Assembly: GCF_017464355.1 (NCBI RefSeq)
Contig: NZ_JAFUAG010000041.1
Coordinates: 62,001 to 126,000 of the forward strand
From: Ruminococcus sp.
GTDB taxonomy: Bacteria > Bacillota > Clostridia > Oscillospirales > Ruminococcaceae
Reading direction: 5' to 3'
DNA: 64,000 bases
Part shown: positions 1 through 64,000 of the stretch, one piece after another
Layout: every line of letters starts with the position of its first letter
Numbering within the stretch: position 1 is the stretch's first letter
Program-made: the position numbers and the translations under genes
The notes under the pieces: generated by a model
The model's database searches: none
Seen by the model: the letters and a program-made list of their open reading frames with translations, nothing else
Told to the model about the DNA's origin: nothing

Positions 1-1536
1 TTCGTCCAGCACGACTATTGGCGCATTTTTCAGTATGGCTCTTGCTATGGCGATACGCTGCTTCTCGCCCCCCGAAAGCCCTGTGCTGTCCGATACAACA
101 GTGCTGTAGCCCTCAGGCAGCCCCACGATAGTTTCGTGGATATTCGCAGCCTTGGCCGCCGCAACTACTTCTTCGATAGAAGCCTTGTCATTGCCCATGC
201 GTATGTTCTGCTCGATACTATCGTTGAAGATGAAAGAGTCCTGAAAAACATAGGCTATGTTCTTTACCAGTTCTGCATGGGTGATCTCTTTTATGTCCAC
301 ACCGCCTATTTTTATGGAACCGCTGTCGATCTCGTAAAAATGCAGCAGCAGCTGGGCGATAGTTGATTTTCCTCCCCCCGAAGGTCCTACCAGCGCATTG
401 CAGCTGCCTTGCGGTAAGTTAAAACTAACTCCATCGCAGGCTTTAACGCTGCTGCCCGGGTAAGCGAAGGATACCTCATCAAAGGTGATACCAAAGCTTT
501 CGGGCTTTCTGCCCTCGCCCACAAGGGCTATCTCAGGTTCAGCCAGCAGGTCGTCTATGCGCCTGAGACCTACGTTTATCTTGGTGCTGTCAATGCTGAC
601 ATTCATCATGTTCTCCAGTGGTTCCTTAAGACCTGCGCACACCACAAGGAAGAATATCACCTTGGGCAGCACCTCACTGTAGCTTGCGCTGTTGTTCAGC
701 ATTATTATTGCCGCAGGCAGCAGGAACAGCACCTGCGCCCCGAAGAATGCGTAGTATAGCCCCATGCCGTTGGCGTTGTAGTAAGCGGTGTCGTGTACAG
801 CCTTGGTGAAATCGTTCATGTCACGCTCAAACCTCTTAAAAGCATTGGTCGTTCCCCCGAATATCTTTATCACCGACATACCGTGTATGTACTCGATGAT
901 AGTGCCCTCCATTTTAGCCTTGCTGTCGGCCATGTTTTTCTGGTGGGCGGCGCCGTCAGGCTTTTTCAGCGCCATGGCCAGTATGATGAATGAGCATATG
1001 ATAGGCAGCAGCGATACAAGGGTCAGCCGCCAGTCAACTATGAGAAGCACTACAATGGTCAGCAGGGGAGTTGCGATAGCCGCCGATACCTCACACATAC
1101 TGTGGGCGATGAAGCCCTCTATCTGCTCGACATCTTCGATGAGCAGCTTCTTGATAGAACCCTGAGTGTTGGCCGTATAGTACCCCGAGGATATCTTTCC
1201 CATTTTCTCCATGAGCTTCATGCGCAGGTCGTATAAAATATCAAAAGCCGCCCCGTGGGAAAGCATGGCCGAGGCATAGGCGCATACCCCGTAAAGCAGT
1301 GCGCTCACCGCTGTTATGACCACAAGCAGCTTAACACTGCCAAAGCTGAATTTTTCACCTGCCGAATAGCAGCGGATCAGTTCCCTGAGTATGCTGTAAA
1401 TGGTGAAAAATGGCACTATCTTGAATACGCTTGACAGCACCGATAAAGTGCAGGCACCTGTAAGCGCCGACTTCTTAGTCTAGGCTAACTCCAGCAGACG
1501 GGCAATGCCCTCTTTTTTCTTTGGTTTCTTATCCAT
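1..1536 (-). pseudogene. ABC exporter half (permease plus ATPase), interrupted by an in-frame amber codon; 3' end outside window
   Basis: The frame opens with ATG at 1536 behind an AAGGAGGG site, overlapping the end of the TetR gene by 8 nt. Codon 19 is TAG (1482-1480), yet the same frame stays open for about 490 further codons and reads as a full exporter: membrane helices, then an ATPase with Walker A GPSGGGKST (about residue 380), the LSGGEKQR signature and the start of Walker B (VVLDE) where the window ends. Either a recent nonsense mutation, a sequence error, suppression, or re-initiation (a GTG about 15 codons downstream) applies. The family exports lipids, drugs or peptides; the substrate is unknown. 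It is probably co-transcribed with the upstream repressor. I am sure of the family and of the stop codon, not of its functional effect. Confidence 0.75.
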
Positions 1537-2128
1537 TTTTACCCTCCTTGAAAATGCAGCCGTAAAGCAGTTCAAAAAGCTTTTCCTGAGTGCGCTCATA
1601 GGCGCTCTCATGCAAAGCATAACGGTTCTCGGCCGTGATAGCAAGTATTTTCAGCAGGTTTGCTGTCACCCCGTAGTCGATGTCTTCCCGCACATCTTCA
1701 AACATCAAGAACAGCCTTTTCAGCGTTTCTGTTTCTTCCACGATGTCCGCAGTGCTGCTGTCAGGGTCGGCGGCAGCCAGTTTTTTCTCGTCCTCAGTGG
1801 TCAGGTACTGATACACGCTGTCCTGGTCGTTGATTATTGCCGCCAGCACCTGCTTGCTTTCCGCAACGCTGAGCTTTTCCCTTTCCCCCAGCATATCCGC
1901 TACAGCTTTCCAGAAACGGCTGCGGTTGAACTCGATGAGCTGAATGACAAAATCTTCCTTTGACATGAAAAAGTTGTAAAAGGTGCTTTTACCTATCCCC
2001 GCCGAAGCTGCTATCTTCTCCACCGACATATGGGTCATGCCGTACTGCTTCAGCAATTCCAGCCCCGAAAGGAACATTTTCTCTTTCAGCTGTTCTTTTT
2101 CGGCTATGGAAAAAATCTTTGGTGACAT
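1529..2128 (-). CDS. TetR-family transcriptional repressor
   Basis: This 199-residue protein has an N-terminal TetR helix-turn-helix (roughly residues 30-55, with MSVEKIAASAGIGKSTFYNF) and a divergent ligand-binding C-terminal half. The ATG at 2128 follows AAGGAGG with a 5 nt spacer. It is the first gene of a two-gene unit with the ABC exporter at 1-1536, and the reading frames overlap, so translation is probably coupled. A consensus promoter and an inverted repeat lie directly upstream, the normal arrangement for an autoregulated exporter repressor. Ligand unknown. Confidence 0.9.
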   Translation of the reverse strand: MSPKIFSIAEKEQLKEKMFLSGLELLKQYGMTHMSVEKIAASAGIGKSTFYNFFMSKEDFVIQLIEFNRSRFWKAVADMLGEREKLSVAESKQVLAAIINDQDSVYQYLTTEDEKKLAAADPDSSTADIVEETETLKRLFLMFEDVREDIDYGVTANLLKILAITAENRYALHESAYERTQEKLFELLYGCIFKEGKNG

Positions 2129-2160
2129 ACAGACCTCCTTGAATACCGTATTTTGAATTT

Positions 2161-2190
2161 AAGCGACTGAAATATAAATAATGGTCGCTT
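2161..2190. promoter_or_regulatory. Candidate TetR operator
   Basis: A perfect 7-bp inverted repeat, AAGCGAC and GTCGCTT, with a 16 nt spacer. It sits just downstream of the -10 box of the promoter for the TetR gene at 1529-2128, so occupancy would block transcription. Assigning it to that regulator is inference from position. Confidence 0.55.
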
Positions 2191-2194
2191 AATT

Positions 2195-2223
2195 ATTCTA
2201 GCACATTTCTTTCCCCTTGTCAA
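2195..2223 (-). promoter_or_regulatory. Sigma-A promoter of the TetR/ABC exporter unit
   Basis: On the minus strand a -35 TTGACA (2223-2218) and a -10 TAGAAT (2200-2195) are separated by 17 nt. The predicted start of transcription falls at the edge of the inverted repeat at 2161-2190. Confidence 0.75.
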
Positions 2224-2236
2224 GAGGTATCTTCGC

Positions 2237-2266
2237 AAAAAAGACCGCCTGTGTTCAGACGGTCTT
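2237..2266 (-). terminator. Intrinsic terminator after the CrtI-like oxidoreductase
   Basis: A 7-bp stem (AAGACCG with CGGTCTT) is followed on the minus strand by a run of six T. It closes the transcript of the gene at 2275-3759. Confidence 0.8.
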
Positions 2267-2274
2267 ACATTCTG

Positions 2275-3759
2275 TCATATCTCTATGGATCTTTTTTCCT
2301 TTTTAAGTATCCTCTGAACTGCGAATTTGCCTGAAATAGCTGCAATTGGCAGACCACCTGGGCTCATTATCCACTGTCCTGCCATGTAGAAATTTTTCAG
2401 CCCTTTCAGCACACCTTTTATCTTCACCTGCTTTGAGTCGGGTGTGGTGACAAAGGCCATGTACGCACCGTGATAGGCGTTGCAGTAGCGCTCATAGGTC
2501 AGGGGCGTCCAGCAGTCGAGAAATTCCAGCCTGCCCTCCAGCTCAGGAAACTCCGTTACTATGCGCTTGGTGACTTCTTCTATGAGCTGCTGCTTCTTCG
2601 CTTTGTATTCTTCTTTGTAAAGGCTCTTCCAGTACGCAAAATCCTCATCGCTCTGGGGGATATTTGTCTGCAAAACAGCCTTGCCCTCGGGAGCGAAGGT
2701 CTTGTCGTAGCCGTAGTTCTTCACATATATCCTGTCGAAGCGTCTGCTGCCTATAGCCACAGGCTCGCACCCGAAGAACACAGTGTCCTCCACGCTTATG
2801 TCGTCATCGGTCTTGAAAGCTATCTGGAAACCGCTGGTAGTGGGGTATTTTTTGCTTTCGCTGTAAGCCGACTCAAATTCCTTCGGCATGAATTTCCTGT
2901 CCAGCAGCCTGCCAAAGAGAAAGCTTGGGTCTACCGCCGAGATGACTTCATCTGCCATGACTTTTTCGCCGTTCTCCAGTTCAATGCCCCTGGCAGTGCC
3001 GTTCTCGGTGATGATACGCTTAACAGGAGTATTCGTATGCAGCTCACCGCCCATAGCCTTGAACCTTTCGATTATCCTGTTTGTCATAGCCAGGGAACCG
3101 CCCACGGGGATATTGCCGTTGCCGCTGGTCATGGTGGCATAGGATACCAGGAAGGAATAAGCTGTGTATTCAGCGGGAAGATAGTCTGTCATCAGCTTTT
3201 TCAGCAGGGGAGAATGAAATCTTTCCGCGAGACCTCTCAGGTCGGTCTTGCCGTATTCTTTCATCACCTTGGGCATATTTGCCATGCTTTTGCCCATTTT
3301 TATGTAGTCGCCTATCTTCATCATGTCCATGGGCTTTTCCCCCGGGATAGTGCAGCTTTCCGCGTACCTTACGTGCTGTATGAATTTCTTTATCTCAGCC
3401 TCGTCCTCGGGTGAAAGTGCGATAAGCTCCCTCTCTGTCCTGTCAAGGTCTTTCCAGAGGGTGGCTTCCTGTCCGTTCAGCCTGCTGGAGTAGAACTTGT
3501 CAGTGGCCGCATAGGGGGTGTCCTTATCGAGGGCGCCCATGGTGTTCCACACCTGCCATACCGAGGTGCTGCTGTCAGTGCCTGTCAGCCAGTGTATGCA
3601 GTTGTCGATGTGGCAGCCCTTTCTGTTCCAGCCCATGCACTCGCCGCCTGCCACGGGGTTCTTCTCGTATATGGCAGCCTCGTATCCCGCCTTGAGGGCA
3701 TATATGCCTGCTGAAAGTCCGCCTATTCCTCCGCCTATGATAACTATCTTTTTTTTCAT
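2275..3759 (-). CDS. FAD-dependent phytoene desaturase/CrtI-like oxidoreductase
   Basis: The 494-residue protein begins with a dinucleotide-binding fold (VIIGGGIGGLSAG, residues 6-17, GxGxxG pattern) and ends with the FAD-contacting segment MAGQWIMSPGGLP. Length and architecture match the CrtI/retinol-saturase-like amine oxidase superfamily, which desaturates or isomerises polyene or other lipid substrates. No carotenoid genes are visible nearby, so a carotenoid role is not supported; the true substrate is unknown. It lies 22 nt downstream of a TetR gene on the same strand and probably shares its promoter, suggesting induction by a hydrophobic compound. Confidence 0.8.
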   Translation of the reverse strand: MKKKIVIIGGGIGGLSAGIYALKAGYEAAIYEKNPVAGGECMGWNRKGCHIDNCIHWLTGTDSSTSVWQVWNTMGALDKDTPYAATDKFYSSRLNGQEATLWKDLDRTERELIALSPEDEAEIKKFIQHVRYAESCTIPGEKPMDMMKIGDYIKMGKSMANMPKVMKEYGKTDLRGLAERFHSPLLKKLMTDYLPAEYTAYSFLVSYATMTSGNGNIPVGGSLAMTNRIIERFKAMGGELHTNTPVKRIITENGTARGIELENGEKVMADEVISAVDPSFLFGRLLDRKFMPKEFESAYSESKKYPTTSGFQIAFKTDDDISVEDTVFFGCEPVAIGSRRFDRIYVKNYGYDKTFAPEGKAVLQTNIPQSDEDFAYWKSLYKEEYKAKKQQLIEEVTKRIVTEFPELEGRLEFLDCWTPLTYERYCNAYHGAYMAFVTTPDSKQVKIKGVLKGLKNFYMAGQWIMSPGGLPIAAISGKFAVQRILKKEKRSIEI

Positions 3760-3781
3760 TTTCTGTCTTCCTTTCTTTGAT

Positions 3782-4348
3782 CTACTTTTTGAGAATATCC
3801 GTTATCCATTCAGCCTCAGGCAGGGGCATTTCCGGGGAGATTATATGCTGTTCCATTACACCCTGTATGCTGCACCAGTACGCAAAGGAAAGCGCTGTGG
3901 GGTCGCCCTCCTTTATACTGCCTGCCTGCTGGCCTTTCTTTATTATCTCTGCTGAGAACTTCACCTGGTCCACCGACAGTGCCAGCTGCCTTATATCCTC
4001 GGGTATTCCCTGACGTCTTGCCTGGCTCATCAGCACGAACATCTGAAAGACCCAGGGCTGTTCCTCCGCCGCCTTGAAAAGCCCCTGTGCAAATCTGGTA
4101 AAATACTCTGTCGGGTCGTTGTACTCAATACTTTCAGGACGCTTAGTCGCTTCCACGCCCATGGTCACCAACGCCTTGTAAAGTGCCTCCTTGGACTCAT
4201 AGTAGTGGAAAAGCAGTCCCACGCTAATGCCCAGTGCCTCCGCTATATCGGATATCTTTGTTTCACTGAAGCCCTTTGTCACAAATAATTCCAGCGCCTT
4301 GAAAATTATCTGTTTCTGCCGCATTTCTTTCTGTTCTTTTCTTGTCAT
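3782..4348 (-). CDS. TetR-family transcriptional repressor
   Basis: A 188-residue TetR-type regulator: the N-terminal segment (about residues 20-65, including ISDIAEALGISVGLLFHYYESKEALYKAL) is a typical TetR DNA-binding domain, followed by a helical effector domain. It is the first gene of an operon with the CrtI-like oxidoreductase 22 nt downstream. A consensus promoter and two tandem 14-bp palindromes lie immediately upstream, which points to autoregulation together with the enzyme. Effector unknown. Confidence 0.9.
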   Translation of the reverse strand: MTRKEQKEMRQKQIIFKALELFVTKGFSETKISDIAEALGISVGLLFHYYESKEALYKALVTMGVEATKRPESIEYNDPTEYFTRFAQGLFKAAEEQPWVFQMFVLMSQARRQGIPEDIRQLALSVDQVKFSAEIIKKGQQAGSIKEGDPTALSFAYWCSIQGVMEQHIISPEMPLPEAEWITDILKK

Positions 4349-4374
4349 ACCCTTGTCCTCCGTCGATATTTCGT

Positions 4375-4403
4375 TGAATGGATATTCACTGAACCTGTAT
4401 TCA
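4375..4403. promoter_or_regulatory. Tandem palindromic operators for the TetR gene
   Basis: Two 14-bp imperfect palindromes of the form TGAA-N6-TTCA, sharing TATTCA at their right ends, start exactly 15 nt apart (4375-4388 and 4390-4403) and overlap the -10 box and start region. Tandem spacing fits two repressor dimers on one control region. The assignment is positional inference. Confidence 0.6.
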
Positions 4404-4431
4404 ATATACTACAACTGACCACGTTTGTCAA
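4403..4431 (-). promoter_or_regulatory. Sigma-A promoter of the TetR/oxidoreductase operon
   Basis: Minus-strand -35 TTGACA (4431-4426), 17 nt spacer and -10 TATATT (4408-4403). The upstream palindrome of the operator pair touches the -10 box. Confidence 0.75.
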
Positions 4432-4684
4432 CACCGTTTTCACAACTTTGTGAAAAATGTGCATATCATCACGAAATGATATCTGAAATATAACAATATG
4501 CACAATTCTTGTTTACCCTTATCTATATCTGCGGCGCTTGCAGAATAACCGTCCGTAAAACAATAAGCCTGGTTTATAATCCGAACACCTTTCTGAAAAT
4601 GGGCAACCCTCCCATAAATGCCGTGAATAGTACAAGCAATTGTACACATATAATGTATCATCATTCAAGAAAGGTGATGATATC
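4432..4684. other. Structured intergenic region upstream of the sigma factor
   Basis: No convincing gene. It holds a perfect 8-bp stem (4437-4456, TTTTCACA/TGTGAAAA), a 9-bp inverted repeat (TGTGCATAT at 4458-4466 with ATATGCACA at 4496-4504) and an inner ATATCAT/ATGATAT hairpin (4463-4469 with 4475-4481) that competes with the 9-bp repeat. Nearer the gene are TACAA/TTGTA (4631-4644) and a TATAAT (4649-4654) that may be the -10 box of the sigma gene, though no good -35 is visible. The segment 4505-4630 could encode a small RNA, but I recognise none. Confidence 0.4.
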
Positions 4685-5377
4685 ATGTTCCCCCAGATCA
4701 TTCAACTGCTGCATAAGCTTGGTGCAGCAGGGCTGTTTTTCGGGCTCCACTTCGACGGCCGCACGGTCTTTCCACGCCCCCTTTCCGCCGCAGAGGAAAG
4801 GGAGTGCTTTGAGAGTATGTCAAAGGGCGACAAGTCTGCCCGTGAAAAGCTTATCAGACATAACCTCAGGCTCGTGGCACACATTATCAAAAAGTATTAT
4901 GCAGCCTCCTCCGACCAGGACGACCTTATCTCCATTGGCACCATAGGCCTTATCAAGGCGGTGCAGACTTTCGACTACACCAAGGGCACCCGCTTTGCCA
5001 CCTACGGCAGCAGGTGTGTTGAAAACGAGATACTCATGCATTTCAGGTCGCTGAAAAAATCCGCAGGCGATGTTTCAATTGAAGAACCCGCCCAGTCCGA
5101 CAAGGACGGCAACAGCCTGAGCCTTATGGACCTTCTGACCGACGGAGAAGACCTGGGGGACAGGATAGAGCTTCTGGTGCAGGCAGAACAAGTATACAAA
5201 GATTTGGATAAATGTCTCGATGACCGTGAAAGGGAGGTCATCGTCAAGCGCTACGGCCTTTTCGGTACAACTGCCCTTACCCAGCGTGAAGCCGCCAAAA
5301 AACTGGGTATATCCCGTTCCTATGTTTCCCGCATAGAAAAACGTGCCCTTGAAAAGCTTCGTGAAAGGCTCAGATGA
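4685..5377 (+). CDS. SigK-like sporulation-family sigma factor
   Basis: A sigma-70 family factor of about 230 residues. Region 2 carries the RNAP-contact and -10 recognition stretch (LISIGTIGLIKAVQTFDY, ENEILMHFR), and region 4 ends with GISRSYVSRIEKRALEKL, both closely like sigma-K of Bacillus. The ATG at 4685 is chosen over one 45 nt upstream because it follows AAGGTGAT at 4671-4678 and gives the usual hydrophobic SigK N-terminus. In sporulating relatives SigK acts in the mother cell; in Ruminococcus the role is uncertain. No pro-sequence processing gene is seen nearby. Confidence 0.85.
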   Translation: MFPQIIQLLHKLGAAGLFFGLHFDGRTVFPRPLSAAEERECFESMSKGDKSAREKLIRHNLRLVAHIIKKYYAASSDQDDLISIGTIGLIKAVQTFDYTKGTRFATYGSRCVENEILMHFRSLKKSAGDVSIEEPAQSDKDGNSLSLMDLLTDGEDLGDRIELLVQAEQVYKDLDKCLDDREREVIVKRYGLFGTTALTQREAAKKLGISRSYVSRIEKRALEKLRERLR

Positions 5378-5390
5378 TATTTTTACCTTG

Positions 5391-5427
5391 ACAGCAGACC
5401 GTTCATTTTTTGTGCGGCCTGCTGTAT
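5391..5427 (+). terminator. Probable terminator after the sigma factor gene
   Basis: Stem ACAGCAG with CTGCTGT extended by CCG/CGG across a mismatch, 13 nt after the stop codon. The T-run after it is weak, so termination may be partial. Confidence 0.5.
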
Positions 5428-5539
5428 TTATACGGATATACTTCCTGTATATGTAAATATGTATTCTCAGGTCGCGGGCGAATTGTCTGAAATGCGCAAA
5501 AATGGGTAAATATCATGTGTTTTTTTCACAATACATAAT
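5428..5539. other. Intergenic stretch, nothing recognised
   Basis: Between the sigma-factor terminator and the MATE promoter I see no coding frame with a ribosome site, no repeat and no known RNA. Confidence 0.5.
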
Positions 5540-5568
5540 TTGACAAATCCCCGTAAATGCAGTATAAT
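5540..5568 (+). promoter_or_regulatory. Consensus sigma-A promoter of the MATE exporter
   Basis: TTGACA (5540-5545), 17 nt, TATAAT (5563-5568), both boxes perfect. Confidence 0.85.
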
Positions 5569-5624
5569 AAACATTGTTATTATATGAATGAAAATGTTAA
5601 GGACGTAAAAGAGGTAAGGAAAAG

Positions 5625-7004
5625 TTGAGTGAAGTAAATACAAAGAACCCCCTTGGATATAAGCCTATACCCAAGCTGCTGGGAGGTTTTGCTCTGCCAA
5701 GCATAATCGCCATGCTGGTAAGCTCGCTGTATAATCTGGTGGATCAGATATTCATCGGACAGTATGTGGGCTATCTGGGCAACGCTGCAACAAACGTGGC
5801 ATTCCCGCTGACGACCATATGTATGGCGATAACCCTGACTATCGGCATAGGTACGGCTTCGAGATATTCGCTGTACCTTGGCAAGGGCGAGGAGGAGCGT
5901 GCTGCTAAAACAGTGGGCTGCGGCCTTTGCATGATGTTCGGCTTCGGCATTATCTATGCCTTTATCATTGAGCTGTTCCTGACGCCCATGCTGGTGTCCT
6001 TCGGTTCGACGGAGGCTGTGCTTCCCTATGCGCTGGAATACACCAGGATAACCGCCATAGGTATGCCTTTCATCGTTGTCATGAACGGCATGAGCAATCT
6101 TGCCCGTGCCGACGGCAGCCCCACCTATTCCATGGTGACTATGCTCATCGGCGCCATTATCAACACAGGGCTTGATGCTCTGTTCATGATAGTCTTCCAC
6201 TGGGGAGTGGCAGGTGCAGCCTGGGCAACGGTCATCGGCCAGGTGATATCCTGCTTGTTCGCATTTATGTATATAAAGAGGCTCAAGCGCATTACCTTGC
6301 GTCGTGAGCATATCCGTGTCAGCCTGGCAGAAATGGGCACCACTGCCGCCATGGGCATGAGCAACGGCCTGACACAGGTAGCTATCACCTTTGTTCAGAT
6401 AGTTATGAACAGGTCACTGGTAAAATACGGTGCCATGTCCGTCTATGGCTCTGATATACCTCTGGCTGCCAGCGGTATCGTCATGAAAGTGAATTCCATC
6501 GTGCTTGCAGTGATCATCGGTATAACCCAGGGTATGCAGCCTATAGTGGGCTTCAACTACGGTGCCAGAAAGTATGACCGTGTAAGGCAGGTGTACAAGC
6601 TTGCCATAACCTGCGAGCTGGTCATAACACTTATCGCTTTTGCAGTGTTCCAGATATTCCCTGCACAGGTGCTTTCTATCTTCGGTTCCTCTCAGGATAA
6701 TAAAGAACTTTATTTTGAGTTCGCCGTGAAGTTCATGCGCACATTCCTGCTGCTGCTGCCCCTGACAGGCATACAGATGATATCCTCGAATTTCTTTGCC
6801 GCCATAGGCAAGCCCCTTAAAGGCGCTGTGCTGTCCCTGACAAGACAGGTCATCTTCCTGATACCCCTGGTGCTTATCCTTTCAAGCTTCTTCGGGCTGA
6901 CAGGCATAATGGCAGCTGCACCTGTTTCCGACTTCACCGCATTTATTGTGGTCATGATATTCATTGTCCGTGAGATGAATGCCATGAAGCATAAGACAGA
7001 CTGA
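5625..7004 (+). CDS. MATE-family multidrug/sodium antiporter
   Basis: A 459-residue polytopic protein with about twelve hydrophobic helices in two homologous halves, opening LGGFALPSIIAMLVSSLYNLVDQIFIG, a typical MATE N-terminus. Members extrude cationic drugs or metabolites in exchange for sodium or protons. The start is a TTG at 5625, supported by GAGGTAAGGA at 5611-5620; no ATG fits the conserved N-terminus. It is monocistronic, between its own promoter and a strong terminator. Substrate unknown. Confidence 0.9.
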   Translation: MSEVNTKNPLGYKPIPKLLGGFALPSIIAMLVSSLYNLVDQIFIGQYVGYLGNAATNVAFPLTTICMAITLTIGIGTASRYSLYLGKGEEERAAKTVGCGLCMMFGFGIIYAFIIELFLTPMLVSFGSTEAVLPYALEYTRITAIGMPFIVVMNGMSNLARADGSPTYSMVTMLIGAIINTGLDALFMIVFHWGVAGAAWATVIGQVISCLFAFMYIKRLKRITLRREHIRVSLAEMGTTAAMGMSNGLTQVAITFVQIVMNRSLVKYGAMSVYGSDIPLAASGIVMKVNSIVLAVIIGITQGMQPIVGFNYGARKYDRVRQVYKLAITCELVITLIAFAVFQIFPAQVLSIFGSSQDNKELYFEFAVKFMRTFLLLLPLTGIQMISSNFFAAIGKPLKGAVLSLTRQVIFLIPLVLILSSFFGLTGIMAAAPVSDFTAFIVVMIFIVREMNAMKHKTD

Positions 7005-7011
7005 TATCCCC

Positions 7012-7041
7012 GACCCGATAGCCTGCGTTATCGGGTCTTTT
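7012..7041 (+). terminator. Intrinsic terminator after the MATE gene
   Basis: Perfect 9-bp stem GACCCGATA/TATCGGGTC followed by four T. Confidence 0.85.
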
Positions 7042-7072
7042 CACATGATGAGCCGTTGCTGGGCGAATGCTC

Positions 7073-7101
7073 TTGACATCGGCGGATAAATATAGTATAA
7101 T
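7073..7101 (+). promoter_or_regulatory. Consensus sigma-A promoter of the acetolactate synthase gene
   Basis: TTGACA (7073-7078), 17 nt, TATAAT (7096-7101). The leader is only about 40 nt, too short for a T-box or leucine attenuator. Confidence 0.85.
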
Positions 7102-7149
7102 AAATAATTAGTTACCATTGTTATTTCCATATATAAGGAGAGATCTTTT

Positions 7150-8847
7150 ATGCAGCTCAACGGTTCAGACGTTATCATTGAATGCCTTCTTGAACAGGGG
7201 GTAGACACCATTTTCGGTTATCCGGGTGGTGCGGTGCTGAACATCTACGATGCACTTTACAAGTATTCTGACAAGATAAGACACGTTATCACAGCCCATG
7301 AGCAGGCTGCCTGCCATGCAGCGGACGGTTATTCCCGTACCACAGGCAGAACAGGCGTGGTGCTGGCCACCTCAGGCCCCGGTGCTACCAACCTGGTTAC
7401 AGGTATAGCTACTGCTTATATGGACAGTGTGCCTCTGGTGGCTATAACAGGCAACGTAACCAGAAATCTGCTTGGTCTGGACTCTTTCCAGGAAGTTGAT
7501 ATCTGCGGTATAACCATGCCTGTCACCAAGCATAATTATATAGTAAAGGATCCCGCTAAGCTGCCCGATATCATCAGGGAAGCTTTCCGTATCGCCAACG
7601 AAGGCAGAAAGGGTCCCGTACTCATCGATATCCCCAAGGATATCACCGCAGCTATGATAGAGTACGAGAAGCAGGCCCCCCTTGCTTCCGTTTATGAGGA
7701 CCCCGACACCCTGGCCGCAGAAGTTGCCGAGGCTGCCGAGCTTATCAAGAAGAGCGAAAAGCCTTTCATCTACGCAGGCGGCGGTGTTGTTTCCGCTGAT
7801 GCTGTGGACGAAATGAAGGAGCTGGTCAGAAAGTGCAATGCTCCTGTTGCCCTGTCCCTCATGGGTCAGTGCGCTTATGACAATTCTGCCGAGAATTACA
7901 TAGGTATGCTGGGTATGCACGGTACAAAGGCCGCTGCAAAGGCTGTAAGCAACTGTGACCTCATGATAGTTCTGGGTTCACGTTTTTCGGACAGAGTCCT
8001 CTGCAACCCCAATACCTTTGCCAAGAACACACATATTATCCATATCGAGATAGACCCCGCCGAGATAGGCAAGAATATTGATGTTTACCACCATGTAACA
8101 GGCGATGTCAAGAAGGCCATAGCAATGCTCAATGAGCTGCTGCCCGATATGTCCCACCCCGAGTGGTTCAATGAGGTAATGGGCTGGAAGGAAAAGTATG
8201 CCCTGCACATGGTACCAATCGAGAAGGAAGATGAAGTTCTTCCCGACCAGGTCATCAGTGAGCTGGACAGGCTCACCGAGGGCAAGGCTATCATCGCTAC
8301 CGAGGTCGGCCAGCACCAGATGTGGGCTGCGCAGTACTATGATTTCAAGTGCCCCAGAAGCTTTGCTTCCAGCGGTGGACTTGGCACCATGGGCTACGGC
8401 CTTGGCGCAGCTATAGGCTGCAAGATAGGCAACCCCGAAAGAACAGTTGTGAACATCGCAGGTGACGGCAGCTTCTTCATGAACTGCAACGAGCTTTCCA
8501 GCCTTGCAAAGCATAAGATACCTCTTATAGAGCTGGTATTCGAGAATGACGTGCTGGGCATGGTTCGCCAGTGGCAGCGCCTGTTCTACGGCAAGCGCTT
8601 CTCCCAGACCAATATCGAGCGCGGCACCGATTTCATGAAGCTTGCAGAAGCCTTCGGCATAGAGGGTGTCCGCATAACCAAAAAGGACGAGATAACCGAC
8701 GGCCTGAAAAAGGCTCTTGACTACGCAGCAAAGGGCAGACCCGTGCTGGTAGATGTTGTCATCAATAAGGACGTCAACGTGCTGCCCATGGTACCCGCAG
8801 GCGCTGACGTAAGCCAGCCTATCATGGAGATAGATCTGGAAAGCTGA
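7150..8847 (+). CDS. ilvB: Acetolactate synthase, large (catalytic) subunit
   Basis: This 565-residue thiamine-diphosphate enzyme condenses two pyruvates to acetolactate, or pyruvate and 2-oxobutyrate to acetohydroxybutyrate, the first common step of branched-chain amino acid synthesis. Visible features are the catalytic glutamate (E51 in TAHEQAACHAADGY), the central FAD/ADP-binding domain, and the C-terminal TPP motif starting GDGSFFMN. Length and the RQWQ segment near the C-terminus fit the anabolic, FAD-dependent form. AAGGAGAG precedes the ATG. No regulatory subunit gene (ilvN) is adjacent; the gene stands alone between promoter and terminator, which is unusual for a biosynthetic ilv locus. 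Confidence 0.92.
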   Translation: MQLNGSDVIIECLLEQGVDTIFGYPGGAVLNIYDALYKYSDKIRHVITAHEQAACHAADGYSRTTGRTGVVLATSGPGATNLVTGIATAYMDSVPLVAITGNVTRNLLGLDSFQEVDICGITMPVTKHNYIVKDPAKLPDIIREAFRIANEGRKGPVLIDIPKDITAAMIEYEKQAPLASVYEDPDTLAAEVAEAAELIKKSEKPFIYAGGGVVSADAVDEMKELVRKCNAPVALSLMGQCAYDNSAENYIGMLGMHGTKAAAKAVSNCDLMIVLGSRFSDRVLCNPNTFAKNTHIIHIEIDPAEIGKNIDVYHHVTGDVKKAIAMLNELLPDMSHPEWFNEVMGWKEKYALHMVPIEKEDEVLPDQVISELDRLTEGKAIIATEVGQHQMWAAQYYDFKCPRSFASSGGLGTMGYGLGAAIGCKIGNPERTVVNIAGDGSFFMNCNELSSLAKHKIPLIELVFENDVLGMVRQWQRLFYGKRFSQTNIERGTDFMKLAEAFGIEGVRITKKDEITDGLKKALDYAAKGRPVLVDVVINKDVNVLPMVPAGADVSQPIMEIDLES

Positions 8848-8870
8848 TATCCCATAAGATCAAAAAAATA

Positions 8871-8902
8871 CGGCGCTCCCTCAGGGGAACGCCGTTTTCT
8901 TT
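8871..8902 (+). terminator. Intrinsic terminator after ilvB
   Basis: Stem CGGCG-TCCC paired with GGGGA-CGCCG around a short loop, followed by TTTTCTTT. Confidence 0.8.
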
Positions 8903-8911
8903 CAATAAAGA

Positions 8912-8947
8912 ACTGCCTTGCAGGTCAGCCCGCAAGGCAGTTTTTTT
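8912..8947. terminator. Bidirectional terminator between ilvB and ktrA
   Basis: Perfect 10-bp stem ACTGCCTTGC/GCAAGGCAGT with seven T on the plus side and TCTTT on the minus side. It separates the convergent transcripts and touches the ktrA stop codon. Confidence 0.8.
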
Positions 8948-9590
8948 ACTTTCTCATCTTCTTGATGTTATCCGCAGTGCCCATTACCAGCAGTCTTTCA
9001 TCAGCTGTAAAGCGGTGGTCGATAGTGGCCATTTTGAAGTCATTGTCCTGCTTTACGGCAAGCACGTTCACATGGTGCTTCTGGCGGACGTTCGATTCTA
9101 TCAGGTTCTTGCCCACCCAGCTTTCAGGCACGCTTATCTCGTAGATAGCGTACTTGTCGTTCAGGTTGAAGTAGTCGAACACACCTTCCGAACCGAAGCG
9201 CACTGCAAATCTCTCAGCAGTTTCTTTCTCTGCGTAGATGACCTCGTCAGCACCGTTGCGCAGCAGGAACTTCTTGTGGATATCGCGGTTTGCACGGGCG
9301 AAAACGTAGTTCGCCCCAAGCTCGTGCATAAGGCAGGTGGTCTCCAGTGAAGCCTGGAAATTATCACCGATGGCGCAGATGCACACATCAAAGTTGTTTA
9401 TGCCCAGCTCTTTCAGGAACTGCTCGTCTGTGGCATCGCCTATGCGGGCATCGGTAACATATTTCAGCGCAGAATTGACCCTGTCCTCGCTGATGTCGAT
9501 AGCCAGCACCTCATTGTCCATGGCTGTCAGCGACTTTGCCATGTGCTTGCCGAAACGTCCCATACCTACTATAAGAAACGATCTTGCCAT
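8946..9590 (-). CDS. ktrA: Potassium uptake gating subunit, TrkA/KtrA family (RCK protein)
   Basis: A 214-residue cytoplasmic protein: N-terminal RCK_N domain with the nucleotide-binding GxGxxG (VGMGRFG, residues 8-14) and acidic end of beta-2 (AID), and C-terminal RCK_C domain from about residue 135. It binds ATP/ADP, and in many Firmicutes cyclic di-AMP, and gates the membrane subunit KtrB. It is the last gene of a three-gene minus-strand operon, KtrB - unknown protein - KtrA, an order in which the gating subunit is separated from the channel by an extra gene. Confidence 0.9.
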   Translation of the reverse strand: MARSFLIVGMGRFGKHMAKSLTAMDNEVLAIDISEDRVNSALKYVTDARIGDATDEQFLKELGINNFDVCICAIGDNFQASLETTCLMHELGANYVFARANRDIHKKFLLRNGADEVIYAEKETAERFAVRFGSEGVFDYFNLNDKYAIYEISVPESWVGKNLIESNVRQKHHVNVLAVKQDNDFKMATIDHRFTADERLLVMGTADNIKKMRK

Positions 9591-9645
9591 AATAATTCTC
9601 CTCTTGTCCGTTTTTTACTCTTTTAATATTTTGTCAGCCTGTATG

Positions 9646-10209
9646 TCAGAAATTTTCCTCCATCCAGCTTTTAAGTTCATCAAAATGCCTGCCACGTTCG
9701 GCATTGTCAGCATTTACCTTTTCCTCTTCGCTTTTTTCGTAATAAGTATTGTATGTCGCCGAGGCAGAAACTAACATATTATCCTTGCGTATGCAGTATA
9801 ACTCGACAGAAGCGTCCATGACATCATTTTCGTAGCCGTACACCGAATTTTCGGTCATCTCAGCGCCCTCAGACATATTTTCCTTTAGCTTGTCCAGCGC
9901 TTTCTCTGCGTCCTTTTCAGAATCAAATAAATGATAGCGCAGTTTCTGATAATTGTTTTCAGGCTCTTTTTTGTAATAGCATTCCGTACAGCTGACCTTA
10001 TAAAGCTTGCTCTCACGGGTATTGCAATCGGCCCCTGCCATTTTGTTCACATCAGCCACCGTATAGTTGGCAGATGTTTTATACGTTTTTTCCATGACCT
10101 CGCTGACAGCTTTGTCACGGAACTTTTTCGGCAGCAGCATAACGAATACTACAGCAGCGGCTGCGATAACAAAAACAAATATGATGATCCTGTTCTTTTT
10201 AGCAGTCAT
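9646..10209 (-). CDS. Unknown membrane-anchored extracytoplasmic protein inside the Ktr operon
   Basis: A 187-residue protein with a single N-terminal transmembrane segment (about residues 7-26, IIIFVFVIAAAAVVFVMLL) and an otherwise soluble, charged domain predicted outside the membrane. Cysteines include a CTEC pair near residue 75. I recognise no family. It lies 20 nt downstream of ktrB and 55 nt upstream of ktrA on the same strand, so it is almost certainly co-expressed with the potassium channel; an accessory or sensor role is inference only. Confidence 0.75.
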   Translation of the reverse strand: MTAKKNRIIIFVFVIAAAAVVFVMLLPKKFRDKAVSEVMEKTYKTSANYTVADVNKMAGADCNTRESKLYKVSCTECYYKKEPENNYQKLRYHLFDSEKDAEKALDKLKENMSEGAEMTENSVYGYENDVMDASVELYCIRKDNMLVSASATYNTYYEKSEEEKVNADNAERGRHFDELKSWMEENF

Positions 10210-10229
10210 AGCGTATCCTTTCTGCTTTA

Positions 10230-11627
10230 TCAGAGCATTATCTTCTCCTCAGGCAGCTGGCTCTTGTTCGATGCATAGTTGTTGTGCAGCGAAACTATGA
10301 AGGATATGCCGCCTATACGTCCGAAAAACATTATAACTATTACTATGAAGATAGAAAGGTCTGAAAGGGAAGTGGTGATGCCCATTGACAGCCCCGTGGA
10401 GCTTATGGCGCTCACCAGCTCGAATACCACAGGGGTAAGCTCCAGGCCGTCCACACCGCTTATTATCATGGCGGATACTATTACCAGCACCAGGTAAAGG
10501 GTGGTTATGCAGCAAGCGTTGCGCACCGTGGTGTCGTCCACACGTCTGCCAAAGAACTCAACGCTCTTCTTCTTGCGGAAGACTGTGGTTATGGTCATCA
10601 TCATGACTGCAAAGGTAGTTACCTTGATACCGCAGGCTGTAGACCCGGGGGAGCCGCCTATGAACATGAAGCATATGAGCAGCATGATAGAGGTCTGCCG
10701 CAGCCCCGCCACATTCACCGAGGCAAAGCCCGCATCACGTCCCGAAGTGACCAGCATGGAGGAAGCAACTACCTTTCCGCCCACACCCAGGTCCTTCATG
10801 GTCTCAGGGTTGCCCCACTCCAGCAGACCCATATCCAGCATACCCAGCACATAGAAAACTATGGTGACTACCAGTATTATCTTGGTCTGTGCGGAATACT
10901 TCTTGATGTGGTGCTTGTGGGTGACTATATCCGACCAGGTGAAAAAGCCTATGCCGCCTATTATCAGCAGTATGATTATGGGCAGGTTCAGCAGAACACT
11001 GTCGTTGGCGGTTATCAGCGAGCTTCCGGGCTCAAAGTAGCCCATAAGGTCCATACCTGCCGTACAGAAAGCCGATATGGAATGGAAAAGCGCAAAGTAA
11101 ATGCCCATGCCCCAGCCAAGCCTCGGCACGAACCAGAAGCACAGCGCCACAGTGCCCAGGCTCTCGAAAAGGGCTGTGCCTTTGAGGATAAAGCGGGTCA
11201 TCTTGACAACGCCGCCGCTGGATACACTGCCTATGGATTCACGCATGGTGGCCCGCTGTTTGAGACCTATCTTCTTTCCCATGAAGCTCAGGGCAAAAAG
11301 CCCTATGCTCATGAACCCGACGCCGCCTATCTGTATTATGATAAGTATGACTATCTGCCCGAACAGCGACCAGTAGCTGTAAGTATCATACAGCGTCAGC
11401 CCCGTGCCGCTAAGGGCAGAGGTAGTGGTGAAAACACAGTGGTGCAGCGGGGTGTAGTGCCTTTCGCTGCAGCTTATGGGCAGGCAAAGTATTATGGCAC
11501 CCACCAGTATCAGCAGTGAGTAGCCGAACATCAGAAATTGCGTAAAGGACATCTTCTTCAGGAAGCTGTGATCTATAAAACGGGGTATAGCACCCTCATC
11601 AGCATCCTTTGGTCTGAAAATACTCAT
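10230..11627 (-). CDS. ktrB: Potassium transporter membrane subunit, TrkH/KtrB family
   Basis: A 465-residue membrane protein with the repeated M1-P-M2 pore organisation of KtrB/TrkH: selectivity-filter-like segments (for example ALSGTGLTL, TAGMDLMG, SPGSTACGIKVTT, SSTGLSMGITT) each follow a membrane helix. It forms the ion channel, gated by the RCK subunit encoded two genes downstream (8946-9590). The ATG follows GGAAAGATGAC. The four filter regions are all present, so it looks intact. No cyclic di-AMP riboswitch is recognisable upstream. Confidence 0.9.
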   Translation of the reverse strand: MSIFRPKDADEGAIPRFIDHSFLKKMSFTQFLMFGYSLLILVGAIILCLPISCSERHYTPLHHCVFTTTSALSGTGLTLYDTYSYWSLFGQIVILIIIQIGGVGFMSIGLFALSFMGKKIGLKQRATMRESIGSVSSGGVVKMTRFILKGTALFESLGTVALCFWFVPRLGWGMGIYFALFHSISAFCTAGMDLMGYFEPGSSLITANDSVLLNLPIIILLIIGGIGFFTWSDIVTHKHHIKKYSAQTKIILVVTIVFYVLGMLDMGLLEWGNPETMKDLGVGGKVVASSMLVTSGRDAGFASVNVAGLRQTSIMLLICFMFIGGSPGSTACGIKVTTFAVMMMTITTVFRKKKSVEFFGRRVDDTTVRNACCITTLYLVLVIVSAMIISGVDGLELTPVVFELVSAISSTGLSMGITTSLSDLSIFIVIVIMFFGRIGGISFIVSLHNNYASNKSQLPEEKIML

Positions 11628-11962
11628 GTCATCTTTCCTTCGTTTTGTCTTTATTTACCCTTGCTTTCATAAGGGCAGAATATAACTTATATATTCTACC
11701 ATATTATTGTGGACAAAGTGTTACCAGTAATGAATATTTTATTAATAATATCAATATGTGAATAATTCACCCTTTTTATGGAAATACTGCCATGTTCTGA
11801 GATATCTGCCATTTTATTCATCGAAATAGTGCTGGAAAGATAATTAAATTAAAAAAATGAAAAATATCCTATTCCTCTTGTAAAGTATGACAAAGTATGC
11901 TATAATATTAAGCAGTAATTAAGTTACTTTACTATAGAAAGATATAAAAGGGGTGACAGGCT
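11628..11962. other. Divergent intergenic region between ktrB and the sugar-binding lipoprotein
   Basis: This 335 nt AT-rich stretch holds the plus-strand promoter at 11878-11906 and presumably the minus-strand ktrB promoter (a TAGAAT near 11695-11700 is the best -10, but its -35 is poor). No coding frame, terminator or known riboswitch is recognised. Confidence 0.5.
11878..11906 (+). promoter_or_regulatory. Promoter of the sugar-binding protein/diguanylate cyclase operon
   Basis: -35 TTGTAA (11878-11883), 17 nt, -10 TATAAT (11901-11906). The spacer and flanks contain AAAGTATG twice, 12 nt apart. Confidence 0.7.
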
Positions 11963-13000
11963 ATGAAAAGATTTATCAGTGCGGCATTGTGTGCATTGAT
12001 GATACTGGGGCTGACAAGCTGCGAGCAGCAGACAGATGAAGCGCCCCAGGTAGAGCCTGCACCGCCTTTTTCTGTCCTGGACGATGTTATCGAGGGCAGG
12101 CGGGATATATACGTCATCGTTAAAAATCTTGAAAGCAGCTACTGGCAGGTCATCATAGAGGGCGCCAGGGACAGCAGCGACAAGTACGGCTGCAATGTCT
12201 ACTGCAGCGGCAGCTATTCGGAGACCGACTGGGAGTCACAGAGCAGGCTGCTGGACGAAGCGGTGGCCGCAGGGGCAGATGCCATCATACTTGCCCCCGA
12301 TGATTCGGTGAAGCTTTCGGATAAGATAGATGAGGTCTATGCCACAGGCACAAAGGTCGTGCTGATAGACACCGCCGCCAATACCGAGAACTACGATATC
12401 TGTTTCATGACAGACAACCTAATGGCAGGCCAGCAGGCCGCCGCCGAGATGATAAGGCAGCTTTATGCCAAGGGTCATGATGACAGTGAGAAACTGAAAG
12501 TCGGCATACAGGTGGGTTCGCCATCTTCCCAGACTATCAGCGAGAGGATCGCGGGCTTTCTGCAATACTGGAAGAATAATGCTCCGCCGAACTGGGAAGT
12601 CATACACGATATAAAGTGCAATTACGGCGACCTTGACAAGGCTTCCGAATGTGCCACCGAGCTGCTTGAGGGCTACCCCGATATCTGCGGGGTCTTCGGG
12701 ACGAACAACGGTTCCGCCGTGGGTTTCGCAAAAGAGGTCAGGGCGGCAGGCAGAACAGATGTGGTCGTGGTGGGATTTGACTATTCCCCCGAAATGGCCG
12801 AGCTGATATCCAGCGAGAAGTACACAGCCTCCACCGTGCTGCAAAGACAGTATGATATGACCAACCGCGGCATCGGTACAGCCCTTGAATTGCTAGACGG
12901 TGCTGATATAGAGAATAAATTCATTGACACGGGTATAGTCGTTGTAAGCAGAGAAACACTTGATGACCCCGATGTTAAGGAAATACTAAGTCACAATTGA
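11963..13000 (+). CDS. Sugar-binding lipoprotein (periplasmic-binding-protein type 1, RbsB-like)
   Basis: A 345-residue lipoprotein: signal peptide with lipobox LTSC (acylated Cys20), then a type I periplasmic-binding fold of the RbsB/LacI kind (VKNLESSYWQVIIEGARDSS, AIILAPDDS, GVFGTNNGSAVGFAKEV, VVVGFDYSPEMAELI). Such proteins bind pentoses, hexoses or autoinducer-2 on the cell surface. No ABC permease or ATPase gene is linked. Instead a sensory diguanylate cyclase begins 7 nt downstream, so this protein more likely presents a ligand to a sensor than feeds a transporter. The ligand is unknown. Confidence 0.85.
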   Translation: MKRFISAALCALMILGLTSCEQQTDEAPQVEPAPPFSVLDDVIEGRRDIYVIVKNLESSYWQVIIEGARDSSDKYGCNVYCSGSYSETDWESQSRLLDEAVAAGADAIILAPDDSVKLSDKIDEVYATGTKVVLIDTAANTENYDICFMTDNLMAGQQAAAEMIRQLYAKGHDDSEKLKVGIQVGSPSSQTISERIAGFLQYWKNNAPPNWEVIHDIKCNYGDLDKASECATELLEGYPDICGVFGTNNGSAVGFAKEVRAAGRTDVVVVGFDYSPEMAELISSEKYTASTVLQRQYDMTNRGIGTALELLDGADIENKFIDTGIVVVSRETLDDPDVKEILSHN

Positions 13001-13007
13001 GGGAGAT

Positions 13008-14495
13008 ATGAAGAAAGCTATAACGTTCAACGATGGTATACAGCGCCGATGGTCTTTTCTCAGGGTAATGCTGGTCTACCTGGCGGTGTGCGGCATAGGT
13101 ATCTTCGTCATGATAAATTCCATCAACAAGCTGATGAAAGAGCATGACAAGACGCTTACTTCGCAGATGTGCAGTGTCATCGCTGAAAAAATGAACAATT
13201 CTATCGAGTACATGACCACCTCGGCAGAAAATATGTCCGCACTGCTCTCAGCCCAGAAGCATGATGACCTTGCGAAGCTTTATGAGGATATGAGCGACCT
13301 GCAGGGCGACGGCTATGTCAGCCTGGGATTTGTCGGCGAAGATGGCGAGCTTTTTGCCACCGACACAGAAAAGGAAGAATTTGAGAAATGGGGTCTTATG
13401 GAGATAGCCTATGAGGCTGACCCTGTTTCTATCTCAGCACCCTACCGTTCGGGGCTGACGGGTGAGCCTGTGTTCACCATGTTTGCCCGGATGACCTACG
13501 GCAGCGGCAAAAGCTGTTTCCTGTTCCTGACCTATCCTCTGAAAGAGATACAGAATATCGCATACACTGCCACTCTGGCAGATGATACCGAGATCTGGCT
13601 GATGAATGCCGAGTCTGAGAACATAATACAGTGCGCAGGCAGCAACAAGTATGCCATTGGTAGCTGGGCGAATGCCATGCTGACCTTTGAACAGTCTATG
13701 GAACCTGCTGATAAGGAGGCTTACGAAGAGTGGAAGGAGAGCCTTAAGCTCAATATCCCCTCGGAGGCTGTGGTCTATCATATCGGTGATGTCAGCTATA
13801 CGCAGGTCTATTCAAAGATAAGCTTCATGGACGGCTGGTTCCTGGTGGTAAGGGTGCCCAGCAGCGCCATGAGTTCGGCTATGGAAAGCTTCAGGACTAT
13901 AGTGCTGGTCTTTGTTTCGCTGCTGCTGGCAGCTACGATGATACTCTTCCTGCTGACCCACAGACGTGATGAAGCTGACAGAGCAATACTGGAAAATCTT
14001 TCTGTCCATGACCCCCTGACCGAGGTCATGAACAGGCGTGCCTTTGATATGGCGGTGCAGAACTATCTTTCAAGACCGATCAAGCCCGAATGCGCCATGC
14101 TGTTTATAGATATAGACTATTTCAAGACCGTCAACGACAAGTACGGCCATGACGCAGGCGACAAGGTGCTGGTGGAGTTTGCGGCGCTGCTCAAAGAGCT
14201 TTTTGGTGATAACGGGCTTATCTCCCGTTACGGCGGTGATGAGTTCCTGGTATTCGCAATAAACAGCGATAAGGAAATGGTCGATGAAAAGATGAAGATA
14301 CTCAACGAGCGAGCCCACGCTATCAGGCCTGTTACCGAGAAGGAGGACGACCCCTACCATGTAAGCTGCAGCTGCGGAGGTGCCATGTGCCCCGATGATG
14401 CCAGAAGCTTTGAAGAGCTGAAAAGCTGCGCCGATACTGCCCTGTACGAGGTAAAGGAAAAGGGCAGGGACGGCTATGGCTGGTTCGTAATGTGA
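13008..14495 (+). CDS. Membrane-bound diguanylate cyclase with extracytoplasmic sensor domain
   Basis: A 495-residue protein: transmembrane helix at about 18-37, an outer domain of about 255 residues likely of the Cache type, a second helix at about 293-318, and a C-terminal GGDEF domain. The active site GGDEF is intact (residues 409-413), as are the metal/substrate residues in FIDIDYFKTVNDKYGHDAGD. It should convert two GTP to cyclic di-GMP in response to an outside signal. It is the second gene of a two-gene operon with the sugar-binding lipoprotein and ends at a strong terminator. I see no inhibitory-site RxxD directly before GGDEF (the context is SRYGGDEF). Confidence 0.88.
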   Translation: MKKAITFNDGIQRRWSFLRVMLVYLAVCGIGIFVMINSINKLMKEHDKTLTSQMCSVIAEKMNNSIEYMTTSAENMSALLSAQKHDDLAKLYEDMSDLQGDGYVSLGFVGEDGELFATDTEKEEFEKWGLMEIAYEADPVSISAPYRSGLTGEPVFTMFARMTYGSGKSCFLFLTYPLKEIQNIAYTATLADDTEIWLMNAESENIIQCAGSNKYAIGSWANAMLTFEQSMEPADKEAYEEWKESLKLNIPSEAVVYHIGDVSYTQVYSKISFMDGWFLVVRVPSSAMSSAMESFRTIVLVFVSLLLAATMILFLLTHRRDEADRAILENLSVHDPLTEVMNRRAFDMAVQNYLSRPIKPECAMLFIDIDYFKTVNDKYGHDAGDKVLVEFAALLKELFGDNGLISRYGGDEFLVFAINSDKEMVDEKMKILNERAHAIRPVTEKEDDPYHVSCSCGGAMCPDDARSFEELKSCADTALYEVKEKGRDGYGWFVM

Positions 14496-14504
14496 ATGTG
14501 ATAA

Positions 14505-14541
14505 GCCCGAAAGCGGCAGTGTATCCGCTTTCGGGCATTTT
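14505..14541 (+). terminator. Intrinsic terminator after the diguanylate cyclase
   Basis: Perfect 12-bp stem GCCCGAAAGCGG/CCGCTTTCGGGC followed by ATTTTT. Confidence 0.9.
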
Positions 14542-14553
14542 TGCATGATATCG

Positions 14554-14582
14554 TTGACAGGTGAGCCGATGAGTGATATAAT
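14554..14582 (+). promoter_or_regulatory. Consensus promoter of the giant helicase gene
   Basis: TTGACA (14554-14559), 17 nt, TATAAT (14577-14582), both perfect. A leader of about 55 nt with GAGAGGAG precedes the ATG. Confidence 0.85.
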
Positions 14583-14643
14583 ATTAACTAAGTATAAATA
14601 TTTTTTGCACTGACTTTGTCAGCTTTCGCGAGAGGAGTGTATT

Positions 14644-17600
14644 ATGGAAAATCTTGTAAAGTTCGGCGGAGCTATGACCGCCCATATCAATTTTGCCATG
14701 CAGCAGAACTATGTCCCCATTTTCAGAAGCATCATTGTGACCAATATTTCGGACAGTACCCTGAAAAATGTCTTCCTGCGCATAGCCTTCGAGCCTGATT
14801 TTGCCGAGGAGTACGAGTCTGCACCCATGGACCTGCAGCCCGATGTTCCCGTGGAGATATCCCCCGTGGATATAAAGCTTCGTCCCGACTATCTCTTCGG
14901 CCTCACCGAGAAGATAGCGGGCTATGTGCGCATTGAAGCCATTTCCCGCAGTGCTGAGGGAGAAACCGTTATCGGCAGAGAACTGAGGGATCTTGAACTG
15001 CTTGCCTACGACCAGTGGACAGGCGTGAACTTCATGCCCGAGACCGCAGCAGCTTTCATAACACCCAACCACCCTGCGGTGCAGGGGGTGCTTTCCAAAG
15101 CGAGCCTGTTTTTGCAGAAATGGTGTGGCGACCCCGCATTCACAGGTTATCAGACAAAAAATCCCAATATAGTAAAGCAGCAGATGGGTGCTGTATATGC
15201 CGCCCTCCAGCAGGAGAACATCGCCTATACCGTGCCCCCCGCCAGCTTTGAGGAAGCCCAGCGCATACGTCTGCCTGACAGCGTGCTGGAGGGCAAGTGC
15301 GGCACCTGCATAGACCTTGCGGTGCTTTACTGCGCCTGCCTTGAAGCCGCAGGCCTCAACAGCCTGCTGGTCATAACCGCCACCCATGCCATGGCAGGCT
15401 GCTGGCTTGAAGAGGAAACATTCTCTGACAGCCTGCAGTATGACAGTTCTGCCCTGACCAAGCGTATGTCAAGCGGTGTGGACGAGATAAGCGTTATCGA
15501 GTGTACCGACTTCACCGCAGGTAAGAGCGTGGATTTTGACACCGCTGAAAGCCACGCGGCAGACAAGCTTGCAAAGTCAGCGGATCTCTGCTTTGCCATA
15601 GACGTTGCCCGCACCCGCACTGGCGGCATACGTCCCATTCCTGCCAGGGTGGCGGAAAACGGCACTTTCACCGCCGTTGACTACGGCGCAAGAAGCGAAA
15701 ATGAGATCACCGCAGCCCCGGGTGAGATAGCGGTGAATGACCTTGATATCAACGGACAGCCCCGTGAAGTCACCAAGCAGATGATGTGGGAGAGAAAGCT
15801 CCTTGACCTCAGCCTGCGCAACAGCCTGCTGAATTTCAGGCCAACAGCCTCGAATGTCCAGCTAATGGTGGACAGCCTTGCCGCCCTTGAAGACCGCATA
15901 GCCGCCGATGAAACTTTCAAGATAATGCCAATGCCCAACGATATGACCCTTGAAGTTTCCGACAGTAAGATATATGAAAACGAGAACCAGCGTGAACTCA
16001 TAGCCGATATCGCCGCCAAGGAATTTCAGTCTAAAAGGCTTCGCACCTATATCAGCGAGAGTGAGCTGGAGAAGACCATGAAAAAGCTCCACCGCCTGGC
16101 AAAGGTCAGCCTGGAGGAAAACGGTGTCAACACCATTTATCTGGCTCTTGGCTTCCTCAGGTGGTACGAGACCGATAAAAGCGAGAAACCCAGGTATGCG
16201 CCTCTAGTCCTCGTCCCTGTTGATATTATCAAAAAGGTTCAGGACAAGAGCTTTTCCATACGCATACGAGATGAAGATACCCAGGTGAATATCACATTAC
16301 TTGAAATGCTCAGACAGTTCTTCGGACTGGATATACAAGGCCTTGACCCTGTGCCCGAGGACGATAGCGGTGTGGATATACCCCTGATATTCAGCATTAT
16401 CCGCAAGGGTGTCATGTCCCGTTCAAGGTGGGATATCGAGGAGTATGCCTTCATCGGACAGTTCAGCTTCAACAGGTTCATAATGTGGAACGATATCCGC
16501 AACCGTACCGATGAACTGGCGCAGAACAAGGTGGTGGCCAGTCTTATCTCGGGCAAGACCGAGTGGGAGGGCAGTGACCTTGCCGTTTCTCCTGTGGAAC
16601 TTGACGGCATAGCCCCCTCAGACCTTGCTGTGCCCGTGGCGGCGGACTCTTCCCAGCTTGCCGCAGTGGTGGCTTCGGGTCAGGGACAAAGCTTTGTGCT
16701 TCACGGCCCTCCCGGTACAGGCAAATCCCAGACCATAACCAACATGATCGCCAATGCCCTCTATCACGGACGTTCCGTGCTTTTCGTGGCTGAAAAAATG
16801 GCGGCGCTGTCGGTAGTTGAAAAGCGCCTTGACAAAATAGGTCTGGGTCCTTTCTGTATAGAGCTGCATTCCAACAAGGCACAGAAGCGTGCTGTGCTTG
16901 ACCAGCTCAACGAGACCCTGAACGTGGGCAGGATAAAAAAGCCCGCCGATCATCAGGCGCAGGCCGATAAGCTGAGATCCCTCCGTGCCGAGCTTAACGG
17001 CACCATGGAGGAAATACACAAAGTCCGCAATTACGGCATTTCCCTCTATGACGCAGCTGTTCATTACGAGCAGTGCCGTGCTTTTGAGGGCAAGCTTGAT
17101 TTCACCTCACAGCAGGTAACTGCCATGACCGCCGATACCTATTCTCAGTGGAAAGAACTGGTGGAAAGCCTGGCAAATCTCGGCAGTCAGTTCGGCGATG
17201 TGTCATCTACAGCCCTTACCCTCTGCCGCCTGACAGAATGCAGTCTTTCCACAGGTGACGAGTTCAGAAATAAGCTGAACGAACTTGAAAGCGCCCTTGA
17301 TGAACTGGAAAAGAACGAGGGCTCCCTCTCGGCCATGGTCGGCGGCGGTGAGCTGACCTACGCTCAGCTTTCCGCACTGGCAGAGATCTGCAAGGCAGCT
17401 TCCGCAGGGGAAGGCTTTGTGCTGTCCGCAGTGCTTAACGGCAATAAATGGGATATGCTTTCCTCCGCCGTGCAGAAGACCATGACCTCCCTTGAGGGTC
17501 TGCATTCCTCAAAGGCTGAGCTTTCCGCTGTGTTTGAAGACAGCGTGTTCAGCTATGACGTCCAAAAAGCCAGCACCGAATGGAAAAGCGTTCAGGCAAA

Positions 17601-20403
17601 ATGGTTCATACCCAAGCATTTCGGCAGCAAGCGCCTTGTAAAGGAACTTGCTGTCCATGGGAAGAATGCAGGCGCTGTCACCAAGGAGAACATAGCCGAC
17701 CATTACCAAAAGCTAATAAAAGCCGCAGACCTGAAAGCTGATACCGAAAGCGGTCAGGCCGCCATGCAGGAGGTCTTCGGGGCGCTGTGGCAGGGCGAGG
17801 GCAGTGAGCCGAAGAGCCTGAAAGCTTCCCTTGACAAGTCCCTGGCGCTGAGGGAAAGGCTGGCTTCATCACCCTTTGAAACTTCTCAGCGGACGGCACT
17901 GGGCACAAAACTGGGCGAGGGCACTCTTCCTGCATATAAAAATGATGACCTCACCAAGGTGCTTAAAGATCTTGAAAGCACCTTCAGGACAGATACCGTT
18001 AAGCTTACCGCAGGCAGTATCTCCGATATACGGGAAAGGCTCTCTGCACTTTCGTCTGAAATTCCCCGCCTTAAGGACTGGACAGTGCTTATGGGCTTCT
18101 GTGAGAAGCTGGAGCAGGCTGGGGCTGCCAATATCCCCGAAGCATATCTGGGCGGAAAAGTGGACAGCAGCGAGCTGTCTGCCGCCTTTGACTGCAGCCT
18201 GAGCAAGGCGGAAGTCACCACCGCCATGAACGGCAGCAAGGTGCTTTCGGGCTTTACGGGCACCCTTTTCGAGGACACTGTCCGCCGCCTTAACGACGTA
18301 CACGAAAGCTTCAAAAAGCTGACCATCCAGGAGCTGGCAGCAGAGCTTTCCGCCAAGGTGCCCGCCCCCGGGGAGAGCGCCAAGAGCAGCGAGCTGGGTA
18401 TCCTCCAGCGTGCCATAAAAAGCGGCGGCCGCATGATGAGCATACGCAAGCTGTTCGACAGCATACCAAATCTGCTGAGAAGGCTTTGCCCTGTCATGCT
18501 CATGTCGCCCATTTCGGTGGCGCAGTATATCGACCCGAGCTACCCGAAATTCGACCTTGTCATCTTCGATGAGGCTTCACAGCTGCCCACCTGCGAGGCT
18601 GTAGGCGCCATTGCCCGCGGCGAGAATGTCATAGTAGTGGGCGACCCCAAGCAGATGCCCCCTACAAGCTTCTTCTCCACTAATCAGGTGGACGAGGAGA
18701 ACTACGACAAGGAAGACCTTGAAAGCGTGCTGGACGATTGTCTTGCCCTCTCCATGCCCCAGAAACATCTGTTGTGGCACTATCGTTCCCGCCACGAGAG
18801 CCTTATAGCTTACTCAAATTCCAAGTATTACGAAAACAAGCTGTATACCTTCCCCTCGCCCGATGACCAGATAAGCGAAGTCAGCTGGGTACACGTTGAG
18901 GGCTTCTATGATAAGGGCAGCACCAAGACCAACCGTGCCGAGGCCGAAGCAGTAGTGGAGGAGATCTGCCGCCGCCTGAGAGACCCTCAGCTGCGCAAGC
19001 ATTCCATAGGTGTGGTAACTTTCAGCCTGCCCCAGCAAAATCTGGTGGACGATGTGCTGTCAGACGCTTTCCGTGCCGAACCTCAGCTTGAAGTATGGGC
19101 GAACGAGATGTATGAGCCCATACTCATCAAAAATCTGGAAAATGTCCAGGGCGATGAGCGTGATGTCATATTCTTCTCCATTGGCTACGGCCCCGACAAG
19201 GAGGGCAAGGTCAGCATGAACTTCGGCCCCCTGAACCGTGACGGCGGCTGGCGCAGACTTAATGTAGCTATCTCACGTGCCAGGGAGAAAATGGTGGTCT
19301 ACTCGGTCATCACCCCCGAGATGATAGACCTGAGCCGCACCCGTTCCGAGGGCGTTGACGGCCTTAAAGGCTTCCTTGAATTTGCAGCCAAGGGCAGAGC
19401 AGCACTGCCTGTCCGTGCAGGCAGCAGCAAGGCAGGCACAGGCTTTGAACGCCTAGTGGCCGATGAACTGGAAAAACAGGGCTACACCGTCAGGTGCAGC
19501 GTGGGTTGCTCGGATCATAAGGTGGACGTTGCCGTGGCCGACCCCGAGAACACCGATACCTATATCCTGGGTATCAGCTGCTGCGGAAAGAACTGGTACG
19601 AAAACGGCACTGCCTATGACCGCAGCATATCCCAGCCCTCAGTGCTGAAAGGCCTGGGCTGGAACGTCATCTGCGTTTATCTGCTGGATTGGCTCACCGC
19701 TAAGGAAAGATATGTTCAGAATATCATAACTGAGATAGACAAAGCCATTGAAGCCAAGCACGCACCTGCTCCCGCGGCAGAAGAAGCACCCAAAAAGGCC
19801 GAGCCGCTGGAGTTTGAAAGGGAAGAGCAGTCTGCACTGGCTGATGAGTGCGATGAGTACGCACCCTTTATCCCCAAGGTGCAAGGAACTTCCGACCAGT
19901 TCAATGAAGCCTCTCTAAAGAAGATAACTGCCTGCATCGACAGTATACTTGAAGCCGAAGCGCCTGTCAGCAGGGAAGTCCTGCAAAAGCGTGTGCAGAC
20001 AGCCTGGGGCGTGGCAAGGCAGACAAATGCCTCAAAAGCGGCCTTTGAAGCTGCCCTCGGCAGCTCAGAGGGCAAGTCTGTCATGTCGGGTGAGACCGAG
20101 TTCATCTGGCTTAAGGAACAGGACCCCGATACCTATGACAAGTGCCGTGCTAAATGCGCCCCCGAGATCCGCCGTGATATCAAGGATATACCTGCGGAAG
20201 AACTTGGCAACGGTGTTATCCTCATAATGTCCAGGCAGATAGCCATGCAGCGTGACGACCTCCTCCGTGAGACCGCCCGCCTGTTCGGCTTCACAAGGCT
20301 TACACCCGCTGTGGAAACAGCAGTGTCCCTGGGCATAAGGGCAGCCAAGTTCAAGGGCAGGATAGCTTTCGGTGAGGACGGCAAGGTAAGCTATATTGAA
20401 TAA
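14644..20403 (+). CDS. Giant DUF4011/SF1 helicase with transglutaminase-like, degenerate nuclease and DUF3320 domains
   Basis: A 1919-residue protein encoded alone. In order: a beta-rich N-terminus (1-110); a transglutaminase-like domain with Cys219/Cys222 (KCGTCID) and His248; DUF4011 (from about 382, ERKLLDLSLRNSLLNF); an SF1 helicase with Walker A GPPGTGKS (688-695), Walker B DEAS (1309-1312), motif III GDPKQMPP (1333-1340), GDERD (1503-1507) and motif VI NVAISRARE (1540-1548), split by a long helical insert; a PD-(D/E)XK-like nuclease resembling REase_MTES_1575 (about 1600-1690); and a C-terminal DUF3320-like domain (about 1752-1919). Where that nuclease family, as I remember it, has ECDG, this protein reads SCCG (1645-1648), so cleavage may be lost although Asp1628 remains. 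Related giant helicases occur in defence islands; a defence role here is inference. Confidence 0.88.
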   Translation: MENLVKFGGAMTAHINFAMQQNYVPIFRSIIVTNISDSTLKNVFLRIAFEPDFAEEYESAPMDLQPDVPVEISPVDIKLRPDYLFGLTEKIAGYVRIEAISRSAEGETVIGRELRDLELLAYDQWTGVNFMPETAAAFITPNHPAVQGVLSKASLFLQKWCGDPAFTGYQTKNPNIVKQQMGAVYAALQQENIAYTVPPASFEEAQRIRLPDSVLEGKCGTCIDLAVLYCACLEAAGLNSLLVITATHAMAGCWLEEETFSDSLQYDSSALTKRMSSGVDEISVIECTDFTAGKSVDFDTAESHAADKLAKSADLCFAIDVARTRTGGIRPIPARVAENGTFTAVDYGARSENEITAAPGEIAVNDLDINGQPREVTKQMMWERKLLDLSLRNSLLNFRPTASNVQLMVDSLAALEDRIAADETFKIMPMPNDMTLEVSDSKIYENENQRELIADIAAKEFQSKRLRTYISESELEKTMKKLHRLAKVSLEENGVNTIYLALGFLRWYETDKSEKPRYAPLVLVPVDIIKKVQDKSFSIRIRDEDTQVNITLLEMLRQFFGLDIQGLDPVPEDDSGVDIPLIFSIIRKGVMSRSRWDIEEYAFIGQFSFNRFIMWNDIRNRTDELAQNKVVASLISGKTEWEGSDLAVSPVELDGIAPSDLAVPVAADSSQLAAVVASGQGQSFVLHGPPGTGKSQTITNMIANALYHGRSVLFVAEKMAALSVVEKRLDKIGLGPFCIELHSNKAQKRAVLDQLNETLNVGRIKKPADHQAQADKLRSLRAELNGTMEEIHKVRNYGISLYDAAVHYEQCRAFEGKLDFTSQQVTAMTADTYSQWKELVESLANLGSQFGDVSSTALTLCRLTECSLSTGDEFRNKLNELESALDELEKNEGSLSAMVGGGELTYAQLSALAEICKAASAGEGFVLSAVLNGNKWDMLSSAVQKTMTSLEGLHSSKAELSAVFEDSVFSYDVQKASTEWKSVQAKWFIPKHFGSKRLVKELAVHGKNAGAVTKENIADHYQKLIKAADLKADTESGQAAMQEVFGALWQGEGSEPKSLKASLDKSLALRERLASSPFETSQRTALGTKLGEGTLPAYKNDDLTKVLKDLESTFRTDTVKLTAGSISDIRERLSALSSEIPRLKDWTVLMGFCEKLEQAGAANIPEAYLGGKVDSSELSAAFDCSLSKAEVTTAMNGSKVLSGFTGTLFEDTVRRLNDVHESFKKLTIQELAAELSAKVPAPGESAKSSELGILQRAIKSGGRMMSIRKLFDSIPNLLRRLCPVMLMSPISVAQYIDPSYPKFDLVIFDEASQLPTCEAVGAIARGENVIVVGDPKQMPPTSFFSTNQVDEENYDKEDLESVLDDCLALSMPQKHLLWHYRSRHESLIAYSNSKYYENKLYTFPSPDDQISEVSWVHVEGFYDKGSTKTNRAEAEAVVEEICRRLRDPQLRKHSIGVVTFSLPQQNLVDDVLSDAFRAEPQLEVWANEMYEPILIKNLENVQGDERDVIFFSIGYGPDKEGKVSMNFGPLNRDGGWRRLNVAISRAREKMVVYSVITPEMIDLSRTRSEGVDGLKGFLEFAAKGRAALPVRAGSSKAGTGFERLVADELEKQGYTVRCSVGCSDHKVDVAVADPENTDTYILGISCCGKNWYENGTAYDRSISQPSVLKGLGWNVICVYLLDWLTAKERYVQNIITEIDKAIEAKHAPAPAAEEAPKKAEPLEFEREEQSALADECDEYAPFIPKVQGTSDQFNEASLKKITACIDSILEAEAPVSREVLQKRVQTAWGVARQTNASKAAFEAALGSSEGKSVMSGETEFIWLKEQDPDTYDKCRAKCAPEIRRDIKDIPAEELGNGVILIMSRQIAMQRDDLLRETARLFGFTRLTPAVETAVSLGIRAAKFKGRIAFGEDGKVSYIE

Positions 20404-20432
20404 TTGAAGCTTTCAGCTTAGAGCATTCATTC

Positions 20433-20467
20433 GGCGACAGGTATTAAAAGTCTGCCGCCATTTTTTT
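20433..20467 (+). terminator. Intrinsic terminator after the helicase gene
   Basis: Stem GGCGACAG/CTGCCGCC (one mismatch) followed by ATTTTTTT. Confidence 0.8.
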
Positions 20468-20571
20468 GCATGGAAATATGTCAATTTTTTTATTTAGTGC
20501 ATTTAAACCTTTACACAGAGTTAATATTGATAATATTTATAGAAATTTCATAAATAAAATCGAAAATCCCC

Positions 20572-20600
20572 TTGACTAACTTGCAATTGTAGGATATAAT
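20572..20600 (+). promoter_or_regulatory. Promoter of the glutathione peroxidase/radical SAM operon
   Basis: -35 TTGACT (20572-20577), 17 nt, -10 TATAAT (20595-20600). Confidence 0.8.
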
Positions 20601-20647
20601 CATAGTGGGTGCAAATATCACACCTCTTTTTGAATGGGGGTATCTGA

Positions 20648-21121
20648 ATGGGAATTTATGACGTTACAGTAAAAGATGCTAAGGGAAATGACGTTTCTCT
20701 CTCCGAGTACAGGGGCAAGGTGCTGCTGGTGGTCAATACCGCGACCCGCTGCGGCTTCACACCTCAGTATGAGGGGCTGCAGAAACTGTACGAAAAGCAC
20801 AAAGACAAAGGCTTTGAGATACTGGATTTTCCCTGCAATCAGTTCGCAAATCAGGCGCCTGAGTCCGATGATGAGATAGGTGCGTTCTGCAAGGGCAATT
20901 ACGGCATAACTTTCAGGCAATTCGCCAAGATAGATGTTAACGGCGAAAACGAGTCACCATTGTATACCGTGCTGAAATCAAAGCGGGGCGGGGTGCTTGG
21001 CAATAATATCAAGTGGAATTTCACAAAGTTCCTGGTAAACCGCGAGGGCGAGGTGGTGGAGCGCTTTGCTTCTGCGACCACACCCGAAAAACTGGAGAAA
21101 AAATTGCTGGAGGTCCTGTGA
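20648..21121 (+). CDS. Glutathione peroxidase-family thiol peroxidase
   Basis: A 157-residue cytoplasmic peroxidase of the GPx/BsaA family, which reduces peroxides; bacterial Cys forms usually use thioredoxin rather than glutathione. The peroxidatic Cys35 lies in TATRCGFTPQ, and the supporting Gln/Trp/Asn are visible in FPCNQF and KWNFTKFLV. There is no selenocysteine codon. It overlaps the next gene by one base at TGATG, so the radical SAM protein is translationally coupled. Confidence 0.9.
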   Translation: MGIYDVTVKDAKGNDVSLSEYRGKVLLVVNTATRCGFTPQYEGLQKLYEKHKDKGFEILDFPCNQFANQAPESDDEIGAFCKGNYGITFRQFAKIDVNGENESPLYTVLKSKRGGVLGNNIKWNFTKFLVNREGEVVERFASATTPEKLEKKLLEVL

Positions 21122-22206
21122 TGAATGGATTTGAGCTTGAAAGCTATCTTGCTCAGGGCGTTGAGGACCTGATGAAAGATATACTGCGGGCATCTGCCAA
21201 AGACCCGCGGGAAAGTGCCTTTATGCTCAGATTTTCAGCTGATAGCCTGAAAGCTTCGAGAAGACGGGGCAAGTATGAAAAGCTTGGCACCCATGTCCCG
21301 CCCTTTCTCATATGCAGCCTGACCCATGAATGCAACCTGCACTGCGCAGGCTGTTATGCCAGGGCAAACCACAGCTGTCATGACGGTGCTGCCGATACTG
21401 CCCAGCTGAGTGCCAATGAGTGGCTCAGTGTTTTTGACCAGGCGGCTGATATCGGCATAAGCTTTATTATCCTTGCAGGGGGCGAACCGCTGCTTCGGCG
21501 GGACGTGATATATGCTGCCGCCAGGAAGAGCGATATCCTTTTCCCTATATTTACCAATGGCACAGCTATAGAGGAAGAGTATACCGACCTTTTTGACAAG
21601 CACCGCAACCTTTTCCCTGTGATGAGCATTGAGGGCGGCCGTGAACAGACCGACGGCCGACGGGGCAAGGGTGTCTATGACAGCCTTAACAAAAAAATGG
21701 CAGCCCTCCATGAGCGAGGGGTGCTTTTCGGGGCATCGGTCACTGTCACCAGGGAAAATTTTGAAACTGTCTACAGTGAAGCTTTCGTGAATGACCTGCG
21801 GGAAAAGGGCTGCAAGGCCGTGTTTTATGTGGAGTATGTTCCAGCGGACGGCAGAGCTGAGCTTGCGCCCGATGAATTCACCCGTCTGAGAATGGCTGAG
21901 CGTATAGGCGAGCTGCGCAGTGCGCACAGGGATATCGTGTTTATATCCTTCCCGGGAGATGAAAAGTCCTCGGGGGGCTGCCTTGCTGCGGGCAGAGGGT
22001 TCTTTCACATCAACTCAGGGGGCGGTGCCGAGCCATGCCCGTTCTCTCAGTATTCTGACAGCAGTGTCCGTGAAAAGACCTTGCTGGAGATCATGGAGTC
22101 CAAGCTGTTCACCTCATTGCGTGAAAGCGGAATGCTCAACGATGACCACAACGGCGGTTGTGTACTGTTTGAAAAGAGAGCGCAGGTGCAGGCTCTGCTG
22201 ACTTGA
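21121..22206 (+). CDS. Radical SAM protein with cysteine-rich C-terminal region
   Basis: A 361-residue radical SAM enzyme. The cluster motif CNLHCAGC (Cys71, Cys75, Cys78) follows a helical N-terminal region of about 60 residues, and further motifs include ILAGGEPLLRRDV and SIEGGREQTDG. Late cysteines (GGCLAAG, EPCPFS, GGCVLF) suggest an auxiliary cluster of the SPASM/twitch kind. The frame extends upstream of 21121, but ATG at 21121 is preferred because it overlaps the peroxidase stop as TGATG. Such enzymes modify peptides or install cofactors; no peptide substrate gene is visible here. Function unknown. Confidence 0.82.
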   Translation: MNGFELESYLAQGVEDLMKDILRASAKDPRESAFMLRFSADSLKASRRRGKYEKLGTHVPPFLICSLTHECNLHCAGCYARANHSCHDGAADTAQLSANEWLSVFDQAADIGISFIILAGGEPLLRRDVIYAAARKSDILFPIFTNGTAIEEEYTDLFDKHRNLFPVMSIEGGREQTDGRRGKGVYDSLNKKMAALHERGVLFGASVTVTRENFETVYSEAFVNDLREKGCKAVFYVEYVPADGRAELAPDEFTRLRMAERIGELRSAHRDIVFISFPGDEKSSGGCLAAGRGFFHINSGGGAEPCPFSQYSDSSVREKTLLEIMESKLFTSLRESGMLNDDHNGGCVLFEKRAQVQALLT

Positions 22207-22250
22207 TGCTCTGTATTGATGCGGTAAACTTTATTTTTGTGAAAATTTCT

Positions 22251-22283
22251 CCCGAGGTACATGACCTGTGCTTCGGGATCTTT
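22251..22283 (+). terminator. Terminator after the radical SAM gene
   Basis: Stem CCCGAGG/CTTCGGG around a 13 nt loop, followed by ATCTTTG. The T-run is short, so efficiency is uncertain. Confidence 0.55.
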
Positions 22284-22342
22284 GTTGGTAAAATATCACA
22301 AATCAGGAAGCTATATATCTTAACATTTGCTCAATTGTGCAG

Positions 22343-22371
22343 TTGACAAAATAATATAGAGGTGCTATAAT
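22343..22371 (+). promoter_or_regulatory. Consensus promoter of the ZIP transporter gene
   Basis: TTGACA (22343-22348), 17 nt, TATAAT (22366-22371). A metal-regulator box begins 4 nt after the -10 box. Confidence 0.85.
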
Positions 22372-22374
22372 ATA

Positions 22375-22400
22375 GTTAGGTTAGTTACTACTAACCTAAC
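22375..22400. promoter_or_regulatory. DtxR/IdeR-type iron or manganese box
   Basis: Two perfect 11-nt arms, GTTAGGTTAGT and ACTAACCTAAC, flank a 4 nt centre. The core half-sites TTAGGTTAG and CTAACCTAA are those of the DtxR/IdeR/MntR operator; the spacing between half-sites is wider than in the classical 19-bp box. Its position at the transcription start predicts metal-dependent repression of the ZIP gene. Confidence 0.8.
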
Positions 22401-22422
22401 TTTTGAAAGAGAGGCGATAAAT

Positions 22423-23205
22423 ATGTTATCTCAGGTAATAGAAGGGATCGCGATCCCGTTCATAGGTACATCTTTAGGCTCGGCCTGTGTTTTCTTCATG
22501 AGGAAAGAGCTTAAAAGCTCGGTGCAAAGGGCGCTTACGGGCTTTGCCGCAGGTGTTATGACAGCAGCCTCTGTCTGGAGCTTGCTGCTGCCCGCCATAG
22601 AGCAGTCTTCAAAGCTGGGCAAGCTGGCATTCCTGCCTGCTGCGGTGGGCTTTATGGTGGGTATGTTCTTCCTGCTCCTGCTGGACAGACTTATCCCCCA
22701 CCTGCATATGTATGCAGATAAGCCCGAGGGCCCGAAGAGCAGCCTTCAACGCACGACCATGCTGGTGCTGGCAGTAACGCTGCACAACCTCCCCGAGGGC
22801 ATGGCTGTGGGCGTGGTGTACGCAGGTCTGCTTTACGGCAATGCAAAAATAACCGCCGCAGGTGCCCTGGCGCTGGCGCTGGGCATAGCCATACAGAATT
22901 TCCCCGAGGGCGCCATTATCTCCATGCCTCTTAAGGCTGAGGGTGTGAGCCGCGGCAAAGCTTTCGGCGCAGGGGTGCTTTCAGGGGCGGTGGAGCCTAT
23001 CGGCGCACTGCTGGTCATCGTGGCAGCGGGGGCAATGGTTCCCATAATGCCCTATCTGCTCAGCTTTGCGGCAGGCGCCATGATTTATGTGGTAGTTGAG
23101 GAGCTTATCCCCGAGATGTCCGCAGGCGAACACTCGAACGTAGGCACTATACTTTTTGCCATAGGCTTTGTGGTCATGATGATACTTGATGTGGCTCTCG
23201 GTTGA
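22423..23205 (+). CDS. ZIP-family divalent metal transporter
   Basis: A 260-residue membrane protein with about eight helices. The metal-site motifs of ZIP/ZupT transporters are present: HNLPEGMAVG in helix 4 and QNFPEGAIIS in helix 5, the latter with Gln for the usual His. A histidine-bearing loop (RLIPHLHMYADK) lies between helices 3 and 4. It imports Zn, Fe or Mn into the cytoplasm. The DtxR-type box overlapping the start of transcription argues for iron or manganese as the physiological cargo, which is inference. The queH promoter begins inside its last codons. Confidence 0.88.
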   Translation: MLSQVIEGIAIPFIGTSLGSACVFFMRKELKSSVQRALTGFAAGVMTAASVWSLLLPAIEQSSKLGKLAFLPAAVGFMVGMFFLLLLDRLIPHLHMYADKPEGPKSSLQRTTMLVLAVTLHNLPEGMAVGVVYAGLLYGNAKITAAGALALALGIAIQNFPEGAIISMPLKAEGVSRGKAFGAGVLSGAVEPIGALLVIVAAGAMVPIMPYLLSFAAGAMIYVVVEELIPEMSAGEHSNVGTILFAIGFVVMMILDVALG

Positions 23206-23230
23206 CAACATCGGCACAAGATGATATAAT
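23202..23230 (+). promoter_or_regulatory. Consensus promoter of queH
   Basis: TTGACA (23202-23207) overlaps the stop codon of the ZIP gene; 17 nt; TATAAT (23225-23230). Confidence 0.8.
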
Positions 23231-23232
23231 AT

Positions 23233-23262
23233 TTCGGGACAGAGCATTCTGTCCCGAATTTT
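23233..23262 (+). terminator. Terminator-like hairpin between the queH promoter and queH
   Basis: Perfect 11-bp stem TTCGGGACAGA/TCTGTCCCGAA with GCAT loop and TTTT. It would end ZIP transcripts. Transcripts from the queH promoter should start inside its 5' arm and form only a shortened stem. Confidence 0.7.
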
Positions 23263-23278
23263 GTAAAGAGGTGTCACC

Positions 23279-23929
23279 ATGCAAAAACAGCCCAAGACAA
23301 ATTATCAGCGCAAGCTTGACGATATAATAAAGTCCCTCGACCCCGCAGCACCTCCCCCGAAGCTGCTGCTGCACAGCTGCTGTGCGCCATGCTCCTCCTA
23401 TGTGCTGGAATATCTCACACAGTATTTCAGCATAACCGTTTTCTACTATAACCCCAACATATTTCCCCCCGAGGAATACGACCACCGTGTAAAGGAACTG
23501 CAAAGGCTCATCAGTGAGCTTCCCGTGAAAAACCCCGTTACTCTGGTGGAAAGGGGCTACCACCCGCAGGAGTTTTACACTGCTGTCAAAGGGCTTGAAA
23601 ATATCCCCGAGGGCGGCGAGCGCTGTTTCGCCTGCTACCGCCTGCGCCTTGAACACACCGCACAGCTTGCGGCTGAACTTGGCGCTGACTACTTCACCAC
23701 AACGCTTTCCATATCCCCATACAAGAATTCAGCTAAACTGAACGAGATAGCCGAAGAACTGGGCGAGGTCTACTCGTTGTCAGCCCTGCCCTCCGATTTC
23801 AAAAAGAAGAACGGCTATAAGCGCTCTATAGAACTTTCCGCAGAATACGGACTGTACAGGCAGGATTACTGCGGCTGCGTGTTCTCAAAGCGTGAAAGGG
23901 AAGAGCAGGAAAAACTCAGACAAGAATGA
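23279..23929 (+). CDS. queH: Epoxyqueuosine reductase QueH
   Basis: A 216-residue iron-sulfur protein of the QueH (DUF208) family, the cobalamin-independent enzyme that reduces epoxyqueuosine to queuosine in tRNA. The conserved cysteines are all visible: CCAPC (Cys34, 35, 38), ERCFACY and DYCGC near the C-terminus. Queuosine modifies the wobble base of tRNAs with GUN anticodons. The gene is monocistronic. No preQ1 riboswitch is seen in its leader, consistent with a salvage or late-step role. Confidence 0.92.
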   Translation: MQKQPKTNYQRKLDDIIKSLDPAAPPPKLLLHSCCAPCSSYVLEYLTQYFSITVFYYNPNIFPPEEYDHRVKELQRLISELPVKNPVTLVERGYHPQEFYTAVKGLENIPEGGERCFACYRLRLEHTAQLAAELGADYFTTTLSISPYKNSAKLNEIAEELGEVYSLSALPSDFKKKNGYKRSIELSAEYGLYRQDYCGCVFSKREREEQEKLRQE

Positions 23930-23932
23930 AGA

Positions 23933-23962
23933 AAGCCTGTAGGCATAAGCTTACAGGCTTTT
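23933..23962. terminator. Bidirectional terminator between queH and the C39-like gene
   Basis: Perfect 9-bp stem AAGCCTGTA/TACAGGCTT followed by TT on the plus strand and by TTCTTC on the minus strand; it serves both convergent genes. Confidence 0.75.
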
Positions 23963-23968
23963 ATCGTA

Positions 23969-24322
23969 TCACAGACGTATCTCCCAGAAATATCTTCTTC
24001 CCGAAATGGGGAAATCCTCCAGCACACCATGTTCGGGGTCGTAGAAAGTTCCCTCGCAGTACAGCGACCAGTGCCAGCAGCGGGGCGTTTCCAGACTGAG
24101 CATACACAGGGGCGGAAGTTCGCTTTTCTCCCGTACCTGCACCCTTTCGTCAGATACCCAAGCCCCATGCTCCCGCAGATAGCTTTTCATCTCCTTAAGG
24201 TTAGTTTCCTTATAATTATCCAGCTCCGCAGCCACTTGTTCAACAGGCAGCCCCAGCACCATGGCAAGCACCGCCTGACCGCACTGCAGGTCGGTGGGCT
24301 CGTGTATGTAGTTGATATCCAT
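23969..24322 (-). CDS. Small C39-like papain-fold protein
   Basis: About 117 residues from ATG 24322, chosen because GAGGTGA precedes it at a good distance; a longer frame begins at 24370. The pattern DLQCGQAVLAMVLG (Cys near residue 12), a middle segment, and CWHWSLYCEGTFYDPEHG (His followed by Asp-Pro) matches the Cys-His-Asp arrangement of C39-like peptidase domains, as in bacteriocin leader peptidases, but no transporter or TM segment is attached. Whether it is active is unknown. It has its own promoter at 24342-24370. Confidence 0.65.
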   Translation of the reverse strand: MDINYIHEPTDLQCGQAVLAMVLGLPVEQVAAELDNYKETNLKEMKSYLREHGAWVSDERVQVREKSELPPLCMLSLETPRCWHWSLYCEGTFYDPEHGVLEDFPISGRRYFWEIRL

Positions 24323-24341
24323 GTCATTCACCTCACTATAG

Positions 24342-24370
24342 ATGATAACATCTATTGCATTTTCTGTCAA
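24342..24370 (-). promoter_or_regulatory. Promoter of the C39-like gene
   Basis: Minus-strand -35 TTGACA (24370-24365), 17 nt, -10 TATCAT (24347-24342). Confidence 0.65.
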
Positions 24371-24425
24371 GCTGTGATATTATTATTTTAGCAGCGACCT
24401 TGTCATATCAGACTAAGCTCTGCGG

Positions 24426-24439
24426 ACTTTCATGAAAGT
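24426..24439. promoter_or_regulatory. Perfect 14-bp palindrome upstream of the response regulator
   Basis: ACTTTCATGAAAGT reads the same on both strands and overlaps the ribosome site AAGTGAGGG. It could be an operator (autoregulation) or a hairpin limiting translation. Confidence 0.4.
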
Positions 24440-24450
24440 GAGGGCTCACC

Positions 24451-25140
24451 ATGGACAAAAAACGAATACTTATAGTTGACGATGAGCAGGAGCTTTCCTG
24501 CATAATCGCCGAAATGCTTCAGGGCTGCGGCTATGATACCGATACCTCCGCCGATGCCGCTTCGGCCTATGAACTTCTCGGGAAGAAGCCCTATCATCTT
24601 ATCCTGCTGGACATAAATCTCCCAGACAGTACAGGCTTTGAGATATGCAGGGAGCTTCGTGAGAATTCACGGGTGCCCGTTATTTTCGCCAGCGCCCGTA
24701 CCGCGGAGGACGACCGCATAAGCAGCTTTGATATCGGGGGCGATGACTACCTGCAGAAGCCCTATTCCATGAAAGAACTGCTTTCCCGCATAAATGCCCT
24801 TATGCGCCGTGCCTATGGTGCAGAGGAGGAGAGCCGTGAACTGGGCTTTGGTCAGGTACGGATAGATACCCACAGCCGCACTGTCACCAAGGGCGGCAAG
24901 CCTGTGCCCCTTGCCCAGCGTGAGTACGATCTGCTTTCCTACCTATGCAAAAACAAGAATACCGCTGTTCCAAAAGACAAGCTGATATCCGAGGTCTGGG
25001 GTGCTTTCTCTGAGGTCGAGCCTTCGACCCTGACAGTGCATATCCGCTGGCTGCGGGAAAAGCTTGAAGATGACCCCGCTGTCCCTGTCTACATAAAAAC
25101 TGTCTGGCGGCTGGGCTATATGCTGGAGGACGTAAAATGA
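24451..25140 (+). CDS. OmpR-family response regulator
   Basis: A 229-residue two-domain regulator: receiver domain with the acidic pocket (VDDE), phospho-acceptor Asp in LILLDINLPDS (about residue 54) and Lys in QKPYS, then an OmpR/PhoB winged helix (about 130-229, REYDLLSYLCKNKN, VHIRWLREKLEDDP). It overlaps the sensor kinase gene by 4 nt. It probably controls the MacB-like ABC transporter about 2.3 kb downstream, from which it is separated by an insert. Confidence 0.92.
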   Translation: MDKKRILIVDDEQELSCIIAEMLQGCGYDTDTSADAASAYELLGKKPYHLILLDINLPDSTGFEICRELRENSRVPVIFASARTAEDDRISSFDIGGDDYLQKPYSMKELLSRINALMRRAYGAEEESRELGFGQVRIDTHSRTVTKGGKPVPLAQREYDLLSYLCKNKNTAVPKDKLISEVWGAFSEVEPSTLTVHIRWLREKLEDDPAVPVYIKTVWRLGYMLEDVK

Positions 25141-26270
25141 GAAAACTTATCGCAGCCTTTATCACGTTTGCGCTCATCATAGTCGGCATAGGCACCGCCG
25201 CTGTTCTGCGCACCCGTGAGACCCCCGACCCTACGGGGGACTACGCTGTTTCGCTGAACGAGATACAAAATCTCATCGAACAGGGAGAAACAGAAAAAGC
25301 TTCCGCCTGCGCAGAGGAACTCCGCCTTGAAATGCGAAAGGACAGAACTGCCGCCCCCGACTACACCGTGGAGATAATGTGCGGCATCTGCCTTGTATTT
25401 CTGGCAGGGGTGTCCTGCTACTGCTGGTTCGTGATGATAAGGCCTTTCCAGAAGCTTTCTGCCTTTGCCGAACGTGTTGCCCTGGGCGACCTTGATGTCC
25501 CACTTGAATATGAGCGCACCAACTGGTTCGGTAAATTCACCTGGGCATTCGACAGTATGCGCCGTGAGATACAGCGTGCCCGTGCCTGCGAAAGGGAAGC
25601 TGTCGAGAATAACAAGACGGTCATCGCCTCTCTTTCCCACGATATCAAGACCCCCGTGTCCTCCATTCGTGCCTATACCGAAGCCCTTGAAATGGGCATG
25701 GACGGCGATCCCGAAAAGCGAAACCGATACATCAGCGTTATCATGAAAAAATGCGATGAGGTCTCAAAACTCACCGAGGATCTGCTGACTCACTCCCTTT
25801 CCGACCTGGACAAACTGAAAATGTTCCCCGAGGTTTTTGAATTAGGCGAGTATCTGTCCGAAATATTGGACGACATTTCTGCGGACAGAGATGATGTCCG
25901 CTACGAAAAGCCCCTGTATTCCGTTGAAGTCCGTGCCGATAAGGGCCGAACTGCCCAGATAGCCGAGAACCTCATCAACAACGCAAGAAAATATGCCAAA
26001 ACAAAAATTGACATCTCTGTCACCCGTGATGAATACATGGCGAACATAATTTTCCGTGACCACGGCGAGGGCATACCCGATAAAGACCTGCCTTTCGTTT
26101 TCGGAAAATTCTACCGCGGCAGCAACACCTCGGGCGAAAGCGGCGCAGGGCTTGGGCTGTTTATCGTCAGGTACATAGCCGAGCAGTTGGGCGGTGAGGT
26201 AAAAGCCAAAAATTGCGATAAGGGTCTTGAAGTTACCGTGAGCCTGCCAATTGCGAGTAAGATTAATTAA
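25137..26270 (+). CDS. Sensor histidine kinase
   Basis: A 377-residue membrane kinase: TM helices at about 5-24 and 80-100 enclose a short outer loop of about 55 residues; a HAMP domain follows; then HisKA with SHDIKTP (phospho-acceptor His168) and an ATPase domain with N box (ENLINNARKYA), G1 (FRDHGEGI) and G2 (GAGLGL). The small sensor loop resembles kinases that sense through a partner ABC transporter, but a BceS-type intramembrane assignment is not certain. Cognate regulator is the overlapping gene at 24451. Confidence 0.9.
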   Translation: MRKLIAAFITFALIIVGIGTAAVLRTRETPDPTGDYAVSLNEIQNLIEQGETEKASACAEELRLEMRKDRTAAPDYTVEIMCGICLVFLAGVSCYCWFVMIRPFQKLSAFAERVALGDLDVPLEYERTNWFGKFTWAFDSMRREIQRARACEREAVENNKTVIASLSHDIKTPVSSIRAYTEALEMGMDGDPEKRNRYISVIMKKCDEVSKLTEDLLTHSLSDLDKLKMFPEVFELGEYLSEILDDISADRDDVRYEKPLYSVEVRADKGRTAQIAENLINNARKYAKTKIDISVTRDEYMANIIFRDHGEGIPDKDLPFVFGKFYRGSNTSGESGAGLGLFIVRYIAEQLGGEVKAKNCDKGLEVTVSLPIASKIN

Positions 26271-26302
26271 GTACGTAATTAACCTTGATTTATAGAAAAA
26301 TA

Positions 26303-26329
26303 GCCGCCTGAAATACTTCGGGCGGCTTT
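26303..26329. terminator. Terminator after the sensor kinase
   Basis: Stem GCCGCC-GAA/TTC-GGCGGC with a short loop and TTTCG on the plus strand; the minus strand has a T-run a few bases away, so it may also end the Spo0A_C-like gene. Confidence 0.7.
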
Positions 26330-26336
26330 CGTATTT

Positions 26337-26747
26337 TTACATCATCTCAAGTAAGACATCACAGCGCAGTTTGTCGGCCAGTGTGTAGACCAGCTCGCTG
26401 TTGGTAGGCCGCCAGTTCTCATCAAGCCCCTGCTTTCCGAAATATTTCTGCTTGCTTCCCGTGTCTATCATCTTCCATGCCTGTATGATGGATTTGTATA
26501 TCCCATGTTCCACTGAGTAGGGCGAAGTCCCCGATATCTTTGCAATAGCGGGATATATCGTCTTTGAGATAGTCCTCATCATAGTACCTGAGGCAAAGGC
26601 CATCTTTACAGCTTCACGGGTATAATTGTACCCGCTGTACCTGGGTGAGAAACCCAGCGCATTGAGCATTTTTGTTACTTCATAGTGAAGCTCGCCTGCA
26701 TCGTAAGTGATAGTTTCTTCCATGAATTCCATTTTTCTTTCTCTCAT
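26337..26747 (-). CDS. Detached Spo0A C-terminal (DNA-binding) domain protein
   Basis: A 136-residue protein that aligns by eye with the sigma-factor-contacting and DNA-binding domain of Spo0A: ALGFSPRYSGYNYTREAVKMAF, IYPAIAKISGTSPYSVEHGIYKSIIQAWK. The receiver domain is absent, so it cannot be phosphorylated in the usual way. GGAGAGG precedes the ATG at 26747. Stand-alone Spo0A_C proteins are known in Ruminococcaceae and some mobile elements. It lies on the minus strand between two halves of a plus-strand regulatory/transport locus. Confidence 0.8.
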   Translation of the reverse strand: MRERKMEFMEETITYDAGELHYEVTKMLNALGFSPRYSGYNYTREAVKMAFASGTMMRTISKTIYPAIAKISGTSPYSVEHGIYKSIIQAWKMIDTGSKQKYFGKQGLDENWRPTNSELVYTLADKLRCDVLLEMM

Positions 26748-26886
26748 TTTTCATTACCTCTCCGGGAAAAATTTTAGGCCGCATTTAACGACCGCATTCT
26801 ATTATACCACTAATGAAAAATAAATCAAGAGGCAAAATTAACTTATCACCAATATTTACATTAAGTTGAGTATCGGTTCATAAACG

Positions 26887-26973
26887 TCAAAAACAGGCAC
26901 ATTTATGAACATTGTGTGGAATAATCGCGTAATTTCTTTGCGCTTGTCCTTCAAACACCAAAATAGCGCACAT
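26887..26973 (-). CDS. Possible 28-residue peptide
   Basis: ATG at 26973 follows AAAGGAGATGA (26979-26989) and opens a 28-codon frame starting MCAILVFEGQ and ending HKCACF. The ribosome site is strong and is preceded by a terminator and the ATACCC motif shared with the neighbouring module. No homologue is recognised and the frame is too short to be sure of. Confidence 0.3.
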   Translation of the reverse strand: MCAILVFEGQAQRNYAIIPHNVHKCACF

Positions 26974-26995
26974 ATCGGTCATCTCCTTTGGGTAT

Positions 26996-27018
26996 AAAAA
27001 AAGCACCTCAACGGTGCT
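26996..27018 (-). terminator. Terminator of the first short module
   Basis: 6-bp stem AGCACC/GGTGCT with 5 nt loop and seven T on the minus strand. Confidence 0.7.
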
Positions 27019-27115
27019 AGTCGTCTATGAGACCGCTGTACTGCCTGTCGAGCAGGTCAAGTATAGCGGATATTTCAGCCCATATCGTGCATGATATCAG
27101 CTCCTTTCGGGTATG

Positions 27116-27144
27116 AAAAAACCGCCTAACTGAGTTAAGCGGTT
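27116..27144 (-). terminator. Terminator after the candidate immunity gene
   Basis: Stem AACCGC-TAACT/AGTTA-GCGGTT followed by a T-run on the minus strand; it overlaps the stop codon of the gene at 27143-27436. Confidence 0.75.
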
Positions 27145-27436
27145 AAATAATACTAAAATCCTTTGTTTTTATAAGTTCTTTTATTGCGCTGTTATTACCG
27201 GAATATTTTTCTGCTCCGATAAGATGTAATGCGGCGATTGCCATATCTGAAATGTTTTGCCACATTGATTTTTCATTACTTTTGGTAAGCAGTTTCAGTG
27301 CAGAAATGATTTTAGGCGATGAATAGCCGCTAATGCAACACGCTCGAATAGCATAAGCCTGCGCAACCGTATCTTTTGATAAAAGATCATTTTCAATCAT
27401 TGCTATCGTTTTTGAATATTTCTGCATACATCTCAT
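27143..27436 (-). CDS. Small helical protein, candidate immunity protein
   Basis: A 97-residue, AT-rich gene whose product is all-helical in appearance with HEAT-like pairs (KIISALKLLTKS, NISDMAIAALHLIGAEKY). Its start lies inside the last 44 nt of the upstream MuF-type toxin gene, the tight toxin-then-immunity arrangement seen in polymorphic toxin loci. A second ATG at 27427 is possible. No family is recognised; the immunity role is inferred from position, size and base composition only. Confidence 0.55.
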   Translation of the reverse strand: MRCMQKYSKTIAMIENDLLSKDTVAQAYAIRACCISGYSSPKIISALKLLTKSNEKSMWQNISDMAIAALHLIGAEKYSGNNSAIKELIKTKDFSII

Positions 27437-28361
27437 CTCTTTTCTTTATATCAGATATTTCTTTATCTCTTAGAGAAATCAGTTTATCTGCTATATCATT
27501 TCTTCCCAATGAATTTGCTAAGTCGATTTCCTTTTGATATGCTCGCATTTCACGTCTTATATGTTCATCGGCATCCCATGCGGCGTAACAGGAATTCCAA
27601 CCCGCTTCTTTGTCATCAAAAGCGTGCTGACATTCATGAAGCCAAGCACTGTAGCTTGCTGTCTTTGTTGCACTGATTGTTCCCGGCTCACCAAGCCTTA
27701 CTCCTTGATAAGCAAGTGTACCGCCGTCTTCGTGGTAAACGATGTTTACACCAATTTCAGCCATTTGGTGTTTTAAATCTTCCAATTCTTTAGGGTTTGA
27801 TTCTTCAGCGCTTCCAAACACATCAAACATCGGGTCATCGCCCGCTTTATAGAACTTACCTGTTGACAACATTATACCACGTTTCTCATCATAAGTCAAC
27901 CTTTTCGGCGCATTATCCGCCTGCAATTTCTGCGCTTCATCATGCGAAAAACGCTTCGGCGGTGTATACTCAACTTTGGGTGGTTCTTCAACCCACCTGC
28001 GCCCACGCCTGCCGTTCGCTCCCAACTGACCACGCAAAACCTTGCCGTCATAGATTATCATGCAGCCGCAGTGGTCATGCCTGCTCCAAAAGCCCTCCGG
28101 CTGTTCACGCATGAGATATTTTCCTGCAATATTCGTACACCACTGACAGCAAGCGCCGTCATTTATTCGCTCAACGTAGCATTCAAGCCCTGCTCCCGAA
28201 CGGAACTTCGCATTGGCTTCGATAAAGTCATCATGCAGAGATACCACAACGTTCGACACCGACCTTGCCCTGCGCCTTATGGTATCATCTGACACGGTGG
28301 GGTCGCTCAGGCTGTGGGCTATCTGCATGACACGCTCGGCGGGGAAGGACGTCCGTATCAT
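27393..28361 (-). CDS. Truncated phage MuF-type head protein fused to a metallopeptidase-like C-terminal toxin domain
   Basis: From ATG 28361 the protein has about 322 residues. The first 110 match the C-terminal part of phage minor head (MuF/SPP1 gp7-like) proteins: SLSDPTVSDDTIRRRARS, a CCQWC pair and RHDHCGCM. A basic, proline-rich linker follows, and the last half carries HECQH (residues 242-246) inside SAWLHECQHAFDDKEAGW, a zinc-metallopeptidase-like motif. The frame is open upstream to 28529 and similarity may extend to about 28395, so the original phage gene has lost its N-terminal half. No other phage genes adjoin. The domain order equals that of MuF polymorphic toxins; toxicity is not shown. 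Confidence 0.65.
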   Translation of the reverse strand: MIRTSFPAERVMQIAHSLSDPTVSDDTIRRRARSVSNVVVSLHDDFIEANAKFRSGAGLECYVERINDGACCQWCTNIAGKYLMREQPEGFWSRHDHCGCMIIYDGKVLRGQLGANGRRGRRWVEEPPKVEYTPPKRFSHDEAQKLQADNAPKRLTYDEKRGIMLSTGKFYKAGDDPMFDVFGSAEESNPKELEDLKHQMAEIGVNIVYHEDGGTLAYQGVRLGEPGTISATKTASYSAWLHECQHAFDDKEAGWNSCYAAWDADEHIRREMRAYQKEIDLANSLGRNDIADKLISLRDKEISDIKKRDEMYAEIFKNDSND

Positions 28362-28371
28362 CTCCCCTCTA

Positions 28372-28400
28372 TTGACAGCCCCGCCGTATTTCGCTATACT
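28372..28400 (+). promoter_or_regulatory. Promoter for the MacB-like ABC transporter operon
   Basis: TTGACA (28372-28377), 17 nt, TATACT (28395-28400). It lies within sequence that, on the other strand, still reads as phage head-protein remnant, and leaves a 5' leader of about 125 nt. Confidence 0.65.
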
Positions 28401-28531
28401 TATTAGAGAGACCCTGCTATCAGGAACACACAACTCAGAAGTTCCCGAAAACACAGGCTTGCTTGTTCTTAAGGATTTCTTAATACCACAAGTGCTAGAA
28501 TATGTACAGTAAACCAAAGGAGGCCGCAAAA

Positions 28532-29293
28532 ATGAAAACAGCTATACTTTCAGCAAAGGGGCTTTGCAAGAGCTTTGCGCATAACGGCGGGCAGATACAT
28601 ATTCTGACAGGGCTTGATGTGGATATTTACGAGAATGACTTTACGGTGATAATGGGTGCTTCGGGTTCGGGCAAGTCTACCACCCTTTATGCCCTCAGCG
28701 GAATGGACAGGGCTACGGGCGGACAGGTCATGTACAACGGGGAAGACCTGGTGAAAATGAGCGAGAAGAAGCTTGCTGCCCTCAGGCACAGTGATTTCGG
28801 GTTCATATTCCAGCAGATGCACCTTGTGAGCAACCTGACAATGTTTGAGAATATAACAGTTCCCGGGTATCTCAATAAGGAACGTTCCAGCGCAGATACG
28901 GACAAGCGTGCCCTGGAGCTTATGGAGAAAATGGGCATCACCCACTTGAAGACCCACCTGCCCTCTCAATGCTCGGGCGGTGAACAGCAGCGCTGCGCCA
29001 TAGCAAGGGCTGTTATCCATGAGCCTAAGCTGCTTTTTGCAGATGAGCCCACAGGGGCACTCAACAAGAAGAATACCACCGAGGTACTTGACCTGCTGAC
29101 AGACCTTAACCGCAGCGGCCAGAGCATACTTATGGTCACGCATGACGCCCGCGCAGCTTGCAGGGCTTCAAGGCTCTTGTATATCGAGGACGGCAAGGTC
29201 ATCGGTGAACTGGAGCTCCCCCCTTACGACAAGCAGGAGGAGAAGAGCCGCGAAACTCAGGTAAATGCATGGCTTGCTTCCATGGAATGGTGA
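28532..29293 (+). CDS. ABC transporter ATPase, MacB/LolD type
   Basis: A 253-residue ATPase: Walker A GASGSGKST, Q-loop IFQQMHL, signature CSGGEQQR, Walker B LLFADEPTGAL and the switch His (VTHD). The DEPTGALN stretch is typical of MacB/LolD/BceA-type ATPases partnering FtsX permeases. ATG 28532 is preferred over the frame opening at 28502 because AAAGGAGG sits at 28515-28522. It overlaps no gene but is followed 8 nt later by its permease. Likely role: mechanotransmission export or antimicrobial-peptide resistance. Confidence 0.9.
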   Translation: MKTAILSAKGLCKSFAHNGGQIHILTGLDVDIYENDFTVIMGASGSGKSTTLYALSGMDRATGGQVMYNGEDLVKMSEKKLAALRHSDFGFIFQQMHLVSNLTMFENITVPGYLNKERSSADTDKRALELMEKMGITHLKTHLPSQCSGGEQQRCAIARAVIHEPKLLFADEPTGALNKKNTTEVLDLLTDLNRSGQSILMVTHDARAACRASRLLYIEDGKVIGELELPPYDKQEEKSRETQVNAWLASMEW

Positions 29294-29301
29294 GGTGCGG
29301 C

Positions 29302-31653
29302 ATGAGAAGTATACTTAAACTCATGTGGGCAAATATCCGCAGGGGCAAGGGCAGCTTCAAGGGTATGATAATACTCATGCTGCTGCTGACTTTCTCTTTC
29401 TCGGGAACTGTCAGCAATAACGACCGCCTGGTGGAAGCCCGTGATGAAAAATTCAACTCGGCCGATGTGGCAGACCTCATCGTGAATATCTACGGAGACA
29501 GGCTCACCGATGATATGCTTGAAAGCGTTGAAGAAGACCCCATGGTAAGCGAGGTCAAGGTGCGGGAGGCAGTGTTCTTTTCAGCAGCAGTGCAGCTTGA
29601 CGGCAAGGAGAACAATATGCCGCTCTCCCTGGTGGCAGATGACGGCGATACCCGCGTGTTTATTGATGACGGTAAAAGCTTCAAAGAAAATGTCAGCATA
29701 GAAGACGGCGAGATATATCTTCCCTATAAACTGCACATAGCCAAGGGCTTTACCGTTGGCACCGAGCTTGCCCTGCGTACCCGCAGCGGCTTTGATGAGA
29801 AGTTCATCATCAAGGGCTTTTACGAGGACATCTATACAGGTGCCACCACTATGGGCTGGAATTACTGCGTGGTGTCGCCAAATGACTTCAACAGGATACT
29901 TACTGAAAAGACAGACCCCCTCGAAAGCGGCAGCAGCTGTGCTATCGAGATAGACTGGCTGCACATAAAAGCCGCTGACGGTGTCACCGCCGAAGAACTC
30001 AGGAAGGAGTTTGGCAGTGAAACTACCCTGATAAGCTCGTCAAACAACGTGATGTCAAGAGAGTACCTGATAGATTGCATCGAGATGTATTCCCGTGTGG
30101 GCACCCGTACAGTTGGTATATTTGTGGTGCTGCTTCTGGTGGTCATACTTATCTCCATGTACAACAGCCTGTCCGCCAGTATCGAGCTTGACTACACCGA
30201 GCTGGGCATACTAAAAGCCGAGGGTTTTACAACTCGTCAGATAAGTCTTGTGTATATACTCCAGTACATTATCGCCCTGATACTTGGCGGTGCTGCAGGC
30301 ATACTCATCTCCATACCCGCCTGCGATCTAATGATAGGCGCCTGGAAAAACATAACGGGCATACTTACCGATACCTCAGTTTCCTTTGCAAAATGCGGTA
30401 TCCTCTGTGTGATGATAATAGCTGTATGCACCCTTTTCATACTCATGGCAACTTCCAGGATACGCACCATTTCACCCGTCCGTGCCATTTCGGGAAGTGT
30501 CAGCGATGTCCATTTTGACAGCAGGCTGAAAGTCCCCGTGCGCCGCCGTCCCCTCAGCTTTTTCATTGCATTGAGACAGCTCTGTTCTTCCAAAAAAAGC
30601 TATATCGGTACCATGCTTATCGTGGCCATGCTGGTGTTCTTCCTGGTGAGCATAATGATACTCACCCACGGCCTTGATACTGATGAACTTTTCTACTCCA
30701 TCGGCGGAGAGATAGAGCTTACCGATATCGGCGGCCTTGATATAGATACTGCCGAACAGATAGATAAAGATATCAAGGAGATAGACGGTGATGCATCGGT
30801 GGAATTTTGTTCTAATCACAATCTGCTGGTGGATAACGAGATGATCCGCGTCAACGCATTCCGTTCAAATGAACCTGTCTTCAAGCCCGCCGAGGGCCGC
30901 GCACCCATATATGACAACGAGATATTCATAACAAAAAATGTCAGCGAAATGCTTGGCAAGGAGATAGGCGACACCGTTACCGTAAAATACCTTGACAACG
31001 AAGAGGATTACGTTGTAACAGGTTATTTCGATACTATCTTTGATTTCGGCATCAGCACCTATCTGACCGTAGAGGGTCTGGAAAAACTGGGCTATACTGA
31101 TATAAGCGAAGCTTACATAAGGCTCGGCAACACTTCAAAGCAGACAGAGCTTATCAGCATTCTCAATGACAAATACGCCGATAAGCTGGAGGCCTCAGTG
31201 TTTACTGAAGATGCCTATGGTGAAGCCTATAGAGAGGTCGTTGATACCCTGATGTTATCCCTCACATTGGGAATGTATGCAGTACTCATGATATTTGCAG
31301 CGGTAGTCGTGAACATGGTCTGTAAAAGAGCATTTATCCGTGAGCGCAGGGACATCGGCATATACAAGGCCATGGGCTTTACCGCAGATGACCTTCGGCT
31401 GCAGTTTGCAGTCCGTTTTGCACTGGTAGCTGTGGCAGGCGCAGCATTGGGCTGTGTGATAAGTATGCTGTTTTCCAGGCGTATGCTGACCTTTATCCTG
31501 CGTATAGTAGGCCTTACGGATTTTACCACCGACTATGCCCTCATTACCTACATTGGCCCCGCAGCCGCCATAAGCCTTTGCTTCTTCGTTACAGCTTACT
31601 TCTCATCACGCAAGGTGAAAAGTGTTGAAGTAAGAGAACTTATAACCGAATAA
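29302..31653 (+). CDS. FtsX-type ABC transporter permease
   Basis: About 783 residues from ATG 29302 (GAGGTG just upstream). An N-terminal helix is followed by an outer domain of about 200 residues, then three helices of a first FtsX domain (ILKAEGFTTRQISLVYILQY), a fourth helix and second outer domain, and a final FtsX domain (GIYKAMGFTADDLRLQF) with three helices. This two-FtsX-domain layout is that of large MacB-like permeases in Firmicutes. Together with the ATPase it moves substrates such as peptides or signals outward from the membrane. The two-component system at 24451-26270 is a likely regulator. Confidence 0.88.
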   Translation: MRSILKLMWANIRRGKGSFKGMIILMLLLTFSFSGTVSNNDRLVEARDEKFNSADVADLIVNIYGDRLTDDMLESVEEDPMVSEVKVREAVFFSAAVQLDGKENNMPLSLVADDGDTRVFIDDGKSFKENVSIEDGEIYLPYKLHIAKGFTVGTELALRTRSGFDEKFIIKGFYEDIYTGATTMGWNYCVVSPNDFNRILTEKTDPLESGSSCAIEIDWLHIKAADGVTAEELRKEFGSETTLISSSNNVMSREYLIDCIEMYSRVGTRTVGIFVVLLLVVILISMYNSLSASIELDYTELGILKAEGFTTRQISLVYILQYIIALILGGAAGILISIPACDLMIGAWKNITGILTDTSVSFAKCGILCVMIIAVCTLFILMATSRIRTISPVRAISGSVSDVHFDSRLKVPVRRRPLSFFIALRQLCSSKKSYIGTMLIVAMLVFFLVSIMILTHGLDTDELFYSIGGEIELTDIGGLDIDTAEQIDKDIKEIDGDASVEFCSNHNLLVDNEMIRVNAFRSNEPVFKPAEGRAPIYDNEIFITKNVSEMLGKEIGDTVTVKYLDNEEDYVVTGYFDTIFDFGISTYLTVEGLEKLGYTDISEAYIRLGNTSKQTELISILNDKYADKLEASVFTEDAYGEAYREVVDTLMLSLTLGMYAVLMIFAAVVVNMVCKRAFIRERRDIGIYKAMGFTADDLRLQFAVRFALVAVAGAALGCVISMLFSRRMLTFILRIVGLTDFTTDYALITYIGPAAAISLCFFVTAYFSSRKVKSVEVRELITE

Positions 31654-31664
31654 AGGAGGATAAC

Positions 31665-32189
31665 ATGGCCGATAAAAAAGCACTGATAATCATAGACCTT
31701 CAGAACGATTATCTCTGGGACAAGCGCAAGCCGAAGTTTTCATATGATACGGAAAAACTCATATCCTCGGTAAACAAGCTTATACACAAGGTAAAGGATG
31801 AGGGCGGAGATATCATCTACATAGCCCAGATGTTCCCGAATATAATAACAAACAAATGGTTCATAGGCTTCTCTATAAAGGGCACGGAGGGGGCGCAGTT
31901 CTATGAAAAGCTTGAAATAGTTTCAGGCCTGTATTTCGAGAAGAACCTCCCCGACACCTATACCGCCAAGGCCTTCCGACAGCACATGGAAAAAAGCGGC
32001 TACAGCGAGGTCATTCTCTGCGGCCTTGACGAATGCGGCTGCGTAGGTGCCACTGCTAAAGGTGCTGTGAAAACAGGGGTAAAAGTCACCATGGCCGAAA
32101 ACTGCATTGGCTGCCGCTTCGACAGCGCCAAGCGTTCAAAAATGCAGGCAGAACTGAAAGCGCTGGGTGTCAGCTACTCAAAATTCTGA
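31665..32189 (+). CDS. Isochorismatase-like cysteine hydrolase
   Basis: A 174-residue alpha/beta hydrolase of the isochorismatase/nicotinamidase family. The Asp-Lys-Cys triad is visible: Asp11 (IIIDLQNDY), Lys93 (YFEKNLPDTY) and Cys126 (CGLDECGCV). Family members hydrolyse isochorismate, nicotinamide or N-carbamoyl compounds; I cannot choose. It is the third gene of the ABC transporter operon, 11 nt downstream with AAAGGAGG, although its link to transport is unclear. Confidence 0.85.
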   Translation: MADKKALIIIDLQNDYLWDKRKPKFSYDTEKLISSVNKLIHKVKDEGGDIIYIAQMFPNIITNKWFIGFSIKGTEGAQFYEKLEIVSGLYFEKNLPDTYTAKAFRQHMEKSGYSEVILCGLDECGCVGATAKGAVKTGVKVTMAENCIGCRFDSAKRSKMQAELKALGVSYSKF

Positions 32190-32196
32190 TAATGAT

Positions 32197-32235
32197 AAAA
32201 GGTATCATCTGCTAAAAACAGGTGATACCTTTTTT
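32197..32235 (+). terminator. Terminator after the ABC transporter/hydrolase operon
   Basis: Stem AGGTATCA/TGATACCT with TCTG/CAG extension and TTTTTTT. Confidence 0.85.
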
Positions 32236-32244
32236 GCTGTAAGC

Positions 32245-34083
32245 TTAAGTTTTATTTCCTGCGAACTGGGTCTGGTAGAGGTCGTAATAGCAGCCCTTCT
32301 GAGCTATCAGATCCTCATGCCTGCCGCTTTCGGCCACCTTTCCGCCGTCAATGACCACGATGACATCTGCATCGCGTATGGTGGAAAGTCTGTGGGCGAT
32401 TATGAGGGAGGTGCGGTTCTTCATAAGCGCTACCATAGCGGATTGTATGTGCATCTCCGTTCTGGTATCAACGCTGGAAGTCGCTTCGTCAAGTATGAGT
32501 ATCTTTGGGTCGGCCAGTACAGCCCTTGCTATGGAAAGCAGCTGCCTTTGTCCCTGAGACAGGTTTGAACCGCCCTCGGAAAGCTGGGTCTTGTAGCCCT
32601 CTGGCAGGCGGCGGATAAACTCATCGGCATTGGCATGGTGTGCCGCCCTGCGCACTGCTTCATCGGGAGCGTCCTCCTTGCCGTAGCGGATATTATCCTC
32701 AATGCTGCCCTTGAACAGCACAGTGTCCTGCAAAACTATGGCCACAGACTTTCTCAGCTCGTCCTTTTTGATATCTCTGATATCCACACCGTCCACAGTT
32801 ATCAGCCCGCCGTCCGTTTCGTAGAAGCGTGTGAGCAGGTTTACTATGGTGGTCTTGCCTGAACCTGTTGCGCCGACTATAGCTATCTTCTGCCCCTGCT
32901 TTATATCCAGGTCAAGGCCTTTCAGCACAGGCTTTTCTGGCTCGTAGCCGAATTTGATATCCTTGAAGCATATGTCCCCCCGAACATCATCAGCTGTCAT
33001 TTCACTCTTGCCCTCATCGGGCTCGGGCTTTGTTTCCATTACCTCAAATATACGTTCTGCGCCTGCGATAGCTGTCTGTATATTCGCATACTGGTTGGCT
33101 ATCTCGTTTATAGGCCTTGAGAACTGCTTCGAGTAGAGAATGAAAGCCTGTATAGTGCCCACAGTTATCCAGCCCCTGAAGCTGAACCAGCCACCGAAGG
33201 CCGCTATCATAACAAACCCGAAATTTGATATGCAGTTCATCAGCGGACCCATAACACCGCCGCATATCTGGGCGCGTATGCCTGTTTTTCTCAGTTCATC
33301 GCTCATCTGGTTGAAATCCCTGACAGCGTCCTGCTCTTTTGAGTAGGATACCACAGTGCGGTATCCTGTGACCATTTCCTCCACATGGCCGTTGAGCTTG
33401 CCCAGTATTATCTGCTGCTGCAAAAAGTACTTGCGCATGAACTTGGTCATCTTGGCTGATACCAGTATGGTCAGTACAACTGTGGAAAGAGATATCAGCG
33501 TCAGCAGGGGAGAGTAGGTCAGCATTATCACGATAGAACCTATGACCGTCAGCACACCCGATATCAGCGAGCCGATAGACTGAGAAATGGTGTTCGATAT
33601 GTTCTCTACATCGTTGGTCATGCGGCTCATTATATCGCCGTGCTTGTGGGTGTCAAAATACTTTATGGGAAGCTTTACCAGATCACCAAAAAGATCTCTT
33701 CTCATGGTGCTTACTGTCCTCTGGGAAAGCTTTGCAGAAAAAATGCCCTGCATATAGGAGAACAGCGAGTTCGCCAGATATACCACGCCTAAGGCGATAA
33801 GAGTCTTTATCAGCTTGTCGGTGTTCACAGAAAGCTTGCTGTCGTCCAGGGTTATGCAGTCGATAGCTATCTGCTGGATATAGGGCGCTGCCAGTCCCAG
33901 CAGGGTTATGGCCAGCATTATTGCCAGCAGCCCGAAGAACAGGTACTTGCTCCTGCCTATGTAAGCTAACAGCCTGCCCAGGGTCTTCCTGGCATTCTTG
34001 GGCTTTTCTGCATTTACCAGAGCCGCGTTCCTTCCGCCGGGAGCCTGCTGTTTGTTGTTTGGGTTAGGTGGCATAGGGGGCAT
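32245..34083 (-). CDS. Heterodimeric ABC exporter, canonical half
   Basis: A 612-residue type IV ABC half-transporter: N-terminal glycine/proline-rich tail, six TM helices (about 40-330), then an ATPase with Walker A GATGSGKTT, signature LSQGQRQL, Walker B ILILDEATS with the catalytic Glu, and switch His (IIAHRLST). Its start codon shares bases with the stop of the partner gene, so translation is coupled. The pair resembles LmrCD/BmrCD/TmrAB multidrug exporters, in which this half carries the functional ATPase site. Confidence 0.92.
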   Translation of the reverse strand: MPPMPPNPNNKQQAPGGRNAALVNAEKPKNARKTLGRLLAYIGRSKYLFFGLLAIMLAITLLGLAAPYIQQIAIDCITLDDSKLSVNTDKLIKTLIALGVVYLANSLFSYMQGIFSAKLSQRTVSTMRRDLFGDLVKLPIKYFDTHKHGDIMSRMTNDVENISNTISQSIGSLISGVLTVIGSIVIMLTYSPLLTLISLSTVVLTILVSAKMTKFMRKYFLQQQIILGKLNGHVEEMVTGYRTVVSYSKEQDAVRDFNQMSDELRKTGIRAQICGGVMGPLMNCISNFGFVMIAAFGGWFSFRGWITVGTIQAFILYSKQFSRPINEIANQYANIQTAIAGAERIFEVMETKPEPDEGKSEMTADDVRGDICFKDIKFGYEPEKPVLKGLDLDIKQGQKIAIVGATGSGKTTIVNLLTRFYETDGGLITVDGVDIRDIKKDELRKSVAIVLQDTVLFKGSIEDNIRYGKEDAPDEAVRRAAHHANADEFIRRLPEGYKTQLSEGGSNLSQGQRQLLSIARAVLADPKILILDEATSSVDTRTEMHIQSAMVALMKNRTSLIIAHRLSTIRDADVIVVIDGGKVAESGRHEDLIAQKGCYYDLYQTQFAGNKT

Positions 34084-35810
34084 TACACTTCACCTCCGTT
34101 GGTCTTTACCTGCGAGCTGTAGATATCCTGATATACCTCACAGTTTCTCAGCAGTTCATCGTGGCTGTCACAGCCTACTATCTGCCCGTGGTCAAGCACG
34201 ACTATCCTGTCGCAGTTCTTTACACTTGCTATCCTCTGGGCAATGGTTATGACCGTGGTGCCCTTGAGGTTCTCTTTCAGCTTCTGCCGCAGCCTTGCCT
34301 CAGTGCCCAGGTCAAGAGCTGAGGTCGAGTCATCAAATATGAGTATCTCCGGCTTTTTCAGTACCGCACGGGCAATGGACATACGCTGTTTCTGTCCGCC
34401 TGAAAGGGAAGCACCCTTTTCGGCTATCATGCTGTTGTAGTCATCGGGCATACGGGATATGAATTCGTCTGCCTGGGCTATCTCTGCCGCCATGACTATC
34501 TCTTCGTCTGTGGCCTCATCGTTGCCCCAGCGGATATTGTCAGCCACACTGGCCGAGAACAGCTCGCTCTTCTGCAAAACTATGCCCACCCGCTTGCGCA
34601 GGTCTTCAAGCTTGTAATCCCTGACGTTCACACCGTCCACAAAAACTTCGCCCTCATCGGCATCGTAGAAGCGGGGTATAAGGTTCACCAGGGAAGATTT
34701 GCCCGAGCCCGTAGCGCCCAGTATGGCTATGTTTTCTCCCGACTTTATGTCAAGGTCGATATTTGTCAGCACAGGCTCACCGCTTGATGTAGGGTAAGCA
34801 AAGGTCACTCCACTAAGTCTTACTGTACCTTTTTCTGTACTGTTTTCAGCACCCTCGCCGTCGTTTATAACAGGTGCGGTGTCCAGCACTTCAAGTATAC
34901 GCTTGCCCGAGGCGCTGGCCCTTGCCATGGTCTGGAACATCATGGATATCATCATTATTCCGTGCAGCACCTGGGTCAGGTAGGTTATAGCCGCCATGAC
35001 CTCGCCGACGTGCATTTCCTTTGCCTGCACCTGCCAGCCGCCTATGTAGATAACGGCGATGACCGAGAAATTCATTATCACCATGAGCAGGGGAGATAGC
35101 AGTGCCATAAGCTCCTGTACTTTAAGGTTAGCTTCCGTAAGACCCATGTTGGCAGTTTCAAACCTCTGCTCCTCGTGCTTTTCACGCACATATGCCTTTA
35201 CTACTCTTGCGCCCGTAACATTCTCCTGCATTACCGAGTTCACGCTGTCCAGCCGCTTTGCAACTATGGCATAAAGGGGATTAGCATGGCGCATTATCAT
35301 TATTACTATCACAGCCTCCACAGGCAGTGCCACAGCGATGATAGTGCCAAAGCTTTTCGCAAGGCTCAGCATCATTATGATACCGCCTATGAACATGATG
35401 ATGTTTCTGACAAATCCTCTTATCAGAAAATCCACCATCTGCTGAATGGCTGTTATATCCGCAGTTATCCTTGTTACCAGCGAGCCCGTGGTGAACTTGT
35501 CCGTCTGCTGGAATGACAGCCCCATGACCCGCTTGAACAGGTCGTTGCGGACATCTTTTGAAAAACCCTGAGAGGCGCAGCCCGCAAAAAATGCCGATGC
35601 CGCGCCGCAGCATCCGCCGAATATCACCGTCACCAGCATAAGTATGCCTGTCTTTATGATGACCTCCATGCTGCTGCCAAGTACGCCCTCATCAACTATC
35701 TTTGACATGAGCTTCGGCTGCAAAAGGTCCATCATGACCTCGCCTACCATGCTCACAGGTGCCAGCAGCACAAAGAGCATATAGGGCTTTATGTATCTGA
35801 GAAACTTCAC
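34083..35810 (-). CDS. Heterodimeric ABC exporter, degenerate-site half
   Basis: A 575-residue ABC half-transporter with six TM helices and an ATPase (Walker A GATGSGKSS, signature LSGGQKQR). Walker B reads IFDDSTSALD, with Asp in place of the catalytic Glu, and the switch-His position reads IAQR in place of IAHR. These changes are the hallmark of the non-canonical half of heterodimeric exporters. It overlaps the MarR gene by 4 nt upstream and the canonical half by 1 nt downstream. Confidence 0.92.
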   Translation of the reverse strand: MKFLRYIKPYMLFVLLAPVSMVGEVMMDLLQPKLMSKIVDEGVLGSSMEVIIKTGILMLVTVIFGGCCGAASAFFAGCASQGFSKDVRNDLFKRVMGLSFQQTDKFTTGSLVTRITADITAIQQMVDFLIRGFVRNIIMFIGGIIMMLSLAKSFGTIIAVALPVEAVIVIMIMRHANPLYAIVAKRLDSVNSVMQENVTGARVVKAYVREKHEEQRFETANMGLTEANLKVQELMALLSPLLMVIMNFSVIAVIYIGGWQVQAKEMHVGEVMAAITYLTQVLHGIMMISMMFQTMARASASGKRILEVLDTAPVINDGEGAENSTEKGTVRLSGVTFAYPTSSGEPVLTNIDLDIKSGENIAILGATGSGKSSLVNLIPRFYDADEGEVFVDGVNVRDYKLEDLRKRVGIVLQKSELFSASVADNIRWGNDEATDEEIVMAAEIAQADEFISRMPDDYNSMIAEKGASLSGGQKQRMSIARAVLKKPEILIFDDSTSALDLGTEARLRQKLKENLKGTTVITIAQRIASVKNCDRIVVLDHGQIVGCDSHDELLRNCEVYQDIYSSQVKTNGGEV

Positions 35811-36286
35811 TTATCTTCCTCCTCCAGCAGATTTATCAGCATTTTGCGAAGCACCGCCATTGCCGCATCTGTTTCTTCCTTTGGTATGCCCCTTGTCAGC
35901 AGTTCATCTGCCTGACAGAAGGTCTCCCGCACACACTGCACCTTTTCCCGACCCTTGTCAGTCAGGTAGACTTTCATGGCGCGCATATCCTCAGTGTCAG
36001 CCTCACGGCGCACAAGACCCTCAGCCTCCATTTTACCCAGGGCCACTGATACTGTAGGCGCCGTCAGGTGGGTCTGCTTAACAAGCTGCAGCTGGGTCGC
36101 ACCTTCGTTGAAGAAAAGTTCCATGAGCAGCTTATGGTGTCCGTGGGAAACACCCTTGCTCTCCAGCTCCCGCCTGACACGGTGCATGAACAATCTCGAT
36201 ACATCATTCACGAACATAGAGGGCTTGGCGTCCTGCCGTTCAAGAAGCTTTCTGGGCATCTGGGTGTGGTCATCTTTGAACTTCAT
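35807..36286 (-). CDS. MarR-family transcriptional regulator
   Basis: A 159-residue winged-helix regulator (GATQLQLVKQTHLTAPTVSVALGKMEAEGLVRREAD is the recognition and wing region; quoted in parts elsewhere by position, residues about 62-98). First gene of the MarR-ABC-ABC operon. A perfect 7-bp inverted repeat sits right at the predicted transcription start, which implies autorepression relieved by a drug-like ligand of the exporter. Confidence 0.9.
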   Translation of the reverse strand: MKFKDDHTQMPRKLLERQDAKPSMFVNDVSRLFMHRVRRELESKGVSHGHHKLLMELFFNEGATQLQLVKQTHLTAPTVSVALGKMEAEGLVRREADTEDMRAMKVYLTDKGREKVQCVRETFCQADELLTRGIPKEETDAAMAVLRKMLINLLEEEDK

Positions 36287-36312
36287 CTTCTGTCCTCCTT
36301 TGCTGTATCATA

Positions 36313-36330
36313 TAGTTAGTTTTCTAACTA
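36313..36330. promoter_or_regulatory. MarR operator
   Basis: Perfect inverted repeat TAGTTAG-TTTT-CTAACTA immediately downstream of the -10 box of the MarR/ABC operon. Confidence 0.75.
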
Positions 36331-36359
36331 ATTATATCATCGCAGGCATAATTTGTCAA
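36331..36359 (-). promoter_or_regulatory. Consensus promoter of the MarR/ABC exporter operon
   Basis: Minus-strand TTGACA (36359-36354), 17 nt, TATAAT (36336-36331), both perfect; the -10 abuts the operator. Confidence 0.85.
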
Positions 36360-36448
36360 CTAAATTTTTGTGAACACATATAACAAAATTTTTGTGCAAA
36401 AAAACAAGTCCTTGCATTTGTCTGAATGAGAGGGCTTCTTTACTGTCA

Positions 36449-36754
36449 TCATTTTGGGAAGGCTATCTCTTCCGTATATTTGTCACAAACGTAAGCTGCC
36501 TCGAATTCTTCCTTTGAAATTACCTGCGCAAAAAACTCGGGCTCGGTATTTATCTCGTCCACAGGCGGGATAGGTGCTTCTGTAATAAACTCAAAGCCTT
36601 CCTCAATAACAGGTACAGCTCTTCTGTCGGCATATACCTCCAGCATACGGGCTGCATATCTCCCGCTTTCAAGGTCGATCTCATAAAACAAGAGTATTGG
36701 GAACCTGTCATCTTCATGTTTCCAGAACCACTTTATATATTCATATCTTTCCAT
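36449..36754 (-). CDS. Small hypothetical protein, DUF6881-like
   Basis: About 101 residues from ATG 36754, chosen because GGTGA precedes it by 7 nt; an upstream in-frame start at 36778 lacks one. The N-terminus (ERYEYIKWFWKHEDDRFPI) and the strand-rich middle resemble the DUF6881 family of small cytoplasmic proteins, sometimes found beside toxin or immunity genes. No partner gene is adjacent. Function unknown. Confidence 0.6.
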   Translation of the reverse strand: MERYEYIKWFWKHEDDRFPILLFYEIDLESGRYAARMLEVYADRRAVPVIEEGFEFITEAPIPPVDEINTEPEFFAQVISKEEFEAAYVCDKYTEEIAFPK

Positions 36755-36875
36755 ATTAGTTTCACCGCTTTCCGCCACTGATATTCATATCATAGCATAA
36801 CATCTCCCCGTTGTAAAGTGTCCGCCTTTGCATGGGACGTTTTTCCCCGGCACCCGTAAAGCAGTATCCCAAAAA

Positions 36876-36900
36876 GAAAAAAAGCCCCCATGCGGGAGCT
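36876..36900 (-). terminator. Terminator after metE
   Basis: Stem AGC-CCC/GGG-GCT with a short loop, followed on the minus strand by seven T. Confidence 0.8.
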
Positions 36901-36912
36901 TTTCTTTCTCAG

Positions 36913-39192
36913 TTAAGCCTTGCTGTTTTCCTCTCTGAGTCTCTTAGCGGCTGCCACAAGATTTTTTAGGCTGGGTACAGTTTCAGCCACACCTCTGGTC
37001 TTAAGGCCGCAGTCGGGGTTTACCCAGAGCTTGTCGGCGCTTATGCGGCCGAGCATTTTGTCAAGGGCTGACTTTATCTCTTCCTCCGAGGGTACCCTGG
37101 GCGAATGTATATCATATACCCCGGGGCCTACCTCAGTACGGAAATCATTTTCCTTCAGCACATCAAGTATGGTCAGGTCTGAACGGGAGGCTTCAAAGGT
37201 GATGACATCTGCGTCCATGTCGTCGATATCCTTTATTATGTCAGCGAACTCGCTGTAGCACATATGGGTGTGTATCTGGGTCTCGGGCTTTACACCGCTG
37301 TGTACATACCTGAATGCGGGTATGGCCCAATCCAGGTAATCCTCTCTCCAGTCGGACTTTCTCAGGGGCAGCTTTTCACGGAGTGCAGCTTCGTCCACCT
37401 GTATTATGCTTATGCCGTTGGCTTCCAGGTCAAGCACTTCCTCCCTGATAGCCTGGGCTATTTGGAATACGCTTTCCTTAAGGCTTATATCCTCTCTGGG
37501 GAAGGACCAGTTGAGTATGGTAACAGGGCCTGTCAGCATACCCTTCATGGGCTTGTCGGTAAGGCTCTGGGCATATTTTGACCACCTTACTGTCATGGGT
37601 CTTGCACGGGAGATATCGCCCCATACCACAGGGGGCTTCACACAGCGGGTGCCGTAGGACTGCACCCAGGCCTTCTCAGTGAAGATATAACCATCCAGGC
37701 ACTCACCGAAGTATTCAACCATGTCGTTTCTCTCATACTCACCGTGTACAGGCACATCAAGGCCGATCTCCTCCTGCAGTGCCACACACTCGGCTATCTT
37801 TTTCTCGATGAATTTTTCGTAGTCAGCCTGCGCAAGCTCGCCCTTTCTCAGTGCAGTTCTTGCCGCCTTTACATCAGCGGTCTGTGGGAAAGAACCTATG
37901 GTCGTGGTAGGGAAGAGGGGCAGTTTGAAACGCTCCTTCTGTATCTTTTCACGCTCAGCAAAGGCAGGCAGCCTTACAAAGTCCTTTTCGGTGAGGGCAG
38001 CTACCTTCTCCCTTACAGCAGCATTGGCGCCCTCCCTGACCTCGCTGTGCAGTGCCGTATTTTTCTTGAATTCCTCGGTATCTTCGGGCTTGTCGGCTGC
38101 AAGTATATTTTTGAGTTCTTCCAGTTCGCCCAGCTTTTCCTTGGCATAGGCAAAATGCTTCTTTATGCTGTCACTGAGCTTGCTCTCGTTATCAAGCGTG
38201 CAGGGAACGTGCAGCAGCGAGCAGGAGGTGCCCAGCACTATGTCCTCAGCCTGCTTTTTCAGCTCGCCGATCATCCCGATAGTCTTTGCGTAATGGTTCC
38301 GCCAGATGTTCTTGCCGTTTACCACACCTGCAAACAGCACCTTGCCTTTTGGGAAACCCTTGGTCTTTACCAGCTCAAGGCTCTTCTTGCCCTCAACAAA
38401 GTCAAGTCCTATGCCGTCGCAGTCGAGGGCGGCAAGTTCATCATAGCAATCTCTTACATCACCGAAGTATGTCTGTATCAGCACCTTTACACCATGCTTG
38501 TCTTCCAGCACCTTGCTGTATATCTGCTCAAACAGTGCAATGTCCTCAGCTGTCATATCCTTTACCAGTGAGGGCTCATCGAACTGCACCCATTCAGCAC
38601 CAAGTTCGGCGAATCTTTTCAGTATCTCGCTGTAGATCTTTGCTGTTTCTTCAGCCACGTCGGCAGCGGTTTTCTTTCCCGTATACCTTGCCAGTTTCAG
38701 GAAAGTATATCCGCCCACGATAACAGGCTTTGTTTTCACACCGTTCTCCAGCGCCTCACTGAAAAGGTCAAAGGGTCTTGTCCCGCAGAGCTTTATCTCG
38801 GTGCTGTCATCTATTTCGGGCACCATGTAATGGTAGTTGGTGTTGTACCACTTTTTCATGGCCAGCGCCTTTACATCGCCCTTTTCACCCTGATATCCCC
38901 TTGCTGCCGCAAAGTAGGTGTCAAGCTCTGTAAGACCCAGCTTTGTGTACCTCTCAGGCACAGCTCCCAGCAGGAATGCTGTATCCAGCACACCGTCGTA
39001 GTAAGAAAAATCTCCCGAGGGTATTATATCCAGCCCGCTGTCTTTCTGTAATTTCAGATCGTAGCTGCGTATGTCCTTTGCTGTCTTTTCCAGCTCATCG
39101 GCGCTTATCTCACCTCTGAAATATTTCTCGCTGGCGAATTTCAGTTCACGAAGTCCGCCTATTCTCGGATAACCTATGATAGTTGTTTTCAT
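36913..39192 (-). CDS. metE: Cobalamin-independent methionine synthase
   Basis: A 759-residue double-barrel enzyme that transfers the methyl group of 5-methyltetrahydrofolate (triglutamate) to homocysteine. The N-terminal barrel and the catalytic C-terminal barrel are both present, with zinc ligands visible in HTHMCYSEF and NPDCGLKTR and the substrate region TTTIGSFPQT. Full length for the family. No SAM, cobalamin or T-box element is seen in the 124 nt upstream, only a promoter, so control may be by a protein regulator. Confidence 0.95.
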   Translation of the reverse strand: MKTTIIGYPRIGGLRELKFASEKYFRGEISADELEKTAKDIRSYDLKLQKDSGLDIIPSGDFSYYDGVLDTAFLLGAVPERYTKLGLTELDTYFAAARGYQGEKGDVKALAMKKWYNTNYHYMVPEIDDSTEIKLCGTRPFDLFSEALENGVKTKPVIVGGYTFLKLARYTGKKTAADVAEETAKIYSEILKRFAELGAEWVQFDEPSLVKDMTAEDIALFEQIYSKVLEDKHGVKVLIQTYFGDVRDCYDELAALDCDGIGLDFVEGKKSLELVKTKGFPKGKVLFAGVVNGKNIWRNHYAKTIGMIGELKKQAEDIVLGTSCSLLHVPCTLDNESKLSDSIKKHFAYAKEKLGELEELKNILAADKPEDTEEFKKNTALHSEVREGANAAVREKVAALTEKDFVRLPAFAEREKIQKERFKLPLFPTTTIGSFPQTADVKAARTALRKGELAQADYEKFIEKKIAECVALQEEIGLDVPVHGEYERNDMVEYFGECLDGYIFTEKAWVQSYGTRCVKPPVVWGDISRARPMTVRWSKYAQSLTDKPMKGMLTGPVTILNWSFPREDISLKESVFQIAQAIREEVLDLEANGISIIQVDEAALREKLPLRKSDWREDYLDWAIPAFRYVHSGVKPETQIHTHMCYSEFADIIKDIDDMDADVITFEASRSDLTILDVLKENDFRTEVGPGVYDIHSPRVPSEEEIKSALDKMLGRISADKLWVNPDCGLKTRGVAETVPSLKNLVAAAKRLREENSKA

Positions 39193-39228
39193 TTCCTATT
39201 CCTCCAATATGATTAATCTGTATTTATG

Positions 39229-39258
39229 ATTATAACACATATTTCGGAAAAGTGTTAA
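39229..39258 (-). promoter_or_regulatory. Promoter of metE
   Basis: Minus-strand TTAACA (39258-39253), 18 nt, TATAAT (39234-39229). Confidence 0.65.
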
Positions 39259-39262
39259 TACT

Positions 39263-39304
39263 AAAAAAATATGCGCAGATATAGCTTTAGGCTATGCCTG
39301 CGCA
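39263..39304 (-). terminator. Terminator after the ECF sigma fusion gene
   Basis: Outer stem TGCGCAG/CTGCGCA with an inner ATAGC/GCTAT hairpin, then a seven-T run on the minus strand. Confidence 0.8.
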
Positions 39305-39316
39305 AACCATATAAAT

Positions 39317-41281
39317 TTATTCTATATCATCTTGCAGAAAAGTGTAGTGGTTCTCCTCCTGCAGGCCTGCCTCGGCAGGGAAAGCCTTCAGCAGTTCGGT
39401 AAGTCCCTCGGGCAGCACCGCCTTGCTGTCACCTCTCCAGACCCACCTGCCGTTCAGATTTAGCTGATAGACCGTGCCGTCTTCCGCGATGTAAGTATAC
39501 TGAGGCATACCGTCCTTTGCTATCCCGCTGTATTCAAGTTCAGCCAGACGTTTACCCGTGTATACCGAAAGATAGGCTCTGTCATTGAGCAGTTCATTAA
39601 CCACAGACCCGTACAGCCAGTTTATCCCCCTTCTTTCCGCTTCGTTCAGTTCAGAATATTCAGGGCCTTCCAGTGGGTCAGCCTGCGCCCCATCAGAACT
39701 TAGATAGTCCGCTATGGCCATATCAAGGTATTTTTCCACAAAATCCTCCCGACCCTCACCCAATGTCACCGAAGAAATATTGTTCAGCTGTGCGGGGTAG
39801 GTCTCCAGTATGGGCAGTTCAAAGGTCACTGTCACACTCAGCCCCGAGGGAACCCTCTCGTAGCTGTCGAACTGTGCTTTGAATTCGTCGGGCACGGTGA
39901 AGTTATACAAGCTGTAGCTATCTGCTGCCAGACATTCTCCCGAGTCCTTGTTATACTGCACCAGCTCGTATTCCGCTGTCAGCTCATCGCCCGTGCGTAT
40001 CTGAGTATCTATGTTCCCCGAGGTCAGCTCGTTTTCGATGAGATATTTCAGTGCCATTACCTCGCCGTTGGTCAGGTTCGGAAAGATAGTCACCCTTAGT
40101 TCATAGCTGAGTATCTCGTTCTCCACCAGTTCATCAAAGTTCTCACTGTCGGGTGAAATGTCCTTGCATAGGGCGAGGATATCTTCGTAGTAGGGCTCAA
40201 CAAAGGTCCTGCTCTGGTCGTTGAATATCTGCTTTACCGACCATACCCCGTCCAGCGTGGCAGGATAGGTCTCTTCTATCCCCTCCGAGAATTTTATCTT
40301 GTACTCGTGTCCCGATATGGGGCTGCGTTCTATTTCCCCAAGGCAGTCATCTGGGACTTTTATGTGGTAAAGGCTGCAGCGCTTTGTTTCGTCATCGCCT
40401 ATGGCCAGCATCTCATGGTTTTCGGGATCATACTTCACAAGCTTTACCCGCATTATGCTGCGCTCGCTTTCTTCTGCCGAGGAAGAATTGCTTACATCAG
40501 GCCGCACATCGCCCACAGGCTTGCTGTTCTTCCCGAAATGCCCCAGCGCCAGCGGCACACCCACAGCTACCGCCGCTGCAACACCTACAGCTGCTATCTT
40601 CACAAAGGTAATGGCCTTTACCGCCGAGCCTGCCTTTACTGCTGCACCAGCGTAGCTCTGGTCTATACTGCCTTGCAGCATGGCGTCCACCGGCACCGCA
40701 CAGAAAGTGCAGTACCGCATGAGTCCCTCGACTTTTTCCTTTATCTTTTTCCTTGCATCGAAAAGCCGCTTCCTCGCCGCACCCTCGCTTATTCCGAGAG
40801 TTTTTGCCACCTCCCGCAGGGGCTGTTCATTGTAGTAATAGAGTATGACAGCAGCCTTCTGTTCACGGCTCAGGCCGTCTATCACAGCTTTCAGCTGCTC
40901 CCTGCGCTGGCTGTTCACAGCGTAGTCATCAGGCAGCATCAGAGGTTCATTAAGTGCCGCATCTGACATGGCCAGCTCCTGTTCTTCCTCGCTTTCAAAA
41001 TGTGCCGTGCGGGAATTTTCCTCCCGACAGCGTATACATTTTCTGTAAGCGATAGAATACAGCCACGACCCGAAAGCTTCCTCCGCCCGAAGACTTCCTA
41101 TATTCTCCATGGCATCAAGAAAAGTCTCCGATACCACATCTTCTGCGGCCTCTCTGCTGCCCACGTTTTTCAGCACAAAGAAGAACAGCTTATCCCTGTA
41201 GTCGGCATACAGCATCTCAAAAGCCTGCCTGTCACCGCCCTTTGCCGCCATTACCGCAGCGGTCTGCTCACTGTTCGTCAT
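39317..41281 (-). CDS. ECF sigma factor fused to a transmembrane segment and duplicated outer domain
   Basis: About 654 residues from ATG 41281 (AGGTGAG upstream; an alternative GTG lies at 41290). Residues 1-190 are a complete ECF sigma factor: region 2 (FEMLYADYRDKLFFFVLKNV, DVVSETFLDAM) and region 4 (LSREQKAAVILYYY, EVAKTLGISEGAARKRLF). A single TM helix at about 223-249 follows, then roughly 400 residues outside the membrane. The outer part holds two related repeats (about 280-350 and 439-506) sharing LVxY, SLY, VPD and ETYPA. Such C-terminally extended sigma factors are thought to be membrane-tethered and controlled through the extension. No separate anti-sigma gene is seen apart from the 47-residue gene upstream. 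Confidence 0.85.
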   Translation of the reverse strand: MTNSEQTAAVMAAKGGDRQAFEMLYADYRDKLFFFVLKNVGSREAAEDVVSETFLDAMENIGSLRAEEAFGSWLYSIAYRKCIRCREENSRTAHFESEEEQELAMSDAALNEPLMLPDDYAVNSQRREQLKAVIDGLSREQKAAVILYYYNEQPLREVAKTLGISEGAARKRLFDARKKIKEKVEGLMRYCTFCAVPVDAMLQGSIDQSYAGAAVKAGSAVKAITFVKIAAVGVAAAVAVGVPLALGHFGKNSKPVGDVRPDVSNSSSAEESERSIMRVKLVKYDPENHEMLAIGDDETKRCSLYHIKVPDDCLGEIERSPISGHEYKIKFSEGIEETYPATLDGVWSVKQIFNDQSRTFVEPYYEDILALCKDISPDSENFDELVENEILSYELRVTIFPNLTNGEVMALKYLIENELTSGNIDTQIRTGDELTAEYELVQYNKDSGECLAADSYSLYNFTVPDEFKAQFDSYERVPSGLSVTVTFELPILETYPAQLNNISSVTLGEGREDFVEKYLDMAIADYLSSDGAQADPLEGPEYSELNEAERRGINWLYGSVVNELLNDRAYLSVYTGKRLAELEYSGIAKDGMPQYTYIAEDGTVYQLNLNGRWVWRGDSKAVLPEGLTELLKAFPAEAGLQEENHYTFLQDDIE

Positions 41282-41411
41282 ATGTCTCACCTGTCCTTTC
41301 GCTGCCGAATACTTTTATGTAGAGCCTTTCCTTGTCCTCGTCGGTAAGGACGCTTTCTTCCGCCATAAGCCGAAGTATCTCTGTTATCAGCTTTTCAATA
41401 GTGACCTCCAT
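41268..41411 (-). CDS. 47-residue protein preceding the ECF sigma gene
   Basis: ATG 41411 behind GGGAGGG opens a 47-codon acidic frame (MEVTIEKLITEILRLMAEES at the start). It ends inside the sigma gene, so the two are translationally coupled. The leading helix is amphipathic. No family is recognised. It could be a small regulator of the sigma factor or a coupling peptide; the promoter at 41428-41456 drives both. Confidence 0.65.
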   Translation of the reverse strand: MEVTIEKLITEILRLMAEESVLTDEDKERLYIKVFGSERTGETYDEQ

Positions 41412-41427
41412 AAGCGCCCTCCCTCAT

Positions 41428-41456
41428 ATTATATCCGTTTTGTTGTCTGTTGTAAA
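41428..41456 (-). promoter_or_regulatory. Promoter of the 47-residue/ECF sigma unit
   Basis: Minus-strand TTTACA (41456-41451), 17 nt, TATAAT (41433-41428); it looks like a housekeeping promoter, not an ECF one. Confidence 0.7.
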
Positions 41457-41553
41457 GTGCGCCCAAAGCAGAAAAATGTTACCATGATCTTATGTTTTTG
41501 TAGAAATGCACAACTTTACCATCTAACTTATATGCAAACTGACAGAACAGCCA

Positions 41554-41584
41554 TAAAAAAAGCAGTCCTCAGAAGAGAACTGCT
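41554..41584 (-). terminator. Terminator of the tRNA-Ser transcript
   Basis: Ten-base-pair stem AGCAGTCCTC/GAGAACTGCT (one wobble) with a T-run of seven on the minus strand. Confidence 0.85.
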
Positions 41585-41599
41585 TCTTAAAAAAATCAG

Positions 41600-41688
41600 C
41601 GCAGATGGAGAGATTTGAACTCTCGCGACGGTATTACCGCCCTACCGCATTTCGAGTGCGGACCCTTCAGCCACTTGGGTACATCTGC
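41600..41688 (-). tRNA. tRNA-Ser(CGA)
   Basis: An 89 nt class II tRNA with long variable arm. Acceptor GCAGATG pairs with CATCTGC, the discriminator is G, the anticodon loop CTCGAAA gives anticodon CGA, and the T arm GAGAG-TTCAAAT-CTCTC is intact. No CCA is encoded. It reads UCG codons. Confidence 0.95.
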
Positions 41689-41711
41689 GTACTGTCCTAG
41701 ACAGCTTAATC

Positions 41712-41740
41712 ATTATATCATACTTTTTTTGAAAAATCAA
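41712..41740 (-). promoter_or_regulatory. Promoter of tRNA-Ser
   Basis: Minus-strand TTGATT (41740-41735), 17 nt, TATAAT (41717-41712). Confidence 0.7.
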
Positions 41741-41940
41741 GTGCTTTTTCAAAGTTTTTTGCTCCCCCTCCGAAGTACCTGCGGTGTATATTTAAATAAA
41801 TGTATCCCAATACGCAAGAACAGCCATTATGTATCATCAGCAATACATATCAAAATTGGGAGATAAATGTAAAGCGCAATAAAATTATTAACGGCATGGC
41901 AGCGTGATTTGTGAGAAACGGAGAAAAGCTACAAAACATA
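41741..41940. other. Intergenic region carrying repeat copy A
   Basis: No gene. It contains the shorter copy of an interspersed repeat (41808-41863) otherwise seen at 62101-62190. Nothing else is recognised. Confidence 0.5.
41808..41863 (+). repeat. Interspersed structured repeat, copy A
   Basis: The 42 nt at 41822-41863 match 62149-62190 at 38 positions, and similarity continues upstream through CAATACG. The core TGTAT...ATACA can pair; the matching copy changes this to TGTAT...ATGCA, which still pairs through a wobble. The 5' hairpin seen in copy B is degraded here. Confidence 0.65.
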
Positions 41941-41969
41941 TTGACATAGTATGATATATGTGATAAACT
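41941..41969 (+). promoter_or_regulatory. Promoter of the GCS2-like gene
   Basis: TTGACA (41941-41946), 17 nt, TAAACT (41964-41969). Confidence 0.6.
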
Positions 41970-42026
41970 GTAAAAAAGCCTAGTAAGCAAATATGATATA
42001 GCGTGATAGAAAAGGAGGTCAGACAT

Positions 42027-43412
42027 ATGGAGAGCTCAGCGATAGAAAATGCCATATACGAAAAATACATAACCCCCACAAAGGCTTCACGCCCTGATTT
42101 CATAGGTGTTGAAGTTGAGATGCCCGTGGTAGACCTTTCGGGAAGGCCTGTAGAAGAAAGCGTGTCAATAGAAACTGCTGCCGCTTTTGCGGAAAAATTC
42201 GGCTTTGAAGAAGCAGGCCGCGATGCCGACGGCAATATAAATTCCATGATAGACAAAAAGACAGGTGATGACCTGTCCTTTGACTGTTCCTATTCAAATC
42301 TTGAACTTTCCATGGGAAGATGCAGTGACCTCTTCGAGATAAAGCGCAGGTTCACCGAATACTATAAATTCCTCAACGGACAGTTTGCAAAGTCGGGCTA
42401 TACCCTGACAGGCATGGGTGTTAACCCAAATGCCAACATCAATCATAACAAGCCTATACCCAATGAGCGCTACCGTATGCTTTACCACTATCTGCACTCA
42501 TACCCCAGGCACCGCACCGAAGTGGATATGCGCTTTCATGACCGTCCCGATTTCGGCACCTTTACCAGTGCCTCCCAGGTGCAGCTTGATGTAAGCTGCG
42601 ACAGGCTCACCGATGTGCTTAATGTCTTCGGTATGCTGGAACCCTATAAATCCATACTATTTGCGAACTCATATCTTCCCGATTATCCCGAGTACCTCTG
42701 TGTGCGCAATATGCTCTGGGAACACAGTATGCAGGGCTACAACCCCCATAACATCGGTATGTTTGACCAGCAGGTGGGCAACATAGATGAACTTGTTCAG
42801 TACATAGGCACCCAGTCGATCTACTGCACCATGCGTGAGGGCAGATATGTGGATTTCACACCGGTTCCCGTCCGTGAATATTTCGCCCGTGAAAGCATCG
42901 AGGGCGAGTATTTTGACGGCGAAAGATACCGCATCATTACTATCCGACCCGAAGCGGGCGATCTTGAATACCTGCGTACCTTCAAATTTGAGGACCTGAC
43001 CTACCGCGGCACCATAGAATATCGCAGCTCCTGCTGTCAGCCCATAAAAGATGTCATGACAGTGGCGGCCTTCCACACAGGTCTTAACAAGCAGCTTTAC
43101 GAGCTTAAAGAGCTTGTCACAGCCGACCGTGTCATCTACGGCCACGGCTACAGCCCCGCCGAGCTGCAGCGTCTGCTCTCCCTGAGAAAACTGCCCGAAT
43201 TTCTGGACAGAAAAGCCCTCAGCAGACAGCTGGTCAATATCCTTGACCTGGCTTCATCAGGCCTTAAGCTTCGGGGCAAGGGGGAAGAAACTCTTCTTGT
43301 CCCCTTGTATGACCGTGCTGAAAGGCTCATAAACCCCGCTTCGGCCATGCTTGAAGGCCTTGAAAGGGGAGTCCCCATGGAGCATTTTATCGGGGAATAT
43401 GCTGCTATCTAA
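42027..43412 (+). CDS. Glutamate-cysteine ligase family 2-like carboxylate-amine ligase
   Basis: 461 residues from ATG 42027, selected because AAAGGAGG lies 8 nt upstream; the frame opens earlier at 42003. FIGVEVEMPVVD near the N-terminus and TYRGTIEYRSSCCQPI near residue 335 look like the metal/ATP and glutamate sites of the GCS2 family, which joins amino acids to the gamma-carboxyl of glutamate. Its own substrate is unknown. It converges with a serine hydrolase gene, overlapping by 4 nt, and lies 1 kb before a second glutamate-cysteine ligase, so a gamma-glutamyl metabolite is a reasonable guess. Confidence 0.72.
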   Translation: MESSAIENAIYEKYITPTKASRPDFIGVEVEMPVVDLSGRPVEESVSIETAAAFAEKFGFEEAGRDADGNINSMIDKKTGDDLSFDCSYSNLELSMGRCSDLFEIKRRFTEYYKFLNGQFAKSGYTLTGMGVNPNANINHNKPIPNERYRMLYHYLHSYPRHRTEVDMRFHDRPDFGTFTSASQVQLDVSCDRLTDVLNVFGMLEPYKSILFANSYLPDYPEYLCVRNMLWEHSMQGYNPHNIGMFDQQVGNIDELVQYIGTQSIYCTMREGRYVDFTPVPVREYFARESIEGEYFDGERYRIITIRPEAGDLEYLRTFKFEDLTYRGTIEYRSSCCQPIKDVMTVAAFHTGLNKQLYELKELVTADRVIYGHGYSPAELQRLLSLRKLPEFLDRKALSRQLVNILDLASSGLKLRGKGEETLLVPLYDRAERLINPASAMLEGLERGVPMEHFIGEYAAI

Positions 43413-44284
43413 AATTCGTCCATGAACCTTTGGGCGATAGCTGCAAGCTCTCCCGACCTTTCGGGGTTGTGGGAAAGATATGTCACCATAAGCTCTTTTT
43501 CGGGGCAGACAGCACAGCGCTGTCCCCACTTGCCGCTTATGGCAAAGGTGTTTTTACCCACCCAGAAGAAATAGCCGTAGCCCTCCCTGTCTGTCCTGAC
43601 TTTCTCGGTAACTGCCCTCAGGGCAAGTTCTTCGGGGATAAGCTGCCTGCCCTCATACATACCCTTTTGCAGGAAAAGCTGACCCAGGCGGGCAAGCTGA
43701 CTGACCGTCAGCTCCATGCCCGTGGCGCCGTAAAAATGCCCCTCAGGGGAAGTCTGATAAACAGGTCTGCCCCAGCCCAGGGGCACAAACAGACGGGGTG
43801 AAAGGTATTCTGCCAGGGGCTGACCCACTGCATTCTCGCAGGCGGCGCTTACCAGATAAGCGGGAATGTTCGAGTAATGGAAGCGCCTGTCAGTATTATC
43901 CACAGGCAGCCTGAATATATTGTAAAGCCAATCGTCCTCCCTGCTGTCCGCCAGAAGCTCTGCTGCGTTCTGCGGCCTGAAAGGGTATGCACCTATGCAC
44001 ATGGTCATGCAGTTTTCAAAGGTCAGCTCACGGAAGTCCGCTGATATCACATCAAGATATCTGCTGTCCATGTATCTGTACAGTTTGTCGCTGATATCCA
44101 GCCTGCCCTCACTTCGGGCGATAAGCACAGCTGCCGCCGTGACCGACTTTGCAGCTGAGTAAATGGGGTAAGCCTTGTCCTCTGCAAAGCAGCGTTTCTC
44201 GGCAATTTGCCCTTTGTGAAATATCTCGGCACAGTGCAGGCTTATGCCCGCATTTTCTGCCATTTCAAAAAATCTTTGATACAT
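43409..44284 (-). CDS. Beta-lactamase-family serine hydrolase (class C/esterase-like)
   Basis: A 291-residue protein with the serine-hydrolase motifs SxxK (YSAAKSVTAA, about residues 42-51) and YxN (HYSNIPAYL, about 136-144). No signal peptide is present, so it should be cytoplasmic, unlike true beta-lactamases or penicillin-binding proteins. Members cleave esters or peptides. It is divergent from the glutamate-cysteine ligase gene at 44376 and converges on the GCS2-like gene, so it shares a control region with the former. Confidence 0.82.
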   Translation of the reverse strand: MYQRFFEMAENAGISLHCAEIFHKGQIAEKRCFAEDKAYPIYSAAKSVTAAAVLIARSEGRLDISDKLYRYMDSRYLDVISADFRELTFENCMTMCIGAYPFRPQNAAELLADSREDDWLYNIFRLPVDNTDRRFHYSNIPAYLVSAACENAVGQPLAEYLSPRLFVPLGWGRPVYQTSPEGHFYGATGMELTVSQLARLGQLFLQKGMYEGRQLIPEELALRAVTEKVRTDREGYGYFFWVGKNTFAISGKWGQRCAVCPEKELMVTYLSHNPERSGELAAIAQRFMDEF

Positions 44285-44334
44285 AGCCGTCCTCCTGCTG
44301 ATGACTTGTGTGCGCCCAAACAGCGTACAAGTTG

Positions 44335-44363
44335 ATTATACAGCTTTCGGCAATACAAGTCAA
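44335..44363 (-). promoter_or_regulatory. Promoter of the serine hydrolase gene
   Basis: Minus-strand TTGACT (44363-44358), 17 nt, TATAAT (44340-44335). ACAAGT occurs at the -35 region and again about 30 nt away facing an ACTTGT, a possible regulator site for the divergent pair. Confidence 0.7.
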
Positions 44364-44375
44364 GAGGTGTCATAT

Positions 44376-45551
44376 ATGAAAAAGAATGAATTTTATTTTC
44401 ACGGAAATTTCGGCCTTGAACGTGAAACTCTCCGTGTTTCGGCCGACGGAAGGCTGGCGCAGACCCCCCACCCCTTCGGCGATGACCCCCATATCACCCG
44501 TGATTTCTGCGAGAACCAGATAGAGCTGATAACCCCCGTCTGTCATACCATAGGGGAAGCCGTCAGCGCATTGGGCAGGCTGGCAAAGTCTGTCGAGGAA
44601 AAGCTTGCGCAAAATGGCGAACGCATCTGGCTTTACAGCAACCCGCCCCACTTTGAGACCGAAGCTGATATACCCATAGCAGCCTTCGGGGGCGACCAGT
44701 CATCAAAGCGTGATTACCGCGAAAATCTTCAGCGGAGGTACGGCAAACGGCTCATGCTGTTTTCGGGGGTGCATTTCAATTTTTCCTTTGCAGATGAACT
44801 TCTGCGGGAATGGCACAAGGACAGCGAGCTTTCATACCGTGATTTTACCGACAGCCTGTATCTTCGCCTTTACAAGCAGCTTTGCCGCTACAGCTGGCTG
44901 CCCGTACTGCTGACAGCAGTCAGCCCATGGTATGACAAGTCCCTTGACGGCGACCATTTATCAGGTGTCGGGCGCAGCAGATATTCCTCCATGAGAAACA
45001 GCGAGAGGGGCTACTGGAACGAGTTTGTCCCCCTGATGGATCACAGCAGTCTTTCGGCCTTTACCGAGAGTATCGAAAATTATGTGAAAAAGGGTATGCT
45101 TTTCTCGGCCAGTGAGCTATATCTTCCCATAAGGCTCAAGCCCCGCGGAGTGAACACTATCTCTGCACTGACCCAGGGTGGCGTTGACCATATCGAGCTG
45201 AGAATGTTCGACCTTAACCCCTTTACCGAATTCGGCGTAGACGAAAATGACCTGACCTTTGCCCACCTGCTTATCCTCTGGCTGCTGACCCTTGAAGATA
45301 CCGAATATACCCATGCCGAACAGAAAGCAGCTGTCCGTGACCACCGAAATGCGGCTTTGTACGACCTGCAGGGTGTCAACATTGACAGCACCCCTATCAT
45401 CGACAGGGCAAGAGAGATACTTGATGAGATGAAGGCTCATTTTTCCGATGAGCCCAAGGCGCTGGCCGTTATAGCCTATGAGCTTGATAAGCTGGATAAT
45501 AAGCGGCTCTGCGAAAGGCTGGCAGCAAAAGATATCTATAGTCTGGAGTGA
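44376..45551 (+). CDS. gshA: Glutamate-cysteine ligase (GshA, GCS1 type)
   Basis: 391 residues from ATG 44376 (AGAGGTG upstream). The opening FGLERETLRV and the central SGVHFNFSF, GVGRSRYSSMRNSERGYWN and VDHIELRMFDLNPF are characteristic of the gamma-proteobacterial-type GshA, also the first half of bifunctional GshF. The enzyme makes gamma-glutamylcysteine from Glu, Cys and ATP. The ATP-grasp glutathione synthetase half of GshF is missing and no gshB is in the window, so the product may stop at gamma-glutamylcysteine. It is followed 5 nt later by a class II amidotransferase. Confidence 0.9.
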   Translation: MKKNEFYFHGNFGLERETLRVSADGRLAQTPHPFGDDPHITRDFCENQIELITPVCHTIGEAVSALGRLAKSVEEKLAQNGERIWLYSNPPHFETEADIPIAAFGGDQSSKRDYRENLQRRYGKRLMLFSGVHFNFSFADELLREWHKDSELSYRDFTDSLYLRLYKQLCRYSWLPVLLTAVSPWYDKSLDGDHLSGVGRSRYSSMRNSERGYWNEFVPLMDHSSLSAFTESIENYVKKGMLFSASELYLPIRLKPRGVNTISALTQGGVDHIELRMFDLNPFTEFGVDENDLTFAHLLILWLLTLEDTEYTHAEQKAAVRDHRNAALYDLQGVNIDSTPIIDRAREILDEMKAHFSDEPKALAVIAYELDKLDNKRLCERLAAKDIYSLE

Positions 45552-45556
45552 TGTGA

Positions 45557-46318
45557 ATGTGCGAGTTACTGGGGTTTTCTTCCCCCGATGAAACAGATAT
45601 ACGGAAGGTGCTGAAAGCCTTTTTCGCCCACGGAAAGAAGCACCCCCACGGCTGGGGCATGATGAGCGAGAATTTCGGGGGCAGGGCCATCGTCCGCGGG
45701 GCTGAATGTGCCGCTGACAGCGAAAGGCTGGCAGAACTCATCGAACGCCTGCAGCCCCAGAAAAATTTCCTGGGTCACATACGCTTTGCCACCGTGGGTT
45801 CAATCAGGCTTGAAAACTGCCACCCTTTCACAGGCAGAGATATTACAGGCCGTGAATGGACGATGATACATAACGGTACCATATATTCGGGTAAAAATTT
45901 GTACAGATACTATTCCTCCCAGCAGGGCGACACCGACTCTGAAAGACTTTTCATGGCCTTGCTTGAAGAGATAGACCGCCGCTGTGAAAAGGGTGTCATG
46001 TCAGAAAAAGACCGCTTTGAAACGGTTGACAGGTTCATCGTGGAAAATGCCCCAAGAAACAAGCTGAACCTGATGATATACGACGGCGAGCTGATGTATG
46101 TCCATAAAAATCTGAAAAACACCCTCAGCTACAAAAAGCTGGGCAACGGCCTTATGTTCGCCACCGAGCCCCCTGATGACGGCGAATGGCTGCCCTTTCC
46201 AATGGCTCAGGTGATAGCCTACCGTGCAGGCAAAGAGGTCTGGCGGGGTGAGCGCCACAAGGGCGTGTTCGTGCCAACCCTCGATTACATCACCGCACTG
46301 GACGCTATGAATATATGA
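45557..46318 (+). CDS. Class II glutamine amidotransferase (YafJ/EgtC-like)
   Basis: A 253-residue N-terminal-nucleophile hydrolase: Met is followed directly by catalytic Cys2 (MCELLGFSS), and GHIRFATVGS, NCHPF and MIHNGTI are typical glutaminase signatures. There is no synthetase domain, so it is a stand-alone hydrolase of gamma-glutamyl groups. EgtC of ergothioneine synthesis and related carboxypeptidase-like enzymes share this fold. Its 5 nt spacing from gshA strongly suggests that it acts on a gamma-glutamyl compound. Terminator at 46362. Confidence 0.85.
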   Translation: MCELLGFSSPDETDIRKVLKAFFAHGKKHPHGWGMMSENFGGRAIVRGAECAADSERLAELIERLQPQKNFLGHIRFATVGSIRLENCHPFTGRDITGREWTMIHNGTIYSGKNLYRYYSSQQGDTDSERLFMALLEEIDRRCEKGVMSEKDRFETVDRFIVENAPRNKLNLMIYDGELMYVHKNLKNTLSYKKLGNGLMFATEPPDDGEWLPFPMAQVIAYRAGKEVWRGERHKGVFVPTLDYITALDAMNI

Positions 46319-46361
46319 AACACAGCCTTTTCATGGTTTATAAACTTTCATCTGTTTGCAG

Positions 46362-46388
46362 AAAACCGCCTTATATGGCGGTTTTTTC
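46362..46388 (+). terminator. Terminator after the amidotransferase gene
   Basis: 8-bp stem AAACCGCC/GGCGGTTT with TTATAT loop and TTTTTT. Confidence 0.85.
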
Positions 46389-46422
46389 GTCGGATAAGTA
46401 AATCTTTCAGGCGGATATGTCA

Positions 46423-46451
46423 TTGACTTCCGTGGGCAGAGGTGTTATAAT
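46423..46451 (+). promoter_or_regulatory. Promoter of the GH27 gene
   Basis: TTGACT (46423-46428), 17 nt, TATAAT (46446-46451). No catabolite-responsive element is recognised. Confidence 0.75.
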
Positions 46452-46481
46452 GTTACAAAATCATCTTACGGAGGTATATAT

Positions 46482-47741
46482 ATGATAGTTAAAACACCGC
46501 CTATGGGCTGGAACAGCTGGGATTGCTACGGTGCGGCTGTCGATGAAAAAACAGTAAGGCAGAATGCTGAGTATATGGCGAGTCACCTCAGACAGCACGG
46601 CTGGGAGTATGTGGTGGTCGATATACAGTGGTATGAACCAAAGGCCAAGAACCATGAGTATAACCATTTCACCGAGCTTTGCATGGACGAATATTCACGC
46701 CTTATACCAGACACCGTGCGTTTTCCCTCATCTGCTGACGGAAAGGGCTTTGCACCTCTTGCAGAATATGTCCATTCTCTTGGACTTAAATTCGGCATAC
46801 ACATAATGCGCGGCATACCAAGACAGGCTGTCCACCAAAACACAGGGATACTTGACACCAACGCCACAGCCCGCAGCATAGCCAAGATGAACAGCATATG
46901 TGCCTGGAACACCGATATGTACGGTGTTGACCCCGAAAAGGAGGGCGCAAAAGCCTACTACGAAAGTATCTTCAAGCTGTATGCCGAATGGGGCGTTGAT
47001 TTTATCAAGTGCGATGACATCTGCCGTGAACTGCCCCACGAGGAGACCGAGCTTGTTCTGCTCAGCAGCTGCCTGAACAGCTGCGGCAGGGATATGGTGC
47101 TGAGTCTTTCCCCGGGACCCGCACTGCTGGAAAAGTCCGAACTCTATAAGCAGACCGCTGTTATGTGGCGCATTACCGACGATTTCTGGGATAACTGGGA
47201 CGCCCTCTACAATATGTTCGAACGCTGTGAGAAGTGGAGCATACACACAGGTGCAGGCCATTATCCCGATGCGGATATGCTGCCCGTAGGCGCAATACTT
47301 CAGGATTACAGTCCGAAAAACTGTACTAAATTCACCCCCGATGAGCAGCGTACCATGATGACCCTGTGGAGCATTTTCCGTTCGCCCCTGATGATAGGCG
47401 GTGAGCTTACAAAGCTTGATACCGACACTCTCGCACTGCTTTGCAATGACGGTATCATCGCCATGAACAAGCTTGCCCGTCATGCACATCAGGTGTGGCG
47501 CAAGGCCATAGGCGGCAGCGAGCATATCCTCTGGACAGCTGCCTGTGCCGACGGCGGACAGTATGCCGCAGTTTTCAACGCAGGCGAAAGCGCAGGTAAA
47601 TTCACCCTGGCGCTTTCCGACCTGGAGATATATTCTCCCGTCACCTGCACTGACCTCTGGAATGGCAGCACCGCCGAAAACACCGAAACTATCGAGGTTG
47701 AACTGCCCGCCCACAGCGCAGCAGCATTCCTGATCAAATAA
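46482..47741 (+). CDS. Alpha-galactosidase, glycoside hydrolase family 27
   Basis: A 419-residue cytoplasmic enzyme (no signal peptide) that removes terminal alpha-galactose from raffinose-type sugars or galactomannan fragments. It opens with TPPMGWNSWDCYG, the GH27 N-terminal signature. The nucleophile is Asp178 in FIKCDDIC, and the acid/base lies in WRITDDFWDNW (Asp233 or Asp234). Together with the GH36 enzyme at 51515 it points to intracellular breakdown of imported plant alpha-galactosides. An isomalto-dextranase or arabinopyranosidase specificity, also found in GH27, cannot be excluded. Confidence 0.9.
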   Translation: MIVKTPPMGWNSWDCYGAAVDEKTVRQNAEYMASHLRQHGWEYVVVDIQWYEPKAKNHEYNHFTELCMDEYSRLIPDTVRFPSSADGKGFAPLAEYVHSLGLKFGIHIMRGIPRQAVHQNTGILDTNATARSIAKMNSICAWNTDMYGVDPEKEGAKAYYESIFKLYAEWGVDFIKCDDICRELPHEETELVLLSSCLNSCGRDMVLSLSPGPALLEKSELYKQTAVMWRITDDFWDNWDALYNMFERCEKWSIHTGAGHYPDADMLPVGAILQDYSPKNCTKFTPDEQRTMMTLWSIFRSPLMIGGELTKLDTDTLALLCNDGIIAMNKLARHAHQVWRKAIGGSEHILWTAACADGGQYAAVFNAGESAGKFTLALSDLEIYSPVTCTDLWNGSTAENTETIEVELPAHSAAAFLIK

Positions 47742-47749
47742 AATGATTA

Positions 47750-47781
47750 GCTCTCCCTGAAAATTTCGGGGAGAGCATTTT
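47750..47781 (+). terminator. Terminator after the GH27 gene
   Basis: Stem GCTCTCCC/GGGAGAGC followed by ATTTTG. Confidence 0.65.
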
Positions 47782-47813
47782 GTTTAATGTATCATCATTC
47801 TGTGAAGCCGCCA

Positions 47814-48068
47814 TTAGTCCCACTTTTTGCCGAAATCCCAGAAACCCGCGCTCAGGTAGCCCTTTCCACAGGCGCAAACGTAATGTTCCTCTGTGTCGTA
47901 GAACCAGGCATCTGTAGGTCTGGATCCTCCTGTTGCCTTGAAGTTGTGGCCTCTGCCGCTGTAGTGGCAATAGTTGGGATGCTTGGTGTAGTCGTAGGGT
48001 GCTGTTATACCGCCTGTGATGTTTTCAAGTTCGCTGAGTTCGATCCTTACTGCACTGTTGTTAGTCAT
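47814..48068 (-). CDS. Double-glycine-leader secreted peptide precursor
   Basis: An 84-residue protein behind GGAGGTAATC. Residues 1-20 end with IELSELENITGG, a textbook double-glycine leader of class II bacteriocins, pheromones and some modified peptides; cleavage after Gly20 would release a core of 64 residues. The core is aromatic and Gly-rich with NYCHY and VCACGKGYLS, so three Cys and several His could bind zinc or form a disulfide. No C39 transporter, immunity or maturation gene is adjacent. The role (bacteriocin or signal) is inference. Confidence 0.7.
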   Translation of the reverse strand: MTNNSAVRIELSELENITGGITAPYDYTKHPNYCHYSGRGHNFKATGGSRPTDAWFYDTEEHYVCACGKGYLSAGFWDFGKKWD

Positions 48069-48252
48069 GATGATTACCTCCGTTTTATCGTTATCCCCGG
48101 TGTTTCCCGCTTATGTAAATTAAGCGACATTCCTTGGCCGAGGTGTAGCTTTTTCAGAAAAAGAGATATCGCCTTTTTGTAAACTGTTACACGCCCCATT
48201 CTACAGAAAGCGATTTATTGGAATACGAATAAAAATTTTATACAAAAAGTAC

Positions 48253-48281
48253 TGTACAAATGGAAAAATTTGTGATATAAT
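48253..48281 (+). promoter_or_regulatory. Promoter of the aldo/keto reductase gene
   Basis: TGTACA (48253-48258), 17 nt, TATAAT (48276-48281). Confidence 0.65.
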
Positions 48282-48311
48282 AGATAAAACAATTTAGAAG
48301 GAGGTCATTAT

Positions 48312-49433
48312 ATGGCGATAGATCTTACCAAAATGCCAAAGCTAGGTTTCGGGCTCATGAGGCTGCCACAGAAAGATGATGAGGTCGATCATGCACGGGT
48401 ATGTGAAATGGTAGACGCTTACATGAAGGCAGGTCTGAATTATTTTGATACAGCTTATGTCTACCACGGCGGAAGATCCGAGGTAGCAGCAAAAAAGTGC
48501 ATAGTTGAACGCTATCCCAGAGAAAGCTTTTATCTTGCCACAAAGCTGCCTGCCTGGAGTCTGCATTCTGCTGATGACAGGGACAAGATATTCAACGAAC
48601 AGTGCGAAAGGGCTGGGGTAGATTACTTTGATTTCTACCTTCTGCATTCTATTGAAGACGGCAATAACTATGATACCTATGAGAGACTGGACTGCTTCAA
48701 ATGGGGCCTGCAAAAAAAGGCAGAGGGCAAGATACGGCATTTCGGCTTCTCTTTCCACGGTACTCCCGAACTTCTGGAGAAACTGCTGGACGATCACCCC
48801 GAGGTGGAGTTCGTTCAGATACAGCTGAACTACCTTGACTGGGAAAACCCTGTGGTGCAGTCAGGCAGATTATACGATATACTCCACGAAAGAGGCATAC
48901 CCATGGTCATCATGGAGCCTGTCAAGGGCGGTACCCTGGCTGAACTCAAGCCCGAGCTTGAAGCAAAGTTCAAGGCAGTCAGACCTGAAGCTTCCGTGGC
49001 CTCCTGGGCTCTGCGCTTTGTGGGAAGTCTTGACGGTGTGATGACCATACTCTCAGGTATGTCCACCGAGGAGCAAATGGCGGATAATCTTGGCACATTC
49101 ACTAACTTTGAGCCCCTCACGGAAGAGGAGAAAAAGGTAGTGACCGAAGTCCGTGATGAGTATCTCAACACACCGCTGATAGGCTGCACTTCCTGCCGTT
49201 ACTGCTGCGACGGCTGCCCCATGGGCATAAAGATACCCGATGTTTTCAGGTGCGTGAATACTCTCCGCCTTTACCCCAATGACTGGCGAGCCAAAAATTT
49301 CTACGGAAATGTCATCAACGGTGCAGGCAAGGCTTCTGACTGCATACAGTGCGGTCAGTGCGAGGGTGTCTGTCCCCAGCACCTGGAGATAATCTCTCTT
49401 CTGCAGGAAGCTTCCGAACTTCTCGATAACTGA
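48312..49433 (+). CDS. Aldo/keto reductase with C-terminal ferredoxin-type 4Fe-4S domain
   Basis: A 373-residue fusion: an AKR barrel (about 1-280) with catalytic Asp/Tyr in FDTAYVYHGG, Lys in ATKLPAW and His in LLHSIEDG, then a cysteine-rich domain with CTSCRYCCDGCP and CIQCGQCEGVCP. The AKR-ferredoxin family is common in anaerobes and probably moves electrons between the clusters and a carbonyl substrate that is not known. Its own promoter and terminator make it a single-gene unit. Confidence 0.9.
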   Translation: MAIDLTKMPKLGFGLMRLPQKDDEVDHARVCEMVDAYMKAGLNYFDTAYVYHGGRSEVAAKKCIVERYPRESFYLATKLPAWSLHSADDRDKIFNEQCERAGVDYFDFYLLHSIEDGNNYDTYERLDCFKWGLQKKAEGKIRHFGFSFHGTPELLEKLLDDHPEVEFVQIQLNYLDWENPVVQSGRLYDILHERGIPMVIMEPVKGGTLAELKPELEAKFKAVRPEASVASWALRFVGSLDGVMTILSGMSTEEQMADNLGTFTNFEPLTEEEKKVVTEVRDEYLNTPLIGCTSCRYCCDGCPMGIKIPDVFRCVNTLRLYPNDWRAKNFYGNVINGAGKASDCIQCGQCEGVCPQHLEIISLLQEASELLDN

Positions 49434-49441
49434 AAATAACG

Positions 49442-49480
49442 AAAAAGTGCCTATGTCTGCTGACAACGGGCACTTTTTTT
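49442..49480 (+). terminator. Terminator after the aldo/keto reductase gene
   Basis: Stem AAAAAGTGCC/GGCACTTTTT with a 17 nt loop and seven T. Confidence 0.8.
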
Positions 49481-49486
49481 GTACAC

Positions 49487-49514
49487 AAAAAGCGGTGTCT
49501 TAAACATCGCTTTT
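49487..49514 (-). terminator. Terminator after nrdR
   Basis: Stem AAAAGCGGTGT/ACATCGCTTTT with one wobble, giving a T-run on the minus strand. Confidence 0.7.
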
Positions 49515-49521
49515 ATTCATA

Positions 49522-49968
49522 TTATTTTTCTGAAAGCTCAGAGATTATCTGTATGAACGAATCAACATCGTTAAAATCCTTGTACACCGAGGCAAAGCGC
49601 ACATAAGCCACATTGTCCAGTTTTTTCAGTCCCTGCAGCACCATGTCGCCGATCTCGCCTGTGGTAGTTTCCGTCTGCATTTTGTTAGCATAGGTGTTTT
49701 CAATGTCGTCCACCAGATTTGTCACCTGCTCCACGCTGACAGGGCGCTTCTTTATGGCATTCTGCAGACCCTTGATCAGCTTCTGCCTGTCAAAGGGCTC
49801 GAAAGAACCGTCCTTTTTATAGACCATGAGCAGAGGCTTTTCAACTACCTCATAGGTGGTGAAACGTCTGCCGCATTTGGGGCATTCACGTCTTCTGCGC
49901 TTTTTGCCCTCGCTGGGTCTGGAATCTATAACTCGTGTATCCTCAAAACTGCAAAAGGGACATCTCAT
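49522..49968 (-). CDS. nrdR: Ribonucleotide reductase repressor NrdR
   Basis: A 148-residue repressor with an N-terminal zinc ribbon (CPFC at 3-6 and CPKC about residues 29-32), the SRPSEGKKRRRREC basic stretch, and an ATP-cone domain (DRQKLIKGLQNAIKKRPVS). It senses ATP/dATP and represses ribonucleotide reductase operons. Full length and highly typical. No nrd genes are in the window. Confidence 0.95.
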   Translation of the reverse strand: MRCPFCSFEDTRVIDSRPSEGKKRRRRECPKCGRRFTTYEVVEKPLLMVYKKDGSFEPFDRQKLIKGLQNAIKKRPVSVEQVTNLVDDIENTYANKMQTETTTGEIGDMVLQGLKKLDNVAYVRFASVYKDFNDVDSFIQIISELSEK

Positions 49969-50021
49969 ATGTAAAACTCCTATTCTGCCAAAATGATGTA
50001 CGTTTTTTTTCTCTGATTTAC

Positions 50022-50050
50022 ATTATAGCACACAATTTTTCAAATTTCAA
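50022..50050 (-). promoter_or_regulatory. Promoter of nrdR
   Basis: Minus-strand TTGAAA (50050-50045), 17 nt, TATAAT (50027-50022). Confidence 0.7.
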
Positions 50051-50220
50051 GAGGTTTTTGAAATTTAGTAAGACTTTTTTTGGACAGCCTTTCCAACAGA
50101 TACGTTTTTTGGTACTTTTGCAAAAGCATATCATACTCATTTTTTCTGATACAACAAAAGACATCGGTAAGAAAAAAAGTCTTCCACACCGAGCCGAAAT
50201 CATAATATCGCCGCGGACAG

Positions 50221-50249
50221 TTGAAATTTCAGCGCAAATATGTTATAAT
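50221..50249 (+). promoter_or_regulatory. Promoter of coaBC
   Basis: TTGAAA (50221-50226), 17 nt, TATAAT (50244-50249). Confidence 0.75.
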
Positions 50250-50305
50250 CATAATGATAGTTTTTTACAGCAAGACAGCTTAGTCTGCCTGAAAGGAGAA
50301 TGAAA

Positions 50306-51493
50306 ATGCTTAAAGGAAAATGCGTCGTTATCGGGGTCACAGGCTCCATAGCGGCTTATAAGATACCAAATCTTGCCAGAATGCTGAAAAAGCAGGGCGC
50401 CGATGTTGAGATACTCATGACCCCGAATGCCTGCAATTTCATCAACCCCATAACATTTGAGAGCCTTATGGGGCATAAATGTCTGGTAGATACATTTGAC
50501 AGAACCTTCCAGTACAGCGTTGAGCACGTTGCTCTGGCCAAAAAGGCAGACGTCCTGCTTATAGCGCCTGCATCTGCAAATGTCATAGGCAAGGTGGCTT
50601 CAGGTATTGCGGACGATATGCTCACTACCACGGTAATGGCTTGTAACTGTCCAAAAATAATCTCACCTGCCATGAACCACAATATGTTCCATAACCCCAT
50701 AGTTCAGGATAATATTGAAAAACTGCGGAAATTCGGCTATCAGATAGTCGAGCCTGAGCAGGGAATGCTCGCTAACGGCGACAGCGGCGACGGAAGAATG
50801 CCCGAGCCCGAGGTGCTGTACGAGTACATTCTCAGGGTCATCGCCTGCGAGAAAGATCTGGCGGGGAAGAAAGTCCTTGTCACCGCAGGGGCTACCCGCG
50901 AATCCATTGACCCTGTCCGCTTCATAACCAATCATTCCAGCGGAAAAATGGGCATTGCCGTGGCAAAGGCAGCAATGCTGAGGGGTGCAGATGTAACTCT
51001 GGTGGCAGGCCATGTTGAGGCTCAGCTGCCGCCGTTTGTAAGGTATGTGCCAGTGGAAAGTGCTGAGGATATGTTCAATGCAGTTACACAGCTGTCCGAT
51101 AAAATGGACATTATAGTCAAAGCCGCAGCCGTGGCAGACTACACCCCCGTAACTACAGCAGACAGCAAGCTGAAAAAGTCTGACAATGATATGAATATCG
51201 AGCTTAAGCGCACTAAAGATATCCTGAAATATCTGGGCGAACATAAGCGTGAAGGCCAGAAGATCTGCGGATTTTCCATGGAGACTGATAATGTACTGGA
51301 AAATTCGTCCAAAAAACTGAACAGCAAAAATTGCGATATGATATGCGCAAATTCTTTGAGGACAGCAGGCGCGGGCTTCGGTGTCGATACAAATGTCATC
51401 ACAATGATAACTAAAGAGGGCGCTGATGAACTTCCGCTGATGTCAAAGGAAGAAGCTGCACACAGGATATTGGATAAGCTGCTCACTCTCTGA
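50306..51493 (+). CDS. coaBC: Bifunctional phosphopantothenoylcysteine decarboxylase/phosphopantothenate-cysteine ligase
   Basis: A 395-residue flavoprotein of coenzyme A synthesis. The CoaC half (1-180) shows the FMN-binding IGVTGSIAAYK, the catalytic His in EHVALAKKADV and PAMNHNMF; the CoaB half begins with KKVLVTAGATRESIDPVRFITNHSSGKMG. ATG 50306 is preferred to 50300 because GGAG is then spaced 7 nt away. The GH36 gene follows 21 nt later and is likely co-transcribed. Confidence 0.95.
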   Translation: MLKGKCVVIGVTGSIAAYKIPNLARMLKKQGADVEILMTPNACNFINPITFESLMGHKCLVDTFDRTFQYSVEHVALAKKADVLLIAPASANVIGKVASGIADDMLTTTVMACNCPKIISPAMNHNMFHNPIVQDNIEKLRKFGYQIVEPEQGMLANGDSGDGRMPEPEVLYEYILRVIACEKDLAGKKVLVTAGATRESIDPVRFITNHSSGKMGIAVAKAAMLRGADVTLVAGHVEAQLPPFVRYVPVESAEDMFNAVTQLSDKMDIIVKAAAVADYTPVTTADSKLKKSDNDMNIELKRTKDILKYLGEHKREGQKICGFSMETDNVLENSSKKLNSKNCDMICANSLRTAGAGFGVDTNVITMITKEGADELPLMSKEEAAHRILDKLLTL

Positions 51494-51514
51494 TGAGCAG
51501 ACAAAGGGTATATA

Positions 51515-53626
51515 ATGAGAAGGATACAAATATTTGAAAACGGCATCTATGTGGTTTTTGAGATAACCGATGAAAACGAGATAAAGCTACTGCATTTTTC
51601 TACACTGCCATTCGATGAGAATGACCTTACTTCAAGAACAGGCATTACAGGCTTTAGTCTGGTAGAACTCCAGGTCAGCGGCATAGACAGGGCAGGGGAA
51701 CGCCACGGGAACAAGTATATCATCACTGCTCCCGGCTATCGCATGAAATATAAATATCTTAAGGACCTGAACAACTCTCTCGGACGCAAGCTGGAGATAA
51801 CCTGCTTTGATGAGAAAACAGGTCTTGAAACAGTGTCGCATATGCAGTTCTATACAGGCACGCAGGTCGTAAGGACATGGACAGATGTCAATAATCGTGG
51901 TACAGAAAATTGGACTATTGAGTATGTTTCGTCTTTTTCACTGACAGGTATCGAAAAGGAGGGCATACTTCCCCAGGACGAAAAAATGCGTATCGGCATA
52001 TGCCACAATTCCTGGCAGCGGGAGCTTCAATGGCAGTTCTACAGCCTTGAACAGGTGGGACTTGGCCAGGCGCAGCCCGCCGATTATCAGCATTCTTCCA
52101 AGGTGCTTGGGGTCACAAACGTGGGAAACTGGTCGTCCAAGGAATATATCCCCATGGGGTATCTGGAAAATTCCGAGGTCGGCGGCGCCATCATGTGGCA
52201 GATCGAGCATAACGGTTCCTGGCACTGGGAAATTTCTGATAGGGAGGGTCATCTCTACCTCCAGCTTTCTGGCCCGTCGGAGATCGAGTCCCATTGGACT
52301 AAGGAACTTGCTCCGGGGGAAAGTTTCAGATCTGTATATTGCGGCATTGCAGCTGCTGCAGGCGGATTTGATGAAGCAGTTGCAGAAATGACCGTATACC
52401 GCAGACTTATCCGCCGCAAAAACCGCGATAATGAGCGCTTGGCGGTCATATTCAATGATTACATGAACTGCCTCTGGGCTGACCCCACTGCAGAAAAGGA
52501 GTTCCCGTTGATAGACGCAGCTGCCGAAGTTGGATGCGAATATTTTTGCATAGATGCAGGCTGGTATGCCGACGGTATCTGGTGGGATTGGGTCGGAGAG
52601 TGGCAGGAAAGCCGCAAACGTTTCCCGAGCGGCCTGCGGGAAGTCACTGACTATATCCGCAAAAAAGGGTTAGTCCCCGGGGTGTGGCTGGAGATAGAAG
52701 TCATGGGCATAAAATGTCCCCTTGCAGATAAGCTTCCAGATGATTGGTTCTTCGTTAGACATGGGAAGCGTGTGTACGACAGAAGCCGCTATCAGCTGGA
52801 TTTTCGTAATCCTGAAGTCCGCAGACACTGCGATGAAGTCATCGACAGACTGGTCAGTGAATATGGTGTTGGGTACATAAAAATGGACTACAATATTGAA
52901 CCGGGCATCGGTACCGAGCTGGGCTCTGACAGCTTCGGCGACGGCCTGTTGGAGCACGAAAGAGCCTATTTATCGTGGCTTGACGATGTTTTTGCAAGAC
53001 ACAAGGGTCTTATAGTCGAAAATTGCTCCAGCGGCGGCCTGCGAATGGACTATGCAATGCTGTCAAAATATTCCATTCAATCCACTTCCGACCAGGACGA
53101 TTACCGCCGTTACGCGACTATTGCTGCTAATGCGCCCTCGGCTTTGTGCCCTGAACAGGCGGCTGTCTGGTCGTATCCCATGACTTCGGGCGACCGCGAA
53201 GAGGTCGTTTTCAACATGGTCAATGCCATGCTTCTGCGTATCCATCAAAGCGGACATCTTGCGCAGCTTGAACCTGAGCGCCGTGAACTTGTAAAGGAAG
53301 GCATTGCTGTTTACAAGCGTATTCGCAGGGATATTCGGACTTCTGTGCCATTCTTTCCTTTGGGACTGTCCAAATTCTCGGACGATTGGGTAGCTCTCGG
53401 ACTACACTGCGGTGACAAACTTTATCTTGCTGTCTGGAGAAGAGAAGGCAGCAAATATTGCACAGTTCCTTTAGGTGATAAGATATGCAATGATATGAAG
53501 ATGACCTGCATATATCCCTCGTTCAACAAGGATAAATATGCTTTGAATACAAATTATCGTACAGCTACATTTTGCTTTGAAAAAACATTCACAGCACGTC
53601 TATTTATGATAGAAAAACTATCATAA
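51515..53626 (+). CDS. Alpha-galactosidase, glycoside hydrolase family 36
   Basis: A 703-residue cytoplasmic enzyme: N-terminal beta-sandwich (about 1-300), a barrel with FCIDAGWYADGIWWDWVGEW, nucleophile Asp458 in YIKMDYNIEPG, substrate-binding ENCSSGGLRMDYAM and acid/base Asp526 in STSDQDDY, and a C-terminal beta domain. It hydrolyses alpha-1,6-galactosides such as raffinose and melibiose. It lies in an operon-like run behind coaBC rather than with sugar genes. The GH27 enzyme at 46482 probably works on overlapping substrates. Confidence 0.92.
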   Translation: MRRIQIFENGIYVVFEITDENEIKLLHFSTLPFDENDLTSRTGITGFSLVELQVSGIDRAGERHGNKYIITAPGYRMKYKYLKDLNNSLGRKLEITCFDEKTGLETVSHMQFYTGTQVVRTWTDVNNRGTENWTIEYVSSFSLTGIEKEGILPQDEKMRIGICHNSWQRELQWQFYSLEQVGLGQAQPADYQHSSKVLGVTNVGNWSSKEYIPMGYLENSEVGGAIMWQIEHNGSWHWEISDREGHLYLQLSGPSEIESHWTKELAPGESFRSVYCGIAAAAGGFDEAVAEMTVYRRLIRRKNRDNERLAVIFNDYMNCLWADPTAEKEFPLIDAAAEVGCEYFCIDAGWYADGIWWDWVGEWQESRKRFPSGLREVTDYIRKKGLVPGVWLEIEVMGIKCPLADKLPDDWFFVRHGKRVYDRSRYQLDFRNPEVRRHCDEVIDRLVSEYGVGYIKMDYNIEPGIGTELGSDSFGDGLLEHERAYLSWLDDVFARHKGLIVENCSSGGLRMDYAMLSKYSIQSTSDQDDYRRYATIAANAPSALCPEQAAVWSYPMTSGDREEVVFNMVNAMLLRIHQSGHLAQLEPERRELVKEGIAVYKRIRRDIRTSVPFFPLGLSKFSDDWVALGLHCGDKLYLAVWRREGSKYCTVPLGDKICNDMKMTCIYPSFNKDKYALNTNYRTATFCFEKTFTARLFMIEKLS

Positions 53627-53722
53627 ATTGCGCAGTTTATTCTTACCATATATTGCTCTGATATGAATGAGCAATTATTGCTATCGCTTTTATTGATGTA
53701 AGTTAAATAACTGGGAGGAAAT

Positions 53723-55063
53723 ATGGACATTAAGATCCCGGGCTATGTTACCCCGGTATTGAACAGACTTCTACAAAATGAATATGAATCCTATATAGTC
53801 GGAGGCTGCGTCCGTGACGCTATGATGAACAATGAGCCTCATGATTACGATGTTTGCACTAATTGTACTCCTGATAAAATGGTCGATATCTTTAAGGATT
53901 TTCACACTATCGAAACAGGCCTTAAGCACGGCACCCTGACTATCATGTCAGAGCATATGCCTGTGGAAGTCACCACCTACCGCAGCGATGGAGAGTACAC
54001 CGACCACCGCAGGCCTGATACAGTAAAATTTGAAACCGAACTCCGTGAGGATCTTAAGCGCCGTGATTTCACCATTAATGCCATGTGCTATAACCCCGAC
54101 GACGGTCTTGTGGATATGTTTGGCGGCGCTGAAGACCTGAAAAACAAGCTTATCCGCTGTGTCGGCACTGCTGAGGAACGCTTTGATGAAGACGCTCTGC
54201 GTATCCTCCGTGCCCTGAGATTTGCCTCTGTGCTTGACTTTAATATAGAAGAAAATACAGCTGCTGCTATGCGAAGCAAAGCCTATCTGCTCAGCGCAAT
54301 ATCTGCCGAACGTATTTTTTCCGAACTCAAAAAGCTTCTCTGCGGTAAAGCGGTTTGCAGGATCATGACAGAGTACAGCGATCTTATCACAATTATTCTG
54401 CCAGAGATATCTGATTGTATCGGATGTGTACAAAATAACGTACACCATTGCTATGATGTCTACGAGCATATCTGTCACAGTATCGAGAATATTGAGCCTG
54501 ATGAAGAATTGCGCTTAACTATGCTGTTTCATGACATTGCCAAGCCCTCAAAAAAGACCACTGATGAGGACGGCACCGACCATTTCAAGCTTCACCAGCT
54601 GGCAAGTGCTGATGTTGCCGAGGCAGTTCTTTCCAGGCTTAAAAGCTCCAACAAGACCCTTAAGCTTGTTGCAGATCTTGTTCGTGAACACGACGATCGT
54701 ATCCTGCCGAAACGCAGGTCTGTGAAACGTTTTTTAGCAAAATATGACTATGATTTCTTTGATAAGTGGCTTAAAGTCCGCCGTGCCGATACTCTTGCTC
54801 AATCCAACTACTTGAGAGCTGAAAAACTGGCAGAACTTGATGAACTGACACGTCTTGGTGCTGAGATCAAAGAGGAGATGAGTTGTCTGAAAGTCAGTGA
54901 CCTCGCAATAAATGGTCATGATATGATATCCCTGGGATTTCAGGGTCAGCAGATCAAATCAGCCCTTAATTTCGCCCTTGATAATGTCATAGATGAACTT
55001 GTGGAAAACGATCATGATATTCTCGTGGCCTTCATAAAGGAGAATTTCAATGGTCAGCCGTAA
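53723..55063 (+). CDS. cca: CCA-adding tRNA nucleotidyltransferase with HD domain
   Basis: A 446-residue class II nucleotidyltransferase that adds or repairs the CCA end of tRNA; the tRNAs in this window do not encode CCA, so the function is needed. Seen: VGGCVRDAMM and HDYDVCT (metal-binding Asp pair), RRDFTINAM, EDALRILRALRFA, and an HD-type segment MLFHDIAKP. TGGGAGGAA precedes the ATG. The VanZ-like gene starts within its last 14 nt. Confidence 0.93.
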   Translation: MDIKIPGYVTPVLNRLLQNEYESYIVGGCVRDAMMNNEPHDYDVCTNCTPDKMVDIFKDFHTIETGLKHGTLTIMSEHMPVEVTTYRSDGEYTDHRRPDTVKFETELREDLKRRDFTINAMCYNPDDGLVDMFGGAEDLKNKLIRCVGTAEERFDEDALRILRALRFASVLDFNIEENTAAAMRSKAYLLSAISAERIFSELKKLLCGKAVCRIMTEYSDLITIILPEISDCIGCVQNNVHHCYDVYEHICHSIENIEPDEELRLTMLFHDIAKPSKKTTDEDGTDHFKLHQLASADVAEAVLSRLKSSNKTLKLVADLVREHDDRILPKRRSVKRFLAKYDYDFFDKWLKVRRADTLAQSNYLRAEKLAELDELTRLGAEIKEEMSCLKVSDLAINGHDMISLGFQGQQIKSALNFALDNVIDELVENDHDILVAFIKENFNGQP

Positions 55064-55556
55064 AGAACTTGTTTTTAGGTGGGGGCTGCTGGCCGCGCTG
55101 TGTATAGTCATTTTTTGCTTTTCGGGTCTGAAGGCTGATGAATCCAGTGAACAAAGCGGTTTTATCGTTGATCTTATTATTGACACTTTTTTCTATAATT
55201 TTAAAGAATTTTCCACTGCAAAGCAGGAAGCACTCATATCTCTGCTTGTTGTAATTGTACGAAAAACTGCCCACTTTACAGAATACGCTGTTCTTTCGGC
55301 GCTGGCTTTCTGCGCTTTTGTCAGGGTCAGGAAGTATCTTCCTCGCTACCTTCTTGCGGTGCTGTTTACTTTTGTTTACGCTTGTTCTGACGAATTCCAC
55401 CAGTGTTTCGTACCTGGGCGGGCCGGGCTTTTCAATGACGTCATTCTAGATACCTGTGGTGGTATCGTAGGCGGACTTGCTGCCTGTTTCATCGCTGTCT
55501 TTTTAGCTGTCCGCAGGATACTTCGTGAAAATTCCTCGAAGTCTTCTGAAATTTAA
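55050..55556 (+). CDS. VanZ-family membrane protein
   Basis: A 168-residue protein with about four TM helices and the VanZ signatures RKTAHFTEYAVLS, SDEFHQCFVPGRAG and NDVILDTCGG. ATG 55050 follows AAGGAG by 7 nt and overlaps the CCA-adding enzyme gene by 14 nt. VanZ proteins are linked with low-level teicoplanin resistance in some enterococci, but most, including this one, are of unknown function in the envelope. Confidence 0.85.
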   Translation: MVSRKELVFRWGLLAALCIVIFCFSGLKADESSEQSGFIVDLIIDTFFYNFKEFSTAKQEALISLLVVIVRKTAHFTEYAVLSALAFCAFVRVRKYLPRYLLAVLFTFVYACSDEFHQCFVPGRAGLFNDVILDTCGGIVGGLAACFIAVFLAVRRILRENSSKSSEI

Positions 55557-55625
55557 TGAATTTCTCAATATACGGCTTCACATTTGTGCAATCTCAATAT
55601 ATTTCATGAAAATTAACTACAATTC

Positions 55626-55654
55626 TTGACAAATATCTACCTTTGAGATATAAT
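55626..55654 (+). promoter_or_regulatory. Consensus promoter of the GGDEF-EAL gene
   Basis: TTGACA (55626-55631), 17 nt, TATAAT (55649-55654). Confidence 0.85.
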
Positions 55655-55688
55655 ATGTATATGGAATATGAATGTGAGGTGGTATAAT

Positions 55689-57677
55689 TTGGGAAATATT
55701 GACAGACCTTCCTTGCGCTCGCGCATTTTAACTGCTATCGGTCTCGATAAGCATTCTGAATATGTTGATAATTATTTCTTTGATGCCAATATAAAGTCCA
55801 GCATATATATGTCTGCGATAGTTATCGTTCTTGAAGTCTGGATGATAATCCGCCTGACGCGTACCGTCATCGTTGAACGCCTTGAAGACCAGCTGCCGCA
55901 CCTTTTTGAGAAATATTATTCAAACTATTTTATACTTCTTGCAGCGGGAACAGCTATGCTTATCTACGCTGTCATGTATATCACGAAACGCACTAAAATC
56001 AAAGGTATCGGTTTTACTTTGAAGTGGCTGTTTTCGTTCATATGTATCTATTTCGGCATTAAAGTTTCCATGAACGACTACGCTAAAGGTGAGCAGATAC
56101 TTACATTTCTTACCATGGAGCTTTTTGTGGTCTGCCTGCTGACCTGGCGGCCTGTGGTCGGTTTTCTGATACTGACTTCGTCCTATATGTACTTCTTCCT
56201 GCAGCTTGACATCATGGTCGCTCACAATACGGGTGAACAGGGGCTGACCCTTGCCACCCAGATCAACAGCTTTACCATGTGGCTCTCGACGATGTTGTTT
56301 TGTATCGCAAATTATAACAAGACCCTTTCTCAGGCGGTCAAAGATGAACGTCTTGAAAAGATGAATTCGCACCTCAGCCGTATCTCGGTGGAGGACGAAC
56401 TTACAGGCATACACAACATGGTCTATTTCAGGAGCGAGGCTGAAAAGCTGCTGAAATATGTCACCACCGATAAAGAGAATTCTGTCTTTCTGTTCTTTGA
56501 TATCGAGAACTTCAAGTCGTATAATGAGAAGTACGGTTTTCATGAGGGAAATCAGCTGCTGATAAATACAGCAAATCTCATTGCAGATACCTTCCCGAAT
56601 TCGCTGGTGTCCAGATTTTCGGACGACCATTTTGTGGTGCTGACCCATGATGAAGGCTGTATCGAGGCGGTCAACAAGCTGTCAGCCAGGATAACCGATA
56701 TGCAGCGTGAAGTCAGTCTTCAGTTGAAATGCGGCGCCTACAAGCCCACAGAAGATGAGACCGACCCCAGCCTTGCCTGTGACCGCGCACGTTTTGCCTG
56801 CAACAGTATCAAGAAGCATTATGAAACTAACTTTGCTTCCTATGACAAGTCTATGGAGGCTCATTTCCAGCTGAAACAGTACATCGTCAACAGTATCGAC
56901 AATGCTATCGCCAACGATCATATCAAGGTCTTTTACCAGCCTGTGGTTTCAACTGCCACAGGTGAGATCGTCGGTCTTGAAGCCCTTGCACGCTGGCAGG
57001 ACCCCCGCTATGGCCTGCTGCCCCCGGGTGCATTTATCGAGATACTTGAGGAGTACCGCCAGATACACAAGCTTGATATCTGTATCATTGACAGCGTTTG
57101 CCGTGATTACCGTGACGCTACTGCCAATGGACGTACTTTTGTTCCCGTATCGCTGAACTTCTCTCGTCTGGATTTTGAACTTTGCGATATAGTCGCTGAA
57201 CTTAAATACCGTGCGGAAAAATATGGCGTTCCCCCTGCTTTCCTTGATGTTGAGATAACCGAGAGCGCCCTGACCGACAACCAGGGCCTTCTTAAGGAAG
57301 CAATGGCAAAACTGCGAGAAGCAGGCTACAGCGTATGGCTTGATGATTTCGGCAGCGGCTATTCATCGCTGAATGTCCTCAAGGACTACCAGTTCGATGT
57401 CCTCAAGATCGACATGAAATTCTTGTCGGGCTTTGAAAATAATCCCAAGACCCGCCCAATTATCCAGAACATAGTAAATCTTACCAAGGAGCTGGATATC
57501 ATATCTCTCACCGAGGGCGTTGAGACCAGAGAGCAGTATGATTTCCTAAGCTCTATCAACTGCGGCCGTGTTCAGGGATATCTGTTCAGCAAGCCTGTCC
57601 CCGAGGAAGAACTGCGTAAGCTTGTGGAGGAAGGCAAGCTTAAAGTCTCCCACGATTTTGAGTCTATTCAGAAATAA
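55689..57677 (+). CDS. Membrane GGDEF-EAL protein, probable cyclic di-GMP phosphodiesterase
   Basis: About 662 residues from a TTG at 55689, supported by GAGGTGG six bases upstream; an ATG at 55668 would leave only about 7 nt of leader after the promoter. Six or so N-terminal TM helices precede a GGDEF domain whose active site is SDDHF (311-315), so cyclase activity is unlikely. The EAL domain looks complete: EAL at 431-433, DVEITES and DDFGSGYSSL (552-561). The degenerate GGDEF may act as a GTP-binding regulatory domain. It probably degrades the cyclic di-GMP made by enzymes such as that at 13008. Confidence 0.88.
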   Translation: MGNIDRPSLRSRILTAIGLDKHSEYVDNYFFDANIKSSIYMSAIVIVLEVWMIIRLTRTVIVERLEDQLPHLFEKYYSNYFILLAAGTAMLIYAVMYITKRTKIKGIGFTLKWLFSFICIYFGIKVSMNDYAKGEQILTFLTMELFVVCLLTWRPVVGFLILTSSYMYFFLQLDIMVAHNTGEQGLTLATQINSFTMWLSTMLFCIANYNKTLSQAVKDERLEKMNSHLSRISVEDELTGIHNMVYFRSEAEKLLKYVTTDKENSVFLFFDIENFKSYNEKYGFHEGNQLLINTANLIADTFPNSLVSRFSDDHFVVLTHDEGCIEAVNKLSARITDMQREVSLQLKCGAYKPTEDETDPSLACDRARFACNSIKKHYETNFASYDKSMEAHFQLKQYIVNSIDNAIANDHIKVFYQPVVSTATGEIVGLEALARWQDPRYGLLPPGAFIEILEEYRQIHKLDICIIDSVCRDYRDATANGRTFVPVSLNFSRLDFELCDIVAELKYRAEKYGVPPAFLDVEITESALTDNQGLLKEAMAKLREAGYSVWLDDFGSGYSSLNVLKDYQFDVLKIDMKFLSGFENNPKTRPIIQNIVNLTKELDIISLTEGVETREQYDFLSSINCGRVQGYLFSKPVPEEELRKLVEEGKLKVSHDFESIQK

Positions 57678-57681
57678 TTTT

Positions 57682-57711
57682 ATCCCCGATGTCTTTCATC
57701 GGGGATATTTT
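57682..57711 (+). terminator. Terminator after the GGDEF-EAL gene
   Basis: Perfect 10-bp stem ATCCCCGATG/CATCGGGGAT followed by ATTTTC. Confidence 0.85.
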
Positions 57712-57725
57712 CATAGCAAAATGAT

Positions 57726-57757
57726 CCGCGGTATCCCTTTATGCAGGAATACCGCGG
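57726..57757 (-). terminator. Terminator after the TagH-like gene
   Basis: Perfect 9-bp stem CCGCGGTAT/ATACCGCGG; on the minus strand ATCATTTTG follows, a modest T-run. Confidence 0.65.
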
Positions 57758-57763
57758 TCTTAC

Positions 57764-58501
57764 TTACTTGGTCTTTTCTTCGTATATAGCGGCTACTTCG
57801 TCAATGTCACCCGAGGCTATCAGCTGGCCGTGTTCAAGGATTATAGCCTTGTTGCACAGCCTCTTTACCTGATCCAGCGAGTGTGAAACGAACAGCACCG
57901 TCACATTCGACTTGAACATACTCATTATCTTGGCCTCGCTTTTTTTGCGGAACTTAGCGTCACCTACCGAAAGTACCTCGTCCAGGATAAGTATGTCAGG
58001 TTCCACCTGAGTTGCAATGGCAAATCCCAGCCTGGTCTTCATACCCGATGAATAGTTCTTTATGGGCACATCTATGAACTTCTCCAGTTCAGCAAACTTT
58101 ACTATCTCGTCGAACTTTCTGTCCACGAATTCCTTTGAGTAGCCCAGCACTGCGCTGTAAAGATAAATGTTCTCAGCCCCTGTGTACTGCGAGTCAAAGC
58201 CTGCACCCAGCTCCAGCAGGGGCACCAGTCTGCCGTGTCTTACCACGCTGCCCTCAGTTGGCTTGAAAACTCCCGCAATTACTTTGAGCAGGGTACTTTT
58301 GCCCGCACCGTTGAGCCCCAGTATGCCCACGCGGTCGCCCTTTTCGACCTTGAAGTTCACATTCTTCAGCGCCCAGAATTCATTGTATTTCAGCTGACCT
58401 TTCAGCATTTTTATAACGTACTCTTTCAGGCTGTCAAGCTTCTCCTGACTAAGATTGAACTTCATGCCAACATCGTTGACTTCTATAGCGTATTTTGCCA
58501 T
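57764..58501 (-). CDS. Polysaccharide/teichoic acid export ATPase (TagH/Wzt-like)
   Basis: A 245-residue ATPase of the TagH/RfbE family: Walker A GLNGAGKST, signature NYSSGMKTRL, Walker B ILILDEVLS, switch His (VSHSLDQV). The YSSGM signature and the Asn-Gly-Ala Walker A are typical of exporters of cell-surface glycans. It lacks the C-terminal carbohydrate-binding domain of Wzt proteins. The permease gene lies 56 nt upstream in the same operon. Confidence 0.9.
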   Translation of the reverse strand: MAKYAIEVNDVGMKFNLSQEKLDSLKEYVIKMLKGQLKYNEFWALKNVNFKVEKGDRVGILGLNGAGKSTLLKVIAGVFKPTEGSVVRHGRLVPLLELGAGFDSQYTGAENIYLYSAVLGYSKEFVDRKFDEIVKFAELEKFIDVPIKNYSSGMKTRLGFAIATQVEPDILILDEVLSVGDAKFRKKSEAKIMSMFKSNVTVLFVSHSLDQVKRLCNKAIILEHGQLIASGDIDEVAAIYEEKTK

Positions 58502-58557
58502 GGTTTATCCTTTCGTAAAAACCCTCCCTGCGTTCCCGCAAAGAGGGCATCGTATTA

Positions 58558-59343
58558 TCAAATATGAAGTATGAATTTATCCTGATTTTTCTTGAACATC
58601 AGCACGCCTATCACGACTGAAAGCACGCTGACCACCGCAGGCATTATTACCCATGCGGGGCTTGCGAACATATTCTCTCCGTAGATAGCCGCCCTGAAAT
58701 CCTTTATTATGGCGAACAGGGGATTTATCTTGAATACCCAGCCGTTAGCCGAGCTTATCATCGCTTTATCATCGTAGAATATAGCGCAGGTATACATTAT
58801 CATCATCAGCCCTACGTCCCACAGATATTCCAGATCTCTGAAAAATACCGAGAGCGTTGAAAGTATCATGCCCGCACCCAACGTCAGCAGGAAGAGCATT
58901 ATCAGCGGCAGTATAGCCGTCAGCGTCCACCAGTTGGGGTAGACCTTGAAGATGAACAGCGCACCCACCAGCACTATCAGCGATATCGCAAATATCACAA
59001 AGTTGAACAGCACGCTGGAAAGGGGATAAATGTACTTTGGCACATATACCTTCTTTATCATGCCTGCGTGGGCTCGTATGGATTTCATCGCGGCCTTTGA
59101 GCCCGATGAGAAAAAGGTGTAAAGCAGACGTCCCGTAAGTATGTACACAGGGAAAGTCTTGTCGCCCTTGTGGAAGAACCCGCTGAACACCAGCGTCAGC
59201 ACACAGGTGGTCAGTATCGGTTCAAGCAGTGTCCACAGTATGCCCAGATATGAGCGTCGGTACTTAAGCTTGATACCCTTTTTGACCAGCTCACGCAGCA
59301 AAAAGCGGTATCTCTTGAATGTATCTATTTGTTTTTTCAGCAT
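58558..59343 (-). CDS. Polysaccharide/teichoic acid export permease (TagG/Wzm-like)
   Basis: About 261 residues from ATG 59343, preferred because GTGAGG sits 6 nt upstream; a GTG at 59355 is the alternative. Six TM helices and the N-terminal KLKYRRSYLGILWTLLEP motif are diagnostic for ABC-2 glycan exporters. With the ATPase it moves undecaprenyl-linked polymer across the membrane. No glycosyltransferase genes are within reach, so the polymer is unknown. Confidence 0.9.
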   Translation of the reverse strand: MLKKQIDTFKRYRFLLRELVKKGIKLKYRRSYLGILWTLLEPILTTCVLTLVFSGFFHKGDKTFPVYILTGRLLYTFFSSGSKAAMKSIRAHAGMIKKVYVPKYIYPLSSVLFNFVIFAISLIVLVGALFIFKVYPNWWTLTAILPLIMLFLLTLGAGMILSTLSVFFRDLEYLWDVGLMMIMYTCAIFYDDKAMISSANGWVFKINPLFAIIKDFRAAIYGENMFASPAWVIMPAVVSVLSVVIGVLMFKKNQDKFILHI

Positions 59344-59361
59344 AAATAACCTCACTTATAT

Positions 59362-59421
59362 TAAACGGCAAAATCATTGCTGAACGTATGCCGTTTACTA
59401 TAAAGCCGTGCCACGGAGGCA
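59362..59421 (-). promoter_or_regulatory. Hairpins in the TagGH leader
   Basis: A 9-bp inverted repeat TAAACGGCA/TGCCGTTTA (59362-59397, 18 nt apart) and a GTGCC/GGCAC hairpin (about 59408-59422) fill the untranslated leader of the exporter operon. Neither has a T-run. They may govern mRNA stability. Confidence 0.4.
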
Positions 59422-59435
59422 CAACATCTTTATAT

Positions 59436-59464
59436 ATATTACCACATTGCTATTTTATTGTCAA
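59436..59464 (-). promoter_or_regulatory. Promoter of the TagGH-like operon
   Basis: Minus-strand TTGACA (59464-59459), 17 nt, TAATAT (59441-59436), leaving a leader of about 85 nt. Confidence 0.7.
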
Positions 59465-59583
59465 TTATGTATTCGCACAAAAAAGCACACCCCCTTTAAC
59501 GTTAATATGTGGAAAAATGGGCTTTTGTGACGATTTTATTGTTTGGTAAAACCTCTTCGCAGAAAAAAATATAACGTCCGCTA

Positions 59584-59612
59584 TTGACAAATATGGAAAG
59601 TTGGGTTATAAT
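59584..59612 (+). promoter_or_regulatory. Consensus promoter of the kinase/rtcB leader
   Basis: TTGACA (59584-59589), 17 nt, TATAAT (59607-59612), both perfect. About 240 nt separate it from the kinase start codon. Confidence 0.85.
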
Positions 59613-59664
59613 GTCAATATCAAAGCGCGAATGACAAATATTACTTGAAAGGACGGTGAGTCAG

Positions 59665-59757
59665 ATGCTGAAAAATATACATAGTAAAATAAACAGTAAC
59701 ACAAACAAAATTTCATACAGTATAAGACAGGTGACTTGCCGATACAGTAAACGCTGA
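59665..59757 (+). CDS. 30-residue basic leader peptide
   Basis: ATG 59665 behind AAAGGA and GGTGAG opens a 30-codon frame, MLKNIHSKINSNTNKISYSI then RQVTCRYSKR, ending at TGA 59755-59757. The frame is rich in Asn, Ser, Lys and Ile. Its last third contains the 5' strand of the long stem at 59729-59839, so translation would disturb that structure. It is placed like a leader peptide between the promoter and a terminator. No known family. Confidence 0.5.
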   Translation: MLKNIHSKINSNTNKISYSIRQVTCRYSKR

Positions 59758-59839
59758 TATAAGCGCATTGGCTGATATTGAGATCTACGGCGCGTTCCCG
59801 TCTGCGGGAGCGTGCTTTTTTTTTTTCGGCAGGTCACTT
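59729..59839 (+). promoter_or_regulatory. Attenuator-like leader: long stem enclosing an intrinsic terminator
   Basis: AGGTGACTTGCCGA (59729-59742) pairs with TCGGCAGGTCACTT (59826-59839) over 14 bp with two wobbles. Inside lies a small CGCT/AGCG hairpin and a strong terminator: 11-bp stem (59790-59800 with 59805-59815, two wobbles) plus eleven T (59816-59826). The 3' strand of the outer stem ends just before the ribosome site GAGAGG of the kinase gene. Not a T-box or any riboswitch I recognise. Confidence 0.65.
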
Positions 59840-59854
59840 CGGAAGAGAGGTAAT

Positions 59855-60682
59855 ATGATAACACAGACCATCAATGGCATAAAATTCAAAATGGCTTCAT
59901 ACCACGATCTCAGCTTTCTTGAAGATTACGGAGAGGTATTCAAAGTTTTCGATGACCAGGATTCAGGGAACATCTGCTTCGGGGTTGATTCTCCCGAGGG
60001 CAGGCTGTTCATAAAATATGCAGGCGCCCCAACCGCAGAATACAGCGGCGCCCCCGCCGATGCCATTATGCGGCTGAAAGCTTCTGCTGAGATATACCAT
60101 AAGCTTTCGCACCCGGCTCTTATCCGTTTTCGTGAAGCCCGCAGCATGGGCACAGGCTACGGCCTTGTATTCGACTGGGCAGAAGGGGAGTGTATGGGAC
60201 GTATGTATGAGGATAGCCACCGCAAGATAATGGCGCTTCCCGTAACAGAAAAGCTGGGCATTTTCGCGGCGGTGACAGATTTCCTGAAGCACACCGCAGC
60301 CACGGGCTTTACCGCTGTTGACTTCTATGACGGGAGTATAATGTATGACCCCGTCAGCCGTAAGACCACTATCTGCGACATCGACTTTTTCAGACCGCAG
60401 CCCACTGTAAACGACATGGGACGTATGTGGGGCAGCAGCAGATTTATGTCCCCCGAGGAATACGAAAAAGGCGCACAGCTTGATGAGATGACCAATGTTT
60501 TCACACTGGGGCAGACAGGATTTTCCATATTCACCGACAGCAGCTATGACCCCGCAGCATTTCCCCTGGGCAAGGGCTGCTATGATGTGCTTATGAAAGC
60601 TGTAAGTCCCGAAAGAGAGAAGCGCTTTGGCTCCATAGCCGAGTTTGAAGCAGCATGGAAAAATGAGATACAAAGGAGATAA
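59855..60682 (+). CDS. Serine/threonine protein kinase-like protein
   Basis: 275 residues from ATG 59855 (GAGAGG upstream); the frame opens earlier but that part covers the terminator. A kinase fold is visible: Lys54 (LFIKYAG), a helix-C Glu (SAEIYHKLSHP), a catalytic-loop-like AVDFYDGSI with Asp156 but Ser where Asn is usual, a DID in place of DFG (Asp175-Asp177), and an APE-like RFMSPEEY. The glycine loop is not obvious. It may be active or a pseudokinase. RtcB follows 3 nt downstream, so the two are made together. Confidence 0.75.
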   Translation: MITQTINGIKFKMASYHDLSFLEDYGEVFKVFDDQDSGNICFGVDSPEGRLFIKYAGAPTAEYSGAPADAIMRLKASAEIYHKLSHPALIRFREARSMGTGYGLVFDWAEGECMGRMYEDSHRKIMALPVTEKLGIFAAVTDFLKHTAATGFTAVDFYDGSIMYDPVSRKTTICDIDFFRPQPTVNDMGRMWGSSRFMSPEEYEKGAQLDEMTNVFTLGQTGFSIFTDSSYDPAAFPLGKGCYDVLMKAVSPEREKRFGSIAEFEAAWKNEIQRR

Positions 60683-60685
60683 AAT

Positions 60686-61918
60686 ATGTTTGAACTTAAC
60701 GGAAAGTACGGCACCGCCAAGGTATTCACCGATATCTGCGACGAAACAGCCATATCACAGATAATTGAACTTATGAACCAGCCCATGGCAGAGGGTCAGC
60801 GGGTACGCATTATGCCCGATGTCCATGCAGGCGCAGGCTGTACCGTGGGCACCACCATGACCATTACCGATAAGGCCGTACCCAATCTGGTGGGGGTAGA
60901 TATCGGCTGCGGCATGGAAACCGTAAAGCTTAAGGAAAAGCACATCGAGGTACAGCAGCTTGACAAGCTCATATACCGCGAGATACCCTCAGGCTTTGAT
61001 ATCCGTAAGAAGCCCCACCGCTTCAACAATAAGATAGACCTGACCGAGCTTTACTGCTTTAAGCACATAAACCACGAAAAGGCCGTACACAGCCTTGGTT
61101 CCCTGGGTGGCGGAAATCACTTCATCGAGGCCGATAAGGGCAGCGACGGCGCTGTATATATCGTTATACACTCAGGTTCAAGGCACCTTGGCCTGGAGGT
61201 AGCCAAGTACTATCAGGAGGAGGCCTACAAGACCCTAAACGGCTGTACCAAGGCGGATATCGACGCGCTCATAGCAAAGCTTAAGGCCGAGGGCAAGGAT
61301 AAGCAGATACAGACCGAGATAACCAAGCTGAAGAACACCAAGCACACCGATGTCCCCAGGCAGCTGGCCTATACCGAGGGCGAGCTTTTCGAGCAGTATA
61401 TCCACGATATGAAGATAGTACAGCAGTTCGCCATGCTGAACCGTCAGGCCATGATGGACGAGATAATCGACGGCATGAGCCTGCACGTCAAGGAGCAGTT
61501 CACCACCATACATAACTACATCGACACCGATAACATGATACTCCGCAAGGGCGCAGTTTCCGCCCAGCTGGGGGAAGTATTGCTGATACCCATAAATATG
61601 CGTGACGGCAGCCTTATCTGCACAGGCAAGGGCAATCCCGACTGGAACTGCTCAGCACCCCACGGCGCAGGCAGGATACTCTCCCGTTCCGCCGCCAAGG
61701 CACAGCTGACCCTCACCGAGTTCAAGAAGGAGATGAAGGGCATATACAGCACCTCCGTAAACTCCTCCACCCTTGATGAGTCCCCCATGGCCTACAAGAG
61801 CATAGATGACATCGTGAATAATATCGGCGATACCTGCAATGTTGACGAGATAATAAAGCCTATATACAACTTCAAGGCAGGGGAGTCCGAAGACCACGGC
61901 AGAACGAGAATGAGGTGA
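60686..61918 (+). CDS. rtcB: RNA-splicing ligase RtcB
   Basis: A 410-residue GTP-dependent RNA ligase that joins 2',3'-cyclic phosphate (or 3'-phosphate) and 5'-OH ends, used in RNA repair. Metal and nucleotide motifs are visible: VGVDIGCGME, GSLGGGNHFIE, HSGSRHLG, and the GMP-accepting His in SAPHGAGR. AAAGGAG precedes the ATG. It is the middle gene of the kinase-rtcB-small protein operon. No RtcA, archease or RtcR gene is present. Confidence 0.93.
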   Translation: MFELNGKYGTAKVFTDICDETAISQIIELMNQPMAEGQRVRIMPDVHAGAGCTVGTTMTITDKAVPNLVGVDIGCGMETVKLKEKHIEVQQLDKLIYREIPSGFDIRKKPHRFNNKIDLTELYCFKHINHEKAVHSLGSLGGGNHFIEADKGSDGAVYIVIHSGSRHLGLEVAKYYQEEAYKTLNGCTKADIDALIAKLKAEGKDKQIQTEITKLKNTKHTDVPRQLAYTEGELFEQYIHDMKIVQQFAMLNRQAMMDEIIDGMSLHVKEQFTTIHNYIDTDNMILRKGAVSAQLGEVLLIPINMRDGSLICTGKGNPDWNCSAPHGAGRILSRSAAKAQLTLTEFKKEMKGIYSTSVNSSTLDESPMAYKSIDDIVNNIGDTCNVDEIIKPIYNFKAGESEDHGRTRMR

Positions 61919-61922
61919 TACC

Positions 61923-62087
61923 ATGACCGAAAAATTCATACCCTACGAGAAAATGAGCAAAAAGCAGCGCCGTGAGCTTGACGCAAAGGCCAGGAACCTC
62001 TGGGGCGCAGACCCCCGCACCCGTGTTGTCCCCAACGGCAAAGCCTACAAGCGCAAGCCCAAGCATAAGGCCGAGCTTGAATACTGA
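61923..62087 (+). CDS. 54-residue basic protein downstream of RtcB
   Basis: A 54-codon frame starts 4 nt after the rtcB stop, with AGGTGATACC as ribosome site. It reads MTEKFIPYEKMSKKQRRELD, then a WGADPRTRVVPNGKAYKRK stretch. It is strongly basic with a FIPYEK(M/L)SKK opening that I associate with small conserved proteins of Firmicutes. The spacing makes it part of the RtcB operon; an RNA-binding or ligase-partner role is inference. Confidence 0.7.
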   Translation: MTEKFIPYEKMSKKQRRELDAKARNLWGADPRTRVVPNGKAYKRKPKHKAELEY

Positions 62088-62100
62088 ATCTCAATTTGGT

Positions 62101-62190
62101 TTCGTATTGTTTTCCCCGACGAAGGCGTGGGGAAACAATACGAAAAAAAGCCATTCTGTATCATCAGCAATGCACTTCAAAATTGGGAGA
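62101..62190 (+). repeat. Interspersed structured repeat, copy B
   Basis: A 16-bp stem with one bulge (62101-62117 with 62129-62144) ends in an A-run, so it is not a plus-strand terminator, followed by the 42 nt block (62149-62190) shared with 41822-41863 at 38 positions. TCTCAATTT just upstream can pair with AAATTGGGAGA at the end, closing the element. It lies downstream of the RtcB operon. Confidence 0.65.
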
Positions 62191-62218
62191 ATACTGATAC
62201 ATATCAGCAGATATAAAG

Positions 62219-62243
62219 AGAGCGTGAGTTTTCCTCACGCTCT
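62219..62243. terminator. Terminator between the RtcB operon and the GNAT gene
   Basis: Perfect 10-bp stem AGAGCGTGAG/CTCACGCTCT with a 5 nt loop and short T-runs on both strands. Confidence 0.7.
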
Positions 62244-62252
62244 TTGTCATTT

Positions 62253-62729
62253 TCAAAGCAATTCCTCCATGCAGGTCTTCTGGACGCTCATGCCCATGGC
62301 CTCGTAGAAAGCCCTGGCCGCAGGGTTCTTCTCCCACACGTTCAGGGTGATGTTATAGCAGCCTGCCTCTTTGGCAAAGGCCTTCACCGCCTCATACAGC
62401 TGTGTCCCTATATGCTGACCCCTTGCATTCTCATCAACGCAAATATCATCTATATAAAGTGAACGTATATCTGTAGTCGCCGTATCTGAGGTCGGCTCTT
62501 TCAGCACACAAAAGGCATACCCCACCATAACATCGTCATCGCCGCAGCAGGCGAAGACAGGTGTGCTGTCATCGGCCAGTATAGCTTTCAGCTGTTTCTC
62601 ATCATACTTTGTCCCGCCCATAACAAACAGGTCGGGCCTGCCCTTGGCATGGACATTGCATACCTGCCCCAGCAGTGCCATTATCTGCGGTATATCTTTT
62701 TCCTCGGCTCTTCTTATCATTCTGTCCAC
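62253..62729 (-). CDS. GNAT-family N-acetyltransferase
   Basis: A 158-residue acetyltransferase. The acetyl-CoA loop region is IDDICVDENARGQHIGTQLY (residues about 91-110), with LNVWEKNPAARAFYEAMGM near the C-terminus. Acetyl acceptor unknown. GAGGTGGAC precedes the ATG. Its promoter is embedded in the hairpin at 62737-62780. Confidence 0.88.
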   Translation of the reverse strand: MDRMIRRAEEKDIPQIMALLGQVCNVHAKGRPDLFVMGGTKYDEKQLKAILADDSTPVFACCGDDDVMVGYAFCVLKEPTSDTATTDIRSLYIDDICVDENARGQHIGTQLYEAVKAFAKEAGCYNITLNVWEKNPAARAFYEAMGMSVQKTCMEELL

Positions 62730-62736
62730 CTCACAA

Positions 62737-62777
62737 AAAATCGTCTGACATATTATACCATGTCAGACGATTTTTTT
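62737..62777. terminator. Bidirectional terminator hairpin with an embedded promoter
   Basis: AAAATCGTCTGACAT pairs with ATGTCAGACGATTTT, with T-runs on both sides: it ends thiT on the minus strand and can stop plus-strand transcripts. The loop carries the -10 box of the GNAT promoter. Confidence 0.8.
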
Positions 62778-62780
62778 CAA
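62752..62780 (-). promoter_or_regulatory. Promoter of the GNAT gene
   Basis: Minus-strand TTGAAA (62780-62775), 17 nt, TATAAT (62757-62752). The spacer is one arm of the terminator hairpin. Confidence 0.65.
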
Positions 62781-62792
62781 GTATATTTCAGG

Positions 62793-63374
62793 TCAGTCCT
62801 TAGCAGGTGCGATAAGCCTCTTTGTCTGGGGCAGTGAGAACAGTATCACCGCACCGATCACCGAGAAGATGATCTCTGGCACCATGTAAGAGCCGTTGTA
62901 TACCAGGCTGTACAGGTAAGTATTGGAGGTGTCAAAGCCGTCCCACAGCTTGCCTGCGCTCTCCCATATCCACACACCGCTGGCGAAATGGCTCGCAAGC
63001 CTCAGCAGCAGTGCGATAACAGTACCTGCTATCCAGCCTGCCATGCCTTTTCTCCTGAAAATGCCTGCAAAGCCGATGACAGTGTAAGCTACCAGATAGT
63101 CAAGGAGCAGACAAGCGATAAGTGTACTTGCCGTAAGTCCCCAGCTGAGTACCTCGCCCAGGTCAAGGAACATCTGCACCAGCGCATAAACAAAGGAAAC
63201 AGCCAGTCCCTTGCCTATGCCGTGCTTTATGCTGTAGATACAAATTGGCAGCATGGAAAGCAGTGTTATCGAACCGCCCCAGGGCAGCTTGTAGACCTTT
63301 ATCAGGCTAAGCACCGATGCCAGCGCCACCATTACAGCGCCTTCTACCAGCCACAGGATCTTTGAGTTTTTCAT
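62793..63374 (-). CDS. thiT: Thiamine transporter substrate-binding subunit ThiT (ECF type)
   Basis: 193 residues from ATG 63374 (AAAGGAAG upstream; the frame runs further up through the terminator). Six TM helices, with KVYKLPWGGSITLLSMLPI in the first loop, YALVQMFLDLG and SHFASGVWIWES, the ThiT thiamine-binding segments. It is the S component of an energy-coupling-factor importer and depends on EcfAAT proteins encoded elsewhere. The TPP riboswitch and terminator upstream confirm the cargo. Confidence 0.93.
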   Translation of the reverse strand: MKNSKILWLVEGAVMVALASVLSLIKVYKLPWGGSITLLSMLPICIYSIKHGIGKGLAVSFVYALVQMFLDLGEVLSWGLTASTLIACLLLDYLVAYTVIGFAGIFRRKGMAGWIAGTVIALLLRLASHFASGVWIWESAGKLWDGFDTSNTYLYSLVYNGSYMVPEIIFSVIGAVILFSLPQTKRLIAPAKD

Positions 63375-63407
63375 ATGAAACTTCCTTTCTACTGTTTTGC
63401 AGCAAAC

Positions 63408-63436
63408 AAAAAAGCGCCAGCCGAAATGGCAGGCGC
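63408..63436 (-). terminator. Riboswitch-controlled terminator of thiT
   Basis: Stem GCGCC-GCC/GGC-GGCGC followed on the minus strand by six T, 20 nt after the riboswitch; it should form when TPP is bound. Confidence 0.85.
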
Positions 63437-63458
63437 AAAACATTTTCATAAATATTTG

Positions 63459-63543
63459 ACTTCCTACCACGGTGTTGACCGACAGGTTCAAAGGGTCGGA
63501 ACATTGTCCTCTCAACTCAGGCTGCTGCCTTTAGTCCCCCTGC
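63459..63543 (-). ncRNA. TPP (THI-box) riboswitch
   Basis: On the minus strand the conserved THI elements appear in order: GCAGGGGGACTAAAGG, CTGAGTTGAGAGG, the hallmark GACCCTTTGAACCTG, GGTCAACACC and GTGGTAGGAAG. It controls thiT through the terminator at 63408-63436, turning the gene off when thiamine diphosphate is plentiful. Confidence 0.95.
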
Positions 63544-63552
63544 AAATATATC

Positions 63553-63583
63553 AAAAAAAATTGCCCCGAACTATTCGGAGCAA
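63553..63583 (-). terminator. Terminator of tRNA-Thr
   Basis: Stem TTGC-CCGAA/TTCGG-GCAA with a 3 nt loop, followed on the minus strand by eight T. It separates the tRNA from the riboswitch transcript. Confidence 0.85.
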
Positions 63584-63585
63584 AG

Positions 63586-63658
63586 AGCTGATACCCGGAT
63601 TCGAACCGGGGACCTCATCCTTACCAAGGATGTGCTCTACCACCTGAGCCATATCAGC
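63586..63658 (-). tRNA. tRNA-Thr(GGT)
   Basis: A 73 nt tRNA: acceptor GCTGATA/TATCAGC, discriminator T, anticodon loop TTGGTAA giving anticodon GGT, and T arm CCGG-TTCGAAT-CCGG. It reads ACC and ACU codons. CCA is not encoded. Confidence 0.95.
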
Positions 63659-63707
63659 TTACCGTCGGTTTTAAGTGTTTTTATCACTCTCGTCAACCGA
63701 CTTATAT

Positions 63708-63736
63708 ATTATACACCATGTTTTCAGATTTGTCAA
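63708..63736 (-). promoter_or_regulatory. Consensus promoter of tRNA-Thr
   Basis: Minus-strand TTGACA (63736-63731), 17 nt, TATAAT (63713-63708). Confidence 0.85.
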
Positions 63737-63755
63737 GTGTTTTTTGAAATTTTTT

Positions 63756-64000
63756 TCAAGAAATTTCTCTGATGCCTTTCACATGAGCCGCAATGACCGT
63801 AATATCGGTCACATTCAGGTCTCCGTCGCGGTTCACATCGGCCACATTTAACTGATAATCTTCTGAAAATGCCCTGATTTGTTTAACATAAGCGGCTGTA
63901 AGGGAGATATCAGTAACATTGATGTCGCCGTCACCGTTTATGTCGCCGAGTTCACGCAGATCGATGTCAGCCAGTTCGTAAGGGTCCTTCTTGCCCATTC
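63756..64000 (-). CDS. C-terminal type I dockerin of a protein starting outside the window
   Basis: The last 80 residues of a minus-strand gene that continues beyond the right edge. Two calcium-binding dockerin repeats are clear: GDINGDGDINVTDISLTAAYVKQI and ADVNRDGDLNVTDITVIAAHVKGI (given here as residues about 18-41 and 53-76). Dockerins plug secreted enzymes into cohesins of a cellulosome scaffold. The catalytic part is not visible. Apart from its promoter-proximal neighbour tRNA-Thr it has no relation to adjacent genes. Confidence 0.85.
   Translation of the reverse strand, partial: MGKKDPYELADIDLRELGDINGDGDINVTDISLTAAYVKQIRAFSEDYQLNVADVNRDGDLNVTDITVIAAHVKGIREIS

Follow-up and report, generated by a model that had tools for sequence, protein, structure and literature searches.

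The window (the whole 64,000-nt stretch of Ruminococcus sp. DNA that was analysed) carries an orphaned MuF polymorphic toxin/immunity cassette, and we consider it probable that this cassette is a nested promoter–toxin–immunity–terminator unit that keeps the immunity gene on in silent or decayed prophages. A wider reading, which we hold tentatively, is that the cassettes of this phage clade are autonomous units, with a promoter in the toxin frame and a terminator after the immunity gene, that are captured by host chromosomes and have their contents swapped at fixed sites, as heritable and exchangeable protection against phages with the same toxin.

The MuF remnant and its two genes

The original prediction described a frame with phage minor-head motifs, a basic, proline-rich linker and a C-terminal HECQH, overlapped by a 97-codon gene, and reading of the ORFs bore this out. 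The 322-codon frame (27393–28361, − strand; 322 aa) contains CCQWC, RHDHCGC, the linker and HECQH (residues 242–246; 27624–27638, −), and its 3′ end overlaps by 44 nt the candidate immunity gene (97 aa; 27143–27436, −; immunity family alignment A7), for which an ATG at 27427 is an alternative start. Its identification as a phage MuF remnant was upheld by a match of residues 34–108 (28038–28262, −) to PHROG phrog_2494 "minor head protein" (E = 9.4e-21); Pfam VG15 scored 18 bits, below the 26-bit cut-off. Homology to longer MuF proteins starts at FPAER, directly after the ATG, and the frames of L005, L008 and L146 extend about 100 or more residues upstream of this start, so the surviving MuF part is truncated. 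Residues 151–322 (27396–27911, −) comprise the end of the linker and the metallopeptidase-like toxin domain, as delimited by toxin family alignment A6 and homologs, with E271 (27549–27551, −) as candidate third ligand.

Profile searches with the toxin domain and the 97-aa protein, suggested as a check in the original prediction, gave no match of meaningful score in Pfam, PHROGs or NCBIfam. The sole match in an hmmscan of four toxin-family members against Pfam (E up to 10) was DUF4055, in one member (E = 0.041), and PDB sequence searches gave no credible match. The AlphaFold2 model of the toxin domain had a pLDDT of 49 and a pTM of 0.35, the helix carrying HExxH being modelled with low confidence. 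For the 97-aa protein, the model comprised five helices at low confidence (pLDDT 59), which agrees with the predicted all-helical fold. The gene had also been called AT-rich; G + C content was 0.41 in 27001–28000 and 0.43 in the preceding kilobase, against approximately 0.5 in the surroundings.

When positions 16001–40000 of the window were searched by tblastn with portal, terminase, scaffold, capsid, connector, tail, holin, replication and integrase references, the MuF piece alone was matched, in line with the earlier remark that no other head genes remain. The absence of a match to any other phage structural gene in this interval indicates that the remnant is derived from a MuF toxin and is not a deliverable one.

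A sensor-kinase gene and an ABC-transporter gene flank the inserted tract that holds the remnant (26256–28469, edges approximate and set by eye; host gene names were read from sequences except where a family match is given). At kinase-gene loci of other genomes of the genus, the ABC gene directly follows the kinase gene in nine of 11 cases, the remaining two (L027, L029) having other genes at that place, so the window carries an insertion of approximately 2.2 kb. Within it are a stand-alone gene for a Spo0A C-terminal domain (136 aa; 26337–26747, −; Pfam PF08769, E = 6.7e-24), of which no copy was found in the loci fetched from other genomes, and, as seen by sequence comparison, a tiny phage ORF remnant ending in SGLIDD (27018–27098, −), which in relatives lies between the immunity gene and the terminase. 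A second terminator-like hairpin occurs at 27002–27018 (−; sequence comparison and pattern scan). No convincing attachment site emerged when the insertion was searched for repeats. At the truncated edge of the remnant, a TTGACA-17-TATACT element (28372–28400, +) faces the ABC-transporter gene at 28502, and the insertion may have given the ABC-transporter operon a new promoter.

The cassette inside the remnant has a border on each side, neither of which figured in the original prediction. At its 5′ border is a sigma-70-type promoter-like element (TTGACT-17-TATAAT with TG before the −10; 27871–27899, −; pattern scan and comparison), which lies in the codons of LTYDEKRGIM. At its 3′ border, directly after the immunity gene, is a terminator-like hairpin with an 11-bp stem and a T tract (27120–27144, −; pattern scan).

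Cassette copies at other chromosomal sites

The original prediction had also raised the possibility that the pair moved alone, and a 0.8-kb toxin-plus-immunity unit was indeed common to unrelated sites. Uncultured Ruminococcus RUG13404 (L021, the same as G014:C31) contains an 820-bp stretch 96.6% identical to the window cassette, with no MuF part. Comparison of the two copies places the shared edges at the linker motif RLTYD and about 60 nt beyond the immunity stop, just past the terminator. The neighbours of the RUG13404 cassette are a sigma-factor gene on one side and a MATE-type transporter gene on the other; the window counterparts of these genes (4719–5368 and 5608–6874) have no cassette between them, although the two genomes carry the transporter gene in opposite orientations. 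Protein identity is 95% for the toxin domain and 99% for the immunity protein, so that the small gene is kept together with the toxin domain in another species, a recurrence beyond chance. The toxin domain differs by 14 synonymous and eight non-synonymous changes and the immunity gene by five and one (pN/pS = 0.14 and 0.05, respectively), values that may reflect changes dating from the cassette's time in phages, before phage loss.

Another cassette, unrelated to the first (toxin end KSIEDFATI..., partner MTYPDYCYF...), was found in four species (G003, G008, G009 and G010), with 92.8–97.7% identity over 370–862 bp between genome pairs. In the stretches compared, its flanks were unmatched save for short, more diverged MuF matches and matches to a repeated gene family. 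G004 and G027 have a MuF piece at the same chromosomal site, and their flanks are 92–93% identical for more than 7 kb in both directions. The toxin modules between these conserved edges differ, and modules therefore appear to have been exchanged at the orphan site; the G027 module looks degenerate.

Several further arrangements were observed. The window's own genome has a second orphan (L037; contig C4, 2273–3325) consisting of a broken MuF piece with a different, HETAH toxin end, which shares the linker with the window (59 bp identical) and the 3′ border (94.6% over 111 bp) and lies beside an apparent integrase fragment. In L044 (6233–8715; G006:C2), the MuF part and one toxin end are followed by a second linker and a JAMM-type end, an arrangement resembling a displaced toxin module in tandem. 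Remnants in three genomes (L041, L043 and L105) lie near what we take to be the same uracil-DNA-glycosylase-like gene, possibly an integration hot spot. A shared insertion of L041 and L043 was considered and rejected; the left neighbour is common and the right flanks differ.

Orphan MuF pieces in the genus

A search of 29 genomes of the genus with the MuF alignment gave 25 rows, which merged to 22 places in 17 genomes; the G014:C31 cassette, being without MuF, was left out of this count. Only two places (G020:C77, G002:C64) were prophages with portal, terminase and capsid genes. Fourteen were isolated pieces, defined by at least approximately 1.8 kb on both sides with no portal, capsid or full-length terminase match (two each in G000, G022 and G027, and one each in G003, G004, G006, G008, G009, G010, G014 and G026). 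Four lay at contig edges (G017:C250, G019:C123, G020:C25 and G024:C89), one shared a 5.9-kb contig with a scaffold gene and the end of a terminase (G002:C91), and one was beside a 155-residue terminase piece (G023:C53).

Searched with one query each, the portal was found in two and the capsid in three of the 29 genomes, always on contigs with other head genes, and no isolated portal or capsid piece was detected. The terminase occurred at 11 places, of which four were full length (one at a contig edge in G001), six were the N-terminal end only and one the C-terminal end only. Five of the six N-terminal ends were beside MuF pieces, the sixth being G020:C58, and the orphan pieces thus have ragged ends on either side of a core of toxin and immunity genes. 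MuF was searched with an alignment and portal, capsid and terminase with single sequences, so the sensitivities of these counts differ. This distribution is consistent with the suggestion in the original prediction that the pair outlived its phage.

The orphans might instead be leftovers of decaying prophages, toxin/immunity pairs by origin and neutral debris in their present copies. The window's MuF part is truncated and undeliverable, L037 combines a broken MuF with a damaged −10, and some orphans have stops or short C-termini, all of which fit this explanation. We nevertheless regard it as rather unlikely: both window genes are intact with few non-synonymous changes, random decay should also leave isolated portal and capsid pieces, of which searches with one query each found none in the 29 genomes, and the promoter-like site is kept in 12 of the 14 orphans (L044 being counted by its first module).

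A promoter-like element at the MuF/toxin junction

The linker at the start of the cassette encodes a near-consensus sigma-70 promoter-like site, TTGACT-17-TGGTATAAT. For the window by itself, the region scanned has six promoter-like sites against a shuffle mean of 5.7, which places its site within chance expectation and leaves the weight to the comparison across phages. For this comparison, 80 IMG/VR MuF loci were kept out of 237 relatives (77 with complete frames, 69 distinct), and the 260 nt after RHDxCxC were scanned with a score made up of the 12 hexamer positions and the TG (maximum 13).

A score of at least 12 was reached in 46 of the 69 distinct phage genes, against a mean of 1.47 for synonymous-codon shuffles; these phages are related, and the counts are not independent events. 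The score was at least 11 in 55 genes and below 11 in 14. In the MuF part upstream, none of the 69 reached 10, and in the toxin body, four of 63 windows reached 11. Among genus and family loci, 20 of 22 reached 11 anywhere and 18 of 22 at the junction. The window and RUG13404 sites both scored 12, L037 scored 10 with a damaged −10, and L100 scored 8. The site of L102 and that of the second L044 module are off the junction, within the toxin end.

Best scores over whole genes were 13 for faecal phage MT835767, 11 for Javan583 and phi891591, 10 for Streptococcus phage Javan7 (off the junction) and L203, 9 for Javan150 and a Paenibacillus gene carrying the same toxin domain, and 8 for the toxin-less MuF of G045. 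The low scores in the Paenibacillus member, L203 and others indicate that the element is a trait of this phage clade and not of the toxin family.

Since the element sits just upstream of the toxin-domain coding sequence, and a methionine in an "MQFF"-like motif follows soon after it in some members, it could make a free toxin domain together with the immunity protein, as a toxin–antitoxin operon stabilising the prophage or orphan. We consider this quite improbable, because four of 55 loci, against 16 of 134 control windows, had a Shine-Dalgarno-like sequence with an in-frame start no more than 110 nt from the −10; start sites after the promoter are at background level, and a free toxin domain is not indicated. 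It is very unlikely that the TTGACA/TATAAT element is a protein motif or a recombination site in place of a promoter. Its position does coincide with the cassette edge, as a recombination site would, but the hexamers are retained while spacer residues vary, the element is lost on synonymous shuffling, and the −35 hexamer occurs in two reading frames with the spacing adjusted from 17 (42 loci) to 16 (13 loci), which an amino-acid motif cannot explain.

The terminator-like 3′ border

Of the 67 loci whose sequence extended far enough, 49 had a strong terminator-like hairpin within 700 nt past the toxin stop, at a median distance of 240 nt, compared with three of 335 mononucleotide shuffles. When the longest downstream ORF was taken as the immunity gene, a terminator followed it in 30 of 68 cases (control windows, three of 136); this choice of ORF is unreliable, and the terminator was therefore tested by its distance from the toxin stop.

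The border motif GCGGTTTTTTCATACCC, with one mismatch allowed, occurred 25 times in 15 of the 29 genus genomes, and its reversed control not at all. At 15 of the 25 occurrences, a frame of at least 50 codons ended 12–34 nt upstream. Four occurrences appeared unrelated (L052, L062, L066 and L073) and four were at contig ends (L064, L065, L072 and L075). Scanning viral contigs with the motif returned eight stretches. The same terminator border was also seen after small genes in L067, L068, L074 and L076, and in L067 and L076 these genes come after a different carrier that has a NPNHDEKGRFASG-like motif. Additional toxin/immunity families may be recognisable by this border.

The toxin and immunity family

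Related phages share the MuF part, and the C-terminus behind it varies. Ends that resemble metallopeptidases are frequent in this MuF group: an HExxH motif follows the MuF part in 28 of the 77 complete frames (shuffles: mean 0.6, maximum 5), and a JAMM-like motif occurs in 12. Two IMG/VR phages (L146 and L147) have the same C-terminal domain as the window (31.7%, E = 2.6e-12), along with a terminator of the same type and a partner of 98 residues. The immunity proteins of the window and L146, taken alone, are weakly similar (E = 0.015).

Viral contigs were scanned with an immunity alignment that combined the window, L021, L146 and a distant G035 homolog, and two of 88 candidate stretches were confirmed. 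In both, the gene directly upstream encodes a MuF protein ending in the toxin domain, so that a search with the immunity profile only leads back to the toxin. These two loci, L203 and L204, have the C-terminus and partner in common and unlike MuF parts, and therefore represent one cassette on two carriers and not two independent finds. The carrier of L203 matched PF04233 (E = 3.4e-18; tested for L203). Positions 2293–4117 of L203 and 83–1937 of L204 show an apparently recent module swap between phages.

On two Paenibacillus polymyxa plasmids, a WXG100 protein has a C-terminus that matches the L146 domain (37.6% over 117 residues, E = 3e-12). The gene of this type VII protein (PF06013, L205) is followed by a 110-residue gene, and none of the 11 features within 4 kb is annotated as phage. 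Thus, the family has three unlike carriers: a phrog_2494-type MuF (window, L146), a classical MuF (PF04233, L203) and WXG100 (PF06013, L205). In alignment A6 of five rows (four distinct, the window and L021 being near-identical), H92, E93, H96 and E121 are invariant, as are two aspartates after HExxH and a G-x-P-G motif; E121, which corresponds to E271 of the window protein, lies 25 residues past the second histidine. The immunity alignment A7 is weaker than the toxin alignment, with four invariant columns and a motif like [VI]xDxAIA. What marks polymorphic toxins is that unlike carriers have the same C-terminus and a linked partner, and by this mark the putative metallopeptidase-like domain named in the original prediction and its partner form a candidate polymorphic toxin/immunity family. 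It is scarcely tenable that the domain serves phage maturation or structure as a protease, with the small gene encoding an assembly chaperone: phages use proteases in head assembly and the domain is fused to a head protein, but it also ends a WXG100 type VII protein whose gene is followed by a small partner gene, with no phage annotation among the 11 features within 4 kb, and the C-terminus varies across related phages while MuF is conserved.

Single-sequence scans confirmed no relative in the viral contigs and only L021 in the genome contigs. Phage-record searches with the toxin domain of the window or the relatives in L146 or L203 found none, and the window immunity protein gave one chance-level match to phage records (E = 0.7). 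The L203 immunity protein had no match among plasmids, and a search with the Paenibacillus domain returned its own two plasmids only. The toxin domain in 396 sampled genomes of the bacterial family, and the toxin alignment in 398 of the phylum, matched the own genome only. The immunity protein was found in the own genome and G035 in a sample of 396 genomes of the bacterial family, and in the own genome and, as a weak match with stops, in G724 among 394 genomes of the order. The G035 homolog (L024, 1489–1806, −) stands alone between other genes, with no toxin gene, beside what is presumably a YebC-like gene, and is possibly an orphan immunity gene.

Relation to known systems

Orphan toxin-CT/immunity modules of CDI and Rhs systems are displaced and exchanged by recombination and usually lie next to a full-length toxin gene. 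Displaced toxin/immunity modules are thus common to these systems and the window cassette, and the carriers differ. No report of an internal promoter conserved in MuF toxins was found in the literature searched.

The MuF toxins that Jamet et al. (2017, PMC5576092) described in temperate phages resemble the window pair in having a MuF N-terminus, a variable C-terminal toxin and a small downstream immunity ORF. According to the portion of that article available, a metallopeptidase domain is present in 20% of 191 MuF toxins, MuF toxins are exclusive to temperate phages or prophages, and 96% of bacterial muf genes are in prophages or remnants; the word "promoter" does not occur in this portion. 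Compared with the toxins in that account, isolated cassettes are the commonest form in the Ruminococcus genus examined here.

The nearest parallel to the embedded element is in Vibrio cholerae T6SS effector genes, where internal promoters were described in three genes with lacZ fusions, such as one in vasX driving tsiV2 (PMC3857813). There, too, a promoter inside an effector gene keeps immunity on with the main operon off. Whereas those promoters were shown with lacZ, ours is a predicted near-consensus element present in many phages at a module edge.

Tox-MPTase1-5 and other zincin-like toxins, as described by Zhang et al. 2012 (PMC3482391), likewise have an HExxH domain at the C-terminus of a polymorphic toxin. 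The window family differs in its lack of a meaningful Pfam, PHROGs or NCBIfam match, a difference to be read with the caveat that Pfam may not model each Tox-MPTase. The prophage toxin Bxa and its two immunity proteins (PMC11699363) are also MuF-fused, and the activity of Bxa and its adjacent immunity were shown experimentally. Bxa is an ADP-ribosyltransferase in Bacteroides, in contrast to the metallopeptidase-like domain here, and "metallo" and "orphan" do not occur in the main text. As judged from these comparisons, the kind is a known one, within which toxin, partner and MuF carrier make up a new family.

A proposed nested unit for immunity

The simplest reading is that the cassette forms a nested transcription unit for the immunity gene. 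In an intact phage, the MuF part would place the protein in the capsid and the metallopeptidase-like C-terminal domain would enter the next infected cell, as MuF biology suggests. The 97-residue helical protein would bind and block the toxin domain, thereby neutralising its presumed proteolysis. From the predicted sigma-70 promoter in the codons joining MuF and toxin, a transcript would run through the toxin coding sequence and the immunity gene to the terminator; the toxin is probably untranslated from it, since a recognisable start site is lacking. Such a nested unit would let immunity be expressed while late genes are silent in the lysogen, and also after the rest of the phage is deleted, giving the orphans their supposed protective role. 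As the promoter and terminator are conserved edges, homologous recombination could swap cassettes or copy them to new sites, and is the likely route of exchange.

Late phage genes are off in a lysogen, which raises the practical question of how a lysogen withstands a MuF toxin from a related phage. If true, a promoter conserved within the toxin frame would answer how the lysogen stays protected. The promoter and terminator edges would provide a concrete mechanism for the swapping of polymorphic toxin modules and their orphan survival, and a DNA signature for new phage toxin/immunity pairs without homology to known toxins. With its own on-switch and off-switch, the cassette may explain how such pairs survive and spread without the virus.
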